From contig DAHXKG010000005.1 in the NCBI GenBank assembly GCA_027366525.1, forward strand, positions 66,575 to 130,574: 64,000 nt of DNA, given 5' to 3'. This document shows positions 1 through 64,000 of the stretch, piece after piece (the stretch's first letter is position 1; each line of letters opens with the position of its first letter). The notes under the pieces are model-generated. The model was given only the letters and a program-made list of their open reading frames with translations. It had not been told where the DNA came from and made no database searches. The position numbers were made by a program, and so were the translations under genes. The stretch is from a candidate division FCPU426 bacterium (GTDB lineage Bacteria; Oederibacteriota; Muellerivitia; Muellerivitales; DAHXKG01).

Positions 1-117
1 CAAGTAATTGTTGAATAGGATGGGGGGCCATGAAAAATTCAATGACACCTTCGTGATATTCAATTGATTTGATATCGAATGGATTTTGAATCGAAGATTA
101 AAAGAAGGAGAAATTTT

Positions 118-450
118 ATGGATCCTCGAATGGTTACAACTGCTTTTGAAATTCCCGGATTTCAGATTACCCAATCCTTAGGAATGGTGCGAGGGATTAC
201 TGTTCGATCCCGATCTGTTTTTGGGTCCCTCGGTGGTGCGTTGCAAAGTTTAGTCGGGGGCAATATTACCTTATTTACGAGTTTGTGTGATAAAAGTCGA
301 GAAGAAGCTTATACGATGTTAGTCAAACATGCCGAAGAGCTTGGTGCTCAAGGAGTGATTGGGGTTCGGTACGATGCCACAGAACTTATGCGTGGAATTA
401 CCGAGGTGATTTGTTATGGAACCGCCGTTCAAGGAAATTTCTTAAAATAA
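118..450 (+). CDS. UPF0145 / YbjQ-family putative heavy-metal-binding protein
   Basis: A 110-residue soluble protein matching the UPF0145 (YbjQ) family in length and pattern: an N-terminal strand region, the segment ITVRSRSVFGSLGGALQSL, then a helix with SREEAYTMLVKHAEELGA and a final strand GVIGVRYDATEL. The family forms small oligomers and is often annotated as heavy-metal binding, but its role is not established. I chose the ATG at 118 because it has a strong Shine-Dalgarno sequence (AGAAGGAG) just upstream; an in-frame ATG at 79 would add 13 charged residues and lacks one. It ends 3 bases before the end of the convergent trxB. Family call fairly sure; function unknown. Confidence 0.8.
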   Translation: MDPRMVTTAFEIPGFQITQSLGMVRGITVRSRSVFGSLGGALQSLVGGNITLFTSLCDKSREEAYTMLVKHAEELGAQGVIGVRYDATELMRGITEVICYGTAVQGNFLK

Positions 451-453
451 AAT

Positions 454-1377
454 TTAAGCGTGCGAAGCTAGCCATCGTTCGGTTTCAATGGCGGCCATGC
501 ATCCCATACCGGATGCGCTAATGGCTTGTCGATAATAGTGGTCGGCGACATCGCCAGCTGCAAAAACTCCCTCAATATTGGTTTGGGTTCTGGGAGGATG
601 AGGAAGAATAATATAGCCTTGGTCATCTAAATGAATTTGATTTTTAAAAATTTGGGTATTGGGTACATGACCAATGGCAAAAAAAAGTCCCGTCCAAGGA
701 TAAACTTGTTCCGTTTGAGTTTTAACGTTTTTAACTTTCACACCCGTCAGATCACGATCCCCTAAAAGTTCAGTGACTAAGCTATTAGTCAGCCATTGAA
801 TTTTAGGGTTTTTCTGAGCACGTTCCAACATGATACGAGAAGCTCGAAATTCATCCCGACGATGAACAAGAGTCACGGTTTTTGCAAACTTGGTCAAAAA
901 AAGCGCTTCTTCCATGGCCGAGTCACCGCCTCCGACCACACCGATGTCTTGGGATTTGAAAAAAAATCCGTCACATGTCGCACAAGCAGAAATACCATGT
1001 CCAATTAATTCCATCTCGCGGGGAACTCCGCCATATTTAGCCGAAGCTCCGGTAGCAATAATGACCGATTTCGCTTCAAGTAATTCCACATCATCAATGG
1101 TTATTTTAAAAGGATGGGTTTGAAAATCCACTTTGGTGACATAACCTGTTTTAAAACGAGTTCCAAAATTTTCTGCTTGTTTTTTCATGTTTTCCATTAA
1201 AGCAGGTCCTTGAATACCTTCGGGGAATCCTGGAAAATTTTCGACTAACGTTGTGGTTGTCAATTGTCCCCCCGGTTGCGGTCCATCAATTAAAAGAGGC
1301 GATAAGTTCGCCCGAGCGGAATAGAGTGCGGCAGTATAGCCGGCAGGACCTGAACCAATAATAATAGTATTTTCCAT
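454..1377 (-). CDS. trxB: Thioredoxin reductase (NADPH)
   Basis: A 307-residue flavoprotein of the usual low-molecular-weight TrxB length. It passes electrons from NADPH through FAD to thioredoxin in the cytoplasm. The N-terminal FAD motif is IIIGSGPAGYTAALY, the redox-active dithiol is CATC (Cys132 and Cys135), the NADPH motif GVVGGGDSAMEEA follows, and GVFAAGDV near the C-terminus contacts FAD. The ATG has an AAGGT Shine-Dalgarno a few bases upstream. It lies downstream of glpD on the same strand with a gap of about 100 bases, so it could be cotranscribed or have its own promoter. The call is secure. Confidence 0.95.
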   Translation of the reverse strand: MENTIIIGSGPAGYTAALYSARANLSPLLIDGPQPGGQLTTTTLVENFPGFPEGIQGPALMENMKKQAENFGTRFKTGYVTKVDFQTHPFKITIDDVELLEAKSVIIATGASAKYGGVPREMELIGHGISACATCDGFFFKSQDIGVVGGGDSAMEEALFLTKFAKTVTLVHRRDEFRASRIMLERAQKNPKIQWLTNSLVTELLGDRDLTGVKVKNVKTQTEQVYPWTGLFFAIGHVPNTQIFKNQIHLDDQGYIILPHPPRTQTNIEGVFAAGDVADHYYRQAISASGMGCMAAIETERWLASHA

Positions 1378-1483
1378 AAGGATACCTTGCTTTCATGGTT
1401 GAACAAACACTGGGTTACATAAATTAATTAAGTGATTAATAATAATTTTTTTACCATAAAAGTCAAGGGGGTGTTTTGAGCAC

Positions 1484-3064
1484 TTAAGATGGAAACGGGA
1501 AGAGCTTGAGCCGATAGGTCTTGAGCTCCTCTTGAAGTTGCTGAGGTGTCCAAGATAATAGTTCAGCCATATAGGAAGCAATCGAGGTACACATGGGTCC
1601 CCATTGATAGGGGGTATATCCAAGTTCTAAGCGCCGCAGTAATACATCATCAAGATGTTTCGCTTTTTCAAATTGAACCGCATAAAGAATTTGAGCGAAT
1701 ATTTCCGGACGGTCGGGATGAATGGGTTGAGCCGTTCGGGGATTCTCCACCGTTAAATTCAAAATTTTTTCAGCTTGTTGACCATAGAGGTTAATTAAAA
1801 ACCTAATTTGATCCTGTGCTAGGGCATACCGAGCAGACCATTGGGGCGGGATTTCTTTTAAAAATTCGCTCCAGGGCATTAAAGGTGTTCCGGGCAAGTG
1901 CGTATCTAACCACGGACGATGTTTAAGATTTAAAATATCAAAAATTTTAAATAATAATTTTCGGGCCATGGATTGGTAAGTAGTTAATTTTCCACCAACA
2001 ATACTTAGAATATTTTCATTTTGAATGATGCGATCCTCTCTGGAAATAGAGGAGGTTGATTTATAAAGATCTGAACTTGCCAAGGGTCTAAGACCTGAAA
2101 AAGCAGCTAAAATAGGTGGCGTAGTGCGTCGCAGTGAAGGAAAAATTCTTCCTGCCTCGTGCAGAAGATAATTAACTTCTTCTTGGGAAGGACATACCTG
2201 ATCCGGGGAGCGGGAATCATCTAAATCGGTTGTTCCAATTAAACTGTAGTTCCTCCACGGGATGACAAAAATAATCCGATGATCTTGTTGGTTGGTAATT
2301 AAAACGGCGAAGTGATCAAGGAGCTTAGGGATAATCAAGTGACTTCCACGTGTGGGGCGAACCAGGGTTTGCTTCTTTTTGAAAATCATTTGATAAAGGT
2401 CGTTGCTCCAGGGGCCGCTTGCATTAACAAGGCATGACGCTGTTAGAGATTGAGTCTGGGAAGGCTGAGACTGATAAAAAACTTCAATAAAGGTTTTGTG
2501 AGTTTCGACATTAAGTACTTGACAGTAATTCATGCAAATTGCCCCGGCTTGCTCGGCTGCAAATATATTTTCCAGGACGAGACGGGCATCGTTAGTTTGA
2601 GCATCGTAATAAAGACCGCAACCCTGAAGTTGTTCGGCATTAATTTGTGGAAATTGTTGAATGACTTGTTGGGAGGTTAGCCACTGATGTCGGTGAATAT
2701 TTTGAAGTCCAGCGAGACTGTCATACATCCAAAGCCCGGTGCGTAATATCCACGGCTTGCGATGATCAGTTTGATAACACGGGAGGAGAAAAGGAAGCGG
2801 ATAAACTAAATGTGGTGCTTTTTTTAAAAGATTATGCCGCTCGTGGAGTGCTTCGAAGACTAACGGAAAATGACCATGTTCTAAATATCGAATACCGCCA
2901 TGAATGAGTTTGGTTGACTTACTCGAGGTTCCCGATGCAAAATCGCCTTTTTCAAAAAGCACAACGGATAAGCCATTTTTAGCGGCTAAAGCGGCTAATC
3001 CGGCACCATTGATTCCGCCGCCAATAATGGCTAGATCTACTTGAGAGGGTTTCCGAGCAATCAT
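1484..3064 (-). CDS. glpD: FAD-dependent glycerol-3-phosphate dehydrogenase
   Basis: A 526-residue member of the GlpD/GlpA family, which oxidises sn-glycerol-3-phosphate to dihydroxyacetone phosphate at the inner membrane and feeds electrons to quinone. The FAD fold is at the N-terminus (LAIIGGGINGAGLAALAA), followed by the family signature GTSSKSTKLIHGGIRYLEHG. A second signature, IGTTDLDD, and the late GGKLTTYQSMARKL are also present. No GlpF or GlpK neighbours are seen here. The ATG at 3064 has no Shine-Dalgarno, and a TATAAT -10 box ends only 9 bases upstream, so the mRNA may be leaderless. Function secure; regulation inferred. Confidence 0.93.
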   Translation of the reverse strand: MIARKPSQVDLAIIGGGINGAGLAALAAKNGLSVVLFEKGDFASGTSSKSTKLIHGGIRYLEHGHFPLVFEALHERHNLLKKAPHLVYPLPFLLPCYQTDHRKPWILRTGLWMYDSLAGLQNIHRHQWLTSQQVIQQFPQINAEQLQGCGLYYDAQTNDARLVLENIFAAEQAGAICMNYCQVLNVETHKTFIEVFYQSQPSQTQSLTASCLVNASGPWSNDLYQMIFKKKQTLVRPTRGSHLIIPKLLDHFAVLITNQQDHRIIFVIPWRNYSLIGTTDLDDSRSPDQVCPSQEEVNYLLHEAGRIFPSLRRTTPPILAAFSGLRPLASSDLYKSTSSISREDRIIQNENILSIVGGKLTTYQSMARKLLFKIFDILNLKHRPWLDTHLPGTPLMPWSEFLKEIPPQWSARYALAQDQIRFLINLYGQQAEKILNLTVENPRTAQPIHPDRPEIFAQILYAVQFEKAKHLDDVLLRRLELGYTPYQWGPMCTSIASYMAELLSWTPQQLQEELKTYRLKLFPFPS

Positions 3065-3073
3065 AAAGATTAG

Positions 3074-3101
3074 ATTATACTAGTCTTCTATTTAAAAACA
3101 A
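3074..3101 (-). promoter_or_regulatory. Putative glpD promoter giving a leaderless mRNA
   Basis: Read on the minus strand, TTGTTT (3101-3096) and a perfect TATAAT (3079-3074) are 16 bases apart. Only 9 bases separate the -10 box from the glpD ATG, so transcription would begin at or within about 3 bases of the start codon. No Shine-Dalgarno sequence fits in that gap. Confidence 0.55.
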
Positions 3102-3116
3102 TCTAGCTTGTTTTTG

Positions 3117-3146
3117 TTGAACATTTTGCAGACAATAGGGTATAGT
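3117..3146 (+). promoter_or_regulatory. Putative promoter for tRNA-Leu and tig-clpP-clpX
   Basis: TTGAAC (3117-3122) and TATAGT (3141-3146) are separated by 18 bases and precede the tRNA by about 85 bases. It lies back to back with the glpD promoter. It is the only convincing sigma-70-type promoter I see upstream of the tRNA. Confidence 0.45.
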
Positions 3147-3232
3147 CTATAGTTTTAAGTTTAGAAAATTTTAAGTTCTAGTAGATTGATGAGCAAGGTG
3201 ATGAATAATGTCATCCGATGTGTCTGACTTTA

Positions 3233-3316
3233 GCGAGGGTGGCGAAATGGCAGACGCACCAGATTTAGGTTCTGGCGGGGCAACCCATGAGGGTTCAACT
3301 CCCTCCCCTCGCACCA
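3233..3316 (+). tRNA. tRNA-Leu (anticodon UAG)
   Basis: An 84-base class II tRNA. The acceptor stem GCGAGGG (3233-3239) pairs with CCCTCGC (3306-3312), followed by A and an encoded CCA (3314-3316). The anticodon stem CCAGA/TCTGG encloses the loop TTTAGGT with anticodon TAG at 3266-3268, reading CUN leucine codons. A long variable arm follows, as expected for leucine, then the T arm GAGGG-TTCAACT-CCCTC. Only 21 bases separate its 3' end from the tig start codon, and no terminator is visible, so it is probably processed from a common transcript with tig. Confidence 0.96.
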
Positions 3317-3337
3317 ATTTACAATTAAGGAGCTATT

Positions 3338-4639
3338 GTGAATTCTGAAGTTTCAATACAAGTCATGGATCAGGCAGGATGTGTGAAAGAACTCCAAGTC
3401 GAAGTTGTAGCGGAAACCGTTCAAAATCGCGTCGATGAAATTTATAATCGAATTTTAAAAACAGCGAAAGTTCCTGGATTTCGGAAAGGGAAAATGCCGA
3501 TTCATTTAGTGCGTCAAAAATTCAAGAACCAAGTTCGCGAAGAAATCCTTCAAGGCACCATCCCGGAATTTTTTCGGCAGGCATTGACGGAAAAGGGCAT
3601 TGAACCCATTTCACGTCCTGAAGTGACCAGCTTTTTTTTTGAAGAAGGAGCTCCTTTAAAATTTATTGCGCGCATTGAAGTTCGTCCATCGTTTGAACTC
3701 AAGGAATACAAGGGTTTGAAACTTAAAAAAGACAAGATCCAAGTGACTCCCGAAGATCTGGAGAAGGAACTTTCAAATATTCGTGAATCGGCTGCGGTTT
3801 TAGTTCCCATAGCAGATCGCGAAGCTCGTTTGAATGATGAAGTCATTATTGATTTTGAAGGGAAAATCAACGGCGAAGCGTTTAAGGGCAATCAGGGCAA
3901 GGGCATCTCCGTTCGAATTGGCAAGGGGCGCTTGCTCAAGGAATTTGAAGATGCATTAATTGGCGTAACCGTGGGACTCCACAAGAGTTTTTCGGTTGTT
4001 TTTCCGGATACTGCGGGGTATCAGGAGGTGGCTGGAACCAAAGCCGAATTTAATGTTGTGGTTCATGAAATTAAAGAAGTACGATTACCGGAATTAACGG
4101 ATGAATTTGTGAAGGAAAATTTTCAAATTGAATCGGTGGACAAACTCAAGGAAGCCATTGAAAAGGAAATTCAGCATGCCCGATCCGTCGATCAGCGTGC
4201 TAAACTGATCCACCAGATTACGCATCATTTTTTGAGTGAATATCAATTTGAAATTCCGGAATCCTTGACTTCGGCCGAATATCGCCGGTTGTGGAATGAG
4301 CAATTGCAGCATTTCAAGTCCAATCAAATTGATTTTGTGAAACTGCCGCAGGACAAACAGGATGAGTTAGTGCGACACTTGAAGGACCAGTCAGTCGAAA
4401 ATGTTAAAATGGCTTTTATTATTGAAAAAATTTCAGAAGCCGAAAAAATTATCTGTGAGGAAAAGGATTTTCATAACTATGTGGAAACCCTGGCCCACAA
4501 TGCGCATCAATCCCCTCAGGCAATGGAAGCGTATATTCAGAAAAATTCGGCTCAAGCCAAAATACAAGAGTGGATTCAGTATGAAAAAACACTTGATTTT
4601 TTAATCTCAGTTGCTGATATTGAGATAATTGAAAAGTAG
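3338..4639 (+). CDS. tig: Trigger factor (ribosome-associated chaperone and prolyl isomerase)
   Basis: A 433-residue trigger factor of normal length. It binds nascent chains at the ribosome exit tunnel. The N-terminal ribosome-binding domain includes the tunnel-docking signature as VPGFRKGKMP (about residues 45-55). A central FKBP-type isomerase domain (about 155-245) contains DEVIIDFEGKINGEAFKGN, and a long helical chaperone C-terminus follows. It starts with GTG behind a good Shine-Dalgarno (TAAGGAGC). It heads the tig-clpP-clpX cluster, a widely conserved order linking folding to proteolysis, and directly follows the tRNA-Leu gene. Confidence 0.96.
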   Translation: MNSEVSIQVMDQAGCVKELQVEVVAETVQNRVDEIYNRILKTAKVPGFRKGKMPIHLVRQKFKNQVREEILQGTIPEFFRQALTEKGIEPISRPEVTSFFFEEGAPLKFIARIEVRPSFELKEYKGLKLKKDKIQVTPEDLEKELSNIRESAAVLVPIADREARLNDEVIIDFEGKINGEAFKGNQGKGISVRIGKGRLLKEFEDALIGVTVGLHKSFSVVFPDTAGYQEVAGTKAEFNVVVHEIKEVRLPELTDEFVKENFQIESVDKLKEAIEKEIQHARSVDQRAKLIHQITHHFLSEYQFEIPESLTSAEYRRLWNEQLQHFKSNQIDFVKLPQDKQDELVRHLKDQSVENVKMAFIIEKISEAEKIICEEKDFHNYVETLAHNAHQSPQAMEAYIQKNSAQAKIQEWIQYEKTLDFLISVADIEIIEK

Positions 4640-4666
4640 GAAATTCACGTTGAGGAGGAACTAGCT

Positions 4667-5266
4667 GTGGCGCTTATTCCAATGGTAATCGAACAAACGA
4701 ATCGGGGCGAAAGAGCCTATGACATTTATTCCCGGCTTTTAAAGGATCGCATTGTTTTTTTGGGAACACCGGTAACAGACGAGATTGCAAATATCGTGAT
4801 TGCCCAACTGCTTTTTTTAAGTTCAGAAGATCAAGAAAAGGATATTAATTTATATATTAATAGTCCCGGCGGAATTGTCACAGCAGGGATGGCTATTTAT
4901 GATACCATCCAATTTATGAAGACGCCGGTTTCAACTATTTGTGTCGGTCAAGCGGCAAGTATGGCAGCGGTTCTTTTGGCTGCTGGGAAAAAGGGGAAAC
5001 GGTTCGCTCTGCCGAATTCCCGAATCATGATTCATCAACCTTCAGGCGGAGCTCAAGGCCAAGCGACCGATATTCAAATTCAAGCTCAGGAAATCATGCA
5101 AACCAAAAAACGCCTGAATCAAATTTTAGCCTATCACACGGGCAAGTCTGTTGAACAAATTGAAAAGGATGTTGAACGCGATTATTTTATGTCTTCGGAC
5201 GAATCCAAAAATTATGGAATCATTGATGAAGTGATTATCAAGCAGCCGGAAGTGAAAAAAGAGTAA
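4667..5266 (+). CDS. clpP: ATP-dependent Clp protease proteolytic subunit
   Basis: A 199-residue serine protease subunit that forms the tetradecameric barrel fed by ClpX. The catalytic triad is intact: Ser98 in [10 protein letters not shown], His123 in [10 protein letters not shown], and Asp172 in ERDYFM. The oxyanion segment NSPGG is also present. It starts with GTG preceded by GAGGAGG. The gaps of 27 bases after tig and 16 bases before clpX indicate an operon. The short N-terminus suggests little or no propeptide. The call is secure. Confidence 0.97.
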
Positions 5267-5282
5267 GGATTGTATATCAGCT

Positions 5283-6560
5283 ATGACTACGGACAAACCG
5301 ACATACCTCCGATGCTCGTTTTGCGGGAAAAACCAAGATGAAGTCAAAAAGCTTATTGCTGGGCCTACCGTCTATATTTGCAACGAGTGCATCAATCTCT
5401 GTAATAATATTTTAAAATCAGAAGAGAAAGAAGGGCAAGCCTCGCATCATCTTAAGAATAGTGCGAAGCTGGTTGTTTTAAAGCCTAAAGAAATTAAAGC
5501 CATTCTCGATCAGTATGTCATCGGGCAAGACCGCGCTAAAAAAATATTATCCGTGGCAGTCCATAATCATTATAAGCGGTTGACGTTGAAACCCTCGGCC
5601 CAAGAAGTTGAACTCCAGAAAAGCAATGTACTGCTCATTGGGCCTACGGGTGTCGGGAAAACACTGTTGGCTCAAACCCTAGCACGCCTTTTGGATGTTC
5701 CCTTTGCGGTGGCGGATGCGACCACATTAACGGAAGCAGGGTATGTTGGCGAAGATGTGGAAAATATTATTTTAAAGCTGCTTCAAAATGCCGATTTTGA
5801 TGTTGCCCGTGCGGAACGTGGCATTATTTATATTGATGAAATTGATAAAATCAGTCGTAAATCTGAAAATCCCAGCATAACGCGGGATGTTTCAGGCGAA
5901 GGGGTTCAACAAGCATTGTTGAAAATTATTGAGGGAACAGAAGTGAATGTGCCACCCCAGGGTGGCCGAAAACATCCGCATCAGGAATATATTAAGGTGG
6001 ATTCAAAGAATATTCTTTTTATTTGTGGTGGCGCTTTTGTTGGATTGGAAAAAATCATTGAAAATCGTGTTGGCCAGAAAACGATTGGCTTTAAAAGTGA
6101 GTATCAGTTTCGACATGGAAAAAAGATTGACGAATTATTTAATTTAGTTCAACCAGAAGATCTAATGAAATTTGGTTTGATTCCGGAGTTTGTGGGTCGG
6201 TTACCAGTTCTTGCCACGCTTCATGAATTAAGTCAAGAAGCTTTGATTCAAGTACTTTTAGAACCTAAAAATGCTTTGATCAAACAATATCAAAAATATT
6301 TTGAAATGGAATCAGTCAAATTGAAATTTACACCGGAAGCCATTGCCTTGGTTGCTTCGGAAGCCATGCGCCGAAAAACAGGTGCTCGAGGTTTACGAGC
6401 GATTTTGGAAGATGTCATGATGGATCTGATGTTTGAAATTCCATCTCGTAAGGATATTAAAGAAGTAGTTTTAACAGAGGGATTTATTCGTAAAAATGAA
6501 GAACCCATCATTGTTTATCAGAAAGATCGCGAAAAGCCTCGTAGTGAAAATACCGCTTAA
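5283..6560 (+). CDS. clpX: ClpXP protease ATPase / unfoldase subunit
   Basis: A 425-residue AAA+ unfoldase. The N-terminal C4 zinc-binding domain uses Cys11, Cys14, Cys33 and Cys36 (CSFC and CNEC). The ATPase domain carries Walker A GPTGVGKT, Walker [11 protein letters not shown] and the pore loop GYVGEDV. The ClpP-docking IGF loop is visible as KTIGF. A C-terminal small domain with [10 protein letters not shown] completes the protein. It is the last gene of the tig-clpP-clpX cluster. No clear hairpin terminator follows before the paired palindromes of the next operon. Confidence 0.97.
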
Positions 6561-6609
6561 TCAATAGCAAAATACCTTCCTAATAGATTTAAAAGCTTAC
6601 CTGGATCAT

Positions 6610-6633
6610 ACTTTGTGAAATTTTTCACAAAGT
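6610..6633 (+). promoter_or_regulatory. Upstream palindromic operator (Rex-like or CRP/FNR-like)
   Basis: A 24-base dyad containing TTGTGAA-ATTT-TTCACAA at 6613-6630, symmetrical except for the central base pair. This is an exact fit to the TTGTGAA-N4-TTCACAA operator described for the NADH sensor Rex. It also fits TGTGA-N6-TCACA, the CRP/FNR-type site. It ends 3 bases upstream of the -35 box of the serine operon promoter. Its twin lies at 6670-6699. Confidence 0.8.
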
Positions 6634-6636
6634 TGC

Positions 6637-6666
6637 TTGACATCCGCCGGATAATCCGTGTATGGT
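6637..6666 (+). promoter_or_regulatory. Promoter of the aminotransferase-serA operon
   Basis: A consensus -35 TTGACA (6637-6642) and a weaker -10 TATGGT (6661-6666) with an 18-base spacer. The predicted start, about 6673-6676, falls inside the second palindrome. A protein bound at both dyads would therefore bracket RNA polymerase. Confidence 0.6.
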
Positions 6667-6669
6667 AAT

Positions 6670-6699
6670 CCTACTTTGTGAAAGATTTCACAAAGTAGG
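6670..6699 (+). promoter_or_regulatory. Downstream palindromic operator overlapping the transcription start
   Basis: A 30-base dyad containing TTGTGAA-AGAT-TTCACAA at 6676-6693 and flanked symmetrically by CCTACT and AGTAGG; only the central pair is asymmetric. The core arms are identical to those of the site at 6610-6633. The two centres are 63 bases apart, close to six helical turns, so a pair of bound dimers would lie on the same face of the DNA. The position at the predicted start suggests repression. Confidence 0.8.
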
Positions 6700-6749
6700 T
6701 GAGTCGGGAACAAAAATAAAACTATCATGGTTTAAAAAGGATGATTGAA

Positions 6750-7910
6750 ATGAAAAAGAAATATGTTATGGCGCCAGGGCCTACTCCCATTCCATCCGAG
6801 GTTTTGGCAGAAGCGGGACAACCGATTATTCACCATCGAACGCCACAATTCCAGGAAATTTTAAAAGCTTCTGAAATTGCTTTGCAAAAAATCTTTAGAA
6901 CCAATCATCCCGTGATTATTTTTCCATCGGTTGGAACAGGAGCGATGGAATCCGCTGTGGCGAATTTAACCTCGCCTGGAGAGACGGTCTTGGTCGCGTC
7001 AAGCGGCCATTTTGGAAATCGATGGAAGGAAATTTGTCAAGCGTTCCAAGTGCAAGTCGATCATTATGAAACCGAATGGGGAAAACCCATTGATAGTATG
7101 GAAGTTCAAAAACGACTCAAGGCTAATTCCAACATCCATTTGGTTTTTTCAACCTTTAGTGAAACGTCAACTGGAGTTCGGAATGATATTCAAGCGTTAG
7201 CCAAAGTGACGCAAGCCCAAAACGCCCTTCTGGTCGTGGATGCGATTTCAGGGTTGGGAGCCATGCCCTTGGAAACTGATTTATGGGGTGTGGATGTTGT
7301 AGTCGCCGGTTCTCAAAAAGGATTTATGATTCCTCCAGGGCTTTCGTTTGTGAGCGTTTCTCCAAAAGCATTAGAAAAATCCAAAAATTCTAAAAGTCCA
7401 AAATACTATTTTAGTTATGAAAAATCAGTCAAAAAATTAGTTGAGGGGAAATCACCGGACACACCATTTACTCCTGCAATTACCTTGGTGATCCAACTAA
7501 GAAAAGCTTTGGAATTGATTGAAAAAGAAGGCATTGAAAATGTTTGGAAACGACATGAGATTTTGGCCCGCATGACTCGAACCGCGGTCAAGGCACTCGG
7601 ATTACCTTTGCTGGCGCCCGATAGTCCGTCGGATGCTTTAACGGCAGTGTCGTGTCCCGAGGGGTTGGATGGAGGAGCAGTAAGCAAAATGTTTCGAGAT
7701 GATTATGGGATTTCAATTGCCGGTGGACAAGGCAAATTAACAGGGAAAATTTTCAGGATGGGTCATTTGGGATATATTGATAGCTCGGATGTGATATTAG
7801 GTATAGCAACACTTGAAATGGTCTTAAATCGTTTAGGAAAATCAGTGCCTTTAGGCGCTGGTGTGAAAACAGTTCAAGAGATTATTTTAAAAGAAAATAT
7901 TAAATTCTAA
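6750..7910 (+). CDS. Class V aminotransferase (serine-pyruvate / phosphoserine type)
   Basis: A 386-residue PLP enzyme of the alanine-glyoxylate/serine-pyruvate aminotransferase group. The opening YVMAPGPTPIPSEVL is typical of that group. The PLP-binding lysine is Lys190 in AGSQKGFMIPPG, with the phosphate-binding region at PSVGTGAMESAV and Asp164 in VVDAISGLGAMP. Its place 15 bases before serA suggests it makes phosphoserine from phosphohydroxypyruvate, taking the part of SerC, but this is inferred from context. I chose ATG 6750 because AAGGA lies 8 bases upstream; an ATG at 6741 overlaps that Shine-Dalgarno. Glyoxylate or serine-pyruvate transamination is the alternative role. Confidence 0.85.
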   Translation: MKKKYVMAPGPTPIPSEVLAEAGQPIIHHRTPQFQEILKASEIALQKIFRTNHPVIIFPSVGTGAMESAVANLTSPGETVLVASSGHFGNRWKEICQAFQVQVDHYETEWGKPIDSMEVQKRLKANSNIHLVFSTFSETSTGVRNDIQALAKVTQAQNALLVVDAISGLGAMPLETDLWGVDVVVAGSQKGFMIPPGLSFVSVSPKALEKSKNSKSPKYYFSYEKSVKKLVEGKSPDTPFTPAITLVIQLRKALELIEKEGIENVWKRHEILARMTRTAVKALGLPLLAPDSPSDALTAVSCPEGLDGGAVSKMFRDDYGISIAGGQGKLTGKIFRMGHLGYIDSSDVILGIATLEMVLNRLGKSVPLGAGVKTVQEIILKENIKF

Positions 7911-7925
7911 ATTTAGGATACAGTT

Positions 7926-9509
7926 ATGATCAAAATATTAGTCACGGATAAATTATCCGATCAGGGTATGCAGATTTTGAAAAATGAACCCACTTTTCAA
8001 GTTGATGAAAAATTAAAATTACCACCAGAAGAATTAAAAAAAATAGTCGGTGAATATGAAGCATGGATTATTCGAAGTGGAACCACGGTGACGACGGAAT
8101 TAATTCAAGCGGCGACCAAGCTTCGTATTATTGGAAGAGCTGGCGTAGGGGTCGATAACGTTGATTTGGCGACCGCTACCAAACAGGGGATTATCGTCAT
8201 GAATACCCCGGATGCCAATACCATTTCTACCGCCGAACATACGATTGCGATGTTAATGGCCATGGCGCGCCAGATTCCCCAGGCGAGCTTTTCATTGCGT
8301 GAAAAAAAATGGGAACGTAGTAAGTTCGTCGGCTGTGAGTTGCATGAAAAGATATTAGGCGTAATTGGATTAGGACGTATTGGAACCAATGTGGCCCGTC
8401 GGGCAATTGCTTTAGGTATGCGTGTGTTGGCTTTTGATCCCTATTTAGATCCAAGTAAACTGGAAGGTCATGAATTTCAATTATCCAATTTAGAAGAGAT
8501 CTTTCGAAAGTCCGATTTTATTACAGTACACACGCCACTGACTCCAGAAACCAAAGGACTGATTGGGAAAAAGCAAATTGAAATGATGAAAGATGGTGTC
8601 TTTCTGATCAACTGTGCCAGAGGCGGCATTATTGTTGAAAGTGACTTGTATGAGGCATTAAAGTCTAAAAAAGTTCAAGGGGTGGCGCTGGATGTTTTTG
8701 AAAAAGAACCTCCATTTGATAATCCCTTGTTGGGTCTAGATTCGGTGGTCGCGGTGCCCCATATTGGTGCAGCAACTCAAGAAGCGCAGTCGAATGTCGC
8801 ACTAGTGATTGCCGAACAAGTCAAAGAAGCCCTTAAAGGCGGTCGAGTGCGCAATGCGGTCAATATGCCTTCCTTGGATCCGAAAATGTTGGAAATGTTA
8901 ATGCCCTATTTAGTCTTGAGTGAAAAAATTGGTGCATTTCATTCTCAAGTTTCAGAATCCTATATGAAAAAAATTCATATTGAATATTTAGGTGAAATTA
9001 CGAATTACGATATCAAACCATTAACGTTATCATTAATTAAAGGCATTTTAGAAAGAGGTATGGGAGCTTCCGTGAATTATGTGAATGCTCTGGTTTTAGC
9101 CAAAGAACGTGGTTTTGAAATCTCGGAAACGATTAATAATCGAACCGGAGATTATTCATCATTAATTACGGTAACCATCACGAGTGAAAAAGAAAAACAT
9201 ATTATTGCCGGAACGGTTTTTGGAAAAAAAGAATACCGAATTATTAACCTCGATGGCAACAATACCGATTTTTCCCCCGAAGGCAACATGATCTGGATGG
9301 TGCATCAAGATCGACCGGGAATTGTTGGAAAACTGGGAACGATCCTTGGTTCGAACAACATTAATATTGCAGGGCTCTATGTTGGAAGACGAGAAGTTGG
9401 GGGCACGGCGGTTGCTATGATTAACGTAGATAATGAAGTCGAGGTCCAAGTTTTAAATGAGTTGAAAACTATTGCCGGTATTCAAAAATTAAAATTTGTA
9501 AAATTTTAA
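7926..9509 (+). CDS. serA: D-3-phosphoglycerate dehydrogenase
   Basis: A 527-residue long-form SerA, the NAD-linked first enzyme of serine synthesis. The substrate domain contains GRAGVGVDNVD. The NAD-binding fold has GVIGLGRIGTNVARRA (about 145-160), the catalytic region NCARGGIIVESDL, and the active-site histidine in VPHIGAATQEA. An intervening ASB domain precedes a C-terminal ACT domain (from about residue 455, VHQDRPGIVGKLGTILG), which in the family binds L-serine for feedback inhibition. It is the second gene of the operon controlled by the paired palindromes. No serB is seen nearby. Confidence 0.95.
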   Translation: MIKILVTDKLSDQGMQILKNEPTFQVDEKLKLPPEELKKIVGEYEAWIIRSGTTVTTELIQAATKLRIIGRAGVGVDNVDLATATKQGIIVMNTPDANTISTAEHTIAMLMAMARQIPQASFSLREKKWERSKFVGCELHEKILGVIGLGRIGTNVARRAIALGMRVLAFDPYLDPSKLEGHEFQLSNLEEIFRKSDFITVHTPLTPETKGLIGKKQIEMMKDGVFLINCARGGIIVESDLYEALKSKKVQGVALDVFEKEPPFDNPLLGLDSVVAVPHIGAATQEAQSNVALVIAEQVKEALKGGRVRNAVNMPSLDPKMLEMLMPYLVLSEKIGAFHSQVSESYMKKIHIEYLGEITNYDIKPLTLSLIKGILERGMGASVNYVNALVLAKERGFEISETINNRTGDYSSLITVTITSEKEKHIIAGTVFGKKEYRIINLDGNNTDFSPEGNMIWMVHQDRPGIVGKLGTILGSNNINIAGLYVGRREVGGTAVAMINVDNEVEVQVLNELKTIAGIQKLKFVKF

Positions 9510-9663
9510 TTTTATAGAATTAAGCCATGCAAAATTAATATGTGGAATTCGATTTCTCGATAAGCAAGAGGCGAATGGTTCTTGTGGAGATTTCCAGTGA
9601 TTCCATATGGTTGAGCGGGGTCATGGTTTTTAAAAAATGAAGACAACGCTCTAAAAACTCCTC

Positions 9664-9692
9664 TTGACAGGACCTAGCAAGCAAGGTACCTT
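9664..9692 (+). promoter_or_regulatory. Putative promoter close to the start codon at 9699
   Basis: A perfect TTGACA (9664-9669), a 17-base spacer and a weak -10 TACCTT (9687-9692). The ATG at 9699 begins 6 bases after the -10 box, so the transcript would be leaderless or nearly so. The weak -10 keeps this tentative. Confidence 0.4.
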
Positions 9693-9698
9693 AACTTC

Positions 9699-10550
9699 AT
9701 GCAACGCTTATATTTTATCTTCCTCATAATGATTTTCGTGGGTTTAGGAGTTCAAAGAGTTCAAGCTCGACCTATCTTTTGGGCGACGACGCCTACCCCT
9801 GAACCTCCGCAGGTTACGCAACCTTTAGAATCAACAGCGGCACATCCATTATCACCCACCCCCACTCCGGCACGCATCCCTGAAAAATTACTTTTAAAGA
9901 TTTCACGCCCCAAACACGTATCAAAACCTTATCCGAATTCAACGCTTAAAAGTACTACGGCGGCAGCTATTTTGTCGGCTATTATTCCAGGTAGTGGGCA
10001 AATTTATACCAATCAGCCCTTTAAGGCTCTTGGTTTTGCAGCTGTTTTCGGCGTTACATTTTGGCAGATGCTTGAAAATTTTCGACTGGTTGCGGATCCT
10101 CATGAACAGGGTGGCGTCATTGCAATTAACCAAGATGCTGGGTCGTTATTTGGGTTGGCAGCGGTAGCCGCCTACGGTTTTGGAATTGAAGATGCGATGG
10201 GCGATGCTGCCAATTACAACCGTCACATTAGTGAATTTCAACCTGATAACCCTCAAGGGGCACAATGTTTGTCAGCAGTGTGTCCAGGGTTGGGTCAAAT
10301 TTATACCAATCACCCCTTCAAAGGCGTGGTTGTTGCAGGTATCTTTGGAACGACACTCTGGCAAACAATTCTTAACCGCCACCAAACAATGGGATATATA
10401 ACCGGGGCCGTATGTCTGCTGGATTATGTTTTTGGAATTGAAGATGCATATTTTGATGCAATTTCTTATAATCGGCAAAGTCAAGTTCATGTTTCATGGA
10501 AATCGAATTCATCTTCATCGACGCTGGCAAGTCTAAGTTATTCATTTTAA
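9699..10550 (+). CDS. Exported membrane protein with an internal duplication (DUF5683-like)
   Basis: A 283-residue protein with a signal peptide (FIFLIMIFVGLGVQRVQA), a Pro/Thr linker (about 28-65) and two homologous units of about 85 residues. Unit one carries PGSGQIYTNQPFKALGF, unit two PGLGQIYTNHPFKGVVV; each is followed by a hydrophobic stretch and then FGIEDAMGDAANYNR or FGIEDAYFDAISYNR. The GxGQIYTN-PFK pattern resembles the DUF5683 family of small membrane proteins with no known function. It precedes a barrel protein by 42 bases and is probably cotranscribed with it. Function unknown. Confidence 0.6.
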   Translation: MQRLYFIFLIMIFVGLGVQRVQARPIFWATTPTPEPPQVTQPLESTAAHPLSPTPTPARIPEKLLLKISRPKHVSKPYPNSTLKSTTAAAILSAIIPGSGQIYTNQPFKALGFAAVFGVTFWQMLENFRLVADPHEQGGVIAINQDAGSLFGLAAVAAYGFGIEDAMGDAANYNRHISEFQPDNPQGAQCLSAVCPGLGQIYTNHPFKGVVVAGIFGTTLWQTILNRHQTMGYITGAVCLLDYVFGIEDAYFDAISYNRQSQVHVSWKSNSSSSTLASLSYSF

Positions 10551-10592
10551 TTTCCCTTTAAAAATAAATAGTTCTCAATTTGATGGTGGATT

Positions 10593-11576
10593 ATGAAAAT
10601 AGATGATCGGTGGAACAAGTGGATATTAATGGGATGTGGCTTTTTTATTTTTTTCCTATTTCCTCAAATTGGGTGGTCGTTTCAATTGGATCCGTCCCCG
10701 ATTTCATGGTGGATGACACCTCGCCCATTTTCAGTCATTCTCTACCGACAAGATTTAACCAACTTTTACTGGTATAACGCAGGAATTCCACCTGAGTTTT
10801 TTTCAGGAAGCTATAGCGCCAATGATCGTAGTCCAAGTTATTTAACGACCAATTCCGATAGCTTTCAATATGGAATTAGCTTAGAAAGTTGGATTATCCC
10901 TCAAGTACAACTCCATGTTGATTTCCCTATTGAAATCAATTCGATTACCAATTCCGAGGGGGTCACCGATAATTTGGCCCGAATTGGAGATATGAGTTTA
11001 TCGGGAAATTTTCTTTTGGAAGGGAATCAAAAGTCCTCAGACTGGATGGCGCTTGAATTTCATATTAGTTTACCCACGGGAACGAATCCGTTTAAAGTTG
11101 CTTATCCATTTTTATCGACAGGAACCGGTGTTTTGGAAACCGGTATTGGAGGGTTGGCAGTTCAGCATTGGGGATTATTCTCTTTTTTTCAAAAAGTACA
11201 ATATCAGCAAAGTCAACCATTGATGATACCCTCTTATTTTTCGATTGAAAACCCGGGCATGCTTTTGAAATTCCAATGGCCATCGGTTTGGAGTTTTACG
11301 GGACGTGTGCAATATCTGATTTTAAATCGCTCTATTCGTCCAGTGTATGTTTTCTATCAAATTTATTTCCGAAGAGATAGTGCCTTTCTATTAAACGGAA
11401 ATTCAATTTATGGGCCTACCGATGTGGTTTTTTCAACGATAGGCTCAATCATCGGAATTGACCCTTGGTTGTCAATTGAATTGCGCTTGTCTTATTTTTT
11501 AGGTAAATATTATTATGCATCGATTCCAGGATTTGGACCTCAAGCTTCAGTAGGCCTTATTTTTAAACCATTTTAG
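10593..11576 (+). CDS. Hypothetical outer-membrane beta-barrel protein
   Basis: A 327-residue protein with a clear signal peptide (about residues 10-30, ending near GWSF). It then shows alternating hydrophobic/polar strands rich in aromatic residues, for example QLHVDFPIEINSI and WLSIELRLSYFLG. It ends in phenylalanine (LIFKPF), as outer-membrane barrels usually do for BAM recognition. I do not recognise a specific transport family. It follows the duplicated exported protein and has GGTGG as a Shine-Dalgarno. Localisation is inferred from the strand pattern. Confidence 0.6.
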   Translation: MKIDDRWNKWILMGCGFFIFFLFPQIGWSFQLDPSPISWWMTPRPFSVILYRQDLTNFYWYNAGIPPEFFSGSYSANDRSPSYLTTNSDSFQYGISLESWIIPQVQLHVDFPIEINSITNSEGVTDNLARIGDMSLSGNFLLEGNQKSSDWMALEFHISLPTGTNPFKVAYPFLSTGTGVLETGIGGLAVQHWGLFSFFQKVQYQQSQPLMIPSYFSIENPGMLLKFQWPSVWSFTGRVQYLILNRSIRPVYVFYQIYFRRDSAFLLNGNSIYGPTDVVFSTIGSIIGIDPWLSIELRLSYFLGKYYYASIPGFGPQASVGLIFKPF

Positions 11577-11620
11577 AAATGGATTTTCTTTTGTATAATT
11601 GAGGTTAAGGGGAGTTAAAT

Positions 11621-11986
11621 ATGCAAACCGCAACAATGTTTATAGAACGAAGAAACTATCCACGGATTCAAGTTAAAGTTCCGATCAAATACCGTGTACT
11701 GGATGATCAGAAAGAAATTCAGTCCTTATTAGAGCGAAAAGAAAAAGAGATATCGACACAAACAATTGATTTAAGTATTGGAGGTCTTTATATTGCCTCT
11801 GAGGAAAAACTGTTGATTGGTTCAATTTTAAGACTGGAAATGGCATTTTCAGAAAACCAAAAGTCACTTTCGGCGTTTGCAGAAGTTGTTTGGACTAATT
11901 CAAGTGGTGGCGGAGTTCATTTTTTAGCCGTGCAAGAAGAAAATGTCGAATTTTTGAGAACTTATATTTCAAAGTTTTTGGAGTAG
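11621..11986 (+). CDS. PilZ-domain protein (probable cyclic-di-GMP receptor)
   Basis: A 121-residue single-domain PilZ protein. Both ligand-binding motifs are present: RRNYPR (residues 10-15, matching RxxxR) and DLSIGG (50-55, matching DxSxxG). The PilZ family binds cyclic di-GMP and relays it to motility, adhesion or export machinery. A good GGGGAG Shine-Dalgarno precedes the ATG. The next gene, a chemoreceptor-like protein, begins 1 base after the stop codon, so the two are likely translated together and may act in one signalling path. Confidence 0.85.
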   Translation: MQTATMFIERRNYPRIQVKVPIKYRVLDDQKEIQSLLERKEKEISTQTIDLSIGGLYIASEEKLLIGSILRLEMAFSENQKSLSAFAEVVWTNSSGGGVHFLAVQEENVEFLRTYISKFLE

Positions 11987-11987
11987 A

Positions 11988-13154
11988 ATGAAAACCTTAA
12001 TCATTGGTAGTGGAATAATCGGAATGGCGATGGGCATGAGTTTGGGATATTTAAAAACTCATGGACATAATTGGAATGAAATATGGCTATTGGGTTTATT
12101 GGCAGGATTAGTCTTGATTGTCTTGATTTTATTTGCGTTTCGAGTTATGGAAATGCGATATCTTCGTGAACTTCACCATGAACTGAAAGACGTAAAACAG
12201 GATCATTATTTTATGGATAGTTTGTTGAATCCATCCAAAAATGTGCAGGCTTGGATAAAAGCTTTTTCAAACACCAAAACAAATGCTCAAACAGGACAAG
12301 GCAGAAATATTCTGACGACACGAATCCGCGATGTGCTGGAAGCAATTGATAAAATTTCCAATGTCACCCTGGAGTTGCAGGATAAGCTGAAAACACGTGT
12401 TCAAACTGGATTTCAAAATGTTGAAAAAGCGCATCGCATTAATAAAAATATTTCAAGATTAACTCAACTCATTTCGGGAGATAGTCGAAAAGTCACTGCG
12501 GATACGCAACAAGCTTCTCAAGTCGCCATTGGTGGTATTAAATCGATTGGGAGTGAAATTCAAACGATGAGCGATTTAAAATCCACATTGGGTTCATCCG
12601 CTCAAGTCATCCAGCAATTAAATGCCACCTCGGATCAAATCGGTGAATTTGTTTCAACGATTTCCACAATTACTCGAAAAACCAATTTGTTAGCTTTAAA
12701 TGCTGGGATTGAGGCGACTCGGGCTGGCGTGGATGGGCAGGGATTTGCAGTGGTGGCTAACGAAATTAAAATTTTGGCGGAAGCATCAGCTCAGGCATCC
12801 TCCGATGTGCGACAACTAGTTGAAGATATTCAGCAAAAAACGAAGAGTGCGGTCTCCTTAATTTTGAGCACAGAGAAATTAGAAGAAAATATTAAAGTGG
12901 TTTTTAATGTAGGGGATATCTATCTTTCGATTGCAAAGTCGATCAAAAAGGCAGTCGAGGTGCTGGGCGAAATTTCAGACGCGTTGGATGAACAAAAGAG
13001 TAATCAAGAGCTTTTGAGCCAGCTGATGGAGACTTCAGTAAATCAAGGATTAGAGATTCAAAATGATATGCATGAGATACAAGAGAAATATCAAAATTTT
13101 TCATCTCAACTTGAAACGTTAAAATCAATATTAACAGAGTTGGAAGTGAACTGA
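11988..13154 (+). CDS. Methyl-accepting chemotaxis-like protein without a periplasmic sensor
   Basis: A 388-residue protein with two N-terminal membrane segments (about 2-22 and 32-51) joined by only about 10 residues, so there is essentially no periplasmic ligand domain. A long cytoplasmic coiled coil follows. The conserved MCP signalling tip is clear: NLLALNAGIEATRAG, then GFAVVANEIKILAE. It probably senses a cytoplasmic or membrane state. No CheA, CheW or CheB genes occur in this window, so its partner is unknown. It is coupled to the PilZ gene upstream. Confidence 0.85.
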   Translation: MKTLIIGSGIIGMAMGMSLGYLKTHGHNWNEIWLLGLLAGLVLIVLILFAFRVMEMRYLRELHHELKDVKQDHYFMDSLLNPSKNVQAWIKAFSNTKTNAQTGQGRNILTTRIRDVLEAIDKISNVTLELQDKLKTRVQTGFQNVEKAHRINKNISRLTQLISGDSRKVTADTQQASQVAIGGIKSIGSEIQTMSDLKSTLGSSAQVIQQLNATSDQIGEFVSTISTITRKTNLLALNAGIEATRAGVDGQGFAVVANEIKILAEASAQASSDVRQLVEDIQQKTKSAVSLILSTEKLEENIKVVFNVGDIYLSIAKSIKKAVEVLGEISDALDEQKSNQELLSQLMETSVNQGLEIQNDMHEIQEKYQNFSSQLETLKSILTELEVN

Positions 13155-13159
13155 TAAAG

Positions 13160-13188
13160 TTGACAGAATTATCAGTTCAGGTTAAAGT
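13160..13188 (+). promoter_or_regulatory. Putative promoter for the zinc-ribbon TPR gene
   Basis: A perfect TTGACA (13160-13165), a 17-base spacer and TAAAGT (13183-13188) lie 38 bases before the ATG at 13227. The leader carries an AAAAGG Shine-Dalgarno, so this is a conventional leadered promoter. Confidence 0.5.
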
Positions 13189-13226
13189 ACCATCATGTTT
13201 TTATTCTTCTTAAAAGGTTTTTCGAT

Positions 13227-14219
13227 ATGATTCTATGCCCATTGTGTGGTGCTGAAAATCCTGATGGCTCAAAGATTTGTGCGAAGTGTTCAACAGAATT
13301 ACCTAAACCTGAAAATACGGCTCCCGCAAAAGAAAAAGCCCAAGGCAAGGCTGCTGCAAAGCCTCATGTCCGAATCACATTAAAAGATCTGAGCCGTGAT
13401 TTTGTAGATTTATTGTGGTTGTTGTTAATCCTTTTGTTAATTCTGATTGGTTTTTTAGGTGAATCTACGAATTGGACATTTCAGTTTGCTCAAGTTGAAA
13501 AGCCCATTCAAATTGGTGCGCTTGTCGCTCTACCTCCAAAAAGAGTCCAGCATCCTCAAAAGATTTATGCTTCACGACCCCAACAGTATAAAAGGAGTTT
13601 TCCGCGGATGCTGGGGATTCATCATGAAATTCCGATTACGGCACATTATTTAAGTCCGGAAGAATTGTATCGAGAAAGTCGGACACAGTTCAATCGGGAG
13701 CACTATGATCGGTCATTGTCATTGTTAAAACATGCTTTACAAATTGATCCAACCTTTTCAAAGGCATATTTTGGATTGGGATACATCTATAGTTTCTTTA
13801 GTATGAAAAATACGGCAGTACGCATGTATCAAATGGCACTTCGGTTTGATCCTCAAAATACGCAAGCAATTAATAATCTTGGAATTATTTATATGCAATC
13901 GGGGAATTTCCATTATGCCTCTCAATTTTTAAAACAAGCGGTAAGCTTGGAACCGCACAATGCAGCGTATCAATATAATTTAGGGAGTTTATTAATTCGA
14001 ACAGGACATTTCCATGGTGCGATGCAAGCTTTGAGAGCATCGGCTCAACTACATCCTTCAGACATCACATACAATGATTTAGCGATCACATATGAGCATC
14101 TGGGAAAAGTTCATGAAGCCGAATCCAGTTGGAGGCAGGTTCTACATTTATCCAAAAATCCAATCTTGATTAAACAAGCTACATCGCATTTACAATATCT
14201 TCAAACTTATTCAGGCTAA
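13227..14219 (+). CDS. Zinc-ribbon, membrane-anchored TPR protein
   Basis: A 330-residue protein. The N-terminus is a C4 zinc ribbon (CPLCG and CAKC, Cys4, 7, 18 and 21 approximately). A hydrophobic segment rich in Leu (about residues 60-80) should anchor it in the membrane. After a basic linker come about four TPR units (from about residue 150), for example FSKAYFGLGYIYSFF and TQAINNLGIIYMQSGNF. Such proteins usually act as scaffolds. It converges with the minus-strand glycosyltransferase: its stop codon at 14219 touches that gene's stop at 14220. No specific role can be assigned. Confidence 0.75.
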   Translation: MILCPLCGAENPDGSKICAKCSTELPKPENTAPAKEKAQGKAAAKPHVRITLKDLSRDFVDLLWLLLILLLILIGFLGESTNWTFQFAQVEKPIQIGALVALPPKRVQHPQKIYASRPQQYKRSFPRMLGIHHEIPITAHYLSPEELYRESRTQFNREHYDRSLSLLKHALQIDPTFSKAYFGLGYIYSFFSMKNTAVRMYQMALRFDPQNTQAINNLGIIYMQSGNFHYASQFLKQAVSLEPHNAAYQYNLGSLLIRTGHFHGAMQALRASAQLHPSDITYNDLAITYEHLGKVHEAESSWRQVLHLSKNPILIKQATSHLQYLQTYSG

Positions 14220-14915
14220 CTATTTTAATTGTTTATATAATCGAAACAACTCTTGAAACGCTTTGAAAATAACGGATAATTTAGCGCCCGTGGGCGAGCC
14301 GGCTTGTCTTGGATAGTGTGTTACTGGCACTTCTACAAATCGGAAGTGTTCTTTGTACGCACACGCCAATAATTCAGTGGAGATCATGGCGCCTCGAGCA
14401 TGCAGTTGAATTTTTTTAAAGACATTTTTTTTGATCAATTTAAAAGCACAATCAACATCCCGAACTTGAAATCCAAATAAAAATTTGACGAGACTTCCCC
14501 AGAGTTTGGCATTTAATTTTCGATTCCACGGATCTTGGCGGTTTCGACGGTATCCTAGAATCAGGTCCCCTTCATCACATCGTTCAATAAGCGAAGAAAT
14601 TTCTCGCAGATCAAATTGGAGATCTCCGTCGGTAAAAAAAATCCATTCATATTGTGCTGCTTGAAATCCTGAAATCAGTGCTGCTCCATAACCTGAATTT
14701 TTTTCATGGTGGACGGGATGGAGATGGGGATCACTTTGGGCTAGTTGATCAATAATTTCCTTGGTTTTGTCGCGACTCCCATCGTTGACAGGAATAATTT
14801 CCCATGTTACTGCAATTTCAGGAAGAATTTGTTGCGCCTTTTGAATGGTTTTAGCCACATTCGCTTCCTCGTTATATGCTGGAAAGAAAAAAGAAAGTTG
14901 TGAAATTTTTGACAT
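14220..14915 (-). CDS. Family 2 glycosyltransferase (polyprenyl-phosphate sugar synthase-like)
   Basis: A 231-residue GT-A enzyme resembling dolichol/polyprenyl-phosphate mannosyl- or glucosyltransferases. The N-terminus FFFPAYNEEANVAKTI and VNDGSRDKT bind the nucleotide sugar. FFTDGDLQFD contains the metal-binding acidic motif, and RDVDCAFKLIKK is typical of the DPM1-like group. There is no C-terminal membrane segment, so it probably works at the cytoplasmic face. It is the last gene of a three-gene minus-strand set with an oxidoreductase and a flippase-like protein, suggesting lipid-linked sugar synthesis. An AGGAGG Shine-Dalgarno precedes the ATG. Confidence 0.88.
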   Translation of the reverse strand: MSKISQLSFFFPAYNEEANVAKTIQKAQQILPEIAVTWEIIPVNDGSRDKTKEIIDQLAQSDPHLHPVHHEKNSGYGAALISGFQAAQYEWIFFTDGDLQFDLREISSLIERCDEGDLILGYRRNRQDPWNRKLNAKLWGSLVKFLFGFQVRDVDCAFKLIKKNVFKKIQLHARGAMISTELLACAYKEHFRFVEVPVTHYPRQAGSPTGAKLSVIFKAFQELFRLYKQLK

Positions 14916-14973
14916 ATAGCCTCCTCGATTTTATTCCCAATGAATCCACATGCTCAACAGGCAGGATTTATTA

Positions 14974-16296
14974 TTATTCATAAAATGTTTTTAATTGTAT
15001 AGAAGAATCCACTAATTGAGCAGCTTGATTACCCACATCGACCGCAAAGTTGGTTCCACGATCTTCGGGGTACACCAGTGAAGTGTTGGCCAAAATCACA
15101 TCTTGAATCGGCGTTTGATACTGGGGCTTAATTTGGCTATAGTTGAGTGGAATTAAGGGCTGGGCATATCCATCTCGAAAGAGGTAGGAATTTTCAATCC
15201 AAGAAAGATCAAAATTGGGGTTTATTTTTTTTAAGTAAGGTAAATATTCCTGTATCAAGGTTTCTTTGGGTATCTGAAATAACCGATGATTTTTGGGAAG
15301 GTAATTCGCAATATATAAAATATGCTTTTGGTTATACCATTCCTTTGGAACTAAATTGGTATGTTCAATCAAGGCCATGATGGGGATTTCAGGATCGGAA
15401 ATATTTAGCCAATAGATATCGGTAAAAGGCTGATTCATAACTAGAATTAAACATTGAGCAGCCAAAAACTCGAGTTGCGTCGTATTGGTTATATAATCCT
15501 GGGGTAGCGACGGGCATAGGTTTAAAAAGGCCGGCGTAGCTGCAGTAAAAATAAGCTTATCATATTTTTTTTCTTGATCGGCTACGAGTAAGCCTGAGAG
15601 ATGATGGTTTGTAGTTAATATTTTTTGAACTGGGGTATTGAAGTGAATTTTTCCGCCTTGGGTGAGGATGGTCGCAGCGAGTCGATCATGCAAACTGGCA
15701 AACCCACCTCGAAAGTATCCAAGTTTTTCAATGGATCCCTGTCTTGACGATGCGCGGGTATGTACGCGTGCCCAAAACCAGGCCATCGCGACTTGATTAT
15801 AAAAGGTTCCAAATTTCCCGCGTAATAAAGGTTCCCAAATAATTTTAAGGATATTCGGCCCAAAATACTTCGAAATCCATTCGTATGCGGTAATCTTTTC
15901 ATATTTTTTCCATTGATGAACTTTCCCTAAATAGAGAACAACCAAACCAAATCGAATACGGTCTAAAAAAGGTAGAGGGCTAAAGTGGAGAAGTTGACTG
16001 GGACTTCCGAATGGATATAACTGATCTTGGGTATAAAATCCCATGCTGCTTTCTAACCAGAGTAGATCTTGTTCCATGTTTAATTCTTTAACTAAATTCC
16101 GTATGAAAAGATCACTGATAAAAATATGATGGTAGTATTTTTCCAATTTGGCATTTTCATGTTCAAGCATAAAACAGGAGGCAAGTCCCCCGAGATGGTC
16201 GGAAGCTTCAAAAATATCAACCTGATGGGCGTGTTGGGTCAGTCGATAAGCAGCCGTCAGCCCGGCCACACCAGCTCCAATAATTGCAATTTTCAT
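14974..16296 (-). CDS. FAD-dependent amine-oxidase-like oxidoreductase
   Basis: A 440-residue flavoprotein of the protoporphyrinogen oxidase/phytoene desaturase/amine oxidase superfamily. The dinucleotide-binding motif IAIIGAGVAGLTAAYRL is followed by the GG-rich DHLGGLAS. The C-terminus NFAVDVGNQAAQLV closes the FAD site. Relatives lie in polysaccharide and glycolipid clusters, where the substrate is often unknown. The gene overlaps the stop of the upstream flippase-like gene by 4 bases, so the two are translationally coupled. I do not assign a substrate. Confidence 0.8.
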   Translation of the reverse strand: MKIAIIGAGVAGLTAAYRLTQHAHQVDIFEASDHLGGLASCFMLEHENAKLEKYYHHIFISDLFIRNLVKELNMEQDLLWLESSMGFYTQDQLYPFGSPSQLLHFSPLPFLDRIRFGLVVLYLGKVHQWKKYEKITAYEWISKYFGPNILKIIWEPLLRGKFGTFYNQVAMAWFWARVHTRASSRQGSIEKLGYFRGGFASLHDRLAATILTQGGKIHFNTPVQKILTTNHHLSGLLVADQEKKYDKLIFTAATPAFLNLCPSLPQDYITNTTQLEFLAAQCLILVMNQPFTDIYWLNISDPEIPIMALIEHTNLVPKEWYNQKHILYIANYLPKNHRLFQIPKETLIQEYLPYLKKINPNFDLSWIENSYLFRDGYAQPLIPLNYSQIKPQYQTPIQDVILANTSLVYPEDRGTNFAVDVGNQAAQLVDSSIQLKTFYE

Positions 16297-17339
16297 TTCA
16301 GCTTTTCCTCAAGTTGGATTGCCTTATTCGACTGAAAATTCATTCCTTCATGGAAAATAAAGAAAAGCCCAATAACGGTTACGGGGACTAGGACAGCAAG
16401 ATGCGTTATGAAAACATAAGCAATCGCCATTTCCTTGGAAATGGGATAAAGTCGCAAGAAATTAATGCCGATTAATTCAAAGATGCCAACGCCCCCAGGG
16501 GTTCCAGGAATCAACATACTTAAGATCGTGACTGCCATTAAAAGGGCAACCGAATTATAGTGCAGGGGCCAAGGTGCTAAATGAAATCCTAAAGCAATAA
16601 TATAATAGGTGGTAAATTCGAGTGTCCATGCAATGAGCGAGGTGAAGAAAACAATTAAAATTTCTTTGAAGTTCTTCAAAATATTTAATCCATCTAAAAA
16701 TTTATGGGTGATTTTTTCGAGCAGTAAATGATATTTTTTTGGCGTGTGCCGAATGAGCGATCGAATAATGGAAACGCTCGTGTTTCTAAATGATAAAATT
16801 AAAAACATAATGAGTAATCCACATCCAAAAAAAATGGCGGCTCCTTGTGCAATACTCGAGATGTTAATAATACTGGAGTGAGGATGGGGATTGGGATGAC
16901 GAAATAGAATGGCGGTCAACATGATGAACAGCAAGGCGGTGCCATCAAAGAGTCTTTCGATAATGATCGTTGCAATAACCGAACTTCGGCTTATTTTTTC
17001 GTGCTTACCGACTAAATGTGCTCGATAAATTTCACCAATGCGCGCGGGCAAAAGATTGTTAATGGTAAATCCAATGAGTAGAAAACGAAATAGATTTGAT
17101 AATTTGCATTTTTTAATGGGCGATAACAAAACTTGCCATCGAAAGGTTCGAACCCAATATCCAATAAAATAGACAACTAAAGCTGGAATTAAATACCATG
17201 GATTGAAATGGAATATTGCGTTTTTGAGTTTTTCGAGGTTTATATTTCTAAAAATAAAATAAAAAAATAATAAGATTAAGGCGATACCAATAAAAAAACG
17301 CTTTAGGTCAAGTGGGATTTTTTCTTTATACTGGGTCAC
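16293..17339 (-). CDS. Lysylphosphatidylglycerol synthase-type flippase-like membrane protein
   Basis: A 348-residue polytopic protein of the UPF0104/LPG_synthase_TM family, with about eight membrane segments. Family hallmarks are ARIGEIYRA, SVIATIIIERLFDG and the late PGTPGGVGIFELIG. Members without the catalytic LPG synthase half, like this one, are found beside glycosyltransferases and may move lipid-linked sugars. It starts at GTG; the nearest upstream ATG in frame is followed at once by a stop codon. A promoter lies about 50 bases upstream. It is the first gene of the operon that ends with the GT2 gene. Confidence 0.82.
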   Translation of the reverse strand: MTQYKEKIPLDLKRFFIGIALILLFFYFIFRNINLEKLKNAIFHFNPWYLIPALVVYFIGYWVRTFRWQVLLSPIKKCKLSNLFRFLLIGFTINNLLPARIGEIYRAHLVGKHEKISRSSVIATIIIERLFDGTALLFIMLTAILFRHPNPHPHSSIINISSIAQGAAIFFGCGLLIMFLILSFRNTSVSIIRSLIRHTPKKYHLLLEKITHKFLDGLNILKNFKEILIVFFTSLIAWTLEFTTYYIIALGFHLAPWPLHYNSVALLMAVTILSMLIPGTPGGVGIFELIGINFLRLYPISKEMAIAYVFITHLAVLVPVTVIGLFFIFHEGMNFQSNKAIQLEEKLK

Positions 17340-17386
17340 ACTACATCCATTCTGGAAAGCATTGTAAGTATGTCGACATGGTTGAA

Positions 17387-17415
17387 AGTTTATCGAACGA
17401 TTCTTATCATGTCAA
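17387..17415 (-). promoter_or_regulatory. Promoter of the envelope glycan operon
   Basis: On the minus strand, TTGACA (17415-17410), a 17-base spacer and TAAACT (17392-17387) precede the GTG start at 17339 by about 48 bases. This is a good sigma-70-type match and the only one I see for the three-gene operon. Confidence 0.5.
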
Positions 17416-18142
17416 GATAAGGCTAAAATATCTACTGATACATTACCTCCGGCTAAAAATGGACTTGAAATGGTAAACGATTATTCAAATTATATGGTTA
17501 AGCCAAGGCCAGAATCGAAAAAAAGTCTATTGTAGGATATGGATTTCAGTCTGCCAAATTTTCTTTTATCAAAATTCAGGATTGTTCCGATTCAAGGTGT
17601 GCATTTAGAAAAATTGGATTTAAAAAAATTTTTTTATAGTGGTAGGGATAAATCCGTTTGATTAGGTAGGGAATTTTAAAAATTTATGTAGTGGTGAAAA
17701 CCGCATTCGGATTTTGATATGGTATTAAATTGAATTACTTGGCGGTAGCAAGAATCGGCGATACACGATCGCGAAGTGTGAAAATTTTCGAAATGAAGGA
17801 ACCAGTAATTTAATAGTGAACGTTCCGCAGATCAAATGCGAAGGCTTTTCAGGTTATTGTCAAGGTGGAAGTGCGATAAATTACTGAATTGTATCGTTTC
17901 AATTAATTAATTGTTAATAATTATAGCAGTGTAAAAAAAATGAAATTTATTGAACGCGATAAGGTATCATATATATCAGGCAATAATCGTTTTAATAAAT
18001 AATTTTGTTACTTTGTAATTCTATGTTGATACATGCGGGCCGAAGAGTTCAAGATCCTTTGAGGGTAGATATGAAAATTGAAGATTTAAAGCGAGCATGA
18101 TATATTTGGTGATACAAGTGTCCAATCAATTTTATTAATGGG
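17416..18142. other. Gene-free intergenic stretch
   Basis: About 730 bases between two divergent genes, AT-rich and with frequent stops in all frames. I see no convincing coding region, tRNA, strong hairpin or riboswitch signature. Part of it (about 17730-17880) is less AT-rich, which could mark a small RNA or a decayed gene, but nothing in it is recognisable. Confidence 0.5.
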
Positions 18143-19249
18143 ATGTATACGAGTGCTATGGAAATGATTGAGAAAAGATTGAAATATTTCAGATCCGAAT
18201 TTTTTGTTTGGATTATTTTTGTACTTCTGTATTTGAAACCAGTAATGGGATGGAGTCAATTAACACTTCAGCCATCTGGTTCGTCGTCGGAGGTATTTAC
18301 TTCTTTTCAGACCGCCTATCAAGCGGGCGATCAATTAATGCATCAGAATGGCTGGAAGGGAGCCATTCAGGCTTATCAACAGGCCGTTTCTTTAACAACC
18401 AACCATTATTTGAAAAGCGTAGCTGAAAACTCCGAGGGATGGGCATGGATAACGTTACATAATTATTCTCGAGCTAAACGCAGTTTAAAAAGAGCGATTC
18501 ATTATGATTCTTCAAACAAAGTGGCATTATCCAATTTAGGGGTGGTTTATTATCGAATGTATGAATTCGGTTTAGAAGGCATCCGTTCCTTAAAACAAGC
18601 GATTAAGTACTTTAAAAAATGTAATGCTATTGATGCCAATTATCATCCAGAACTTTTAATCCGTGCCCAAGAAGATTTGGATGATGTCGATTCTTGGGCG
18701 CAAGCCACTCCGATTCCTTCTCGTGAATTAAGAAAAAGTCTAAGTTATCAAGATAGTATAGCGTTAGGAGATCAAGCTCAATCGCAAGGCCAATTGCCGC
18801 TTGCACTCAAAGCCTTTCAATTGGCAGCCCGCGAAGCTCATTCCATGCGATCGAAGGCTTCGGCTATTAATCGCCAGGGGAAGGCTTGGCTGGATTATCA
18901 TTTTCCCAGCAAAGCGCTTTCTTATTTTAAACAAGCGGTAAAACTCGAGCCGAATCAACGGATTTATTTAAATAATCTTGGCTTTACTTATTGGGAGATA
19001 TACGATTCGGGTTTAGGCAATATTTCGGATCTGATTCATGCCGTTAATTTATTCTATCGAGTGAATGCGCTCGGCGACTCATATCGCATTGAAAACTTCA
19101 AAATGGCTTTGGCCGAATTACAAAGAGTTGATCCCAAAGATGCCCAAAAATATGAAGTTTTATTAGGCCAAAACGGTAATCCCAATGCCATGCCAAGCAC
19201 GGGATCTCTGAACACCAATTCAACATTGAATTCCGATTTATCAAATTAA
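18143..19249 (+). CDS. Exported TPR-repeat protein
   Basis: A 368-residue protein with a signal peptide (about residues 10-37, hydrophobic core FFVWIIFVLLYLKPVMG) and two related TPR blocks. Each block has the form A(x)RAKRSLKRAIHYD...SNLGVVYYRMYEFGL or ALSYFKQAVKLE...NNLGFTYWEIYDSGL, so the protein looks duplicated about residue 200. It is probably a periplasmic or surface scaffold. An in-frame ATG at 18158 is an alternative start; neither has a strong Shine-Dalgarno. The next gene begins 2 bases after its stop, although the functions seem unrelated. Confidence 0.65.
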   Translation: MYTSAMEMIEKRLKYFRSEFFVWIIFVLLYLKPVMGWSQLTLQPSGSSSEVFTSFQTAYQAGDQLMHQNGWKGAIQAYQQAVSLTTNHYLKSVAENSEGWAWITLHNYSRAKRSLKRAIHYDSSNKVALSNLGVVYYRMYEFGLEGIRSLKQAIKYFKKCNAIDANYHPELLIRAQEDLDDVDSWAQATPIPSRELRKSLSYQDSIALGDQAQSQGQLPLALKAFQLAAREAHSMRSKASAINRQGKAWLDYHFPSKALSYFKQAVKLEPNQRIYLNNLGFTYWEIYDSGLGNISDLIHAVNLFYRVNALGDSYRIENFKMALAELQRVDPKDAQKYEVLLGQNGNPNAMPSTGSLNTNSTLNSDLSN

Positions 19250-19251
19250 TA

Positions 19252-19899
19252 ATGTCCAAAGCACTCGAGGGGCGACTTTCTGATTTGCACCAAGCAATTC
19301 GCGCGTGTCATCGTTGTTTTCCTCAGAATGACAATTGTCCAGTACCGGGGGGCGGGGGCATTCAAGATAAAGGGTTATTTTTCATTGGGCAGGCTCCGGG
19401 TATTCGAGAACCACAAGCTCAAAAAATGTTTGCTTGGACTGCGGGCAAGCGATTGTTTCAATGGCTGGCTCGCGTAGATATTCATGAAGATCAAATTCGA
19501 AAGTATGCGTATATGACTGCCGTGACTAAATGCTTTCCGGGAAAGGCATCGCATGGTAAAGGGGATCGTAAGCCATCCATCCAAGAAATCGAAAATTGCT
19601 CCGAATATTTAAAAAACGCACTATTAATGTTAAAGCCGAAGGTGATTGTTACGATTGGAAGTCTGGCCTTAAATCAAATGATGCCCAATGCAAAATTTTC
19701 GGATGTGATTGGATTGGAACTCCATCAAGAAATAATAAGTGGAAAGACATGGATTATCCCATTGCCACATCCATCAGGAGCCAGTCCATGGGTTTATTTA
19801 CATGAAAATCAAAAGAAGTTAACAAAAGCGCTTGAATTATTAAAATATCGATTGCAGCAAGAACATCTCTATTCTTTTTTTGTGAAGTCGAACCCATAA
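19252..19899 (+). CDS. Uracil-DNA glycosylase superfamily protein, iron-sulfur type
   Basis: A 215-residue protein of the UDG fold, which removes uracil or related bases from DNA. Cys19 and Cys22 (CHRC), plus a later Cys in VTKCFPG and one in ENCSEYL, are spaced like the 4Fe-4S ligands of family 4 and 5 enzymes. Motif A reads FIGQAPGIREPQ and the C-terminal motif LPHPSGASPWV. These differ from textbook family 4 (GEGPG/HPA) and family 5 forms, so I do not assign a subfamily. It starts 2 bases after the TPR gene. Confidence 0.78.
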   Translation: MSKALEGRLSDLHQAIRACHRCFPQNDNCPVPGGGGIQDKGLFFIGQAPGIREPQAQKMFAWTAGKRLFQWLARVDIHEDQIRKYAYMTAVTKCFPGKASHGKGDRKPSIQEIENCSEYLKNALLMLKPKVIVTIGSLALNQMMPNAKFSDVIGLELHQEIISGKTWIIPLPHPSGASPWVYLHENQKKLTKALELLKYRLQQEHLYSFFVKSNP

Positions 19900-20004
19900 A
19901 AAAACAATCAATAAAAAGTGGCATTGTAGATTTTAAACAATTCGATTAAACTATCTAGAATTATTATCTACGTCATAAATCCGATTAATTTAAAGGGGAC
20001 GATA

Positions 20005-21492
20005 ATGCTTAAAATGACAGTCACGCCGATCAATAAATTGCCGAAATATTCTGTAAAAACATATGTGCTTTTTTCTTATGAAAACAAACCGGCATTCATT
20101 AATCGATATCCAAATCTTGATCTTGAAAAAATTCGCTTGAAGGCTCAACAAGAAGGGTTTGAGAGTAAATTAAATCAAGCCGCCGTGATTCATCCTGAAA
20201 ATGCCGTGGGGATTGACCGTCTTATTTTAATTGGATTAGGTCTACATGAAGATTCCAATGCTGAAGTATTTAGACGGGCGGGGGGGCGGCTGGCAAAAAA
20301 ACTGCTTGAGTTAAAATTGAAACATGCCATCATTGATTGGACGGGAGACGCGCTATCAGAAATTAAACGAGACGATATTTTCGCATTAATGAGCGGCATT
20401 TTATTGGGCTCGTATCAATATACGGTATTTAAAACGGTCGAAAAAAATATTGCGTTAGATGAAATTATTTTTAGAGGGAAAGACTCCAATATCAGTAGTT
20501 TAAAACGGGAAGCGGATCATGCATTGAGCTACGCACGTGCTGTTTTTCTGACACGTGATTTGGTAAATGGTCCTCCCAGCTTGATCACTCCAAAGCACTT
20601 GGTGAATATCGCCAAGCAAATTGCAAGCTCCAATAAAGTTCATTTGAAAATATTTGAAAAAAAAGATCTTATTAAAATGAAAGCTGGCGGCATTTTAGGC
20701 GTAAATCGAGGCAGTGCTCAAGATCCTTTTTTAATTCATTTACATTACAAACCTGCAAAATTTCGGAAATCGATTGCGTTGGTCGGCAAAGGTATTACAT
20801 TTGATTCTGGAGGACTCTCGCTTAAACCGGCTAATGCGATGGAAACGATGAAGATGGATATGGCGGGAGCAGCTACCGTGTTGTCTGTTTTTAGTGAACT
20901 GGTTCATCATGCTCCAGCGGTCGAAGTCCATGGGATTATTCCCACAACTGAAAATATGCCCGGGGACAATGCCTATAAACCAGGCGATGTTTTAACGGCT
21001 TTAAATGGGAAAACTATGGAGGTTTTAAATACCGATGCTGAAGGACGTTTGATATTGGCGGATGCCTTATCCTATGCAGTGCTTCAAAAAATTGATGGCA
21101 TCATTGATTTGGCCACCCTGACCGGGGCTTGTGTTATTGCTTTAGGCTCACTAGTTGCTGGCGCCATGTCTAATAATCCAGAATTATTGGATAAACTCAA
21201 GCAAGCCACGATCAAAGAAGGCGAATCCATCTGGGAACTGCCTTTAGTGAAGGAATATCGCAATGATATCAAAAGCAAAGTGGCAGATATTAAAAATATT
21301 GGGGGTAGTCGAGAAGCTGGCACGATTATTGGCGCTCTTTTCCTACAAGAGTTTGTGGGCAGCACCCCATGGATACATCTGGATATAGCCGGGCCGGCTT
21401 ATTTGGAAAAAACAGTCTCTTCAGTTCCGTATTTACCCCATGGAGGAACTGGATTTATGGTAAGAAGTCTTTTGCGGTTTTTAACAGAATAA
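20005..21492 (+). CDS. pepA: Leucyl aminopeptidase (M17 family)
   Basis: A 495-residue cytosolic aminopeptidase of the M17 family, which forms hexamers and uses two divalent metals to release N-terminal residues. The C-terminal catalytic domain shows VGKGITFDSGGLSLKP (metal and active-site lysine) and the signature NTDAEGRLILADALSYA. The more variable N-terminal domain is also complete. A GGGGA Shine-Dalgarno precedes the ATG. PepA homologues can also bind DNA at recombination sites; nothing here bears on that. The following sigma-factor gene starts 16 bases downstream. Confidence 0.93.
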   Translation: MLKMTVTPINKLPKYSVKTYVLFSYENKPAFINRYPNLDLEKIRLKAQQEGFESKLNQAAVIHPENAVGIDRLILIGLGLHEDSNAEVFRRAGGRLAKKLLELKLKHAIIDWTGDALSEIKRDDIFALMSGILLGSYQYTVFKTVEKNIALDEIIFRGKDSNISSLKREADHALSYARAVFLTRDLVNGPPSLITPKHLVNIAKQIASSNKVHLKIFEKKDLIKMKAGGILGVNRGSAQDPFLIHLHYKPAKFRKSIALVGKGITFDSGGLSLKPANAMETMKMDMAGAATVLSVFSELVHHAPAVEVHGIIPTTENMPGDNAYKPGDVLTALNGKTMEVLNTDAEGRLILADALSYAVLQKIDGIIDLATLTGACVIALGSLVAGAMSNNPELLDKLKQATIKEGESIWELPLVKEYRNDIKSKVADIKNIGGSREAGTIIGALFLQEFVGSTPWIHLDIAGPAYLEKTVSSVPYLPHGGTGFMVRSLLRFLTE

Positions 21493-21508
21493 ACAGATTT
21501 TCAATCCA

Positions 21509-22147
21509 ATGAACTGGCTATACTATAGTATGAGTGATTCACAATTTGTAACTAATTGGGCCATTTCCTCGTCTAATCCAATACGAGATAAGATGATTGA
21601 AAATCAAGCTATTGCTCAATGTAAAGACGGCGATGTGGCGGGATTGAAAATTCTTTATGAGCTTCATGCCAAGAAAATTTTTTACTTGGCATTGCGTATA
21701 TTATCATCGCCTCAAGAAGCGGAGGATGTGGTTCAAGATATATTTATAAAAGTTTTTAAGAATATTAAAAATTATAGAGGTGAAGCAGCTTTTGGTACGT
21801 GGTTGTATCGTGTGACGAGCAACCATTGTTTAGATATCTTGCGCAAAAGGAAAAAGCATACGTGGGTAGAAATCGATGAAACGTTAGAGAACTCGAATAG
21901 GATTAACTTTAAAAATGATCCGGAACATGCAGAGAAGATGTTGAGTCCCACGATTGTTCGGGCGTTGGATCAATTATCACCACGACAAAGGATTTGTTTG
22001 GTAATGAGGGAAATGGAAAATTTGTCGTATGAGGAAATTAGTATATGTTTAGGAATTTCATTGGGCTCGGTCAAATCAAATATTTATAGAGCGAAAGAAT
22101 ATTTGAGAAACTATTTTAAAAAAATGGGCTTTGTGGGAGAATATTAA
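21509..22147 (+). CDS. ECF-type RNA polymerase sigma factor
   Basis: A sigma-70 family protein of up to 212 residues. Region 2 has EAEDVVQDIFIKVFKNI and GEAAFGTWLYRVTSNHC, typical of ECF sigma factors. Region 4 reads LSPRQRICLVMREMENLSYEEISICLG and SVKSNIYRAKEYLR. There is no region 1 or full region 3. In-frame ATGs at 21530 and 21593 are alternative starts; none has a strong Shine-Dalgarno. The next two genes are a single-pass membrane protein and a Spy/CpxP-like exported protein, so this is probably an envelope-stress or metal-responsive sigma under membrane control. Confidence 0.9.
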   Translation: MNWLYYSMSDSQFVTNWAISSSNPIRDKMIENQAIAQCKDGDVAGLKILYELHAKKIFYLALRILSSPQEAEDVVQDIFIKVFKNIKNYRGEAAFGTWLYRVTSNHCLDILRKRKKHTWVEIDETLENSNRINFKNDPEHAEKMLSPTIVRALDQLSPRQRICLVMREMENLSYEEISICLGISLGSVKSNIYRAKEYLRNYFKKMGFVGEY

Positions 22148-22163
22148 GTATTATGGAGGAAAG

Positions 22164-22574
22164 ATGAATCAGGATAAACAACTGGATGATCAAATTGATC
22201 ATATGGTAAGTGCATATTCAAAGCAATCGTCCATGGAAACGTTTCATCAGGAAAAGGTTTGGAAATCCATTGAAAATCGGTTAAATAAGAAAATGGAAGT
22301 TATCCATTCCAAATCGAAAATCAATAAATATGTTTTAAAAACGGGGCTGATTGCGGCTGGATTTTCGATTGCGCTTTCGGGCCTCTTATATTATCGAACG
22401 GTCGTCATTCATCGCAACGGAATAACGGCGGCCAGTATTTATCTTACCCCCCAAATCCATAAAAAATCAGGTCAATCGCAGTTTTTATTTCAAGAAAACA
22501 ACCTCAAACTTCGAGTCGATACACGAGATTTTAAAGGATTAAATTCAGACCCCATTTTATTTTCGAAAATTTAA
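22164..22574 (+). CDS. Putative membrane anti-sigma factor
   Basis: A 136-residue protein with one membrane segment (about 58-76, GLIAAGFSIALSGLLYY), an N-terminal cytoplasmic part of about 55 residues and a periplasmic tail. The cytoplasmic part lacks the Cys/His zinc motif of ZAS-type anti-sigmas, so it would be a non-zinc type. Gene order right after an ECF sigma factor is the main evidence. I chose ATG 22164, behind GGAGGA, rather than an overlapping start at 22131. I recognise no domain by sequence. Confidence 0.6.
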   Translation: MNQDKQLDDQIDHMVSAYSKQSSMETFHQEKVWKSIENRLNKKMEVIHSKSKINKYVLKTGLIAAGFSIALSGLLYYRTVVIHRNGITAASIYLTPQIHKKSGQSQFLFQENNLKLRVDTRDFKGLNSDPILFSKI

Positions 22575-22594
22575 AAATTATTTTATAGTGTAGG

Positions 22595-23068
22595 ATGAAA
22601 ATGAATCAAACTAATTTTTTTAGTAAAATATTCTTCTTGTTGTATGCACTTTTTTTTATTCCAGTTCCCAAAGGATATGCGTGGTCTCGTTCAACCAGTT
22701 CTTCATGTACGCAAAGGGAACTTCAAAGTCAAAAAAATCGCGAAGAACAACGGGCAATTATTCAGAGTCTTTACTTGACGCCGGCACAACATAAGGCTAT
22801 TCGAAAATTACACCGTTTTTTTCTTAAAAAATTAGAAGTCATTCAAAAGCAACAAAAAATTGAACGTATGAAATTGCGGCAAGAACTTCAAAAATCATCC
22901 CCCAACAAGGTTCAAATATACAAGTTAACCGTGATCTTGGGACAATTGCACTGCAAACGCTTAGACTTAATGATTCAGGCTCGCCTGGATTTAAATGAAA
23001 AAATTTTAACTCCCGCTCAGCTTGAAAAATTAAATCAAGAAGAGAATAAACTTATTTCTGGCAAATGA
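22595..23068 (+). CDS. Spy/CpxP-like periplasmic protein (LTxxQ type)
   Basis: A 157-residue exported protein: signal peptide to about residue 29, then a helical domain bounded by two LTxxQ-type motifs, LTPAQHKAI (about 60-68) and LTPAQLEKL near the C-terminus. This pattern defines the Spy/CpxP/CnrX group of periplasmic stress and metal sensors or chaperones. As third gene of a sigma/anti-sigma/LTxxQ set, it probably senses or buffers envelope damage and signals to the anti-sigma. An ATG at 22601 is an alternative start and fits the TAGGA Shine-Dalgarno slightly better. Confidence 0.7.
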   Translation: MKMNQTNFFSKIFFLLYALFFIPVPKGYAWSRSTSSSCTQRELQSQKNREEQRAIIQSLYLTPAQHKAIRKLHRFFLKKLEVIQKQQKIERMKLRQELQKSSPNKVQIYKLTVILGQLHCKRLDLMIQARLDLNEKILTPAQLEKLNQEENKLISGK

Positions 23069-23144
23069 GTTGCGAATATGACCAACCTCATATAATTTTT
23101 ACAGTAAAGCTGGTAAAGTATGATAGAGAACTAGGAGCGAGTTT

Positions 23145-23705
23145 ATGGACATGTTTTTAAATATGTTATCGCCAATGCTAAAATGGTCTAAAAAAATTTC
23201 AGATCGAGCGGAATTAAAATCCTTTAAGGAATCTATTCGTAAAAATCCCAATGACATTGAGTTGCGAATGAAGTTTATCAAATATTGTTTGAGAAAGCAT
23301 TTTAAACATCAGCAGTTATCATATCATGCCACCGAAGCGGTTAATCAATTTGAAAGTATTGCCTACTCTAAAATTACGGATGTAGAAGTTTTTTATCTCA
23401 TGGGTAAGTTTTATGAAGGCAACGATGATAAGAAGACGCAGGCAGTGTATCGGCAAGGGATTGAGTTGTTTAACAAGTTTGCAAAAGAAAAAATGATTTT
23501 GACCTCTGATTTTGTAGAACTGGCGTTTGCCATGGCATTGAATTTATTAAAGTTGGAACAATATCATCCGGGCGAAGAACTCAAGCAATTTTTCAAGATT
23601 GTAAAAAAACGATATTTGAAACCTTTGTTCGATGAAAAAAAAGATTTTTCGTTCGATTTACCTCCCTTTGAATCAGATTTCCCCACCTTGACGACCGCTA
23701 ATTAA
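23145..23705 (+). CDS. Hypothetical TPR-like helical protein
   Basis: A 186-residue soluble, mostly helical protein with no signal peptide. Segments such as VFYLMGKFYEGNDDKKTQAV and ELAFAMALNLLKLEQYHPGE look like degenerate TPR helices. An AGGAG Shine-Dalgarno precedes the ATG. It follows the sigma-factor module by about 75 bases, but I see no evidence that it belongs to it. Function unknown. Confidence 0.55.
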   Translation: MDMFLNMLSPMLKWSKKISDRAELKSFKESIRKNPNDIELRMKFIKYCLRKHFKHQQLSYHATEAVNQFESIAYSKITDVEVFYLMGKFYEGNDDKKTQAVYRQGIELFNKFAKEKMILTSDFVELAFAMALNLLKLEQYHPGEELKQFFKIVKKRYLKPLFDEKKDFSFDLPPFESDFPTLTTAN

Positions 23706-23898
23706 TCTGAAAAAACACCCGTTTTGAGCCCGCCTCCTGTTTGGGGAAAGAGTCGCTTGTCCAATCACTTTGTTTTTAAAATAATATTTTGAAATTTAAA
23801 AATGATTGAATTAAAGTAGGGGGTATTTTAAGCACGAAGGGCGTGAAGTAACATCGTGCAGGTCAGTCAAATCAATAAAATTTAAACGGGAGACGGTG

Positions 23899-24504
23899 AT
23901 GACGACAGGCGCTACCATCACAGAAGTATTAAATATTTTTTTTCGATGGCTGCATGTTTTATTCGGCATAATTTGGGTTGGTCTTTTGTATTTTTTTAAT
24001 TTTATCAATGCATATTTTTCAAAGACACTGGATGCTCCAACCAAAGAAAAAGTTTTTCCAGAATTAATGACGCGGGCTCTTTTCTTTTTCCGCTGGGCCG
24101 CCATGGCAACATTTTTATTTGGTTTAATCTTGTTATATATCAATTACCTAGGCCCGGATCATGTGGCCTCCCTAAATAGTATTCGTGGGGAATGGATCAT
24201 TCTGGGTGGAGGCTTGGGGACGATTATGTGGTTTAATGTTTGGTTTATTATATGGCCGTCACAAAAAAGAATTATTGAAGGGATAAAAACTAGAACCCCC
24301 GTTCATTCAGCATTTTTAGCTCGATCAACAATGGCTTCGAAAATCAATGTGTATTTATCGATTCCGCTTATTTTTGCAATGTTGGCTGCGAGTGGCCATT
24401 TTATTCATGGGAGCTGGTATTGGGTAGTGGGTGTTATTTTAATAGGTTTTTTTATAGCTTCCCAACTTTATGTTTTAGCGGAAAAAATTGGTTTAAAAAA
24501 CTAA
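23899..24504 (+). CDS. Urate hydroxylase N-terminal (PuuD)-like membrane protein
   Basis: A 201-residue protein with about five membrane segments, matching the Urate_ox_N domain: WLHVLFGIIWVGLLYFFNF at the start and MTRALFFFRWAAMATFLFG after it. In PuuD this membrane domain is fused to a C-terminal cytochrome c; here the protein stops after the membrane part, with no CxxCH. Histidines in WLHVLFG and SGHFIHGSWYW could bind haem. A role in urate oxidation is therefore uncertain. I chose ATG 23899, behind GGGAG; an overlapping GTG at 23896 adds one residue. Confidence 0.75.
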   Translation: MTTGATITEVLNIFFRWLHVLFGIIWVGLLYFFNFINAYFSKTLDAPTKEKVFPELMTRALFFFRWAAMATFLFGLILLYINYLGPDHVASLNSIRGEWIILGGGLGTIMWFNVWFIIWPSQKRIIEGIKTRTPVHSAFLARSTMASKINVYLSIPLIFAMLAASGHFIHGSWYWVVGVILIGFFIASQLYVLAEKIGLKN

Positions 24505-24670
24505 AAGGTATGGTGCGCCAGACAATTAATTCAAATAGAAGTATTTTTAAAAAAAGATGAAGAATCGTAGGCGAATTCCAGTTGGGTGCTTAAGATTTAT
24601 TGCCGATCATTAGCAGCAGTCCTGACCGAAAGCCAGGCGAGTTTAAAATGGGTTCAAATTGAGGGGTTTT

Positions 24671-25261
24671 ATGATTGATTCAAGTCATCATGAATATGAG
24701 CACCGGAAGATGATCAACTTTCCAAAAGTTCAACGCAAGGATACATCGGGCGAGCGGAATCTGTTAACGCAAGACGTTTTTAAGCAAATCGTCCAACAGT
24801 ATATTGATTCCGTTTATACAGCAGCGTTCTGGTTGGTGGGCGAACCGACCGTATCTCAAGCGGTTACGTGTGAAGTTTTTTCAAAAATATATCGATTTGG
24901 CAGTAATTTAAAATCCGAAGCGGAAATCCCATATTGGATTTATTCTTTTTTGATTAATATTTGCAAATCCAATGAAAGAAAAAATCCACATATGTCGATT
25001 CCCAAGACGAAAACAATGCCCAAACAGTTGATTTTTAAATGGAGAAAAAATCCCAGATGGATACGGGTTTTTTTTAAGGAGTTTTTTCAATTTTCTTTGA
25101 ATCAGCGGGTAGTGTTTTTTTTGAAGGAAATACAGGAATTATCCTTCCCTGAAATTTCAAATCTTTTAGGGCGCGATTTGGAGGAGCTGCAGGTGGATCT
25201 TTTAGACGTTCAAAAAAAAATCATGCGTGCTTTATCGGGGGAAACATTTGAACCAGTGTGA
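24671..25261 (+). CDS. Diverged ECF-like sigma factor
   Basis: A 196-residue protein with recognisable but eroded sigma-70 regions. Region 2 is YIDSVYTAAFWLVGEP and TCEVFSKIYRF, in which the usual acidic DAEDxxQ stretch is replaced by VSQAVTCE. Region 4 is FSLNQRVVFFLKEIQELSF followed by PEISNLLGRDLEELQ. The ATG at 24671 is preceded by GAGGGG; a TTG at 24659 would overlap that signal. It is followed by a membrane protein with an anti-sigma-like N-terminus, which supports the call. It may bind core polymerase weakly or recognise an unusual promoter. Confidence 0.65.
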   Translation: MIDSSHHEYEHRKMINFPKVQRKDTSGERNLLTQDVFKQIVQQYIDSVYTAAFWLVGEPTVSQAVTCEVFSKIYRFGSNLKSEAEIPYWIYSFLINICKSNERKNPHMSIPKTKTMPKQLIFKWRKNPRWIRVFFKEFFQFSLNQRVVFFLKEIQELSFPEISNLLGRDLEELQVDLLDVQKKIMRALSGETFEPV

Positions 25262-26054
25262 TCGGATCCATCCTTTGCTTTTCCGATTTTCTAAAGAAGA
25301 ACTTTCTGCAGCCGATAAACGAAAAGTGCTGTTGCATCTAGGTCAATGTGCCATTGCAAGACGGGAGTTAGCCCAATGGGATAATTTCAAGACCAATATC
25401 AAGCAATTCAAACCTCCGCAACCTTTTCATATCGAACATAGAGTATTGGAAAGCGTCGGAATAAAACACACTCTAGGCGGAATTAGGTTTCGATGGGTTC
25501 AAATCCGATGGGCATTGCTTGGAATGGCGATTTTAATTTTGATTGGAAATAGCGGACGGCTGGTTGATTTTTTAAGGATGGGGAAGCACACTCGTCAAAA
25601 CAATTCTTTTGTCCAAGAAGCGAACCTTGAAAATCAAACCGCACGGACGATCTCCAGGAATCATGCAATTCAGCAGATCAACCATTTTTTTACGGTAGTA
25701 CAGGGCTGGAGCGGAACTCAAGCCTTAACGGTCTATCCGTTTATAAAAGTTTTTAAGAGTCAAAAACAATTTCTTGCAATTTGGCAAATACTTATGCCCA
25801 CACAGACCTTGCCACCGATTGATTTTCACACGCATCAAGTTTTATTGATCGTGAATGTCATTCATGCGAATTTCGAGGATTTTATTCACATACACCATCG
25901 AACGATAAAAAAACACCAAGTTTATTTTTACTATCAAATAGGTCAATCGGATCATGCTGCATCGCCAAAGTGGGAATCATCGTGGCACTTGGAGGTGATT
26001 ACTAAGTTTTCTTATCCAGTGATTTTTAAACTGAATTCGTCAAGGAGGTTATGA
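25227..26054 (+). CDS. Putative anti-sigma factor with a degenerate zinc motif
   Basis: A protein of up to 275 residues overlapping the sigma-like gene by up to 35 bases. Its N-terminus LFRFSKEELSAADKRKVLLH aligns with zf-HC2 anti-sigmas, but HLGQCAIARREL keeps only His and the first Cys of the usual HxxxCxxC; the second Cys is Ala. One membrane segment (about 92-110) follows. The remaining 160 residues are periplasmic and contain a basic and aromatic-rich domain I do not recognise. The start is uncertain: GTG 25227 or TTG 25248, the latter behind GGGGGA. It ends immediately before ychF. Confidence 0.6.
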   Translation: MLYRGKHLNQCDRIHPLLFRFSKEELSAADKRKVLLHLGQCAIARRELAQWDNFKTNIKQFKPPQPFHIEHRVLESVGIKHTLGGIRFRWVQIRWALLGMAILILIGNSGRLVDFLRMGKHTRQNNSFVQEANLENQTARTISRNHAIQQINHFFTVVQGWSGTQALTVYPFIKVFKSQKQFLAIWQILMPTQTLPPIDFHTHQVLLIVNVIHANFEDFIHIHHRTIKKHQVYFYYQIGQSDHAASPKWESSWHLEVITKFSYPVIFKLNSSRRL

Positions 26055-27149
26055 ATGAAAATGGGCATTGTGGGCCTTCCCAATGTTGGGAAATCCACTT
26101 TTTTTAATGCATTAACCCGAGCACAAATCCCGGCCGAAAATTATCCTTTTTGTACCATCGATCCGAATGTTGGCATTGTTCTCGTACCGGATCCTCGCAT
26201 TGATCAATTAGCGCAAATTGAACATTCGGAAAAAAAAATTCCGGCCATTATTGAGTTCGTCGATATTGCCGGATTGGTGCGCGGGGCAAGCCGCGGAGAA
26301 GGACTTGGTAATAAATTCCTTTCGCATATTCGTGAAGTCGATGCCATCGCCATGATTGTTCGATGTTTTGACAGTACCGAGATTGTGCACGTGGAGGGGA
26401 GTGTGAATCCAATTCGCGATTGTGAAACCATTGTAACGGAACTTTGCCTTTCAGATTTGGAGACGCTTGAGCGGAGACTGCAACGGGTTGAAAAAAGTAA
26501 AAAATCCGGCGAGGCAGAAGCGATGGGAGAGTGGGCACTCCTGCAAAAATTAAAACAAGAACTATCACAGGCTCATTTAATAGATCCGTTGCAATGGTCG
26601 GAGCTCGAATGGGAAAAAATAAAATCCTATCAGCTTCTGACCTCAAAGCCGTTTCTTTATATTGCCAATATTGCTGAACAGGATTTATCGTCACCGCAGG
26701 AAAATAAATATTTTATTGAATTACAAAACTATGCCCAACAGCAAAAAAATCCTTCGCTAGCTATTTCTGCTCAAATCGAATCTGAAATTGCTCTTCTTTC
26801 GTCGGAGGATGCTGCGCTTTTTTTAAAGGACTTGGGATTAAAACAACGGGGTTTGGATCAGGTGATTCAGCAATCATACCAACGGTTAAATTTGATATCA
26901 TTTTTTACAGCGGGGCCTCAAGAATCTAAGGCTTGGACAATTCCTAAAAATACCTTAGCACCTGTGGCGGCCGGAAAAATCCACTCCGATATTGAACGAG
27001 GCTTTATTCGCGCGGAAATAATTTCATATGAGGATTATGTGACCGCCGGATCAATGGTGAAAGCTAAAGAAATGGGTAAACTTCGGATTGAGGGGAAGGA
27101 CTATGTTATGCAAGATGGCGATGTAGTACATTTCCGATTTAGTGTGTAA
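26055..27149 (+). CDS. ychF: Redox-regulated ATPase YchF (OBG family)
   Basis: A 364-residue universally conserved P-loop protein. G1 is GLPNVGKST, G3 is VDIAGLVRGAS, and the G4 position reads NIAE, the form that makes YchF prefer ATP over GTP. A coiled coil lies in the middle and a TGS domain at the C-terminus (AGKIHSDIERGFIRAEI and YVMQDGDVVHFRF). It associates with ribosomes and stress responses in other bacteria. The ATG directly follows the stop of the anti-sigma-like gene, with the Shine-Dalgarno AAGGAGG inside that gene, so the two are probably cotranscribed. Confidence 0.96.
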   Translation: MKMGIVGLPNVGKSTFFNALTRAQIPAENYPFCTIDPNVGIVLVPDPRIDQLAQIEHSEKKIPAIIEFVDIAGLVRGASRGEGLGNKFLSHIREVDAIAMIVRCFDSTEIVHVEGSVNPIRDCETIVTELCLSDLETLERRLQRVEKSKKSGEAEAMGEWALLQKLKQELSQAHLIDPLQWSELEWEKIKSYQLLTSKPFLYIANIAEQDLSSPQENKYFIELQNYAQQQKNPSLAISAQIESEIALLSSEDAALFLKDLGLKQRGLDQVIQQSYQRLNLISFFTAGPQESKAWTIPKNTLAPVAAGKIHSDIERGFIRAEIISYEDYVTAGSMVKAKEMGKLRIEGKDYVMQDGDVVHFRFSV

Positions 27150-27203
27150 TAGCTAACTAAAGGTTACCGTTTTCCTCTAAATTCGGAGTTCACTGGGTTT
27201 CGA

Positions 27204-27233
27204 TTACCATAAAATTACAAGCTATGATATACT
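27204..27233 (+). promoter_or_regulatory. Putative extended -10 promoter for the 1420-residue secreted protein
   Basis: TGATATACT at 27225-27233 is an extended -10 element; TTACCA (27204-27209) sits 18 bases before the TATACT hexamer as a weak -35. The start codon is 58 bases downstream. Confidence 0.35.
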
Positions 27234-27291
27234 TAAAAATACGTTAAAAATCGTTTTGAGATAAATTTTTAAGAGGGCTGGGATTTTATTT

Positions 27292-30200
27292 ATGCCATTT
27301 AGCCTTTTGAATTACATAAAAATAAAAAGGGCCAAAACAGTTCGACTTGTTTTGGGAATGATGTTTGTTCTGTTTTTAAAAGCTTCTTTGGTTTTAGCTC
27401 AAAATGCTCCATTAACATTATTGGTTTCACCGACCAATCCAGTCCCGGGCGAAACGGTTACCTTAACGGTGAGTTATACTACTGAGGATTTTTATGTTCC
27501 AACAGCATTCCTTTTAACCGTTAATAATTCAGGTATAGGGGGATTAGAAAGCTGTTACACAGGAACGTTAGGGCAATATTTTTTAACGGATGTTAATGGG
27601 TTAAATCGAATGGATACATTCCCTGCTAAAAATGGAAGCCAAGCAGGGTATCTTTATCCTAACGTTCCCACTCCAACGTCTGGTATTACAAGTAATCCCA
27701 TTACGGTTACCCAACAGTTTTATTACCAATTACCAGCCAATAGTTATGGAGTAACCTATTGTTTTACAGCAATTGAAGCTCAAGATGGATTTTATTGCAC
27801 ATCTGCAAGTGGCGCAGCAACCGAAACAGGATGTGTGGCAGTTCCAAATTCAACGACGCCTGTTGGAACGGCAAGTAAAGAAGTGAATGGAGCTATTGCC
27901 AATGGAGCTAGTGCAGCTCCGGGTGATTATATTTTATTTACGATTAATTATGATTTTGATGCAACCACCGGTACAAATACGATTACGGATCCAATTCCGG
28001 CCAATACGACTTTAGTTACTGAGGGACCTCCAGGATACGTGACATCAACTACAGGATCTGTAGTTTGGTCCATTCCTGGAACTGGAAAAAATCAAGTTGG
28101 TCAAGTATGGATGCTGGTTCAAGTTAACGGTGGAACTCCTAGTGGAACGGTGATTCCGAATCAAGCAACCATTAGCCCTGCAGGTGGACCAGTTACAACG
28201 ACCAATACAGCTCAAGCAACAGTTAATGGAGGTGGATTTCAGTTAGTTAAAACAGAATCCTCATCTGTGTTGGCTGCAGGTGCTCCAGAAACTTATGTGC
28301 TTTCATATAATATCAATGGTCAAAGTTTACAATGGTATGACTCGTATGACAATAATCCGCCTGGAACAGCTGGGGGGGCTATTGTTGGATTAAATGGTAC
28401 GACTTATACATTAATTCCCAGTAATGGTGATAGTGGATCGATTTCGGTTGTTCAAGGTCCTGATGGCAACAATTATATTGGGATGACGGTAGCATATGAT
28501 TCTTCTGGAGGCAATTATCCAGTTTTGCTGAGAAGTGGTGGTGTGAGCTTGTGTAATGGTAGTATATATACAGTTGAAGGTGACTTGCAAATTCCTACAA
28601 CAGCACCTGGAGCTCAGGGAGCAAGTGCCGGTGCCGATGCAACCATGGTTATTGGCTACCAAGTCAGTGGTGGAGTGACATATGCGTTAATGGGCTTGAT
28701 TTCAATTGATACAGCACCAGCCAACGGATATATGGGCATACAGTTAAACGATGGAAGTACCGTGTCTTGGAGTTGTGGTAATGAAACTATGCCACCGATT
28801 ATTGCAGGTCAGTGGTATACCATGGAAGTCACCGTTCAATATATTGGTGGCAATTGGGTAGTCACACAACAATTATGGGATAAAGGGGATATTGCTGCAG
28901 GCGTATGGACATCAACTTGTACGGTTCCTGCAGGAACCTTACCGTGTAATGGAGGCCTATGGCAGCAAGGATGGCAAGATGATGCGACGGCGGGACAAGA
29001 TAATTACGGAAACTTAATGCTTTTTACTAATGATCCTGTGGTGGACACAACGCTTACCGATGCGGTGCCTACGGGTATGACCTATGTTGGCTGTGATACT
29101 ACAAATGCAGGTGTAACGGGTATTCCATGTCCATCGGGTGGACCAACGTTAACTTGGGATTTTCCTGCGACAGTTTATAATTTAAGTGGAGCCATTACGT
29201 GGTGGGGAAATGCTCCTTCCTGTAGTGTTGCGGATGCAGTGACCAATCAAGCTGTTATTTCAGCTTTAGGACAAAGTCCCGTCACTTCTAATACGGTTGT
29301 AGCAAATATTTTATGTAATACACCTACACCAACTAATACACCTACGGTTACCAATACACCTACGGTTACTAACACACCAACGGTTACCAACACACCCACA
29401 CCAACTTTTACACCGACGGAAACCCCAACGTTTACACCGACGAATACGCCGACGAATACGCCGACGGTTACGCCAACCTTTACACCAACCAATACACCGA
29501 CGGTCACGCCAACCTTTACACCAACCAATACACCGACGAATACGCCAACCTTTACGCCAACTTTTACGCCAACCAATACACCGACTCACACTCCAACGTT
29601 TACGCCAACTAATACGCCAACGGTTACGCCAACGTTTACACCGACGAATACGCCAACCAATACACCCACGCGCACCCCAACGTTTACACCGACGAATACG
29701 CCAACGGAAACACCGACCTTTACGCCAACCAATACGCCGACGAATACTCTAACGTTTACACCGACGTTTACACCGACGAATACGCCGACGGAAACACCAA
29801 CCGATACTCCGGTTCCATCAGCGACTTCAACTCCCACCTTTACGCCAACGAATACACCAACCAATACACCCACATTTACACCCACATTTACACCCACGAA
29901 TACCCCAACTCAAACCCCAACGTTTACACCGACAAATACGCCGACGGAAACACCGACCTTTACGCCTACATTGACGCCAACAAATACTTTTACATTTACT
30001 CCGACCAATACTCCAGTGCCCTCGGCAACGCCAACACCGACATTTACGATTACGTTTACGCCCACAGATACGTTGACCTTTACACCGACGGCGACTCCCA
30101 CCAATACGTTTACTCCAACAGAAACTCAAACTGTCACATCTACGTTTACGCCTACGCGGACTCCAACGTCGACCAATACATTTACCGCAACTCCAACATC

Positions 30201-31554
30201 GACAAATACGGTTACTCCTACGGCAACTCCAACTGCAACGTTTACACCGACTCCTATCGTAACGGTGCAATTAACCAAAATTGCGTCTAATTTGTCACCA
30301 GCAGGTGGCGCTCCTGAAACGTATACCATTCAGGCTTATGTTTCCAACAATGAAGCGCAAGATGCAATGCTTTGGGATACCGTGCCGGCCGGCCTGACGT
30401 ATGCAGGCGGAGTAACACCCCAGGCAACAGTAACCACGACCTTAATTAATGGAGCACCCGCAACATTTTTAATTTGGAATTTGGGAACGGTTGTGCCAGG
30501 GTTATATACCTTTAGTTATGATGCAACTGTGAATAAAGTTTTAGTTGGAGGCGGTGTGATTGTGAATCAAGCTGCTTGGGGGGATTTGGAACATCCACCA
30601 GTCCTTGCAAGTGCACCTATTACAACTACAGGTGTATATACAGTTAAGATTGATGTTTACAATGAGGCTGGCGAAGTCGTCAAACAAATTTTAATTGCGA
30701 AATATACAGTTCCTATAAATAATGTTCAACTTTTATCTTCCAATGAGATTACTAATCTTGAAACTAAAATTGGTATATATTATGAAGGTGTTTTAATTGG
30801 AACGTGGGACGGTACCAATAATAATGGACAAGAAGTATCCAACGGGCAATATTATATCAAAATTGATAATGAGGATCCCTATGGTGTTGTAACGACGGAA
30901 ACCAAGACAGTTACGGTTGATCGAAATCTGCAAACGATTCAGGTCGAAATTTATAACGAGTCAGGAGAAGTAGTTCGCCATTTGTATTCCCAAGTAACCG
31001 ATTACTCGAATCAAAATAAAGTTGTGAGTACCACGGTTTCTACAAATGCTTTTGCTCCTAATTACACCGCTAATTCTCCAACTGTGAAAATTCAATGGGC
31101 AAACGAGTCAGGAACGGTTATTGGAAACATAATATGGAATGGACGGAATGATAATGGAACGATTGTATCCAATGGACAATATTTTATTGAAGTTATTTCA
31201 AGTGATGGAACAGGAACACAGATGGTGGTTACCCAAGATGAAACGGTGATTAGTGGGACACTGAATACGGGTGTAGTTTATGCAGAACCCAATGTATTGA
31301 CTCATGGTGCAAGCACATTAACACTAAGGGTTCAGCCACCGATCGGTGGTGGAAATTTGACGATTAATCGCGTTCGGGTGTATGACACCGCCGGAGAACT
31401 TGTAACTGAATTTGCGGGATCTTCTGGTTCAAATTTTGCTACGACGAATATCCAACAGTTGGCCAGTGGGCTCTATTTTGCGGTAGTTAATTTAGAAAAT
31501 AACCAAGGAAACCAATTGGGTCGTCAGATTGTCAAATTTGTAATCATTCAATAA
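27292..31554 (+). CDS. Large secreted multidomain protein with DUF11 domains and a Thr-Pro linker
   Basis: A 1420-residue exported protein. A signal peptide ends near residue 38 (SLVLAQ). Domains in order: an Ig-like N-terminus; a DUF11-type repeat (about 195-310, [20 protein letters not shown]); a lectin-like region (about 345-580); a second DUF11-like unit ([14 protein letters not shown]); a Thr-Pro linker (about 680-988); a further DUF11 unit ([14 protein letters not shown]); then two or three FlgD-like Ig units with [10 protein letters not shown] and NGQYYIKI. The last about 85 residues ([11 protein letters not shown]...[10 protein letters not shown]) resemble type-IX-secretion or surface-sorting C-termini. 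Probably a surface or adhesion protein. It converges with nth, 8 bases away. Confidence 0.75.
29320..30254 (+). repeat. Degenerate Thr-Pro-coding tandem repeat
   Basis: About 930 bases of imperfect 12-base-type units coding for [11 protein letters not shown]-like peptide, with Phe, Asn, Val, Glu and Gln alternating at the variable place. Two short non-repeat islands coding TPVPSAT interrupt it, at about 29805 and 30010. The bias creates long open frames on the opposite strand (Val-Gly and Arg/Cys/Trp-rich), which are artefacts. Slippage and recombination here are likely, so the copy number may vary among strains or be misassembled. Confidence 0.9.
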
Positions 31555-31562
31555 TCAATTTT

Positions 31563-32207
31563 TTAATTGCTTTTATTTTTTTCCAAAAAAGCAGATGGAC
31601 ACTGGGATTGAAGAAAGCAAATATTACAACGAGGTTTTCGGGCGATACAAAGATTTCTTCCATGCTGGATAAGCCGATGAGAAAAAGCAATCCATTCCGA
31701 TTGAGGAAGGATTCCCATCAAATCTTGTTCTATTTTTTCTGCGGTGGAAGATTGTGTCAACTGAAGTCGTTGCGATAGACGCGCAACATGAGTATCAACA
31801 ACAATGCCTTCGGATTTCTTATAAATCTCTCCTAGAATTACATTAGCTGTTTTTCGACCTACACCCGGAAGACGAACTAGCTCTTCTAAAGTGCTGGGAA
31901 TTTGTCCATGGTAGGTGTGATGTATAATTTTTGAACATTCCAATATGTTTTTAGCCTTATGACGATAGAATCCCGTTGAATGGATAAGGGTTTCAATGGC
32001 TTTGATGGGCGCACGCGCCATTTTTTCTGGTGTGGGAAAATTTTTAAACAATAATGGAGTGGTTCGATTGACACGCTCGTCAGTGCACTGGGCGGAAAGA
32101 ATGACGGCACAGACAAGTTGAAACGGTGTTTGGTACTTTAAAAAACACTGGGTCTGAGGATAATGCACTTGAAGTTTTTTCAAAATTTTTGAAATTGAAG
32201 AATTCAA
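31563..32207 (-). CDS. nth: Endonuclease III (DNA glycosylase / AP lyase)
   Basis: A 214-residue base-excision repair enzyme for oxidised pyrimidines. The helix-hairpin-helix LPGVGRKTANVILGE contains the catalytic lysine, followed by the catalytic Asp in VDTHVARLSQRL. The C-terminal 4Fe-4S cluster is complete (CIARKPRCNICFLQSQC, spaced C-x6-C-x2-C-x5-C). It apparently starts at TTG 32207, since the N-terminus then aligns with the known family and GAGGG lies upstream. It is divergent from the ABC exporter operon, with 56 bases between the start codons. Confidence 0.94.
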   Translation of the reverse strand: MNSSISKILKKLQVHYPQTQCFLKYQTPFQLVCAVILSAQCTDERVNRTTPLLFKNFPTPEKMARAPIKAIETLIHSTGFYRHKAKNILECSKIIHHTYHGQIPSTLEELVRLPGVGRKTANVILGEIYKKSEGIVVDTHVARLSQRLQLTQSSTAEKIEQDLMGILPQSEWIAFSHRLIQHGRNLCIARKPRCNICFLQSQCPSAFLEKNKSN

Positions 32208-32225
32208 GCCGCCCTCGCATTGAGA

Positions 32226-32254
32226 TTGAAAACAAACAAACTTTAAACTATAAT
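32226..32254 (+). promoter_or_regulatory. Promoter of the ABC exporter operon, giving a leaderless mRNA
   Basis: TTGAAA (32226-32231), a 17-base spacer and a perfect TATAAT (32249-32254). The ATG at 32264 comes 9 bases after the -10 box, and the gap AATAACCCC holds no Shine-Dalgarno. This matches the geometry seen before glpD. Confidence 0.65.
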
Positions 32255-32263
32255 AATAACCCC

Positions 32264-33280
32264 ATGTCGATAATTGAAGTCAAAAATCTTACTAAAACTT
32301 ATTTAATTCAGAAACGAAAGCCCGGAGTCATCGGTGCGCTGAAAGGGCTCTTTTCCAAAGAATACACTAAAATCAATGCAGTCAATCAAGTTTCGTTTCA
32401 GGTTGAAGAGGGAGAACTTGTTGGGTTTTTAGGGCCCAATGGAGCCGGGAAGACAACAACGTTAAAAATGCTTTCGGGCATACTTTATCCAACCTTGGGA
32501 ACGGCTCGCGTTTTGGGTTTTTTGCCTTGGGAACGGAAAAATGAATTCCGAAAGCAATTTGCTTTAGTAATGGGACAAAAAAATCAACTTTGGTGGGACT
32601 TGCCGGCTCAAGAGTCTTTGTTTTTAAATAAAGAAATTTATGGTATTCCATCCAGTGCCTATTATCGTATTTTGGATGAAATGGTTGAATTATTAAATGT
32701 TAAACAGTTATTGTCCGTTATGGTACGAGAACTTTCATTGGGTGAGCGAATGAAGATGGAGTTAATTGCGTGTCTCCTCCATTCTCCGCGTGTTTTGTTT
32801 ATGGATGAGCCAACAATTGGGCTGGATGTGGTTGCGCAAAAAAACATTCGCGATTTTGTTCAAAAATACAACAAAAAAAACAAAATTACCATTCTGTTAA
32901 CTAGTCATTATATGAATGATATTCAAGCGCTTTGCAAGCGAGTCATTGTTATCAATTATGGGCAGAAAATTTTTGATGGCCCTTTGGCGGAAATCATTGA
33001 AAAATTTTCAGCGCATAAATTAATAAAAATTGTAATGAATAATCCTAAGTTTTCTAAAGAACAGTTATCAGAGTTTGGAGAGATTGTAGAGTGGGAATCC
33101 AATAAAATTGTGTTAAAAGTGGATCGGAATCAGATCGCAAGTGCCTCCAGCGGGTTGTTAAATCAATTTGAAGTATCGGATATTACGATTGAAGAAATTC
33201 CCATCGAGGATGTCATTGGCGAAGTTTTTTCAAATTCGGAAAGACATATGAAAAATATGGTATTGGGCGAGGCAAAATAA
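32264..33280 (+). CDS. ABC transporter ATP-binding protein (ABC-2 exporter)
   Basis: A 338-residue ATPase with Walker A GPNGAGKTT, signature LSLGERMKME and Walker B VLFMDEPTIGLD. The C-terminal extension of about 90 residues is seen in the drug or polysaccharide/NatA-like group. With the two following ABC2_membrane_6-type permeases it should form an exporter; related sets are annotated as daunorubicin-like or viologen exporters, substrate unknown. I chose ATG 32264 because the conserved domain begins there (MSIIEVKNLTKTY) and a longer reading would run through the divergent nth gene. Confidence 0.88.
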   Translation: MSIIEVKNLTKTYLIQKRKPGVIGALKGLFSKEYTKINAVNQVSFQVEEGELVGFLGPNGAGKTTTLKMLSGILYPTLGTARVLGFLPWERKNEFRKQFALVMGQKNQLWWDLPAQESLFLNKEIYGIPSSAYYRILDEMVELLNVKQLLSVMVRELSLGERMKMELIACLLHSPRVLFMDEPTIGLDVVAQKNIRDFVQKYNKKNKITILLTSHYMNDIQALCKRVIVINYGQKIFDGPLAEIIEKFSAHKLIKIVMNNPKFSKEQLSEFGEIVEWESNKIVLKVDRNQIASASSGLLNQFEVSDITIEEIPIEDVIGEVFSNSERHMKNMVLGEAK

Positions 33281-33284
33281 TTTC

Positions 33285-34094
33285 ATGAAAAAGTATTGGG
33301 CTATTTTAACAACTCGAACGCAAGAGGATATGGCTTATCGTGCTAATTATTTTATCGGAGCGCTTTTCCGCTTTTTGCCTCTGGTGACCTCGATTGTATT
33401 GTGGTATGCGGTTTTTAAATCCATGGGGGGGACGCATCCGAAAATCGAAGGTATGAGTTATCAAAACTTAATTGCATATACCGCTTTGGTTTATATTTCA
33501 CGGGGTGTTTCAAGCATGCCCGGGATGACTCGAGACATTTGTAATGATATTAAGGATGGAAATTTAAATCGCTATATTGTGCGTCCGATAAATTACTCCG
33601 GATATCAAATTGTTTATCGGCTGGCGCATAAGCTGGTCTTTTGGCTGATTGCCGCAGTTACCTTTCCGGTTATTTTTTTTCTTCTTAGACATGATTTTAC
33701 ACACCAAATTCAGCCTGAAGAATGGGTTGCTTTTATCATCGCTTTAATTATTGGATTTTGGATTGGAATGCTTTTTTCACTGACCATTGGGTTATTGGCG
33801 TTTTGGTTTTTGGAAATATCAACATTTCTTTATGTCATTTCCACGATTGAATACTTTTTATCAGGCAATTTAATTCCGCTAAATTTGTTTGGTCCCAAAA
33901 TGTTTGAGATTGTTGGGAAATTACCGTTTTCATATGAAGCATTTTGGCCAGTACTTATCCTCTTAGGGAAAGTAGCCCAGCATCAGTTAGTCAGCATATT
34001 ACTCTGGGGAATCGGATGGGTTTTTTTCTTTTTAATCGTAATAAACATTTTATGGTTTTTAGGAATTAGACGATATAGCGCGGTTGGCGGATGA
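33285..34094 (+). CDS. ABC-2 type exporter permease, first subunit
   Basis: A 269-residue protein with six membrane segments, matching the ABC2_membrane_6 family (MKKYWAILTTRTQEDMAYRANYF at the start is typical). The cytoplasmic segment DICNDIKDGNLNRYIVRPIN is the conserved motif of these permeases, thought to contact the ATPase. It begins 4 bases after the ATPase gene. With the following gene it should make a heterodimeric membrane channel. Confidence 0.87.
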   Translation: MKKYWAILTTRTQEDMAYRANYFIGALFRFLPLVTSIVLWYAVFKSMGGTHPKIEGMSYQNLIAYTALVYISRGVSSMPGMTRDICNDIKDGNLNRYIVRPINYSGYQIVYRLAHKLVFWLIAAVTFPVIFFLLRHDFTHQIQPEEWVAFIIALIIGFWIGMLFSLTIGLLAFWFLEISTFLYVISTIEYFLSGNLIPLNLFGPKMFEIVGKLPFSYEAFWPVLILLGKVAQHQLVSILLWGIGWVFFFLIVINILWFLGIRRYSAVGG

Positions 34095-34102
34095 GGCGAT
34101 GA

Positions 34103-34909
34103 ATGGTACAAATTAAACAATTGTTTCGATATATTCGAGTTTTTGGGTATATGTTTTTGAATTGTTTAGTTCGTGAAATGCAATTTAAAATTAATTTTAT
34201 GATCCGTCTCTTGGCGGAATCATTATGGCTGTTTTTAATGGTGGCCTATTTTTTGATAATTTACAAACATGTCCATGATATTGATGGATGGACCAAGTGG
34301 GATATGATTCTATTATTGGGAACGAATCATTTTATTAACCAAATATTTGAAGGGATTTTTTTTGAAAATTGTATCAAATTAACGGATAACATCCGGCAAG
34401 GAGATTTGGATTTCGCACTCACGAAGCCAATGAATAGTCAGTTCCTTGTTTCAGTTCGATATACCGATTTTGCTTCAATCATGAATGCCGTAGTGGGGTT
34501 AATTATGGTCGTGGTCGCACTTCATAAAATGCATTATGTTCCTACATGGAGTCAAGATGTAATGTATGCAATTTTAATACTGAATGGCATTTTGATTTAT
34601 TATACGTTTATGTTTTCATTTTCGATTCTTACCTTTTGGATGGGCAGAGCTAATAATTTATTTGATCTTTATTATCAATTTTCTACTTTTTCAAGATATC
34701 CGGCGAATATTTATAAAGGGGCATTAAGATTCATATTGTGGTATTTAATTCCGATGTTAGTCGTGGCCAATTGTCCTGTTGATGTTTTTAAAAGAACACT
34801 TTCGGGAGTAGGAATGATTTATGGGTTTATTGTAGGTTTTTTGTTTTTTATCATGTCTACTTTTTTTTGGAAAAAGGGACTTGCACACTATCGAAGCGCC
34901 TCCAGTTAA
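34103..34909 (+). CDS. ABC-2 type exporter permease, second subunit
   Basis: A 268-residue polytopic protein, a paralogue of the preceding permease. Its conserved motif is CIKLTDNIRQGDLDFALTKP, in the same place as in its partner. It has six hydrophobic segments. It closes the three-gene exporter operon and is followed by an 11-base-pair stem hairpin before the convergent TonB receptor gene. The transported substrate cannot be told from the sequence. Confidence 0.87.
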   Translation: MVQIKQLFRYIRVFGYMFLNCLVREMQFKINFMIRLLAESLWLFLMVAYFLIIYKHVHDIDGWTKWDMILLLGTNHFINQIFEGIFFENCIKLTDNIRQGDLDFALTKPMNSQFLVSVRYTDFASIMNAVVGLIMVVVALHKMHYVPTWSQDVMYAILILNGILIYYTFMFSFSILTFWMGRANNLFDLYYQFSTFSRYPANIYKGALRFILWYLIPMLVVANCPVDVFKRTLSGVGMIYGFIVGFLFFIMSTFFWKKGLAHYRSASS

Positions 34910-34915
34910 TCGTCA

Positions 34916-34950
34916 ATGGGTCTATCAAAAATTAATTCGGATAGACCCAT
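34916..34950. terminator. Bidirectional hairpin between convergent genes
   Basis: ATGGGTCTATC (34916-34926) pairs perfectly with GATAGACCCAT (34940-34950) around a 13-base loop. It lies between the ends of the ABC exporter operon and the TonB receptor gene. Neither side has a clear U tract, so termination may be weak or factor-assisted. Confidence 0.65.
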
Positions 34951-34960
34951 CTAAGGAAAT

Positions 34961-37390
34961 TTAAATGTTTTTAACCCATCGGAGCATAAATTCACGTCCC
35001 GCAGCATACTGGTTTCCATCAAAACCATTTTCAATAAATATTGGATAAATCGTATTGAACAGATTCATCAAATCCAAGCTGATTTGATTACCATTTAGAC
35101 CGCTTCCTTTTTTAAAGGCATATCCCAGACTGATGTTCAGTGTGAAATGCTGCGGTAAGGTTGAAGCATTGGTCGGCCCGGTATGCAGTCCAGATCCATA
35201 AATACCTTGCGTGGTAATCCACAAGCCTTTCGACTGATAAGTAAAACCTGCATTCGCATAATTGATTTCACCATGATCCAAAAATTCATAACTCGTACTT
35301 GAATATGTGGTGCCCACCGGCAACGCAAAAATTCCACCGGCAATACCTTCTCCTTTAGCAATTTCATAGGAATAGTTAAAAAAATCTGACCAGTGTTGAC
35401 TTAAAAATCCATGGATTGAAAATTCAGTCCCGTAAACAAAACCTTTTTGCCAGTTAAACGATTCAGCAATGGCGGTGTTTAAGAGTTGGGTATCATCGAG
35501 CATATCGACCGCATTTTTGTAGTATTCGGTCACTGAAAATACTTGGGAACCGGCTCGTTGGGTAAGTCCAATTTCAGAATAATCGTCTTTTTCAGGTTTA
35601 ATATCATAGGGAGTCAGTTGGCCAATTTTTAAATTATTGAACGTGGCCTCTAAATTCTCTGGAGGCGGAGGCATATAAAGTTTTCCATAGAAGAGGTGTA
35701 ATTTAGTCAACGGCGTGAATAATACGGATATCCCAATCCTGGGTTGAACCATACTGCTAGTGGAATCAACGGCGGGAACATATCCAGAAGAGGTATTGGC
35801 ACTGGGGGATAAAAATTGTGACGCATCAAATCGAATCCCTAGATTAAAAAACAACCAATTCAAACAAGTGATATTGTCTTGCATAAAAATACCTTCTTGA
35901 TAGTAGTTGTTAGTTTGATTTAGGGCGGAGGTAAGTGTGGTTGGCGCATTGCCAGGAGCATTTCTTGAAGCATAAATCACGCTGATGGGTCCTCCCGATT
36001 GTGTCCAAAGCGTTTGAAGACCTGCTTTAAACAAATTGGATGAGTTAATATGCCAAGTGTAATGGAGTTGAATTCCATAGTTGTTAACCAGTTGATTCAT
36101 CGCAAAAGAATCAGCACTGAGTGTTGAAGCAATTGTTATGGGAGCAAGATCATTGGAAAGATCATTGGTGAAAATTAAATTGCTTTGGCTCCAATATGGA
36201 GAAATTTTTAAAAAAGAACGAGTATTAAATAAATGCTCCCAGGAGACTTCTGTAAATCGATTCGATTCGGATTGTGTATCATTGGTATTGGTGGGTACAT
36301 AATTAAAGGGACCATTGCCATAGCTATCCGTGGAGCCATCAAAAAATGGACTGGACGCTACAAAATCAGAGGGATAAGTTGGAATTTGATAGAATTTGTT
36401 TTGTGAAAGTCCAATCAAGGTCCATTGATTGGAATTGTTCATTAGCCAATTCAAAGTTAAAAATTGGTTTGAGCCATAGCTTTGGTTGTGGATCGATTGA
36501 GATCCACCAACTAAATCTTCCGTTGGATTTGCAGGTGTGGACGGTTCAGGTGTATCTAAACCTCGTTCAGTATATTTACTGTTGGTTGAAAAAAAGTAGT
36601 GAAAATTTCCTTCTCGATTCGATCCACCATAATTAGCAAAAGGCTCTATCTGATTATATGAACCATAATTCAATCCAATTTGTCCGTTAGGAACTAGTTG
36701 TCCGGATTTAGTAACAATTTTAACAACGCCAGCCAAACGAGTTCCATATTGAGCGTCTAATCCCCCAGTCAGAACAGTCATACTTGAAATATCCGACGTT
36801 GGAAATATTTGTCCAAAGCTTCCCCCGGGCAAATCGGGTAATTGAATTCCATCAATGTCATATTGTAAATTGGCCATATTGCCACGAGTAAAGATTTGTC
36901 CAAAAGGGCCTTGAATGACTCCGGCCGTTGTGGACGTAATAAGATGGGATAAGCTCGCACTAGTTCCTTCGGGGAGATGTTGAATTTGAGTTTCGGTGAT
37001 TAATCGATGGCTTGATGAACTGTTGGTGAGTAAAACGCGTTTAGCACGAATGATGAGCTGAATAACCGGTTGATTTTTGGATACCAGTTGAATGTTTTGG
37101 ATGGTATGACCGTGGACAAATAGACTAATTTTTTTTGAACGGAACCCGGTAGCCCTAATTTTCATATTATATTCTCTATGGTTGAGATTCAAAAAATGAT
37201 AAGAGCCTATTGAATTCGAACTGCATTTTTGGATAATTTTTCCATTTTGAATAACAAGATGTGCATCGGAAATGGCAATACCAGTTGAATCAGTAATTGA
37301 TCCAGAAAGGGTAGCGAGTGTTGAAGTCCATCCTTGGGTATTAAAAAATAGCATGAACAGATAACTCAAAATCAAACATTTAAATTTCAT
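34961..37390 (-). CDS. TonB-dependent outer-membrane receptor
   Basis: An 809-residue receptor. A signal peptide (to about residue 22) is followed by a carboxypeptidase-regulatory-like domain (about 25-100, LSGSITDSTGIAISDAHLVI), the plug domain (about 115-225, including LPGGSFGQIFPTSDISSMTVL and YGTRLAGVVKIVTKSG) and a 22-stranded-type barrel. The C-terminus GREFMLRWVKNI lacks the usual terminal aromatic residue. A clear TonB box is not evident. The barrel is rich in Asn, Ser and Gln. The upstream Cys-rich gene suggests a metal-related substrate, but that is conjecture. GGAGGG precedes the ATG. Confidence 0.9.
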   Translation of the reverse strand: MKFKCLILSYLFMLFFNTQGWTSTLATLSGSITDSTGIAISDAHLVIQNGKIIQKCSSNSIGSYHFLNLNHREYNMKIRATGFRSKKISLFVHGHTIQNIQLVSKNQPVIQLIIRAKRVLLTNSSSSHRLITETQIQHLPEGTSASLSHLITSTTAGVIQGPFGQIFTRGNMANLQYDIDGIQLPDLPGGSFGQIFPTSDISSMTVLTGGLDAQYGTRLAGVVKIVTKSGQLVPNGQIGLNYGSYNQIEPFANYGGSNREGNFHYFFSTNSKYTERGLDTPEPSTPANPTEDLVGGSQSIHNQSYGSNQFLTLNWLMNNSNQWTLIGLSQNKFYQIPTYPSDFVASSPFFDGSTDSYGNGPFNYVPTNTNDTQSESNRFTEVSWEHLFNTRSFLKISPYWSQSNLIFTNDLSNDLAPITIASTLSADSFAMNQLVNNYGIQLHYTWHINSSNLFKAGLQTLWTQSGGPISVIYASRNAPGNAPTTLTSALNQTNNYYQEGIFMQDNITCLNWLFFNLGIRFDASQFLSPSANTSSGYVPAVDSTSSMVQPRIGISVLFTPLTKLHLFYGKLYMPPPPENLEATFNNLKIGQLTPYDIKPEKDDYSEIGLTQRAGSQVFSVTEYYKNAVDMLDDTQLLNTAIAESFNWQKGFVYGTEFSIHGFLSQHWSDFFNYSYEIAKGEGIAGGIFALPVGTTYSSTSYEFLDHGEINYANAGFTYQSKGLWITTQGIYGSGLHTGPTNASTLPQHFTLNISLGYAFKKGSGLNGNQISLDLMNLFNTIYPIFIENGFDGNQYAAGREFMLRWVKNI

Positions 37391-37422
37391 AACGTCCCTC
37401 CATTTTTAAAAAAATTTAATAA

Positions 37423-37812
37423 TTAGGAATGATTATTAAAAAATTTTGGAGGTGGGTTAGTTGTATCGAGTTTGGGTTGGCGGATAAAAAAATTACGGGA
37501 GGAGTAAAGATGGGTTTTCAAAATCCTCCAAGAGGGTTTAGATAACCATAAAAAATATTGATGAGGTGATAACGCTGTCTTTTGAACTGAACAAGTGTGC
37601 ATAAAAATACATACAGCGCTATGACATGACAAAATTGATTTTCGACAGCAATCACAGGGATGCACGCAACAAGCCATAGTCTTTCCTGAAATACAGCATG
37701 ACTTTGAAGTTGGACAAGAACAGGTATGTGTCGAAAAACTAGGGTGATAAAGGGTCCAACAGATCATACCGCTCAATAAAAACTGTAGTGCTTTTGAATG
37801 ATATTTTAGCAT
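37423..37812 (-). CDS. Cysteine-rich small exported protein
   Basis: A 129-residue protein with a hydrophobic N-terminus (ALQFLLSGMICWTLY) and thirteen cysteines in all, twelve packed between about residues 31 and 75 in patterns such as CSC, SCC, ACC, DCC and several single Cys with His. The last 50 residues are basic and end in PPPKFFNNHS. It lies 32 bases upstream of the TonB receptor on the same strand. Similar Cys/His-rich small proteins accompany copper-type TonB receptors, so metal binding is plausible. The ATG has no Shine-Dalgarno and its -10 box is 8 bases away. Confidence 0.6.
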   Translation of the reverse strand: MLKYHSKALQFLLSGMICWTLYHPSFSTHTCSCPTSKSCCISGKTMACCVHPCDCCRKSILSCHSAVCIFMHTCSVQKTALSPHQYFLWLSKPSWRILKTHLYSSRNFFIRQPKLDTTNPPPKFFNNHS

Positions 37813-37820
37813 GTTTTTTG

Positions 37821-37849
37821 ATCATAATAAGCGTCATAATTAAAATCAA
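37821..37849 (-). promoter_or_regulatory. Promoter of the Cys-rich protein and TonB receptor genes, leaderless
   Basis: On the minus strand, TTGATT (37849-37844), a 17-base spacer and TATGAT (37826-37821). Eight bases, CAAAAAAC, separate the -10 box from the ATG at 37812, with no ribosome-binding site. Confidence 0.6.
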
Positions 37850-38036
37850 CATAATTACAATGAATTAATCAAGCCCAGATTAATTGTATTTAAAATAGTA
37901 TTAGTTTGATCAAATTATGAGTATGATGCTGGAAATTATTAAAGCAGAAGCATTTTTTACCAATTGGGGATGGATGTTTTATAATAAAGCTGAAGTGGAA
38001 CCGATAAAACACCAAAAGTTTTGAAAGTATCGAGTG

Positions 38037-38627
38037 ATGATCAAGAATATGCATGTATTTTTTAGTTCGTTTTTCCCGATTTTTATTTCCATGGACTCGA
38101 TTGGGTTGTTACCTTTCTTTATTTTTTTTACTTCAAAAATGTCACCCGCCAAACGCATTCATATGACGTATCAAATTATTCTAGTGGCAGGCGCCATTGG
38201 CCTTCTTTTTATTCCCTTTGGATCATTAGTGCTTCAATTGCTTGGATTGAAAAATGGTGATTTCCAAATAGCGGGGGGAATATTACTTTTAGTCATTTCA
38301 CTTAAGACAATTATTGGCGAAGAGAAACATCTCGTATCCAAAACCTCTCTGGGTATTGTTCCAATCGGAATTCCTATGTTGGTAGGCCCCGCAGTTTTTG
38401 CAACCTTAATTTTACTAAAAAATAATTTCTCGCTACTGGATATTACAGTGAGCTTATCTTTAAATTTAATCATCGCGCTAGTAATTTTCATGCAATCAAA
38501 TACCATTATTCAGTATTTAGGGATCACGGGAACTCAGGTATTGTCTAAATTATCAGCATTGTTGCTTTCGGCATATGCCATTATGATGATACGAGTAGGC
38601 CTGAGTTCTTTAAAGATGTTATTTTAG
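38037..38627 (+). CDS. MarC-family integral membrane protein
   Basis: A 196-residue protein with six membrane segments, typical of MarC in length. The pattern FFPIFISMDSIGLLPFFIFFT near the N-terminus and FQIAGGILLLVISLKTI, then IPMLVGPAVFATLIL, fit the family. MarC was named from the mar locus but is not a proven drug pump; its function is unknown. A GTG at 38034 overlaps the chosen ATG and would add one residue. No strong Shine-Dalgarno is seen. Confidence 0.88.
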   Translation: MIKNMHVFFSSFFPIFISMDSIGLLPFFIFFTSKMSPAKRIHMTYQIILVAGAIGLLFIPFGSLVLQLLGLKNGDFQIAGGILLLVISLKTIIGEEKHLVSKTSLGIVPIGIPMLVGPAVFATLILLKNNFSLLDITVSLSLNLIIALVIFMQSNTIIQYLGITGTQVLSKLSALLLSAYAIMMIRVGLSSLKMLF

Positions 38628-38694
38628 TTTTGAATTGGTAGGATAACTTTCTAAAATAGATTTTCAAATATAAGTTGAAATTTCTCGGTGCCAT

Positions 38695-39570
38695 ATGCAA
38701 TTATCAAAAGTTTTAATTGTTTGTAAACGAAGTACTTATTCTGTAAATAAAGCACGATTGAACCGTGATCGCCAGTCGCTGGGATTAATATTTGAAAAAA
38801 TGAAGCTAAGCCATCATCAACAAATTCAAAGTTTAAGGGAAGTTACTAGGGAGCTGAAAAAATTCAAGATTAAATTTCAATTGATTTATAGGGATGATTT
38901 AGAACGGTTTAACGAAATTGAAAAAAAAACGGATTTGGTTATTTCGATCGGGGGCGATGGAACTTTTTTAGAAACGACCCATCGATTAAATCGTGTCCCC
39001 ATTTTGGGAATCAATGCCGATCCACAACGCAGTATTGGTCGATTTATGGCGGGTACGTCAAAAGAATTCTCGATGATTTTACACCAGTTAATACAAAACA
39101 AAATTTCAATTTTAAAATTATCAAGATTGCAATTAATAGTTAATGGCCAAAAGATACATCCACTGGTCCTCAATGATGTTTTGATTGCTCCATCTAGTCC
39201 GGCGGTAACTGCACGGTATCTTATCCAATTGAATCAATATGGGGAGGAGCAAATGTCGAGTGGGATTTGGATTAGTACTGCGGTTGGATCGACCGCAGCC
39301 ATCTTTTCTGCAGGTGGAGAAAAAATGAATTCGTTGAATACAAAATTCCAATTTGTTGTTCGCGAAATTTTCAAAAAAAAATTCGGGAAACGACATCTTC
39401 TCAGCGGCATTGTCGATTCTTCAAGCCGATTAAAAATCACTTCTTTTATGAAAAATGGATGTTTATTTATTGATGGCCCACATAATCCCATCCCCTTTGA
39501 ATGGGGAGATAAATTAATGGTCAAAATTTCATCCCATCCAATAAAGGTGGCAGGTTTTAAGTCAATCTAA
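38695..39570 (+). CDS. nadK: NAD kinase
   Basis: A 291-residue ATP-NAD kinase, source of NADP in the cytoplasm. The diagnostic ISIGGDGTFLET motif occurs at about residue 82, followed by ILGINADPQRSIGRF and the NAD-binding LNDVLIAPSSPA and WISTAVGSTAA segments. The glycine in the usual GSTAY motif context is kept, with SAGGE after it. Its 3' end overlaps that of the convergent gpmA by 9 bases. I chose ATG 38695; no obvious Shine-Dalgarno precedes it. Confidence 0.92.
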   Translation: MQLSKVLIVCKRSTYSVNKARLNRDRQSLGLIFEKMKLSHHQQIQSLREVTRELKKFKIKFQLIYRDDLERFNEIEKKTDLVISIGGDGTFLETTHRLNRVPILGINADPQRSIGRFMAGTSKEFSMILHQLIQNKISILKLSRLQLIVNGQKIHPLVLNDVLIAPSSPAVTARYLIQLNQYGEEQMSSGIWISTAVGSTAAIFSAGGEKMNSLNTKFQFVVREIFKKKFGKRHLLSGIVDSSSRLKITSFMKNGCLFIDGPHNPIPFEWGDKLMVKISSHPIKVAGFKSI

Positions 39571-40170
39571 ATTTGAAAAACTCAGCACATTTAAATTTAC
39601 ATCCATCTGATAGACCCGGGGAACCCCAGTTTCTAAATTGAGTTCGAGAACTTGTTCTTTCGAAAGATGATCGAGTTCCATTACAATTGATCGCAAGGAA
39701 TTGCCATGAGCGACGATCAAAATATCTTTCCCGGATTTTAATTGGGGGATAATTTCTTTTTGAAAATAAGGAATGGTTCTTGCAGCTGTATCTTTTAAGG
39801 ATTCTCCATTGGGGGGCGGAACATCATAGCTTCTGCGCCAAATTTTAACTTGGTGATCGCCAAATTTTTGAGCGGTTTCTGCCTTGTTCAAACCCTGCAG
39901 ATCCCCATAGTGTCGTTCATTTAGAGCAGCATTCTTAATGACAGGAATTTCAAGTTGATGAATTTCAGTCAAAATAAGGGTTAGCGTCTCTTGCGCTCGT
40001 TGGAGTGCGGAGGTGAAGGCCATATGAAATTTATAACCTGATAATTTGCGACCGGCCGATCTTGCTTCTGCTTTTCCTTGGTCCGTCAGCGGGACATCAA
40101 GCCACCCGGTAAAACGATTTTCAAGATTAAATTGAGATTGACCATGACGTACTAAGATTAAAGTTGGCAT
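39562..40170 (-). CDS. gpmA: 2,3-bisphosphoglycerate-dependent phosphoglycerate mutase
   Basis: A 202-residue histidine phosphatase superfamily enzyme that interconverts 3- and 2-phosphoglycerate in glycolysis. The phospho-accepting histidine is in LVRHGQSQFNLENRFTGWLD (His9), with NERHYGDLQGLNKAETAQKF and the second catalytic histidine in VAHGNSLRSIV. At 202 residues it is shorter than E. coli GpmA (about 250) but has the mutase signature FTGW.DVPLT and ERHYG. AAAGGAG precedes the ATG. Confidence 0.92.
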   Translation of the reverse strand: MPTLILVRHGQSQFNLENRFTGWLDVPLTDQGKAEARSAGRKLSGYKFHMAFTSALQRAQETLTLILTEIHQLEIPVIKNAALNERHYGDLQGLNKAETAQKFGDHQVKIWRRSYDVPPPNGESLKDTAARTIPYFQKEIIPQLKSGKDILIVAHGNSLRSIVMELDHLSKEQVLELNLETGVPRVYQMDVNLNVLSFSNLD

Positions 40171-40300
40171 ATAGTCTCCTTTTTATTATAAAATACTTTG
40201 ATCAGGTAAATGTAGATTTTACCCGTGAATGAATGCTTTTTAGAAGAAGTATATTACTAATTTTACGAATTTAAAATGAATTTGGATAGTATCTATAATC

Positions 40301-41407
40301 ATGGTGATTAACAAATTTGATCAACACTGGATGACGCATGCGCTGCAGGTAGCTCGAAAGGGGAGGTATGCGTTTCCCAATCCACAGGTTGGTGCTGTAA
40401 TCGTTAGAAAGAATAGAATTTTAGCGGATGGATTTCATAAACAGTACGGGAAGAATCATGCTGAAATTGAAGCACTACAAAAACTTAATTTTAAAGCTCC
40501 GGAGACCACATTATATGTTACGCTGGAACCGTGTAGTCATTACGGGAAAACCGCACCATGTGTAGATGCAATTATTAAAGCGGGGATTTCGCGAGTAGTT
40601 GCTTCTATGGAAGATCCATTTCCTAAAGTTCGTGGACAAGGCTTCAAAAAATTAATGAAAGCAGGCATTAAAGTAACAACCGGTGTCTTGGAAAAAGAAG
40701 CTCGGGAATTAAATGCGGGTTTTATTTTTAGTCAGTTAAATCAGCAGCCGTATGTGGTGATGAAAATTGCAATGACTTTAGATGGAAAAATTGCGAGTCA
40801 TCAATATCCAAAATCATGGATTACGAATGAACGATCCAGAAAGCTTGTACATGAGTGGAGAAGTCGAAGTGATGCAATTTTGATCGGGTATAAAACCGTG
40901 ATCAACGATAACCCGGCGTTGACAGTCCGGTTACGTGGATTTAAAAGAACGGATGGATGGCCATGGAAAGTTATTTTAGATCCTCAATTACAGATTTCAA
41001 CGAGTGGAAAAATTTGGGAAGGGTTTCAAAATGTATTGATTTTTACTTCAAAAGAATCTTCAATAGATAGACAAAAACATATGGAAAAAAATGGTGCAAA
41101 GATTTTTAGGGTTTCTAAAAACTCAGAAGGATTGAATTTAAAGGAAATATTGAAATATCTTTATCAATGTGGAGTTTATAGATTGTTGGTTGAAGGCGGG
41201 AGTGGGATTTTTACCTCTTTTTTAAATCAACAATATGTCAATGAACTGAAGCTGTTTATTGCACCACGCATTTTTGGATCTACCGGACTACCTTGGTTTC
41301 AAGGTAAAATGATGCATGCCGGAAGACGGATATTTCAAGACATGCACTGGATCGAAAGACGAATTCAAAACGATATTTTAATCGAAGGAACTTTTAAAAA
41401 ACACTAA
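40301..41407 (+). CDS. ribD: Bifunctional riboflavin deaminase / reductase
   Basis: A 368-residue enzyme. The N-terminal deaminase has the zinc motifs HAEIEAL and PCSHYGKTAPC; the C-terminal reductase domain includes MKIAMTLDGKIAS and VEGGSGIFTSFL. It carries out two consecutive steps after GTP cyclohydrolase II. It heads the riboflavin operon. A TATAAT at 40294-40299 ends only one base before ATG 40301, so translation may instead begin at GTG 40304 or ATG 40331. There is no FMN riboswitch in the 130-base upstream gap. Confidence 0.93.
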   Translation: MVINKFDQHWMTHALQVARKGRYAFPNPQVGAVIVRKNRILADGFHKQYGKNHAEIEALQKLNFKAPETTLYVTLEPCSHYGKTAPCVDAIIKAGISRVVASMEDPFPKVRGQGFKKLMKAGIKVTTGVLEKEARELNAGFIFSQLNQQPYVVMKIAMTLDGKIASHQYPKSWITNERSRKLVHEWRSRSDAILIGYKTVINDNPALTVRLRGFKRTDGWPWKVILDPQLQISTSGKIWEGFQNVLIFTSKESSIDRQKHMEKNGAKIFRVSKNSEGLNLKEILKYLYQCGVYRLLVEGGSGIFTSFLNQQYVNELKLFIAPRIFGSTGLPWFQGKMMHAGRRIFQDMHWIERRIQNDILIEGTFKKH

Positions 41408-41408
41408 T

Positions 41409-42023
41409 ATGTTTACTGGACTTATTCAAGAAACGGGGAGTGTTGTTCAGTCTCGGTTTAATCATGGGATGAGGACACTCGTGGTTAAAGCCGCAACTGC
41501 TTTTAAAAAAATCAAAGTGGGCGATAGTGTTGCGATTAATGGTTGCTGTTTGACCATAATCAAAAATCGCCAAAACTGTGGAACTTTTGAGTTGGTTCCC
41601 GAAACATTGAAAAAAACGACTTTAGGAACGATCCAAAATGGAATGCGTGTTAATTTAGAACTCCCATTACGAATGGGTGAATTTCTAGGTGGACATTGGG
41701 TTCAAGGACACATTGATGGCATTGGCGTCATTCATGCAAGAATTCCGGAAGCGTTAGGGCTGCGATTAATTATCCGTGTTCCCAAAGAATTAAAAACTTA
41801 TATCGTTACCAAAGGTAGCATTGCAATTGATGGGGTGAGTTTAACTGTTGCGAAAATTTCAAAAAATGGAGTAGAGGTCGCCTTGATTCCTGAGACAATT
41901 AAAAAAACCATTTTGGGAGACAAAGGCGTTGGGGATTCAATCAATATTGAAGTGGATAGTATGGCTAAGTATTTTGAAAACTTTTTTAAAGTATATAAAG
42001 TAAGGTTAAGAGGGCAAGAATGA
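41409..42023 (+). CDS. ribE: Riboflavin synthase alpha chain
   Basis: A 204-residue riboflavin synthase, which disproportionates two lumazines to riboflavin. The opening MFTGLIQETGSV is diagnostic. The protein is an internal duplication of the lumazine-binding domain: GDSVAINGCCLTI in the first half and GSIAIDGVSLTVAK in the second. It begins 1 base after ribD and overlaps the following DUF327 gene by ATGA, so the three are tightly coupled. Confidence 0.95.
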   Translation: MFTGLIQETGSVVQSRFNHGMRTLVVKAATAFKKIKVGDSVAINGCCLTIIKNRQNCGTFELVPETLKKTTLGTIQNGMRVNLELPLRMGEFLGGHWVQGHIDGIGVIHARIPEALGLRLIIRVPKELKTYIVTKGSIAIDGVSLTVAKISKNGVEVALIPETIKKTILGDKGVGDSINIEVDSMAKYFENFFKVYKVRLRGQE

Positions 42024-42463
42024 AAATTGAACCAATTGATTCTTCAAATGAAAATACCAATCCCACCAGAATTGACTTTATTTCAGCGCATTTTTCCCCC
42101 ATCATTAATCAACGCGTTGAAAGGGTCATGGACGAAAATTTGCGAAGGAAAATTAATGATCTGATTGTCGATATCGATCAAAAAGGGAAAAAGCTTTTAA
42201 CGGCTAAAAAAGGCCAGGAATTTGATGAATATAAATCTGCGATCAAGGCTTTTTTACAAACAGTTTTGGATCGTTCAATTAAAATGGAAGGACATCCAAG
42301 TCAACGAAAAGATGGAAAATTTGTAGTTCACTTTATGTTAAAAAAAGTTGATGAGGCGTTGGATGATATTGCCCGTATTTTATTAGTGGGTCAGCAGGAT
42401 TCGATTAAACTACTTGCACGGTTAGATGAAATTCGAGGGTTGCTTTTAGATTTTTATCTTTAA
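42020..42463 (+). CDS. DUF327 (YaaR)-family protein inside the riboflavin operon
   Basis: A 147-residue, charged, helical protein matching the DUF327/YaaR family: the stretch LLTAKKGQEFDEYKSAIKAF and the end segment LARLDEIRGLLLDFYL are characteristic. The family's function is unknown. It overlaps ribE by 4 bases and precedes ribBA by about 20, so it is certainly cotranscribed with the riboflavin genes, an unusual neighbour for this family. No membrane segment or signal peptide. Confidence 0.8.
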   Translation: MKIEPIDSSNENTNPTRIDFISAHFSPIINQRVERVMDENLRRKINDLIVDIDQKGKKLLTAKKGQEFDEYKSAIKAFLQTVLDRSIKMEGHPSQRKDGKFVVHFMLKKVDEALDDIARILLVGQQDSIKLLARLDEIRGLLLDFYL

Positions 42464-42483
42464 GAACATTGAAGGTGATTCCG

Positions 42484-43683
42484 ATGGAAATGGAAAACAT
42501 AACGAAGGCTATATCCGATCTCCAGCAGGGGAAAATGGTTATTATTGTGGATGATCGCAATCGTGAAAATGAAGGGGATTTGGTAATGGCAGCGGAAAAA
42601 GTGGATTCGCAGGCCATTAATTTTATGTCAAAAGAAGGACGAGGATTAATTTGTGTCCCCATGATGACCAGTGATTTGGATCGATTGGGAATTGATCAAA
42701 TGGTTCACTGTCAACAGGATGATTATCGCACGGCGTTTACGGTTTCCGTGGATGCTAAAGAAGGGATAACAACTGGGATATCCGCAGGCGATCGCGCTCG
42801 AACAATACAGGTTATGGTTAATTCAACTAGCACGGCGGCGAATTTAGTGCGACCAGGCCATATTTTTCCATTGAAATATCGTGAAGGAGGCGTTTTGCGA
42901 CGTGCAGGGCATACCGAAGCAGCAATTGATTTAATGCGATTAGCACAGCTTAAACCCGTTGCGGTTATTTGCGAGATTATGAAGGATGATGGATCAATGG
43001 CTCGTTGGGACGATTTAAAGCTTTTTTCGAAAAAGTATAATTTGCAATTGTTAACGATTGCTGAAATAATTGCTTACCAACGAATACATCAAAAATTGGT
43101 CAATCGGATTTTAGAAGTAGATCTGCAAACTACGACGGGTAAATGGAAGTTGATAGTTTATCGTGCATTGACAGAAGATGATGATAGTTTAGCTTTAATA
43201 AAAGGGACCATTAAAAATCCAGTTTTAGTTCGAGCGCATTCAGAATGCTTAACTGGGGATGTGTTCGGATCTCTACGCTGTGATTGTGGTGACCAGTTAC
43301 AAGCTTCAATGCATCAAATTGAAAAAGAAGGAGCTGGAATTATATTGTATATGCGGCAAGAAGGGCGCGGGATAGGACTTTTGAATAAATTAAAGTCATA
43401 TTTATTACAAGATCAAGGTTTTGATACGGTAGAAGCCAACGAAAAGTTGGGTTTTCCAGCTGATTTGCGTGATTATGGTATCGGAGCTCAGATTTTAATT
43501 GATTTAGGAGTTGAAGAAATTCGACTTTTAACTAATAATCCTAAAAAAATTATCGGTTTAGAAGGCTATGGATTAAAAGTGGTTGAACGCGTTCCTATAG
43601 TTATTGCGGCAAATGAAATTAATCAAAAATATATGGAAACTAAGCGTCTAAAAATGGGGCATTTTTTAACGCCGCCGAATTAA
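42484..43683 (+). CDS. ribBA: Bifunctional DHBP synthase / GTP cyclohydrolase II
   Basis: A 399-residue fusion. The N-terminal 3,4-dihydroxy-2-butanone 4-phosphate synthase has DDRNRENEGDLVMAAE and RRAGHTEAAIDLMRLA. The C-terminal GTP cyclohydrolase II has RAHSECLTGDVFGSLRCDCG with its zinc cysteines and RQEGRGIGLLNKL. It supplies both precursors of lumazine. I chose ATG 42484, with GAAGGTG upstream; an in-frame TTG at 42469 is less likely. Confidence 0.95.
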   Translation: MEMENITKAISDLQQGKMVIIVDDRNRENEGDLVMAAEKVDSQAINFMSKEGRGLICVPMMTSDLDRLGIDQMVHCQQDDYRTAFTVSVDAKEGITTGISAGDRARTIQVMVNSTSTAANLVRPGHIFPLKYREGGVLRRAGHTEAAIDLMRLAQLKPVAVICEIMKDDGSMARWDDLKLFSKKYNLQLLTIAEIIAYQRIHQKLVNRILEVDLQTTTGKWKLIVYRALTEDDDSLALIKGTIKNPVLVRAHSECLTGDVFGSLRCDCGDQLQASMHQIEKEGAGIILYMRQEGRGIGLLNKLKSYLLQDQGFDTVEANEKLGFPADLRDYGIGAQILIDLGVEEIRLLTNNPKKIIGLEGYGLKVVERVPIVIAANEINQKYMETKRLKMGHFLTPPN

Positions 43684-43711
43684 ATAAACTTATCCAGCTA
43701 TATTAAAGAAA

Positions 43712-44203
43712 ATGAAAAATAAAATTATTGATAATAATACATTTGAAAAACGACCATGGAAAATCGTGATTATTGTGAGTCGGTTTAATGAGATAATTTC
43801 CAAACGCCTTTTAGAAGGTGCGCTAGCCATTTTAAAAAAATATAATGTGAAGGAAGAGGATATTGGTATTATATGGATCGCTGGAGCTTGGGAAATCAGT
43901 CTGATTGCACAAGAAGTGGCTGCTACGAAAAAATGGGATGCAGTATTAACGCTCGGAACCATTATTCAAGGGGAAACTTTGCATCATGAATATCTGGCTC
44001 AGGCAATTTCGAATGGACTGATGCAGGTTTCATTGAACGAAAAAATACCCATTGGTTTTGGAATTTTAACAGTGAAAAATTTAGAACAAGCCTTGGCTCG
44101 CGCAGGAGATATTTCCCAGAATAAAGGGGCAGAAGCGGCATTTCATGTTTTGGAAACGTTATCAGTTTTAACCCAAATTTCCAGACTGCCTGACCCATCA
44201 TGA
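43712..44203 (+). CDS. ribH: 6,7-dimethyl-8-ribityllumazine synthase
   Basis: A 163-residue lumazine synthase, which forms icosahedral or pentameric particles. Typical motifs are VSRFNEIISKRLLEGA, GAWEISLIAQEV and IIQGETLHHEYLAQAI (the catalytic histidine is in the HHEY part; most homologues have HFDY). It completes the pathway set of ribD, ribE, ribBA and ribH. It overlaps nusB by ATGA, a common pairing in many bacteria. Confidence 0.93.
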   Translation: MKNKIIDNNTFEKRPWKIVIIVSRFNEIISKRLLEGALAILKKYNVKEEDIGIIWIAGAWEISLIAQEVAATKKWDAVLTLGTIIQGETLHHEYLAQAISNGLMQVSLNEKIPIGFGILTVKNLEQALARAGDISQNKGAEAAFHVLETLSVLTQISRLPDPS

Positions 44204-44598
44204 GTAATCTTCGCAGAAGTCGGGAATTAGCACTACAAATGCTTTTTCAACTCGATTGTGGAGGGGTGACCCTTTCAGATCTTGAAAATTTTTTTTTATC
44301 GTCAATTTCTGAAAAGGAAAAAGTGAAGATGCGAGCATGGAATAGTGTGAAACAGACATGGCTACATTTACAGGACATTGATCGGCAACTTCGACGGATT
44401 ACAGAAAATTGGGAATTATCTAGAATGGCGGCAATTGATCGGAATGTACTTCGATTGGCTGCGAGCGAAATTTTTTATGATCCCAGTATCCCCAAATCAG
44501 TTTCGATTAATGAAGCTATTGAAATCGCAAAAAAATTTAGTACAGATGAATCAGGTAAATTTGTAAATGGTGTTTTGGATCAATTGGAAAAACAATAA
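44200..44598 (+). CDS. nusB: Transcription antitermination factor NusB
   Basis: A 132-residue all-helical protein that, with NusE (S10), binds boxA RNA in rRNA antitermination. The N-terminal RRSRELALQMLFQLD and the C-terminal KSVSINEAIEIAKKFSTDES and FVNGVLD are diagnostic. It overlaps ribH by 4 bases, an arrangement widespread in bacteria, so it is transcribed with the riboflavin genes. Confidence 0.94.
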   Translation: MSNLRRSRELALQMLFQLDCGGVTLSDLENFFLSSISEKEKVKMRAWNSVKQTWLHLQDIDRQLRRITENWELSRMAAIDRNVLRLAASEIFYDPSIPKSVSINEAIEIAKKFSTDESGKFVNGVLDQLEKQ

Positions 44599-44626
44599 GT
44601 GAATAATTGAGTTGGATAGGGATACA

Positions 44627-44974
44627 ATGTCATCCGTTCTTCCGGAAAATATAGAGAACTTTATCAGACAAGTTGTTCCCTCATTTATTTCATGGGATAT
44701 TTTAATTTGCTTTTATAAACATCCCAAAAACACCGGGACTATTTCTGAAATTGCGTATATGATTGGGCGGTCGGAGAAAGACATTAAAGAGCCGTTGATT
44801 TTGTTGGTTCGATTAACTATTATTTCTGCAAGAAAAATCAATGAGGAAATAGGGTTTGAACTAAATAAAAATTCAAATCTCTATCCTGCTTTTGTGGAAT
44901 TTTCTGAATATAATGTTTCTCAAGAAAATCGATTAAAAATTTTAAGTTGGTTGCTTGAGCAAAATAGACACTAA
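44627..44974 (+). CDS. Hypothetical winged-helix-like protein
   Basis: A 115-residue protein with a pattern suggesting a small winged-helix fold: ISWDILICFYKHPKNTGTIS then EIAYMIGRSEKDIKEPLILL. It could be a DNA-binding regulator, but no family is recognised. I chose ATG 44627 over the TTG at 44612. It follows nusB by 28 bases and is followed by a gene-free gap of about 240 bases. Confidence 0.5.
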   Translation: MSSVLPENIENFIRQVVPSFISWDILICFYKHPKNTGTISEIAYMIGRSEKDIKEPLILLVRLTIISARKINEEIGFELNKNSNLYPAFVEFSEYNVSQENRLKILSWLLEQNRH

Positions 44975-45216
44975 AAGCGTCCTGAATCTCAAGTTGAAAA
45001 TAACCGCTCAATTCCAACACCAAAACTGAAATTGCAGAATACAGTCAACCAATTTTGAGTGGCTTTGAAAAGCGATGCATCATGAGCATTTACTAACGCA
45101 TACCACACTTAAAAACACACTTTGATAGATCGATTTACAAAATTAGGTTGATCGACTGAATAAATTAAAATTTCAAAAATAAATGGATATGATAGAATTT
45201 ATCAAGAGGAGGAGTA

Positions 45217-45948
45217 ATGATTTACGGGATTTTTTCAGATATTCATGCAAATCTTGAAGCCATGGAAGTGGTTTATCAATCCATGAAACAAAAAAAAGTG
45301 GAAGAGTATTTTTGTTTGGGAGATTTGGTTGGCTATCATGCGAATCCCAATGAAGTTATTGACTTAATTAGAGAGATGAATTGTTGGAAAATTATTCTCG
45401 GAAATCATGATGCCGCGTGTATTGAGCGTATATCGATGAATCGATTTAATGAACCGGCTCAAAAAGTTTTAGAATGGACTCGCAAGCAATTAACCGAATC
45501 TAACTTTCAGTTTTTGAATCAATTGATTTTGCGATGTGATGTTGGAGATATCACGTTAGTTCATTCATCACCATTTCAATCAGAAGAATGGCATTATCTT
45601 TCCCAACTGGAGGATTTGGAAAAAAATTTCCGTTATTTTCAAGGTAATATTTGTTTTTTTGGGCACGTCCATAAACCCATGATTGCTGAACAAGCTTCTA
45701 ATGGGGAAGTAAAATTAATTAACCAATTGGAGTATACCTTGAAGCCCCATTGCCGTTATTTAGTGAATGTTGGGAGCGTGGGTCAGGCGCGAGATGGCAA
45801 TCCGCAAACAGCGTATGTCTTATATGATTCTCAATCACATCAATTACTCATCCAACGGTTAGATTATGATTTTAGAAAAACAGCTCAAAAAGTACGAGAT
45901 GTAGGTCTCCCGGAATATTTTGCCCAACGTTTGTTGCTTGGAAAGTAA
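45217..45948 (+). CDS. Calcineurin-like metallophosphoesterase
   Basis: A 243-residue phosphoesterase of the YfcE/MJ0936 type. The metal-binding motifs are in order: FSDIHANLEA, CLGDLVGYHANP, LGNHDAACIE, LVHSSPF and FGHVHKP. The usual product is a broad phosphodiesterase; the substrate is unknown. A very strong GAGGAGGAG Shine-Dalgarno precedes the ATG. It ends 3 bases before ligA, so both are cotranscribed. Confidence 0.88.
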   Translation: MIYGIFSDIHANLEAMEVVYQSMKQKKVEEYFCLGDLVGYHANPNEVIDLIREMNCWKIILGNHDAACIERISMNRFNEPAQKVLEWTRKQLTESNFQFLNQLILRCDVGDITLVHSSPFQSEEWHYLSQLEDLEKNFRYFQGNICFFGHVHKPMIAEQASNGEVKLINQLEYTLKPHCRYLVNVGSVGQARDGNPQTAYVLYDSQSHQLLIQRLDYDFRKTAQKVRDVGLPEYFAQRLLLGK

Positions 45949-48024
<2,076 letters not shown>

Positions 48025-48027
48025 ATT

Positions 48028-48513
48028 ATGAAAAAGCAATATTTTTTTATATTAGGACTGACAGTATTACTTGGAGTGGCGAATAAGCTATTAGCACAAA
48101 ACGCCAAGATAGCGATGGGTAAGATTGTAACGAAAGAAAAAGCCATGGAGCAGCAGATTCAAAGTGATCAGAGTCAATTGCGTTTATTGACGCATGACTG
48201 GATTCGGGCCCGCTTAAAAACTGTTTTATATAACGATCGATATCTTCGTGCCTATCAACACTGGATCCATGCTCCGGACGCAGATCAAACTCGCGATGAA
48301 TATTATGAAAAAAAAGCACAAAACTTATTTTTTATTTCAATTGAAAACAGGAAAATCGCTTGGTACAAAATGCAAGATGCCCAACATCGTTTATCCATCG
48401 ATAAAAGAAAATTATCTATGGATAATGCTCAAGAACAAATTCTCAAAGCCGAGGTAACGATTGATCAGTTAAATGCTAAAATTAAGTCGTATGATCAAAA
48501 AATATCCAAATAA
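48028..48513 (+). CDS. Small exported coiled-coil protein upstream of secA
   Basis: A 161-residue protein with a signal peptide (FFILGLTVLLGVANKLLA, cleavage near AQNAKI), then a highly helical, charged mature part ending KIKSYDQKISK. I recognise no family. It follows ligA by 3 bases and precedes secA by a 241-base gap holding two dyads. The position resembles that of SecM, but no SecM-like arrest motif (such as RAGP) is visible near its C-terminus. It could be an unrelated periplasmic chaperone-like protein. Confidence 0.55.
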   Translation: MKKQYFFILGLTVLLGVANKLLAQNAKIAMGKIVTKEKAMEQQIQSDQSQLRLLTHDWIRARLKTVLYNDRYLRAYQHWIHAPDADQTRDEYYEKKAQNLFFISIENRKIAWYKMQDAQHRLSIDKRKLSMDNAQEQILKAEVTIDQLNAKIKSYDQKISK

Positions 48514-48601
48514 GGATAGGTTTATAAAAGTTATTTTAACTAGAGCAACCAGAATTTGATTTTAGACTAAGGTGAATCGATAAAGTAACAGACATCTTGA
48601 A

Positions 48602-48623
48602 CTTGATTGACGTGACAATCAAG
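48602..48623. repeat. Perfect hairpin in the secA leader region
   Basis: CTTGATTG (48602-48609) and CAATCAAG (48616-48623) pair perfectly around the 6-base loop ACGTGA. There is no U tract after it on either strand, so an RNA structure or a protein-binding dyad is more likely than a simple terminator. Confidence 0.6.
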
Positions 48624-48709
48624 AATACGTATAGTTAAGGTCTATTGGAAAATGTTTTTGAAATGCATTTTATGGTAAAAGATTGATTCTTGATCCAAAT
48701 AAAAAAAGT

Positions 48710-48728
48710 CATAGACGAATCGTCTATG
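48710..48728. promoter_or_regulatory. Perfect 9-base dyad 26 bases before the secA start codon
   Basis: CATAGACGA and TCGTCTATG flank a single central A. In RNA it would form an 8-pair stem with a 3-base loop. A run of seven A residues precedes it, so read on the minus strand it would be a stem followed by a T tract, a possible antisense terminator; read as DNA it is a compact operator. Confidence 0.55.
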
Positions 48729-48754
48729 TATACCTTTGAGAAAGTGAATAAACG

Positions 48755-51406
48755 ATGCTTCAAAATATGTTGAAAAAATTTTTTGGCACACATTCGGAAC
48801 GACAATTAAAAAAAATTGAGCCCCACCTGCAATCGATTAATGCATTAGAACCCACAATGAAATCGCTTAGTGACACGCAACTTCAAAAAAAAACGTTGGA
48901 ATTTAAAGATCGATTAAGTCATGGCGAGAACTTAAATGATCTCTTAGATGAAGCTTTTGCGGTGGTTCGAGAAGCGGCTTGGCGAACCATTGGATTGCGC
49001 CCGTTTGATGTTCAACTTTTGGGTGGAATAGTTTTACATGAGGGTAAAATTTCCGAAATGAAAACCGGAGAGGGTAAGACCTTAGTGGCAGTATTGCCAG
49101 TGTATTTAAATGCGCTTACTGGCGACGGGGTTCATGTGGTGACTGTGAATGATTACTTGGCGGAAAGAGATAGTTTGGGACGGGGTACATTTAAAGGGAT
49201 GGCGAATATCTATCAGTTTTTAGGACTGTCCTGTGGTGTTATCAAACACGGATTGTCTTTTGAAGAACGCCAGGCCGCCTATGCTTGTGATATTGTCTAT
49301 GCGACAAATAACGAGCTAGGATTTGATTACTTGCGCGATAATATGTCTACGGATCCTCGGTATTTGGTTCAACGCAAATTAAACTATGCGATTGTTGATG
49401 AAGTTGACAGCATTTTAATTGATGAAGCTCGTACACCATTAATCATTTCAGGTCCAAGCGAAGAGTCAACGGAATTGTATTATCAAATTGATAAAATTAT
49501 TCCAGATCTCAAAAGAGGTGCGGATTATGACCTCGAAGAAAAAACCAAATCTGTTTTTTTAACAGAAACTGGGGTAGCCCATGTTGAAAAATTAATCAAA
49601 GTTGATAATTTATATGATCATAAAAATGTTCACTTGGTACACCATGTTCAACAGGGATTAAAAGCACATGTTATTTTCAAAAAGGATGTCGACTATATTG
49701 TAAAAGATGGAGAAGTAATTATTGTGGATGAATTTACAGGTCGATTAATGCCCGGAAGACGATATAGTGATGGGTTACATCAAGCTTTAGAAGCCAAGGA
49801 ACATGTGAAAATTGCAGAAGAGAATCAGACGTTAGCTACAATTACGTTTCAGAATTTTTTTAGAATGTATAAAAAATTAGCTGGGATGACAGGAACTGCG
49901 GAAACTGAAGCAGCTGAATTTGCAGAAATATATAATCTGGAAGTGATACCTGTTCCAACCAATCGTCCGATGATTCGTCGAGATGAATCTGATGCAGTCT
50001 ATCAATCCGAACAAGAAAAATTTAATGCCATTGTGAATGATATAGCTGAGTTTTACAATAAACAACAACCTGTTTTAGTTGGCACGGTGTCGATTGAAAA
50101 AAATGAAAAATTATCGACCTTACTCAAGAAAAAAGGAATAAAACACCAAATATTAAATGCAAAATTCCATGAACGTGAAGCAGAAATCATTGCACAAGCA
50201 GGTCAATTGGGAGCAATTACGATTGCGACCAATATGGCAGGCCGTGGTACTGATATTGTTTTAGCTGAGGAAGTAAAAAAATTGGGAGGTTTGGTTGTCA
50301 TCGGGACAGAAAGACATGAAAGCCGCCGCATTGATAATCAGCTCCGCGGTAGATCGGGACGCCAAGGCGATCCTGGCCTATCAAGATTCTATGTTTCATT
50401 AGAAGATGATCTAATGAGAATTTTTGGGTCCGATCGCTTGAAAAATTTAATGGGGAAATTAGGAATGCAAGAAGGCGAAGTAATTTCACATCCATGGGTT
50501 TCGAAAGCCATTGAGCGAGCTCAAAAAACAGTGGAAGGGCACAACTTTGATATTCGAAAACACTTATTGGAATATGATGATGTAATGAATAAGCAACGTG
50601 AAGTTATTTATAACGAGCGGAATCGAGTATTAAAAGAGACAAATCTTCGGGATCATATGATTGAAGTTTTGGAAGATATTGGGGCCAATGTGTTGGATAT
50701 TTATGCACCGGATCGAGTCCGGCCAGATGATTGGGATGTTCCGGCGTTAAAGAAATGGTTTCTAAGTGTTTTTTTAAAAGATCTGTCATTAAATGATGAA
50801 AATATTTATTTAATGAACAGAACAGCATTGTTTGAAGCATTAAAATTAGAAATGATAAAAAATTATGAAATAAAAGAAAAAATCTTAACAGCTGAGGTTT
50901 TGAGAAATTTAGAGAGAACCATTTTGCTTCAAGTGGTGGATAATCAATGGAAAGATCATTTATTAAATATGGATCGGCTAAAAGAGGGTATTGGATTACA
51001 GGCTTATGGTCAAAATGATCCACTCATTGCTTATAAAAAACAAGGCTTTTTAATGTTTGATGAAATGATTGCTCGAGTGAAGGAAGAAACAGTACAGATG
51101 ATTTTTATGGTACAGTCCATGAATGTGTCGGATCAAATGTTCTCGCAAAATCGATCTCGTAAAATTCGGGAAGAACACCCTGAATTTGATATGAATATAG
51201 CTGCCCAAAATCCCGTTTTAACACGGGCGGGAGGAAGTTCAAATGTAGTGCCTTCCATGGTTTATTCTGAAGGAGGAACCTCCGAGGAATCAGAGCCGGT
51301 TAAACTGCAGCCGATTCGTCGCGATTCTCCTAAAGTAGGAAGAAATGATCTTTGTCCATGTGGGTCTGGGAAAAAATATAAAAAATGTCATGGACAAAGT
51401 AATTAA
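48755..51406 (+). CDS. secA: Preprotein translocase ATPase SecA
   Basis: An 883-residue motor of the Sec pathway. Walker A is MKTGEGKT (103-109), Walker B region [15 protein letters not shown], and motif [15 protein letters not shown]. The preprotein cross-linking and helical scaffold domains follow. The C-terminus has the SEC-C zinc motif [14 protein letters not shown] that binds SecB and phospholipids. The start ATG lies after the two dyads noted. It is followed by priA after 60 bases. Confidence 0.97.
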
Positions 51407-51466
51407 GTATAAACAATAATTGTATGTTATTTTTAATCAAAAATTCATATAAGAAATTTTATTGGT

Positions 51467-53677
51467 ATGGATGAATTATATGCAGGACTTGTTTTCCCAA
51501 CTCCATTAAAAAAGATATTTTATTATTCAGTTCCAGTTCATTTGCAAAAGAAAATTCAAATTGGAACACGGTGTTCAGTTTCATTCAAAAATAAACAAAC
51601 CATTGGCTTGGTCATCAACTTAAATTCTCAAATATCTTCGGACATCAAGAATATTAAAACCATTAATAGTTTATTAGATGAACAATCGTTGATAACTTCC
51701 GATCTTTTGAAATTGGGATTGTGGATTTCAAAATATTATTATTGTTCGTTGGGAGAAGCTTTTTTTTCAATGTTGCCTATTAGTACTCGGAGAGTCGGAA
51801 AAATCGTTTTAACCCTTACAGAAAAAGGACTAAAAAATGAATTGGAAGTAAAAAAAATATTGGAGGATTCAAAAATCACAGGAATTACAGTCGAAGATCT
51901 CAAGGGAAAAGTAAAATATTATCCAGAACTCCATGAATTATCAGCTCAATTACTTGAAAAAGATTTGGCGCAACTTCAAGTCCATGCTCCTTTAAAGAAA
52001 AATTATACTCAAAAGGAAACAATTGGATGGATATCTGATCCTCGACGGCCCGAATTACTCAATCAACAAAAAAGTGTAATTGAAGCATTGTCAAAAATAT
52101 TGGAATTGGGTGTTTTTAAGTCGGTTTTGCTGCAAGGGGTAACTGGATCTGGGAAAACAGAAGTTTATTTACGATTGATTGAAAAAGTTATTCAATTTAA
52201 AAAACAAACCATTGTATTAATTCCGGAAATATCATTAACCCCACAAACATTATCAAGATTTATTGATCGATTTGGTAAAAATCAGGTTTCTGTTTTTCAT
52301 AGTAAATTAACACCCTTAGAGCGTGATTTTAATTGGCATCAAATTTTTTCAGGCTATTCTTCGATTGCGTTGGGAACTCGATCAGCTTTATTTGCTCCGA
52401 CTAAAAATCTTGGACTTATTATTGTCGATGAAGAACATGATCCATCGTACAAACAAAATGAAAGCCCAAGATATCATGCTCGCGATACTGCAATTAAGCG
52501 TGCACAATTGAATCAAGCATTAGTGGTTTTAGGAAGTGCGACCCCGTCATTAGAAACAATATATAACACTAAAATTGGGAAATATGATTGTTTGTACCTA
52601 CCGAATCGTATTCATCAACGAGTGCTCCCTAAAATGCACTTAATCGATTTGCGGGAAGAAATGACGAGCCGCCAGGCTAAAGAAATTCCCATTTTTTCAT
52701 TGGCATTAGAAGAAGCGATGAAACGGACACTTTCAAAGGGGGATCAAGTCATTTTGTTTTTAAATCGTCGTGGATTTAATCCGGTCAGCCAATGTTTAAA
52801 GTGTGGGAAAATTGTTTATTGTCCACATTGCTCCATTGCCGTGACCTATTATCAGTCGGACAACTGTTATATTTGTCATTATTGTAATTGGCAGGGAAAA
52901 CTCAATGAGAAATGCCTTTATTGTGGAGAAACTGCTGTTTACCAGACGGGAATTGGAACAGAACGTGTAGAAAAAGAAGTTATTGAAAAATTCTCTGGGT
53001 TTAAGATCGATCGGATGGATACAGACTCCACGAGAAAACGGAAAAGTTATGCAGAGATTCTTCAGCGGTTTTTAAAAAAAGAAACGCATATTTTAATAGG
53101 CACACAAATGATTGCGAAAGGTCATGATTTTCCTGATGTGACACTTGTTGGAATATTGCGGGGGGAAATTGGATTGTCTCTTCCAGATTTTCGCGCAGCG
53201 GAAAAAAACTTTAATCTATTAGTTCAAGTTTCTGGACGGGCAGGAAGATTTGAAAAGGAAGGTCACGTATTTTTACAGACATTCAACGCGGATCATCTAA
53301 GTATTCAAAAGTCTATGCTACAAGATGTGGATGGATTTTCTAAGGCTGAGCTTTCTCTTCGAAAACAATTGTTATATCCGCCTTATGTTAAATTAGGGTT
53401 AATCATTTTTGAAGGGCATTCTGAAGACCAAGTTTTGAATGAGGCCAATCAAATTTCTTTATTTCTTAAGAAAATAGCCTTGGATTTTTCAGTTGATGTC
53501 TTAGGCCCTGCCCCGGCCCCAATTCCCAAACTAAGAAATTTCTATCGATTTCAAATTTTGTTAAAATGTCAATCGGCTGAACCGCTTCGATCTCTAGTAG
53601 AAAAACTTGATGAACAATTTCATGTAAAATCGACCATCCGCCGAATTGTTGATTTTGATCCGCAAAATATGATGTAA
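51467..53677 (+). CDS. priA: Primosomal replication factor PriA (helicase)
   Basis: A 736-residue 3'-5' helicase that restarts stalled forks. The DNA-binding N-terminus is followed by helicase motifs: Walker A LLQGVTGSGKTEVYLRL, the DEEH box as IIVDEEHDPSY, and the conserved VLGSATPSLE. The two-zinc cysteine-rich insertion (CLKCGKIVYCPHC and CHYC...CLYC) is complete. Motifs V and VI read IAKGHDFPDVTLVGIL and LLVQVSGRAGR. Full length. The call is secure. Confidence 0.96.
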   Translation: MDELYAGLVFPTPLKKIFYYSVPVHLQKKIQIGTRCSVSFKNKQTIGLVINLNSQISSDIKNIKTINSLLDEQSLITSDLLKLGLWISKYYYCSLGEAFFSMLPISTRRVGKIVLTLTEKGLKNELEVKKILEDSKITGITVEDLKGKVKYYPELHELSAQLLEKDLAQLQVHAPLKKNYTQKETIGWISDPRRPELLNQQKSVIEALSKILELGVFKSVLLQGVTGSGKTEVYLRLIEKVIQFKKQTIVLIPEISLTPQTLSRFIDRFGKNQVSVFHSKLTPLERDFNWHQIFSGYSSIALGTRSALFAPTKNLGLIIVDEEHDPSYKQNESPRYHARDTAIKRAQLNQALVVLGSATPSLETIYNTKIGKYDCLYLPNRIHQRVLPKMHLIDLREEMTSRQAKEIPIFSLALEEAMKRTLSKGDQVILFLNRRGFNPVSQCLKCGKIVYCPHCSIAVTYYQSDNCYICHYCNWQGKLNEKCLYCGETAVYQTGIGTERVEKEVIEKFSGFKIDRMDTDSTRKRKSYAEILQRFLKKETHILIGTQMIAKGHDFPDVTLVGILRGEIGLSLPDFRAAEKNFNLLVQVSGRAGRFEKEGHVFLQTFNADHLSIQKSMLQDVDGFSKAELSLRKQLLYPPYVKLGLIIFEGHSEDQVLNEANQISLFLKKIALDFSVDVLGPAPAPIPKLRNFYRFQILLKCQSAEPLRSLVEKLDEQFHVKSTIRRIVDFDPQNMM

Positions 53678-53726
53678 TGGAAATGCGCGTTGGTGAGTCA
53701 TAATCAATGGGTACAAGGTTGAAAAA

Positions 53727-54671
53727 ATGTCTGACGTTATTTGTTTAAAGATAAAAAATACAAAAAAAGGATCCCAACGTATCATCGATTTTTTAGATAA
53801 TCGCTTTAAGTATTTTGATGTTCACACATGGAAAGCTAAAATTGAATCAGGGCATATTTTAGTCAACGGTAAGGAGGTTTCTCAAGATCAATTGATTTGC
53901 TGGGGCGATATTGTTTCATATCGGACAACGGCTTGGAAGGAACCCGCCGTTAATACACAGTATCATGTGATTTATGAAGATGAACATTTCCTGGCGGTAT
54001 CAAAGCCGAGCGGTCTTCCCGTTCATAGCGTAGGTCGATTTTTTCAAAATACACTGGTATCACTATTGCGGGCTCACTACCCTCGATTAAATTATTTAAA
54101 TTTGGCACATCGCCTTGATTCCGAAACAAGCGGCGTTGTCTTATTGTGTAAAACCCACGAAGCATTAAGGTTTATACAAAAAGAATGGACTCGAGGGAGT
54201 GTGCATAAGGAATATGATGCTTTTGTTTTTGGACAATTTCATCCCCAAGTGAGAACTATTTGTGCGCCCATTGGAGCTAAATTGAATGGTAAAATTAGGA
54301 TAAAACAAGGCATTGATTGGATTCGTGGGAAAATGGCCACTACAATTTTCAAAGCAGTTGAAATTAAAAGCACATTTTCATGGATCAAAGCTTTTCCAAT
54401 TACTGGTCGGACGCATCAAATTCGAGTTCAATTAGAGGCCATCAAATTTCCAATTATTGGGGATAAACTTTATTCAGGTAACGATGAAATATTTTTGAAC
54501 TTTCGGGGAAATGGATTTACAGATGAAATTGAAAAACAAGTTCAATTTTCAAGAACCGCATTGCACGCATGTCGACTCGAATTTACACATCCTCAAACGC
54601 AAAAAAAAATTGTTTTAGAAGCACCAATTCCATCTGAGATGCAAAAAAAATGGGAGTCATTCACTTCATAA
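53727..54671 (+). CDS. RluA/RluD-family pseudouridine synthase
   Basis: A 314-residue enzyme with an N-terminal S4 domain (RIIDFLDNRFKYFDVHTW to LVNGKEV) and the RluA-type catalytic domain. The catalytic aspartate is in HRLDSETSGVVLL, and TGRTHQIRVQLEAI follows near the C-terminus. It makes pseudouridine in rRNA or tRNA; the exact target cannot be told. An AAGG Shine-Dalgarno precedes the ATG. It converges with the AraC-type gene, whose stop is 21 bases away. Confidence 0.9.
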   Translation: MSDVICLKIKNTKKGSQRIIDFLDNRFKYFDVHTWKAKIESGHILVNGKEVSQDQLICWGDIVSYRTTAWKEPAVNTQYHVIYEDEHFLAVSKPSGLPVHSVGRFFQNTLVSLLRAHYPRLNYLNLAHRLDSETSGVVLLCKTHEALRFIQKEWTRGSVHKEYDAFVFGQFHPQVRTICAPIGAKLNGKIRIKQGIDWIRGKMATTIFKAVEIKSTFSWIKAFPITGRTHQIRVQLEAIKFPIIGDKLYSGNDEIFLNFRGNGFTDEIEKQVQFSRTALHACRLEFTHPQTQKKIVLEAPIPSEMQKKWESFTS

Positions 54672-54692
54672 ATGTGGATGAAATTTATTGAA

Positions 54693-56474
54693 TCAGATTC
54701 TGGAATGACTGGTTCGAAATTTTCCAGGTGATGTTTTGAAATTTTTTTTAAATAGTTGAATAAAATAAGAATAGGAGTGATAACCACATTGGACTCCAAT
54801 TTGCCGAATGGGCAAGCTGCTGGTTTGTAACAACCGTTTAGATTCGTTTAAACGTTGATTTTGAATATATCCTTCAAAGGTAAAGCCGGTGAGCTTCTTA
54901 AAACCGAGGCTAAACGATGATGACGATAAACCAATACTTTTGGCTACTTCTTTTAATCGGAGTGGTTTTGAAAAATTTTCATCTATCATTTTTTTTATGT
55001 CATCTATAATTAACGTTTTTTTCAGAATAGAAGGTTTCAATAATAAACTGGTAAGTTGATCAAAAGTTTCATTGAAAGTATGAACCATGTTATTAGCGGT
55101 TAATGAATTTTCTAATTTTTTTCTAAATTGATCTAACCAGTGCGTTAAGTCAATGGAATGCATTTCAAAATTATTTTTGACGGCTTGAACAATAAATAAA
55201 AGACTGTAATTTAAATGTAAATATAACTCTTCCGGTTGATTGTTGGACAATCGAAGTACGGTATCTAAAAAACGGTCCTTGAGGATTTGAAGATCATATA
55301 ATGTTCCCGATGCCAAAGAGGATTGGATCAAGACTAAAAACTCCTGAAATTCCTGCACGGTGTTTTTGTAGATAACGGTTGGAGCCGGCGAATAAAATAT
55401 TATTTTTTTCCCCGAATTCCTTCCATAATGAAGTGCCTGAATTGACTGATGATAGGAATTGTTTAGTGATTCTCCAGGGGCAACAGTTTCTCCAACACCA
55501 ACGACAACGGGACAACCTAGTTCCTTGGAAGCAAAATCATGAATTTTTTCGGCCAGTGTTCCAATTTGACTTCTTTTTTGTAACCGAGTGCAATGGGCGG
55601 GCGTGGAGGTCACAAATACTCCGCCATAATTATTGAGCGCGCCTCCCACAGTTTCAGGTAATGTTTGTGCAAATTGGAAACATTCTTTTTGAAATGAGTG
55701 AATTAAGAGCATTTTTTCGATGGGATTTGACTTTTTTTCAAGCTGATTTGGAACAACCGTTATAACCGTGGTCGGAATTCGAGTAATTCGAAGTTCTTCT
55801 TGAATCCAGGACAGATTTTCAATGCCACGTTCCCAAATAGGCGTCGATTCATCCGCGGTGATTCCAAGGGCCCAATTAAGCCAGTATAAGTGGGGTGTTT
55901 TTTTTGAAATGACTTGAATCAATAAATCATGGAGTCGTTGTTTGATGATATGTGGATGAGTATTATCACCAAGTACAAGTGCGAATAACTCTAGTGACTC
56001 TTTATAGGCGTCAAAAAGTGGCTCGGTTAAAATGGGTGTTGAGAGAATTGTCTGACAGAAAAACCTGAAGTTGTCGTGATGATCATCTACTTGATGGTAC
56101 CCTGTGAAATTCGTCCATGCATTTTGGAGGTCTGAAAAGGAAAAATTTTTTTTTGAAAAAGTTCCACTTTGTAAATATCCTTGTAATTCGTTGTTATAAA
56201 AAATGGGGACAAATAAATCATGAAATCCTAAAAAAGATCCACAAATCGTTTTTCTCTGATTTTTTGATTTTTGAAAACATTCTTTTACGAATTCTCGACG
56301 TTGGTGTATTTTGCCGTGTTGAAAAGTTAATTTAAATATCGGATTTGAATGTCGAATGCGATTGAGCGCCCACCAACCGGGATGGATGGATTTAGTCATT
56401 ACAAAGCAACTGAGATTGATATAAAAATTGATGATTGAATGAAACGGCTGAAAAGTCATGAAGGTTTCAAACAT
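54693..56474 (-). CDS. AraC-family regulator with PocR-like sensor and degenerate GGDEF-like region
   Basis: A protein of about 593 residues. The N-terminus (about 15-130) resembles a PocR-type ligand domain, with FHDLFVPIFYNNELQGYLQ. The middle (about 220-370) contains VVGVGETVAPGESLNNSYHQ then SIQALHYGRNSGKKI, the pattern of the non-catalytic GGDEF-like domain of CdaR/YesN regulators. The C-terminal AraC double helix-turn-helix starts near residue 490 (LRLKEVAKSIGLSSSSFSLG) and ends with CGYHSYSYFIQLFKKNF. The start is uncertain (ATG 56474, or TTG 56516). No two-component receiver is present. Ligand unknown. Confidence 0.82.
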   Translation of the reverse strand: MFETFMTFQPFHSIINFYINLSCFVMTKSIHPGWWALNRIRHSNPIFKLTFQHGKIHQRREFVKECFQKSKNQRKTICGSFLGFHDLFVPIFYNNELQGYLQSGTFSKKNFSFSDLQNAWTNFTGYHQVDDHHDNFRFFCQTILSTPILTEPLFDAYKESLELFALVLGDNTHPHIIKQRLHDLLIQVISKKTPHLYWLNWALGITADESTPIWERGIENLSWIQEELRITRIPTTVITVVPNQLEKKSNPIEKMLLIHSFQKECFQFAQTLPETVGGALNNYGGVFVTSTPAHCTRLQKRSQIGTLAEKIHDFASKELGCPVVVGVGETVAPGESLNNSYHQSIQALHYGRNSGKKIIFYSPAPTVIYKNTVQEFQEFLVLIQSSLASGTLYDLQILKDRFLDTVLRLSNNQPEELYLHLNYSLLFIVQAVKNNFEMHSIDLTHWLDQFRKKLENSLTANNMVHTFNETFDQLTSLLLKPSILKKTLIIDDIKKMIDENFSKPLRLKEVAKSIGLSSSSFSLGFKKLTGFTFEGYIQNQRLNESKRLLQTSSLPIRQIGVQCGYHSYSYFIQLFKKNFKTSPGKFRTSHSRI

Positions 56475-56516
56475 TGAATTTGAGTTGAGGCGCTGCTTTT
56501 TTTGTGATCTTGTCAA

Positions 56517-57152
56517 CGTAGAAGATCCTAGGTTATGGTTTCAATTTATAGAATCATGACTTGAGAATAATTTTTATGATAAAATTAAACAAATGAAATT
56601 ATAGCATGGTTTATAAAATAATATAATCAGGAAAGTGGTAACAGAGGACCACATTAGAATGGGTGGAAAATATTAGGGTAATATCAATGAATATCAGCGA
56701 TTCATATCAAATGAAGTAATGTCCTAATTCAGGAGCAAGAATGGGGCAGTGCTAAAGGAAGGATCGTAAAAATTTTGTTTTCTAGTAGAGCGTTTGTGTA
56801 ATGCTAGTTTGTTTTAGTCACAGCAGCGGGTCAGAAAATGGCAAGTCCGCTAAGGTATTTTTCTTCAAATAATCTCAGCGCACTCCAGGGATTTCGTTCG
56901 GCCTAAAGGGGGAAAAAAATCAGAGGTTGACTGGTCATGAGAAATATTATACTGGGGTCCCAGTGGGCGACTAATCCATCTCAAATCAGGACTATATAAT
57001 GATTTTCAGCTTGACGCGTTCTATTTCATATTTTTGAAATATCGCAGAATACCCAAGTGAATTTAAGTAATTTAAGAATTAATCAGGTTGTTATTTTGAA
57101 AATGCACATATCGATTGGTAATAGAGCAATTGAATCAAGTAGCCCTTAAATG
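56517..57152. other. Gene-free intergenic stretch
   Basis: About 640 bases between the permease and the AraC-type gene. No believable coding region, tRNA or riboswitch is seen. A 14-base palindrome, ACTGGG-GT-CCCAGT, lies at 56951-56964. Scattered GC-richer patches at about 56830-56900 could be remnants of a gene or a small RNA, but nothing is recognisable. Confidence 0.5.
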
Positions 57153-57191
57153 AAATTAGAGGCCACCAAATTTAACGATGACCTCTAATTT
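57153..57191 (-). terminator. Hairpin downstream of the permease-PII gene
   Basis: AAATTAGAGG (57153-57162) pairs perfectly with CCTCTAATTT (57182-57191) around a 19-base loop, 30 bases after the permease stop codon. There is no strong U tract, so it may stabilise the 3' end rather than terminate. Confidence 0.5.
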
Positions 57192-57220
57192 AAAATATTA
57201 GTTAAATAAAATGTTGAATT

Positions 57221-59131
57221 CTAAATTGCAGATACTCCGCTTTCGCCTGTTCGTACGCGAATAGTTTCTTCAGCATCAAATACAAATATCTTTCCATCAC
57301 CAACGTTCCCGGTATTTAAAACATCCTGCATGACGTTCATGACATGAGGTACATCCCAATCATTTACGACGAGATCAACTCGAATTTTGGGAAGAAATTT
57401 AATTTTTTCTGGTACATCATCAGAAACCTTCGAGCCCCGTTGACGACCAAATCCCTTAACTTCGGTAACAGTCATGCCTTGAATGAGTTTTTCTTGGTTG
57501 AGTGAAGCGACTAACTCATCCAAACTGTCTGGACGTATAATGGCCGAAATCATTTTCATTCCATAATTTCGTTTGACAGTTGTAATCAGCACATAAAGAA
57601 AGCTTATTAATGCCCATCCACCTGCAATAAACAAACAGATTTTTAATTCTAATTTATTATCAGCAGTTCCAATGGCATTTAAGTAAATAATTCCTCCAGC
57701 CATTAACAAATTCAAAACAAGTCCGCCGAATGGAATGATAACATGTTTTACTACACTGAAATCATCTCGATTTTTAAATGCGATAAAAGTCCAGATACAA
57801 ACTAAACCGTATAAAATAAATGTACCTAGATTTGATGCCAGTGTAATACCTGTTAAACCATCGACCGATTGAATTCCAATCGCTGCAATTATGCAAGAAA
57901 TCACAACTAAGATCCAAATAGTTGTGTGAGGTGTCTTCTTTTCTTCATGGAGAAAACTTAAGAACGAAGGCAATTCACGGTCAGTTGCCAATCCATTGGT
58001 TACCCGTACAGCAGTATTTAAACAACTCAAGGTAGTCCCGATAACAGCGATGGCTACGGTGAGAGCTATCGTTATCATTAATCCAAATCCCAGCCCTCCG
58101 AGTAATGAATTTCCTAAAAGTTTAGCCATATCACCAATAGGAGCACTCGAAATAGCCATGGCATTCATTCCAGTAACCACTTGAGTTGAAGCGGGAGTTT
58201 TGGATGTTGCGGCGACGGTTACCATCTCGGTAAGATGATTATTAACCATGAAATTAGCTGCAAAATATTCAAATAAATATGCAACGAGCCCCTGAACAAT
58301 AAGCGCAATGATAATGGCTTTAGGTATGTTTTTTCCTGGATCTTTAGTTTCAGCCGCTAAAGACGTGCAACTTTCAAATCCAACTAATATTAATATAGCT
58401 ATAGTGGATTGAACAAGCACACCTTGAATTGAATGAAACTTAACGATATCAAAAGCGCCTGAGAAGGCCCAAGATTTTATATGCGATGGATTGAAAACAC
58501 GATATAAAATGGCGAGTAAACTAAAAACAGCAAGTGAGATCCATTGAATGATATTTATCCAGATATTAGTTAAAGTGGAACCGGTCACTCCTCGATAAGC
58601 AATATAGCCCACAATAAAGGCAAAGAGGGTTCCAATGATTGTTAAAGTGGTAGTAGAAAGAGTCGCACCAGTAAAAGACGTCCAAATGTAACCGATCATA
58701 GTTGCCATCATGGCAACCATAACGCCTGGATAGACCCAATAGAATAGATGGGCGGCCCAGCCTGTAGCTAATTTTGCAAACCGTGCAATCGATTCAGGGG
58801 CAGCTCGTTTTTTGGATTGCGAATCCAGAAAGGCCTTTTCCGCAAAATAACTACAACTCGCAAATCCAGCCTCAGGATAAATACGAGCTAATTCTGAATA
58901 CGAAAGAGCGGTTAAAAAAGCTAAAATCAACGCAACGAGAATGCCACCCCACATGTCGTTTGCGCATGAAGTGCCATTAGGCAAGGTTGCTGAAGCCTGT
59001 ATTTGATAGGTAATCCATAAAAAAGCGCCTGGGGCAATGAGCGCCATGGCGTTCATGGAGGCTCCTAATAAGCCTAAAGTGGGTGTTATTTTTTTTTCGG
59101 ATGGTGGTTCTTTAGAAGGTAATTTACTCAT
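57221..59131 (-). CDS. APC-superfamily amino acid permease fused to a PII signalling domain
   Basis: A 636-residue protein. Residues about 25-515 form an APC-type permease of 12 or more membrane segments (LGLLGASMNAMALIAPGAFL; ILVGFESCTSLAAETKDPG in the middle). Residues 525-636 (57224-57559) are a complete PII domain: MKMISAIIRPDSLDEL, then GMTVTEVKGFGRQRG, then TGNVGDGKIFVFDAEETIRV and RTGE. The T-loop (SKVSDDVPEKIK) lacks the uridylylated Tyr51 and the YRGAEY segment, so it is not a normal GlnD substrate. ATG 59131 is chosen for its AAGGAG Shine-Dalgarno. A sigma-54-type promoter lies 45 bases upstream. The substrate is unknown; PII normally binds ATP, ADP and 2-oxoglutarate. Confidence 0.92.
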   Translation of the reverse strand: MSKLPSKEPPSEKKITPTLGLLGASMNAMALIAPGAFLWITYQIQASATLPNGTSCANDMWGGILVALILAFLTALSYSELARIYPEAGFASCSYFAEKAFLDSQSKKRAAPESIARFAKLATGWAAHLFYWVYPGVMVAMMATMIGYIWTSFTGATLSTTTLTIIGTLFAFIVGYIAYRGVTGSTLTNIWINIIQWISLAVFSLLAILYRVFNPSHIKSWAFSGAFDIVKFHSIQGVLVQSTIAILILVGFESCTSLAAETKDPGKNIPKAIIIALIVQGLVAYLFEYFAANFMVNNHLTEMVTVAATSKTPASTQVVTGMNAMAISSAPIGDMAKLLGNSLLGGLGFGLMITIALTVAIAVIGTTLSCLNTAVRVTNGLATDRELPSFLSFLHEEKKTPHTTIWILVVISCIIAAIGIQSVDGLTGITLASNLGTFILYGLVCIWTFIAFKNRDDFSVVKHVIIPFGGLVLNLLMAGGIIYLNAIGTADNKLELKICLFIAGGWALISFLYVLITTVKRNYGMKMISAIIRPDSLDELVASLNQEKLIQGMTVTEVKGFGRQRGSKVSDDVPEKIKFLPKIRVDLVVNDWDVPHVMNVMQDVLNTGNVGDGKIFVFDAEETIRVRTGESGVSAI

Positions 59132-59175
59132 AACAGACTCCTTAAAGTTAAATTGAAGCAATTTCTACTTGATTT

Positions 59176-59193
59176 AAGCAAGGGTCATGCCAA
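59176..59193 (-). promoter_or_regulatory. Sigma-54 (-24/-12) promoter of the permease-PII gene
   Basis: On the minus strand the sequence TTGGCATGACCCTTGCTT matches TTGGCACG-N4-TTGCWN. The invariant GG (59191-59190) and GC (59179-59178) are exactly 10 bases apart. Transcription would start about 12 bases beyond, near 59166, giving a leader of about 35 bases with the AAGGAG ribosome-binding site. No enhancer-binding protein gene occurs in this window. Confidence 0.75.
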
Positions 59194-60040
59194 TGTTTAA
59201 TTACTGAAAAAATCGAGTAAAGATATCGCTTAAAGCGCTGATATAGGAAATTCAGCTGAAAAAGATTACTTTTTTGTTTATTATTTCATTTTTGTATTTT
59301 AAGAAATTTGAGAATTTTTCACTTAGTACTCATTTCTGAGTAGGGTTTGAAAATCAGGATAATTTTAAGAGAATTTTGGAAGTGGTATTCCAATGAGCCA
59401 TTAAAATAAAAATATTAAGGGAAAACTTGCTAAAAGGGGTTATTTTATGGGATAAAAAGGACCATCGTTTATTTTTTAAAAAATGGAGGTTCAAAAGCTG
59501 GCAACGAGGCCTGAAATTTCAAACAGTTGTTGACGTATATCTTTCTCAATATCTTGAAATACGAGAAGAAATATAGATCCCCGAATGAAGCATGTGAAGA
59601 AATGTTGTAACGACTTTCTAAATTTATTGAGAACGTGTATAACGAGGATCAACGGCTTTTATTTTTTTGGATGCCTTGCGGTTGAATGAGTTAGGCGAGA
59701 GTCGTTTTTTCATTTAATAACTGGAATCCAGATTGCTACATTAGGGTTACAACTGGTTCAATTGTGGCGTACAAGGCACTGCGCTTAAAGTGATGTCAAA
59801 TAAATTTTTGATGGGTATAAATTGGATTTTGCATAACAAAGGGCAGAAGCAGGATGGTATAGTTAGATGCTCGAGAACATCTTTAAAGCGGCTTGAATTT
59901 TCTGCATATAATAATCTCCTTGTATTTGAAGATAAGTTATTAGAATTTTTTTTGTGAATAGGATATAAATTTAAATACATTTAAAATGATTCAACTTTAG
60001 TGAGTAGAGAGTTTTTAAAAAACAGAGGAGCTAGTAATAC
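59194..60040. other. Gene-free intergenic stretch between divergent transporters
   Basis: About 850 AT-rich bases between the permease-PII and SbmA-like genes. I see no convincing gene: the longest frames are short, without a ribosome-binding site. An imperfect inverted pattern around CGCTTAAAGCG lies at 59227-59237, about 40 bases upstream of the -24 element, where an enhancer-binding protein could sit. Otherwise nothing is recognisable. Confidence 0.5.
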
Positions 60041-61792
60041 ATGGATAATAAAGATACTCGTTTGTTTGGGGCAACGTACACGAATCGACAATTATTCAAA
60101 GGATTTTGGAAACTAGGGAAACCGTATTGGTTTTCAGAAGAAAAATGGCCGGCGAGAGGATTGTTGACGCTTGTAATTTTATTAACGTTGGGATGGGTAT
60201 ATTTAATGGTATTAGTAAACACGTGGTATCGAAACTTTTATAATGCGATTCAACAATTCAATGAAAAAATATTTTGGTCATTATTGGGTTATTTCGGAAT
60301 TTTAGCTGCATTTGCCATTTTAATTTCGGTTTTTCGACAATATTTTACCCAAACGCTTCAAAATCGATGGAGAAAATGGATGACGCGAAAATTTTTAGAG
60401 CAATGGTTACAGGATAAAAGCCATTATTTGTGGCAACTAGGTGAGAAAAAAACCGATAACCCTGATCAAAGAATTTCGGAAGACATTCGGGATTTTGTCA
60501 ACTATAGTTTAACACTTTCAGTGGGATTGTTAAATCAAGTAGTAACATTTTTTTCATTTATCTCAATTCTTTGGATTTTATCAGGACCTCTTCATATTCC
60601 ATTAGGGCATGGACAATATTTTTCAGTTCCGGGTTATATGGCATGGGCTTGTTTAATTTATGCAGGTATTTCCACGTGGATTGCCCATCGGATTGGAAGA
60701 CCGTTAATAGGGTTTAATTATAATCAACAGCTTTTAGAAGCAGATTTCAGATTTTCATTGGTTCGATTAAGGGAAAATGGAGAAAGTGTGGCATTAAGTG
60801 ATGGAGAAAATGTAGAGGAGGCAAGTTTAAAAAATTCGTTTCAATGGGTTTTTTTTAATTTTAAATCAATTATAAGAAAAACAATGCATTTGAATTTTTT
60901 CTCAAGTGGATATGATCAACTGGCAATCGTTTTTCCACTTATGGTTGCGGCGCCTCGATATTTTGCAAAACAAATTGGATATGGTGGATTAATTCAAGTT
61001 ACAAACTCGTTTGATCAGGTTCGAAGGGCTTTGTCTTGGATTTTGGATAATTATGCAACGTTGGCATATTGGCGATCGGTGGTTGAACGTTTGGAGGGAT
61101 TTGAATATGAAGTAGATCGAACCAAACAAATGCGTATTCAAGCTCAATCAGTAGTACAGCATGAGCCTAACCAAGGTGCCATTCGTTTAGATCAAGTTAC
61201 ACTCCTATTGCCGGGCAATGCTAAACCATTGTTGAATTCACTGGATATGCAGTTTCAGGAGGGGAAATATACGTTAATTCTCGGACCGTCAGGATGTGGG
61301 AAAAGTACTTTATTTAGAACGATTTATGGAATTTGGCCCTATGCAAAGGGCAAGGTTTACTTGCCAGCAAATGCCAAAATCATGATTGTTCCTCAAAAAC
61401 CCTATTTGCCCGTTGGGACATTGCGAGCAACTTTAACGTATCCAAAATCGGAATTAGAATTTTCTGATCATGAAATAAAGGAAGTGTTGGCACTGTGTTC
61501 GCTAAGTCATTTAGAGCATCGATTGGATGAATCGGCCAATTGGGCCTTAATGCTTTCAGGTGGAGAACAACAACGTGTTATATGGGGGCGCATTTTTCTT
61601 CATCAGCCTCAATGGATTTTTATGGATGAGGCCACTTCAGCACTGGATGAAGTAACTCAAGAAAATTTATATTCTGTTTTGAAACAAAGGTTACCTGCAA
61701 CTACTGTGATTAGTGCAATACACCGACAAGATCCACAAAAATTTCACCAAGTTATTTTGGATATCCTTCCGGAACAAGCTCAACCAGCATAA
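60041..61792 (+). CDS. SbmA/BacA-like ABC transporter with fused ATPase (YddA type)
   Basis: A 583-residue half-transporter. The membrane part (about 1-370) belongs to the SbmA/BacA/ABC_membrane_2 group, with the diagnostic EADFRFSLVRLRENGESVAL segment and WRKWMTRKFLEQWL. The C-terminal ATPase has Walker A LGPSGCGKST, signature LSGGEQQR and Walker B WIFMDEATSALD. Homologues import peptides or export/flip lipids (YddA, ABCD-type); the substrate is unknown. GAGGAG precedes the ATG. Confidence 0.92.
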   Translation: MDNKDTRLFGATYTNRQLFKGFWKLGKPYWFSEEKWPARGLLTLVILLTLGWVYLMVLVNTWYRNFYNAIQQFNEKIFWSLLGYFGILAAFAILISVFRQYFTQTLQNRWRKWMTRKFLEQWLQDKSHYLWQLGEKKTDNPDQRISEDIRDFVNYSLTLSVGLLNQVVTFFSFISILWILSGPLHIPLGHGQYFSVPGYMAWACLIYAGISTWIAHRIGRPLIGFNYNQQLLEADFRFSLVRLRENGESVALSDGENVEEASLKNSFQWVFFNFKSIIRKTMHLNFFSSGYDQLAIVFPLMVAAPRYFAKQIGYGGLIQVTNSFDQVRRALSWILDNYATLAYWRSVVERLEGFEYEVDRTKQMRIQAQSVVQHEPNQGAIRLDQVTLLLPGNAKPLLNSLDMQFQEGKYTLILGPSGCGKSTLFRTIYGIWPYAKGKVYLPANAKIMIVPQKPYLPVGTLRATLTYPKSELEFSDHEIKEVLALCSLSHLEHRLDESANWALMLSGGEQQRVIWGRIFLHQPQWIFMDEATSALDEVTQENLYSVLKQRLPATTVISAIHRQDPQKFHQVILDILPEQAQPA

Positions 61793-61805
61793 AAGCATCG
61801 AATAC

Positions 61806-61860
61806 ACCTCTCATGGTTGCAAAAGTTGAATAATTAACTCAAAATGCAAGCATGAGAGGT
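61806..61860. terminator. Long imperfect hairpin between convergent genes
   Basis: ACCTCTCATG (61806-61815) pairs with CATGAGAGGT (61851-61860); the stem continues inward with TTGC/GCAA (61817-61820 and 61846-61849) and AGTT/AACT. It lies between the ends of the transporter and superoxide dismutase genes, so it may terminate both. No U tract is evident. Confidence 0.65.
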
Positions 61861-61885
61861 AGTAGTTGAACGCGTATCAGGCGAT

Positions 61886-62461
61886 TTAAGCATTGTCAAA
61901 TCGTTCGACCACTTTTCGCCAATCAATAATTTTCATAAACGTGGCAATATAGTCCGCTCGATTTAATCCGTAATCAATCATAAAAGCGTGTTCAAACACA
62001 TCTCCCACAAGGATTGGGGCACAACCCGTAAGTGGGCCTGCATCATGCTCATTAATCCAGCAATTAAAAAGCTTTTTCCCGTCATGATCCCAGAACAAAA
62101 CCGACCAGCCAATTCCACGTAAAGCACAGGTGCCTTTGAAATCTTTTTCCCAGTTTTCAAATGAACCAAAATCAAGAATTATTTGTTTGCCTAGCTTGGA
62201 ATTAAGATCAAAAGCTTGAGAGTTTTTGGATAAATTACTAAAGTATAGTTCATGCAAGCGCATTCCATTAAATTCCCATCCAAATCGTCTTTTTAGTTCA
62301 GCATAGGCTGGTGATCCAATTTCAGAATTTTTAAGCATATCGAGAACTTTATTGGTATTGGCAACATAGCCTTCATAAAGCTTGAAATGGTTTTTTAAAA
62401 GCGTTTCACTTAAGCCAGTAATGCCTATAAGCGTTGAAAAGTTTTTTGCCTCATAAGCCAT
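61886..62461 (-). CDS. Iron/manganese superoxide dismutase family protein
   Basis: A 191-residue Fe/Mn SOD. All four metal ligands can be placed: His in KNHFKLYEGYV, His in MRLHELYFSNL, and Asp and His in VGDVFEHAFMIDYG. Differences from common enzymes: the HH pair after the first ligand is Leu-Tyr, and the usual DVWEHAYY reads DVFEHAFM. Metal choice cannot be told from the sequence. The protein is cytosolic (no signal peptide). AAGGAG precedes the ATG. Confidence 0.88.
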   Translation of the reverse strand: MAYEAKNFSTLIGITGLSETLLKNHFKLYEGYVANTNKVLDMLKNSEIGSPAYAELKRRFGWEFNGMRLHELYFSNLSKNSQAFDLNSKLGKQIILDFGSFENWEKDFKGTCALRGIGWSVLFWDHDGKKLFNCWINEHDAGPLTGCAPILVGDVFEHAFMIDYGLNRADYIATFMKIIDWRKVVERFDNA

Positions 62462-62681
62462 AAGATAGCTCCTTGAATTTTATTTTGAAAATACCCCTGT
62501 ATAGTAATGTAAGATCTCTACCAATAGCAAGATTGAATATGATATTATCTTTGTTGAAAGTCCCAATTTTATTGAGAAATTAGGGTATTAAAGTAAGGTC
62601 AATCCTCTAAGTGGAACATGTGATTTTTATTGTTAAATACATAACACTTTTAAAAAATTTCAAGACGAGTTAGAGGTGAGC

Positions 62682-64000
62682 GTGCTAAAAAAAAATTCTT
62701 GGTTGGGAATATTTATCATTGCCATGTTGACATTAATTCCGGAAGGAGTTTTGGCTCAAATGGCAGTGACAGTTACCAATAATAGTGGAAGTGTAAGTGT
62801 TGCGGGAAGTCTTGGTGAAGCGGTGTCGGAAATTAACGGATATAGCGGAGGTGGTAATATTGTTTTAGCTATTTCACCCAATGCCCCAATTACGTTGAAT
62901 CAACCGCTACCTGCTTCAGAAAGTGTTACATTTTTAGGAACCAGTACAGATTCTACACTAACAATGATTGGTGAAAATGAGTCAACGGCTACCAGTAATT
63001 TTTCAAACAATTTAAGATTAGATTCAGGAATGACTTTTAATTTTGAAAATGATGGTAGCGGAGGGGTGGGGCAATTGGATTGTATGGTTACAGTAGGCAC
63101 CAACTTAAGTGTGGAAGCGAATACCGCGTTAACCATTCTTGCCGCGGATGGGACAACCGGAAGCGCGGCGGGTAGTGCAGTATTAGGCGTAAATGATTCA
63201 AGCATATTGAATAATTCAAATTCAATGTTTTTAAAAGGTGGTACTGGCGGTGAAAATACGTCTGGAACTGGAGGCGCAGGAGGGGATGCAAGTATACAAA
63301 CTGTTATCTTGAATTTTTCTGGAAGTGATTCTCAAGTTAATTTAATGGGTGGAAACGGTGGTATTGGGGCCACGACAGGAATAGGTGGCAATGCATCGAT
63401 CGTGGGCGCTCAATTAACATTTTTAGGAAGTTCAAATGAAGTCACCCTTTCTGCGGGCAATGGTGAACTGGGTGGTAGTGCCGGGATAACATTGGATTTA
63501 TTTTCTACTTCTGAAAATTCAAATAATTTAAGCATTCTAAGTGGATCCGGCATACAAAATTCTGGTAATGCCACTGGATCGATTTCTGCAATTTTTCTAA
63601 CTGGAAATTTAAATAAAATTCTTATTCAAGGAGCCATCGGCGGCAATGGTGGTAATGCTGCGTTGACTAGTAATTCTGCGATTTTATCGAATAGTTCAAA
63701 TGGAATTCTTATTCTTGGTGGAAATACCAATAGTAATGGAATTGGCGGAAGTGCTTGGGTTTCCATAGGAACCGTTGAACTATCAGGATCATCAAATTTA
63801 ATAGATTCAATGGGTGGCTCAGGAACTACAGGTGGAAGTGTATCTATGATGCTTGGGAAGCTTACATTGGAGAACTCTCAGGATGACCTAAATATATTAG
63901 GGGGGACAGGCACCTCCCAAGAGGGAAATGCATATGTTACCGTTGGTACGTTTCAAGGCGATGGCGTTGTAACTATTTTAGGAGCGAATCCAGAATTTCA
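62682..64000 (+). CDS. Gly/Ser/Asn-rich exported repeat protein (partial, runs off the window)
   Basis: An open frame of at least 439 codons with no stop before the end of the window. It starts with GTG behind GAGG (a second GTG at 62676 is possible). A signal peptide (GIFIIAMLTLIPEGVLAQ) is followed by short hydrophobic/Gly-Asn-rich repeats such as LKGGTGGENTSGTGGAGGDA and NLMGGNGGIGATTGIGGNAS, the look of a right-handed beta-helix surface protein or autotransporter passenger. No known family is assigned, and the C-terminal anchor lies outside the window. Confidence 0.75.
   Translation, partial: MLKKNSWLGIFIIAMLTLIPEGVLAQMAVTVTNNSGSVSVAGSLGEAVSEINGYSGGGNIVLAISPNAPITLNQPLPASESVTFLGTSTDSTLTMIGENESTATSNFSNNLRLDSGMTFNFENDGSGGVGQLDCMVTVGTNLSVEANTALTILAADGTTGSAAGSAVLGVNDSSILNNSNSMFLKGGTGGENTSGTGGAGGDASIQTVILNFSGSDSQVNLMGGNGGIGATTGIGGNASIVGAQLTFLGSSNEVTLSAGNGELGGSAGITLDLFSTSENSNNLSILSGSGIQNSGNATGSISAIFLTGNLNKILIQGAIGGNGGNAALTSNSAILSNSSNGILILGGNTNSNGIGGSAWVSIGTVELSGSSNLIDSMGGSGTTGGSVSMMLGKLTLENSQDDLNILGGTGTSQEGNAYVTVGTFQGDGVVTILGANPEF

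Follow-up and report, generated by a model that had tools for sequence, protein, structure and literature searches.

Which protein would read two inverted repeats with shared core arms that stand on either side of a serine operon promoter, and why should that protein govern serine synthesis? We addressed this question in the window (the whole 64-kb stretch of DNA that was analysed), in the genome to which it belongs, and in related genomes. Judged by these comparisons, the two switches are very probably binding sites of Rex. We put at roughly nine in ten the probability that they are operators of this NADH/NAD+-sensing repressor, with repression relieved by NADH.

Two dyads around the serine operon promoter

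The promoter is of the sigma-70 type, with a -35 hexamer TTGACA (6637-6642, plus strand) and a -10 hexamer TATGGT (6661-6666, plus strand) separated by an 18-bp spacer. The upstream predicted Rex operator (6610-6633) is a 24-bp perfect palindrome with arms of 11 bases, the centre TT and the core TTGTGAAATTTTTCACAA (6613-6630), and it stops 3 bases before the -35 hexamer. The downstream predicted Rex operator (6670-6699) is a 30-bp perfect palindrome with arms of 14 bases, the centre GA and the core TTGTGAAAGATTTCACAA (6676-6693). Among the perfect inverted repeats with a short spacer found in the window, none is longer, and, given the position of the -10 hexamer and the length of the promoter spacer, this palindrome covers the predicted transcription start. 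The two TTGTGAA-N4-TTCACAA dyads are 63 bp apart from centre to centre. This is the layout given in the preliminary description, which had two dyads with the same core arms bracketing the promoter, and both cores proved to be perfect: compared with the Rex consensus TTGTGAANNNNTTCACAA, each showed 0 mismatches over all 14 fixed bases.

The first gene of the operon (6741-7910, plus strand) encodes a class-V aminotransferase of the serine/phosphoserine/alanine-glyoxylate type (PF00266, E = 3e-32). An in-frame ATG at 6750 agrees with the start in relatives, in which the orthologue of this gene also lies downstream of a dyad. The second gene, serA (7926-9509, plus strand), encodes D-3-phosphoglycerate dehydrogenase with intervening and ACT domains (TIGR01327, 675 bits, cut-off 454). 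An AT-rich perfect inverted repeat, AAAATTAAAATTTGTAAAATTTTAATTTT, lies across the end of serA (9485-9513) and is possibly part of a terminator.

Under a first-order Markov model, perfect cores are expected by chance 0.0014 times per 64 kb and 0.044 times per 2.02-Mb genome; two were found within 63 bp of each other. When up to 3 mismatches were allowed, the window yielded 11 matches against 9.5 expected, which is the chance level. Therefore, only near-perfect sites were counted.

Rex and its predicted sites in the genome and the phylum

The genome (2.02 Mb, 97.5% complete) encodes one Rex and two CRP-family proteins, so that the absence of Rex, named in the preliminary description as grounds for abandoning its proposal, does not apply. 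The Rex protein (226 aa, contig C1) is encoded away from the serine operon and contains the winged-helix and Rossmann domains of this family (PF06971 and PF02629). It scored 256 bits against the NCBIfam Rex equivalog (cut-off 217), and its best relatives of solved structure are all Rex proteins (E = 6e-42). It carries the DNA-binding motif QVRKDLAYLG...RGIGY and the nucleotide-binding motif GxGNLG. Two tandem CRP-family genes (L018 706-1407 and 1483-2280; contig C11, 77-79 kb) lie beside a succinyl-CoA synthetase-like gene.

A search of the genome for exact WTGTGAA-N4-TTCACAW gave four occurrences, all of them in intergenic DNA and arranged in two pairs, one at the serine operon and the other upstream of nuoA. 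The second pair (L166 5637-5654 and 5719-5736; contig C11, 163636-163735) has a spacing of 82 bp and is flanked by a moeB/thiF-like gene on one side and by nuoA on the other. With up to 2 mismatches allowed, 21 matches were seen against about 28 expected, showing no excess over chance, and nearly all of the weak matches that were checked were intragenic. Two matches were treated as chance: an intragenic one on contig C22, and a 2-mismatch one in the intergenic DNA that precedes an alcohol-dehydrogenase-like gene (L010). Strong sites are thus confined to two promoter regions, and the random placement that would have spoken against the earlier proposal was not found. The same count makes it hardly credible that the dyads are chance occurrences or members of a dispersed repeat (MITE, REP): nothing beyond the repeat itself speaks for such an origin, and the four strong copies, where 0.044 perfect ones are expected, all belong to two promoter regions whose conservation extends across genera. 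No dyad was detected at up to 3 mismatches in the 300 bp around rex in this genome, a point against Rex as the regulator. Autoregulation of rex is common, though not universal, and does not define Rex operators.

Conservation within the order was assessed in this genome and six further genomes, the latter searched with the motif at up to 1 mismatch. In all seven, the serine operon carries a dyad and the nuo operon is preceded by a pair with a spacing of 82-83 bp, the nuo genes being identified by Pfam (nuoA) in G002 and as visible Nuo frames in the others. The dyad kept in 7/7 genomes at the serine operon is the downstream one, which in the relatives stands just after a TTGAC(A/T)-16-TATACT promoter. 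The -35 hexamer is TTGACA or TTGACT in 6/6 relatives, the -10 hexamer is TATACT, and the spacer is 16 bp. The upstream dyad is present in three of the seven, at centre-to-centre distances of 61, 62 and 63 bp, and its position is kept in G001 and G002. G004 and G005 also have perfect Rex-type dyads in their ATP-synthase gene clusters (L160 2835-2852 and L159 2630-2647). In G002, G003 and G006, a 1-mismatch dyad precedes the gene for a protein beginning MDQGASS by 140-240 bp (L163 2886, L164 3067 and L165 744). This arrangement was not found in the window's genome, and the protein gave no match in Pfam, NCBIfam, the PDB or its own genome.

The relatives retain a dyad core of 18-22 bp and lack the 14-bp arms, which bears on a further explanation, namely that the downstream dyad works at the RNA level, as a 5′-terminal hairpin that controls transcript stability or translation. 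Its sequence (6670-6699) does fold at -20.1 kcal/mol (z = -3.2). However, the same sequence is also found in front of the -35 box and of nuo, outside the transcripts that start at these promoters, and the long arms are missing in the relatives. A hairpin function is therefore highly improbable; if the downstream operator is transcribed, the hairpin may be a side effect of the operator.

Beyond the order, families f8, f11, f13, f14 and f15 have serine-operon dyads near (T/A)(T/A)GTGAA-N4-TTCAC(A/T)A, often two of them, 85-88 bp apart. In f8, f11 and f13, a further copy of this dyad class precedes an NADH-linked operon with NuoE/HoxE-type and NuoF-type genes. The serine-operon dyad was found in 19/20 genomes with a canonical Rex and in 0/18 with none or only a divergent Rex, these being related genomes and hence not phylogenetically independent. 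Counted by family, it is present in 7/8 with canonical Rex and 0/6 without (Fisher's exact test: p = 0.005), canonical and divergent forms being called by eye from the recognition-wing motif, with the divergent proteins read in part. Where read, the wing of the divergent Rex is GNKKGGY or GKPKVGY instead of GRRGFGY. Four families (f3, f5, f7 and f9) have neither Rex nor dyad; in f4 and f12, the sole Rex found is a divergent paralogue (L202, L203, L147 and L198-L201) and there is no dyad. In f16, a dyad appears only at 4 mismatches, and named relatives, at most 47% identical, gave no convincing dyad.

These distributions decide between Rex and the CRP/FNR family, which the preliminary description had offered as the alternative regulator: one of the two proteins with cNMP-binding and HTH_Crp_2 domains would bind TGTGA-N6-TCACA. 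Such proteins are encoded in the genome, and the dyads contain this sequence in register, so that they share their core pentamers with E. coli CRP-type operators; co-occurrence and target genes, in contrast, fit Rex. Four genomes with dyads (G019, G028, G031 and G042) have no HTH_Crp_2 match, G019 combining a perfect dyad with 98% completeness, whereas G009 and G035 encode CRP-family proteins but have neither Rex nor dyad. Since dyads occur without a CRP/FNR helix-turn-helix, and genomes that lack Rex and have CRP lack dyads, control by CRP/FNR is very unlikely. The other targets of the dyads are NADH-linked complexes and not catabolic genes. Furthermore, the inner bases flanking TGTGA and TCACA are invariant or nearly so across the 24 sites of the order, as in the Rex consensus. 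Finally, the recognition helices of the CRP-family proteins (TVETC/VIR), read by eye, are without the Arg that makes the CRP contact at this place in E. coli. The Rex gene, the pair at nuoA and the conservation across genomes thus favour the earlier reading of the serine operon dyads as probable Rex operators.

Predicted control by Rex

From the features read in the sequences (the sites, the Rex gene, the second target, the conservation and the co-occurrence with Rex), we infer binding, repression and a response to NADH. Bound to the downstream dyad, a Rex dimer would cover the start site and block RNA polymerase. The dyad sits where a bound dimer would have this effect, so that occlusion offers the simplest account of repression. 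Where the upstream dyad is present, it may serve as an auxiliary site at which a second dimer, bound next to the -35 box, strengthens repression. If this Rex behaves like those already characterised (PMC6391272, PMC5355995), NADH would release it when NADH/NAD+ rises, and the aminotransferase-serA and nuo operons would be derepressed together.

One would not intuitively expect high NADH to induce an enzyme that itself produces NADH, and this counts against Rex; the same point was raised for Clostridium thermocellum (PMC8457756). A plausible rationale is that high NADH would oppose 3-phosphoglycerate dehydrogenase, so that more enzyme might keep up the flux to serine while complex I reoxidises NADH. 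Why NADH should induce an NADH-producing step is a testable question that this locus raises.

Of the two dyads at nuo, the proximal one reaches into the -35 region, and 82-83 bp separate it from the distal one upstream. The spacings of the pairs correspond to about six helical turns at serA, about eight at nuo, and 8.1-8.4 in the sister families (85-88 bp). Values near six and eight turns are compatible with cooperation between dimers. The preliminary description had two dimers facing the same side and looping. As a necessary mechanism we reject looping: four of the seven genomes of the order have the downstream dyad alone, and the sister families have their own spacing. Looping is not required at serA, because the upstream dyad is optional there and the downstream one is always kept. 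We regard it as rather unlikely that the near-fixed spacings (61-63 bp at serA, 82-83 bp at nuo) make a cooperative or looped, sharp redox switch in which serine synthesis and complex I form almost the whole Rex regulon.

Relation to known Rex systems

Redox control of serine synthesis by Rex, described earlier as an unusual circuit, is less exceptional than that term implies. In Caldicellulosiruptor bescii, Rex binds and represses an operon of the same content, class V aminotransferase and 3-phosphoglycerate dehydrogenase (Athe_2126), with a Rex site upstream: binding was shown by EMSA and is NADH-sensitive, and deletion of rex derepresses the operon by 0.57-0.63 log2 (PMC6391272). The serC-serA site is conserved in all Caldicellulosiruptor (PMC8579813). 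The C. bescii operon has one tested site, 88 bp from the ATG (Table 2, PMC6391272), whereas here two perfect dyads flank the promoter; the other targets are hydrogenases and POR in C. bescii and complex I here, and the lineages differ. In C. thermocellum, too, a 3-phosphoglycerate dehydrogenase gene is among the listed Rex targets (PMC8457756). In Thermotogales, likewise, a serine-pathway enzyme, serine-pyruvate aminotransferase, is predicted to be under Rex control in five genomes (Ravcheev et al. 2012, as quoted in PMC6391272). A search of the 500 bp around named Thermotogota orthologues, with up to 3 mismatches allowed, gave no dyad of the TTGTGAA type.

The Rex regulon of Streptomyces avermitilis, established experimentally for the complex I operon, comprises nuoA1-N1, atpIBEFHAGDC, cydABCD and rex (PMC5355995). 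It shares with the present system the consensus TTGTGAANNNNTTCACAA, and Rex represses its nuo and atp operons. It differs in that no serine operon is reported and rex is autoregulated, whereas no site was found at rex here.

Because the link between Rex and serine was already shown in other bacteria, our results widen a known circuit and do not reveal a new one. They would extend this link, from Caldicellulosiruptor and by prediction Thermotogales, to a further bacterial phylum in which it is strongly conserved, suggesting that the serine operon is a recurrent Rex target rather than a lineage quirk. The predicted regulon is very small, pairing serine synthesis with complex I or, in the sister families, with the NuoE/HoxE-type operon. 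This size, the paired perfect operators and the deep conservation at the level of the phylum are distinctive of the system described here.

Follow-up and report, generated by a model that had tools for sequence, protein, structure and literature searches.

An APC-fold amino-acid permease and a complete PII domain in one polypeptide: a conserved fusion that may set its own transport by nitrogen and energy status

PII proteins are normally free trimers that sense ATP/ADP and 2-oxoglutarate and plug the ammonium channel AmtB. What would such a domain do as the C-terminus of an amino-acid permease, the arrangement that the initial annotation proposed for one gene in the 64,000-nucleotide stretch of DNA analysed here (the window)? 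The open reading frame proved to be real and lies on the minus strand; the assembly of the window genome is 2.02 Mb long and 97.5% complete. The gene and its parts are as follows.

57221..59131, minus strand: permease-PII fusion gene, 636 amino acids and stop codon, ATG at 59131
59138..59143, minus strand: ribosome-binding site AAGGAG, 6 nt ahead of the fusion ATG
57560..59131, minus strand: APC-superfamily amino-acid permease part, residues 1-524 (PF00324; Foldseek matches to APC structures)
57566..57664, minus strand: TM12 and its helical extension, residues 490-522 (AlphaFold2 model; PII strand 1 from residue 525)
57224..57559, minus strand: PII (GlnB/GlnK-like) domain, residues 525-636 (PF00543; matches to PII structures in the PDB)
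57386..57448, minus strand: altered T-loop GRQRGSKVSDDVPEKIKFLPK, residues 562-582 (alignment to E. coli GlnB; Arg47 and Tyr51 equivalents missing)

Both domains of the window protein scored above the curated Pfam cut-offs. The P-II family (PF00543) matched residues 525-630 over its full profile (positions 1-102) with 78.6 bits against a cut-off of 25 (E = 5.1e-22), and phmmer matched solved PII structures across residues 525-636 with E-values down to 2.4e-24. The claim that the last 112 residues form an entire PII domain, with the TGNVGDGKIFV and RTGE motifs, was borne out by this full-length match; a profile search of residues 525-636 had been named as the test that could overturn it, and the match found there was strong. 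AA_permease (PF00324) matched residues 64-473 with 52.4 bits against a cut-off of 24.6 (E = 4.8e-14). The label AA_permease_2 given previously needs amendment, since the window copy matched PF00324 instead, although 7 of 12 orthologues also matched PF13520. In a profile search for the substrate class, the permease part reached none of the NCBIfam equivalog or subfamily cut-offs. The closest solved folds in Foldseek were GkApcT (5oqt/6f34), BasC (6f2g), LAT1, AdiC and ApcT (3gia), with TM-scores to the target of 0.69-0.79 at ~15% identity. By its AA_permease profile match and its modelled LeuT-type fold, the permease part is predicted to be an APC transporter, and its residues are as conserved as expected of a working one. 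We confirmed that the window protein combines an APC-fold amino-acid permease and a complete PII domain in one polypeptide.

The fusion is not confined to the window. Thirteen fused copies were found across 11 genomes, most of them from Omnitrophota and the others from two other phylum-level groups. Orthologous fusions at 60-74% identity were present in 8 of the 45 genomes of the phylum (the window genome, G000 among our handles, counted), in fen_1322, which is a Candidatus Omnitrophota with a close orthologue, and in G269 and G562. The last two lie outside the window phylum, and the genomes of G269's phylum do not include G562. G005 and G007 carry two copies each, the G007 pair being in tandem. 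Pfam matched both P-II and AA_permease in all 12 members of our first alignment and likewise in the thirteenth copy. A frameshift separating the domains had been raised beforehand as a possible refutation; the independent assemblies of 11 genomes hold both in one frame. A search of plasmids by tblastn gave no match, so a plasmid origin of the fusion is not supported. In G005, the strand opposite the minus-strand fusion gene has an open frame of 701 codons (L051:11136-13241); this frame is a shadow of coding bias and would lead astray a gene caller relying on the longest frame.

In a permease tree built without G562, the fusions formed one clade with support of 100/99, and all unfused relatives fell outside it. 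When the tree was rooted with more distant unfused permeases, a group of eight unfused permeases (f36; 61-64% identity) was the sister of the fusions. In the PII tree, the fused domains again formed one clade (support 100/100), separate from all 32 free PIIs compared. Because the fusions are a single clade in both trees, one fusion event is the simplest reading, and several independent events are not supported. Nor is derivation of the fused domain from a neighbouring free PII, as the fused PIIs cluster away from the neighbouring ones. Among close pairs, the four with the least saturation gave a dN/dS of 0.04-0.08 in the PII part versus 0.09-0.24 in the permease, values from more diverged pairs being less informative. 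Purifying selection acts on the PII part.

The two domains are joined very tightly. In the AlphaFold2 model of the fusion (mean pLDDT 82.8 with a 33-sequence alignment; 69.9 in an earlier model from 12 sequences), the last helix spans residues 490-522 and the first PII strand residues 525-532, which leaves essentially no linker between TM12 and PII. All 12 fusions compared have the same number of residues from the TM12 motif to the PII motif. Within the PII core, model confidence was lowest at the tip of the T-loop, with pLDDT <50 at residues 565-569. The PII fold is a double beta-alpha-beta in which strand 2 runs parallel to strand 1 and leads into the T-loop, so that T-loop and N-terminus come to lie at opposite ends. 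With the N-terminus of PII fixed to TM12, this topology would be expected to turn the T-loops away from the membrane, in contrast to those of GlnK on AmtB. Since PII begins two residues after TM12, AmtB-type plugging of the permease by its own T-loop is unlikely.

We then compared 12 fused domains with 31 free PIIs, using the residue numbering of E. coli GlnB. Ten residues (T29, G37, G41, K58, G87, D88, G89, K90, R101 and E106) were invariant in all 12 fused domains and R103 was retained in 11. The window copy holds all nucleotide-binding residues (T29, G87-K90, R101 and R103), and from these residues the nucleotide site of the fused PII appears intact. Position 39, whose Gln is a ligand of Mg and 2-oxoglutarate in PII complexes, was Gln in the window copy and four others, and Thr in 7 of the 12 fusions; among the free PIIs it was Gln in 30 of 31. 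The window copy keeps both 2-oxoglutarate/Mg ligands, Gln39 and Lys58. Because Gln39 is replaced by Thr in seven copies, what is conserved would be ATP/ADP sensing, and sensing of 2-oxoglutarate cannot be taken for granted; unless it is bound otherwise, 2-oxoglutarate cannot be the common signal. Sensing of 2-oxoglutarate is thus plausible for the window protein and not for the whole fusion family.

The T-loop differs from that of canonical PII, as had been noticed at the outset: the YRGAEY region with Tyr51 is missing and SKVSDDVPEKIK stands in its place. Tyr51, the site of GlnD uridylylation, was missing in 12 of 12 fusions, as was Arg47, whose column held D, P, L, E or A. Within one subclade the T-loops are well defined (GSKxDDxPxKVKFLxK), yet they differ between subclades. 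No GlnD uridylyltransferase domain was found in the window genome, which has three further free PII genes and thus four PII domains in all. PII signalling in this genome probably runs without uridylylation. The suggestion that the fusion escapes GlnD modification agrees with these results, but the loss of the tyrosine is less telling than it seemed, as Tyr at column 51 was also missing in 14 of the 31 free PIIs. As unusual T-loops are common among free PIIs in this set of genomes and the search for GlnD was negative, we rejected Tyr51 loss as a special feature of the fusion. The third free PII gene of the window genome (L054:6327-6668, on G000:C2) has neighbours that by eye resemble CheY, CheC and CheA, which suggests a tie to motility or signalling.

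Upstream of the fusion gene there is a candidate promoter.

59177..59192, minus strand: sigma-54 (-24/-12) promoter TGGCATGACCCTTGCT, 45 bp upstream of the ATG

The element TGGCATGACCCTTGCT was the only exact sigma-54 match in the window, where 0.07 would be expected by chance. It was also the only exact match in the genome, and a reversed-pattern control gave one as well; because the genome count is no higher than that of the control, the weight of the element lies in its position and conservation. Of the 11 fusions with readable upstream regions, 7 are preceded by elements that score 14-16 of 16, namely those of G000, G031, G012, G003, both G007 copies and one G005 copy (G005a), and these fusions all fall within one subclade of the permease tree. 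No sigma-54 site was found directly upstream of the fusions of G016, G269, fen_1322 and G562, which sit inside PII/Amt gene clusters, or upstream of the five unfused permeases tested (0/5). The window genome encodes rpoN (RpoN DNA-binding domain, E = 9e-61), and this gene together with a -24/-12 element at a plausible distance would place the fusion in a sigma-54 regulon. Searches with simple patterns revealed no NtrC enhancer-like sites within 250 bp upstream of any fusion. Rfam matched one tRNA alone in the window and no riboswitch, and riboswitch control of the fusion was rejected on this basis. Elsewhere, c-di-AMP riboswitches occur near permease-PII loci, ahead of other genes (L049:7570-7728, L049:9837-10026 and L044:1761-1939).

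The genomic context of the fusions is nitrogen assimilation. Genes for free PII, Amt or glutamine synthetase adjoin the fusions in fen_1322, G269, G016, G007, G004, G005, G003 and G562, and in G031 the neighbour from this set is a free PII. Glutamine synthetase is found near the fusion in fen_1322, G016, G007 and G004. In G007 (contig C258, L049:12703-16994), the tandem fusions are followed by glutamine synthetase, and each copy has its own sigma-54 site. In G031, G016, G269 and fen_1322, the gene immediately downstream of the fusion encodes a free PII, and in G562 one lies within ~1.1 kb; no PII gene neighbours the fusion in the window genome or G012. In fen_1322 and G012, a gene for a BBP2-type porin comes ahead of the fusion. 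The window copy has no PII, Amt or glnA neighbours; it sits by itself, flanked on one side by an AraC-type regulator gene and on the other by a divergently oriented gene for an SbmA/BacA-like ABC transporter. The regulator (607 aa, window positions 54693-56516) is encoded by the next gene downstream, on the same strand.

The unfused relatives have a different set of neighbours. Our comparison covered 23 unfused loci, consisting of the eight f36 loci, G267, G493, L026 (Armatimonadetes) and twelve sampled loci of one further group. A PP2C phosphatase gene was found near all 23, usually followed by a Ser/Thr kinase gene. Neither gene was ever found beside the fused copies (for PP2C, 0 of 11 genomes). 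Free glnB was nearby in 4 of the 8 f36 loci, and Amt, porin, glnA or GOGAT genes were near many of the other unfused loci. Because contigs are short at some unfused loci, a missing kinase or glnB there is uninformative. These patterns suggest that the ancestral permease was controlled by a phosphorylation module, in f36 probably also by free PII, and that the fused PII took over from the PP2C/Ser-Thr-kinase module as regulator. The unfused loci, which come from several phyla (L041-L043, L057, L063-L067, L082-L093, L026 and L045), are in their own right an apparently undescribed cluster for phosphorylation-linked nitrogen uptake.

We consider it fairly probable that the fusion is a nitrogen-regulated APC importer set by its own PII sensor via TM12, the sensor having replaced the PP2C/kinase module; a single polypeptide may control its own uptake. 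Transcription would depend on sigma-54, so that the protein would probably be made under nitrogen limitation. Judged from its site residues, the cytosolic PII domain would bind ATP or ADP; in the window protein, 2-oxoglutarate together with Mg-ATP is a further probable ligand. A ligand-driven change in PII could pass through the short junction of fixed length into TM12, and transport activity would thereby be matched to nitrogen and energy status. The cargo is presumably an amino acid, with a nitrogen-scavenging importer as the most likely function. The ADP or low-2-oxoglutarate state would most likely inhibit uptake; by analogy with PII acting on Amt, NrtABCD, UrtABCDE and SbtA, a low-energy or nitrogen-replete state should inhibit transport. 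One fusion protein would then perform on itself the control that PII/GlnK exerts in trans on Amt, Nrt, Urt and SbtA. The gating in cis by energy and 2-oxoglutarate status that the initial annotation put forward survives in part: the intact nucleotide site and the nitrogen-regulated context favour it, whereas Thr at position 39 in seven of the copies weakens its 2-oxoglutarate component.

Signalling could also run from the permease to PII. The protein would then be a transceptor, a role proposed for Amt-kinase fusions, in which permease occupancy or turnover alters PII, and the cytosolic T-loops signal to or sequester nitrogen proteins such as free PII, glutamine synthetase or NtrC-type regulators. 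The anchoring of PII two residues past TM12, with T-loops that should face off the membrane, is compatible with such a role, as are the well-defined T-loop sequence of one subclade and the free PII and glutamine synthetase genes that adjoin several copies. However, no partner is known, the T-loops vary between subclades and the conservation of the permease fits a working transporter, and we regard this reading as unlikely. A third reading, in which PII is mainly an assembly device that forms permease trimers, or mixed trimers with a free PII that carries the signal, draws on the trimeric nature of PII proteins and on the free PII genes directly downstream of or close to five copies. It appears decidedly improbable, because a mere scaffold would not need a fully conserved nucleotide site, the window genome and G012 have no neighbouring PII, and the fused PIIs form a clade distant from the neighbouring ones. 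Although the genomes are draft assemblies and related clusters have glnK immediately beside the permease, a relic or artefact, whether chance read-through or an assembly chimera of permease and glnK genes, is virtually excluded by 13 orthologous copies in 11 genomes that share the junction length, form one clade and have a low PII dN/dS.

Returning to the proposed importer gated by its own PII, a bolder extension is conceivable, though rather improbable as a whole. The fusions would be a new class of transporter with PII in cis, rigid coupling, T-loops off the membrane and, in part of the family, ATP/ADP-only sensing. The class would have been born once, when an operon's kinase/phosphatase (and free GlnB) were swapped for the fused domain, and would serve both as a gated transporter and as a membrane-anchored nitrogen signal.

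A conserved PII-transporter fusion with a fixed junction would allow nucleotide sensing and transport to be measured together in one polypeptide. A phosphatase, a kinase and in some cases a free PII are encoded near the sister permeases, which suggests a nitrogen uptake system of several phyla, so far unstudied, under the control of PII and phosphorylation. Our search, which covered the open literature, found no description of a PII-permease fusion, and a search on Omnitrophota likewise gave none; priority is therefore not certain.

According to two publications (PMC10710835, PMC6603209), control of transporters by PII in trans is established: in cyanobacteria, PII-family trimers tune NrtABCD and UrtABCDE, and SbtB tunes SbtA. 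PII ranks with the most widespread of signalling proteins. In the accessible text of the 2023 review of transporter regulation (PMC10710835) the transporter targets named are all controlled in trans, with no PII-transporter fusion listed. The same text describes transporters with fused CBS, UspA, cNMP-binding and PAS domains. Such fusions and KimA with c-di-AMP (PDB 8b70) resemble the present one in having a nucleotide-binding regulatory domain at the cytosolic C-terminus, but their domains are others, whereas here the fused domain is PII. ApcT, GkApcT, BasC and AdiC share the fold and the Pfam AA_permease family with the permease part; these closest known structures, at ~15% identity, have no PII domain. 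NrtABCD/UrtABCDE and SbtB-SbtA are likewise cases of PII-family tuning of primary or secondary transporters to nitrogen or energy state, but there separate proteins act in trans on other transporter folds, and the fusion would act in cis. GlnK-AmtB is alike in that a PII fold with conserved sites acts on a membrane protein for nitrogen uptake, and amt/glnK adjoin related clusters. In GlnK-AmtB, however, a separate PII acts on Amt by T-loop plugging, with a pore-inserting Arg47 and a modifiable Tyr51; in the fusion, PII is covalently attached to an APC-fold permease, none of the 12 aligned copies has either residue, and the point of attachment makes such plugging unlikely. PII control of transporters was known; what would be new here is that the control is exerted in cis and that its target has a different fold.
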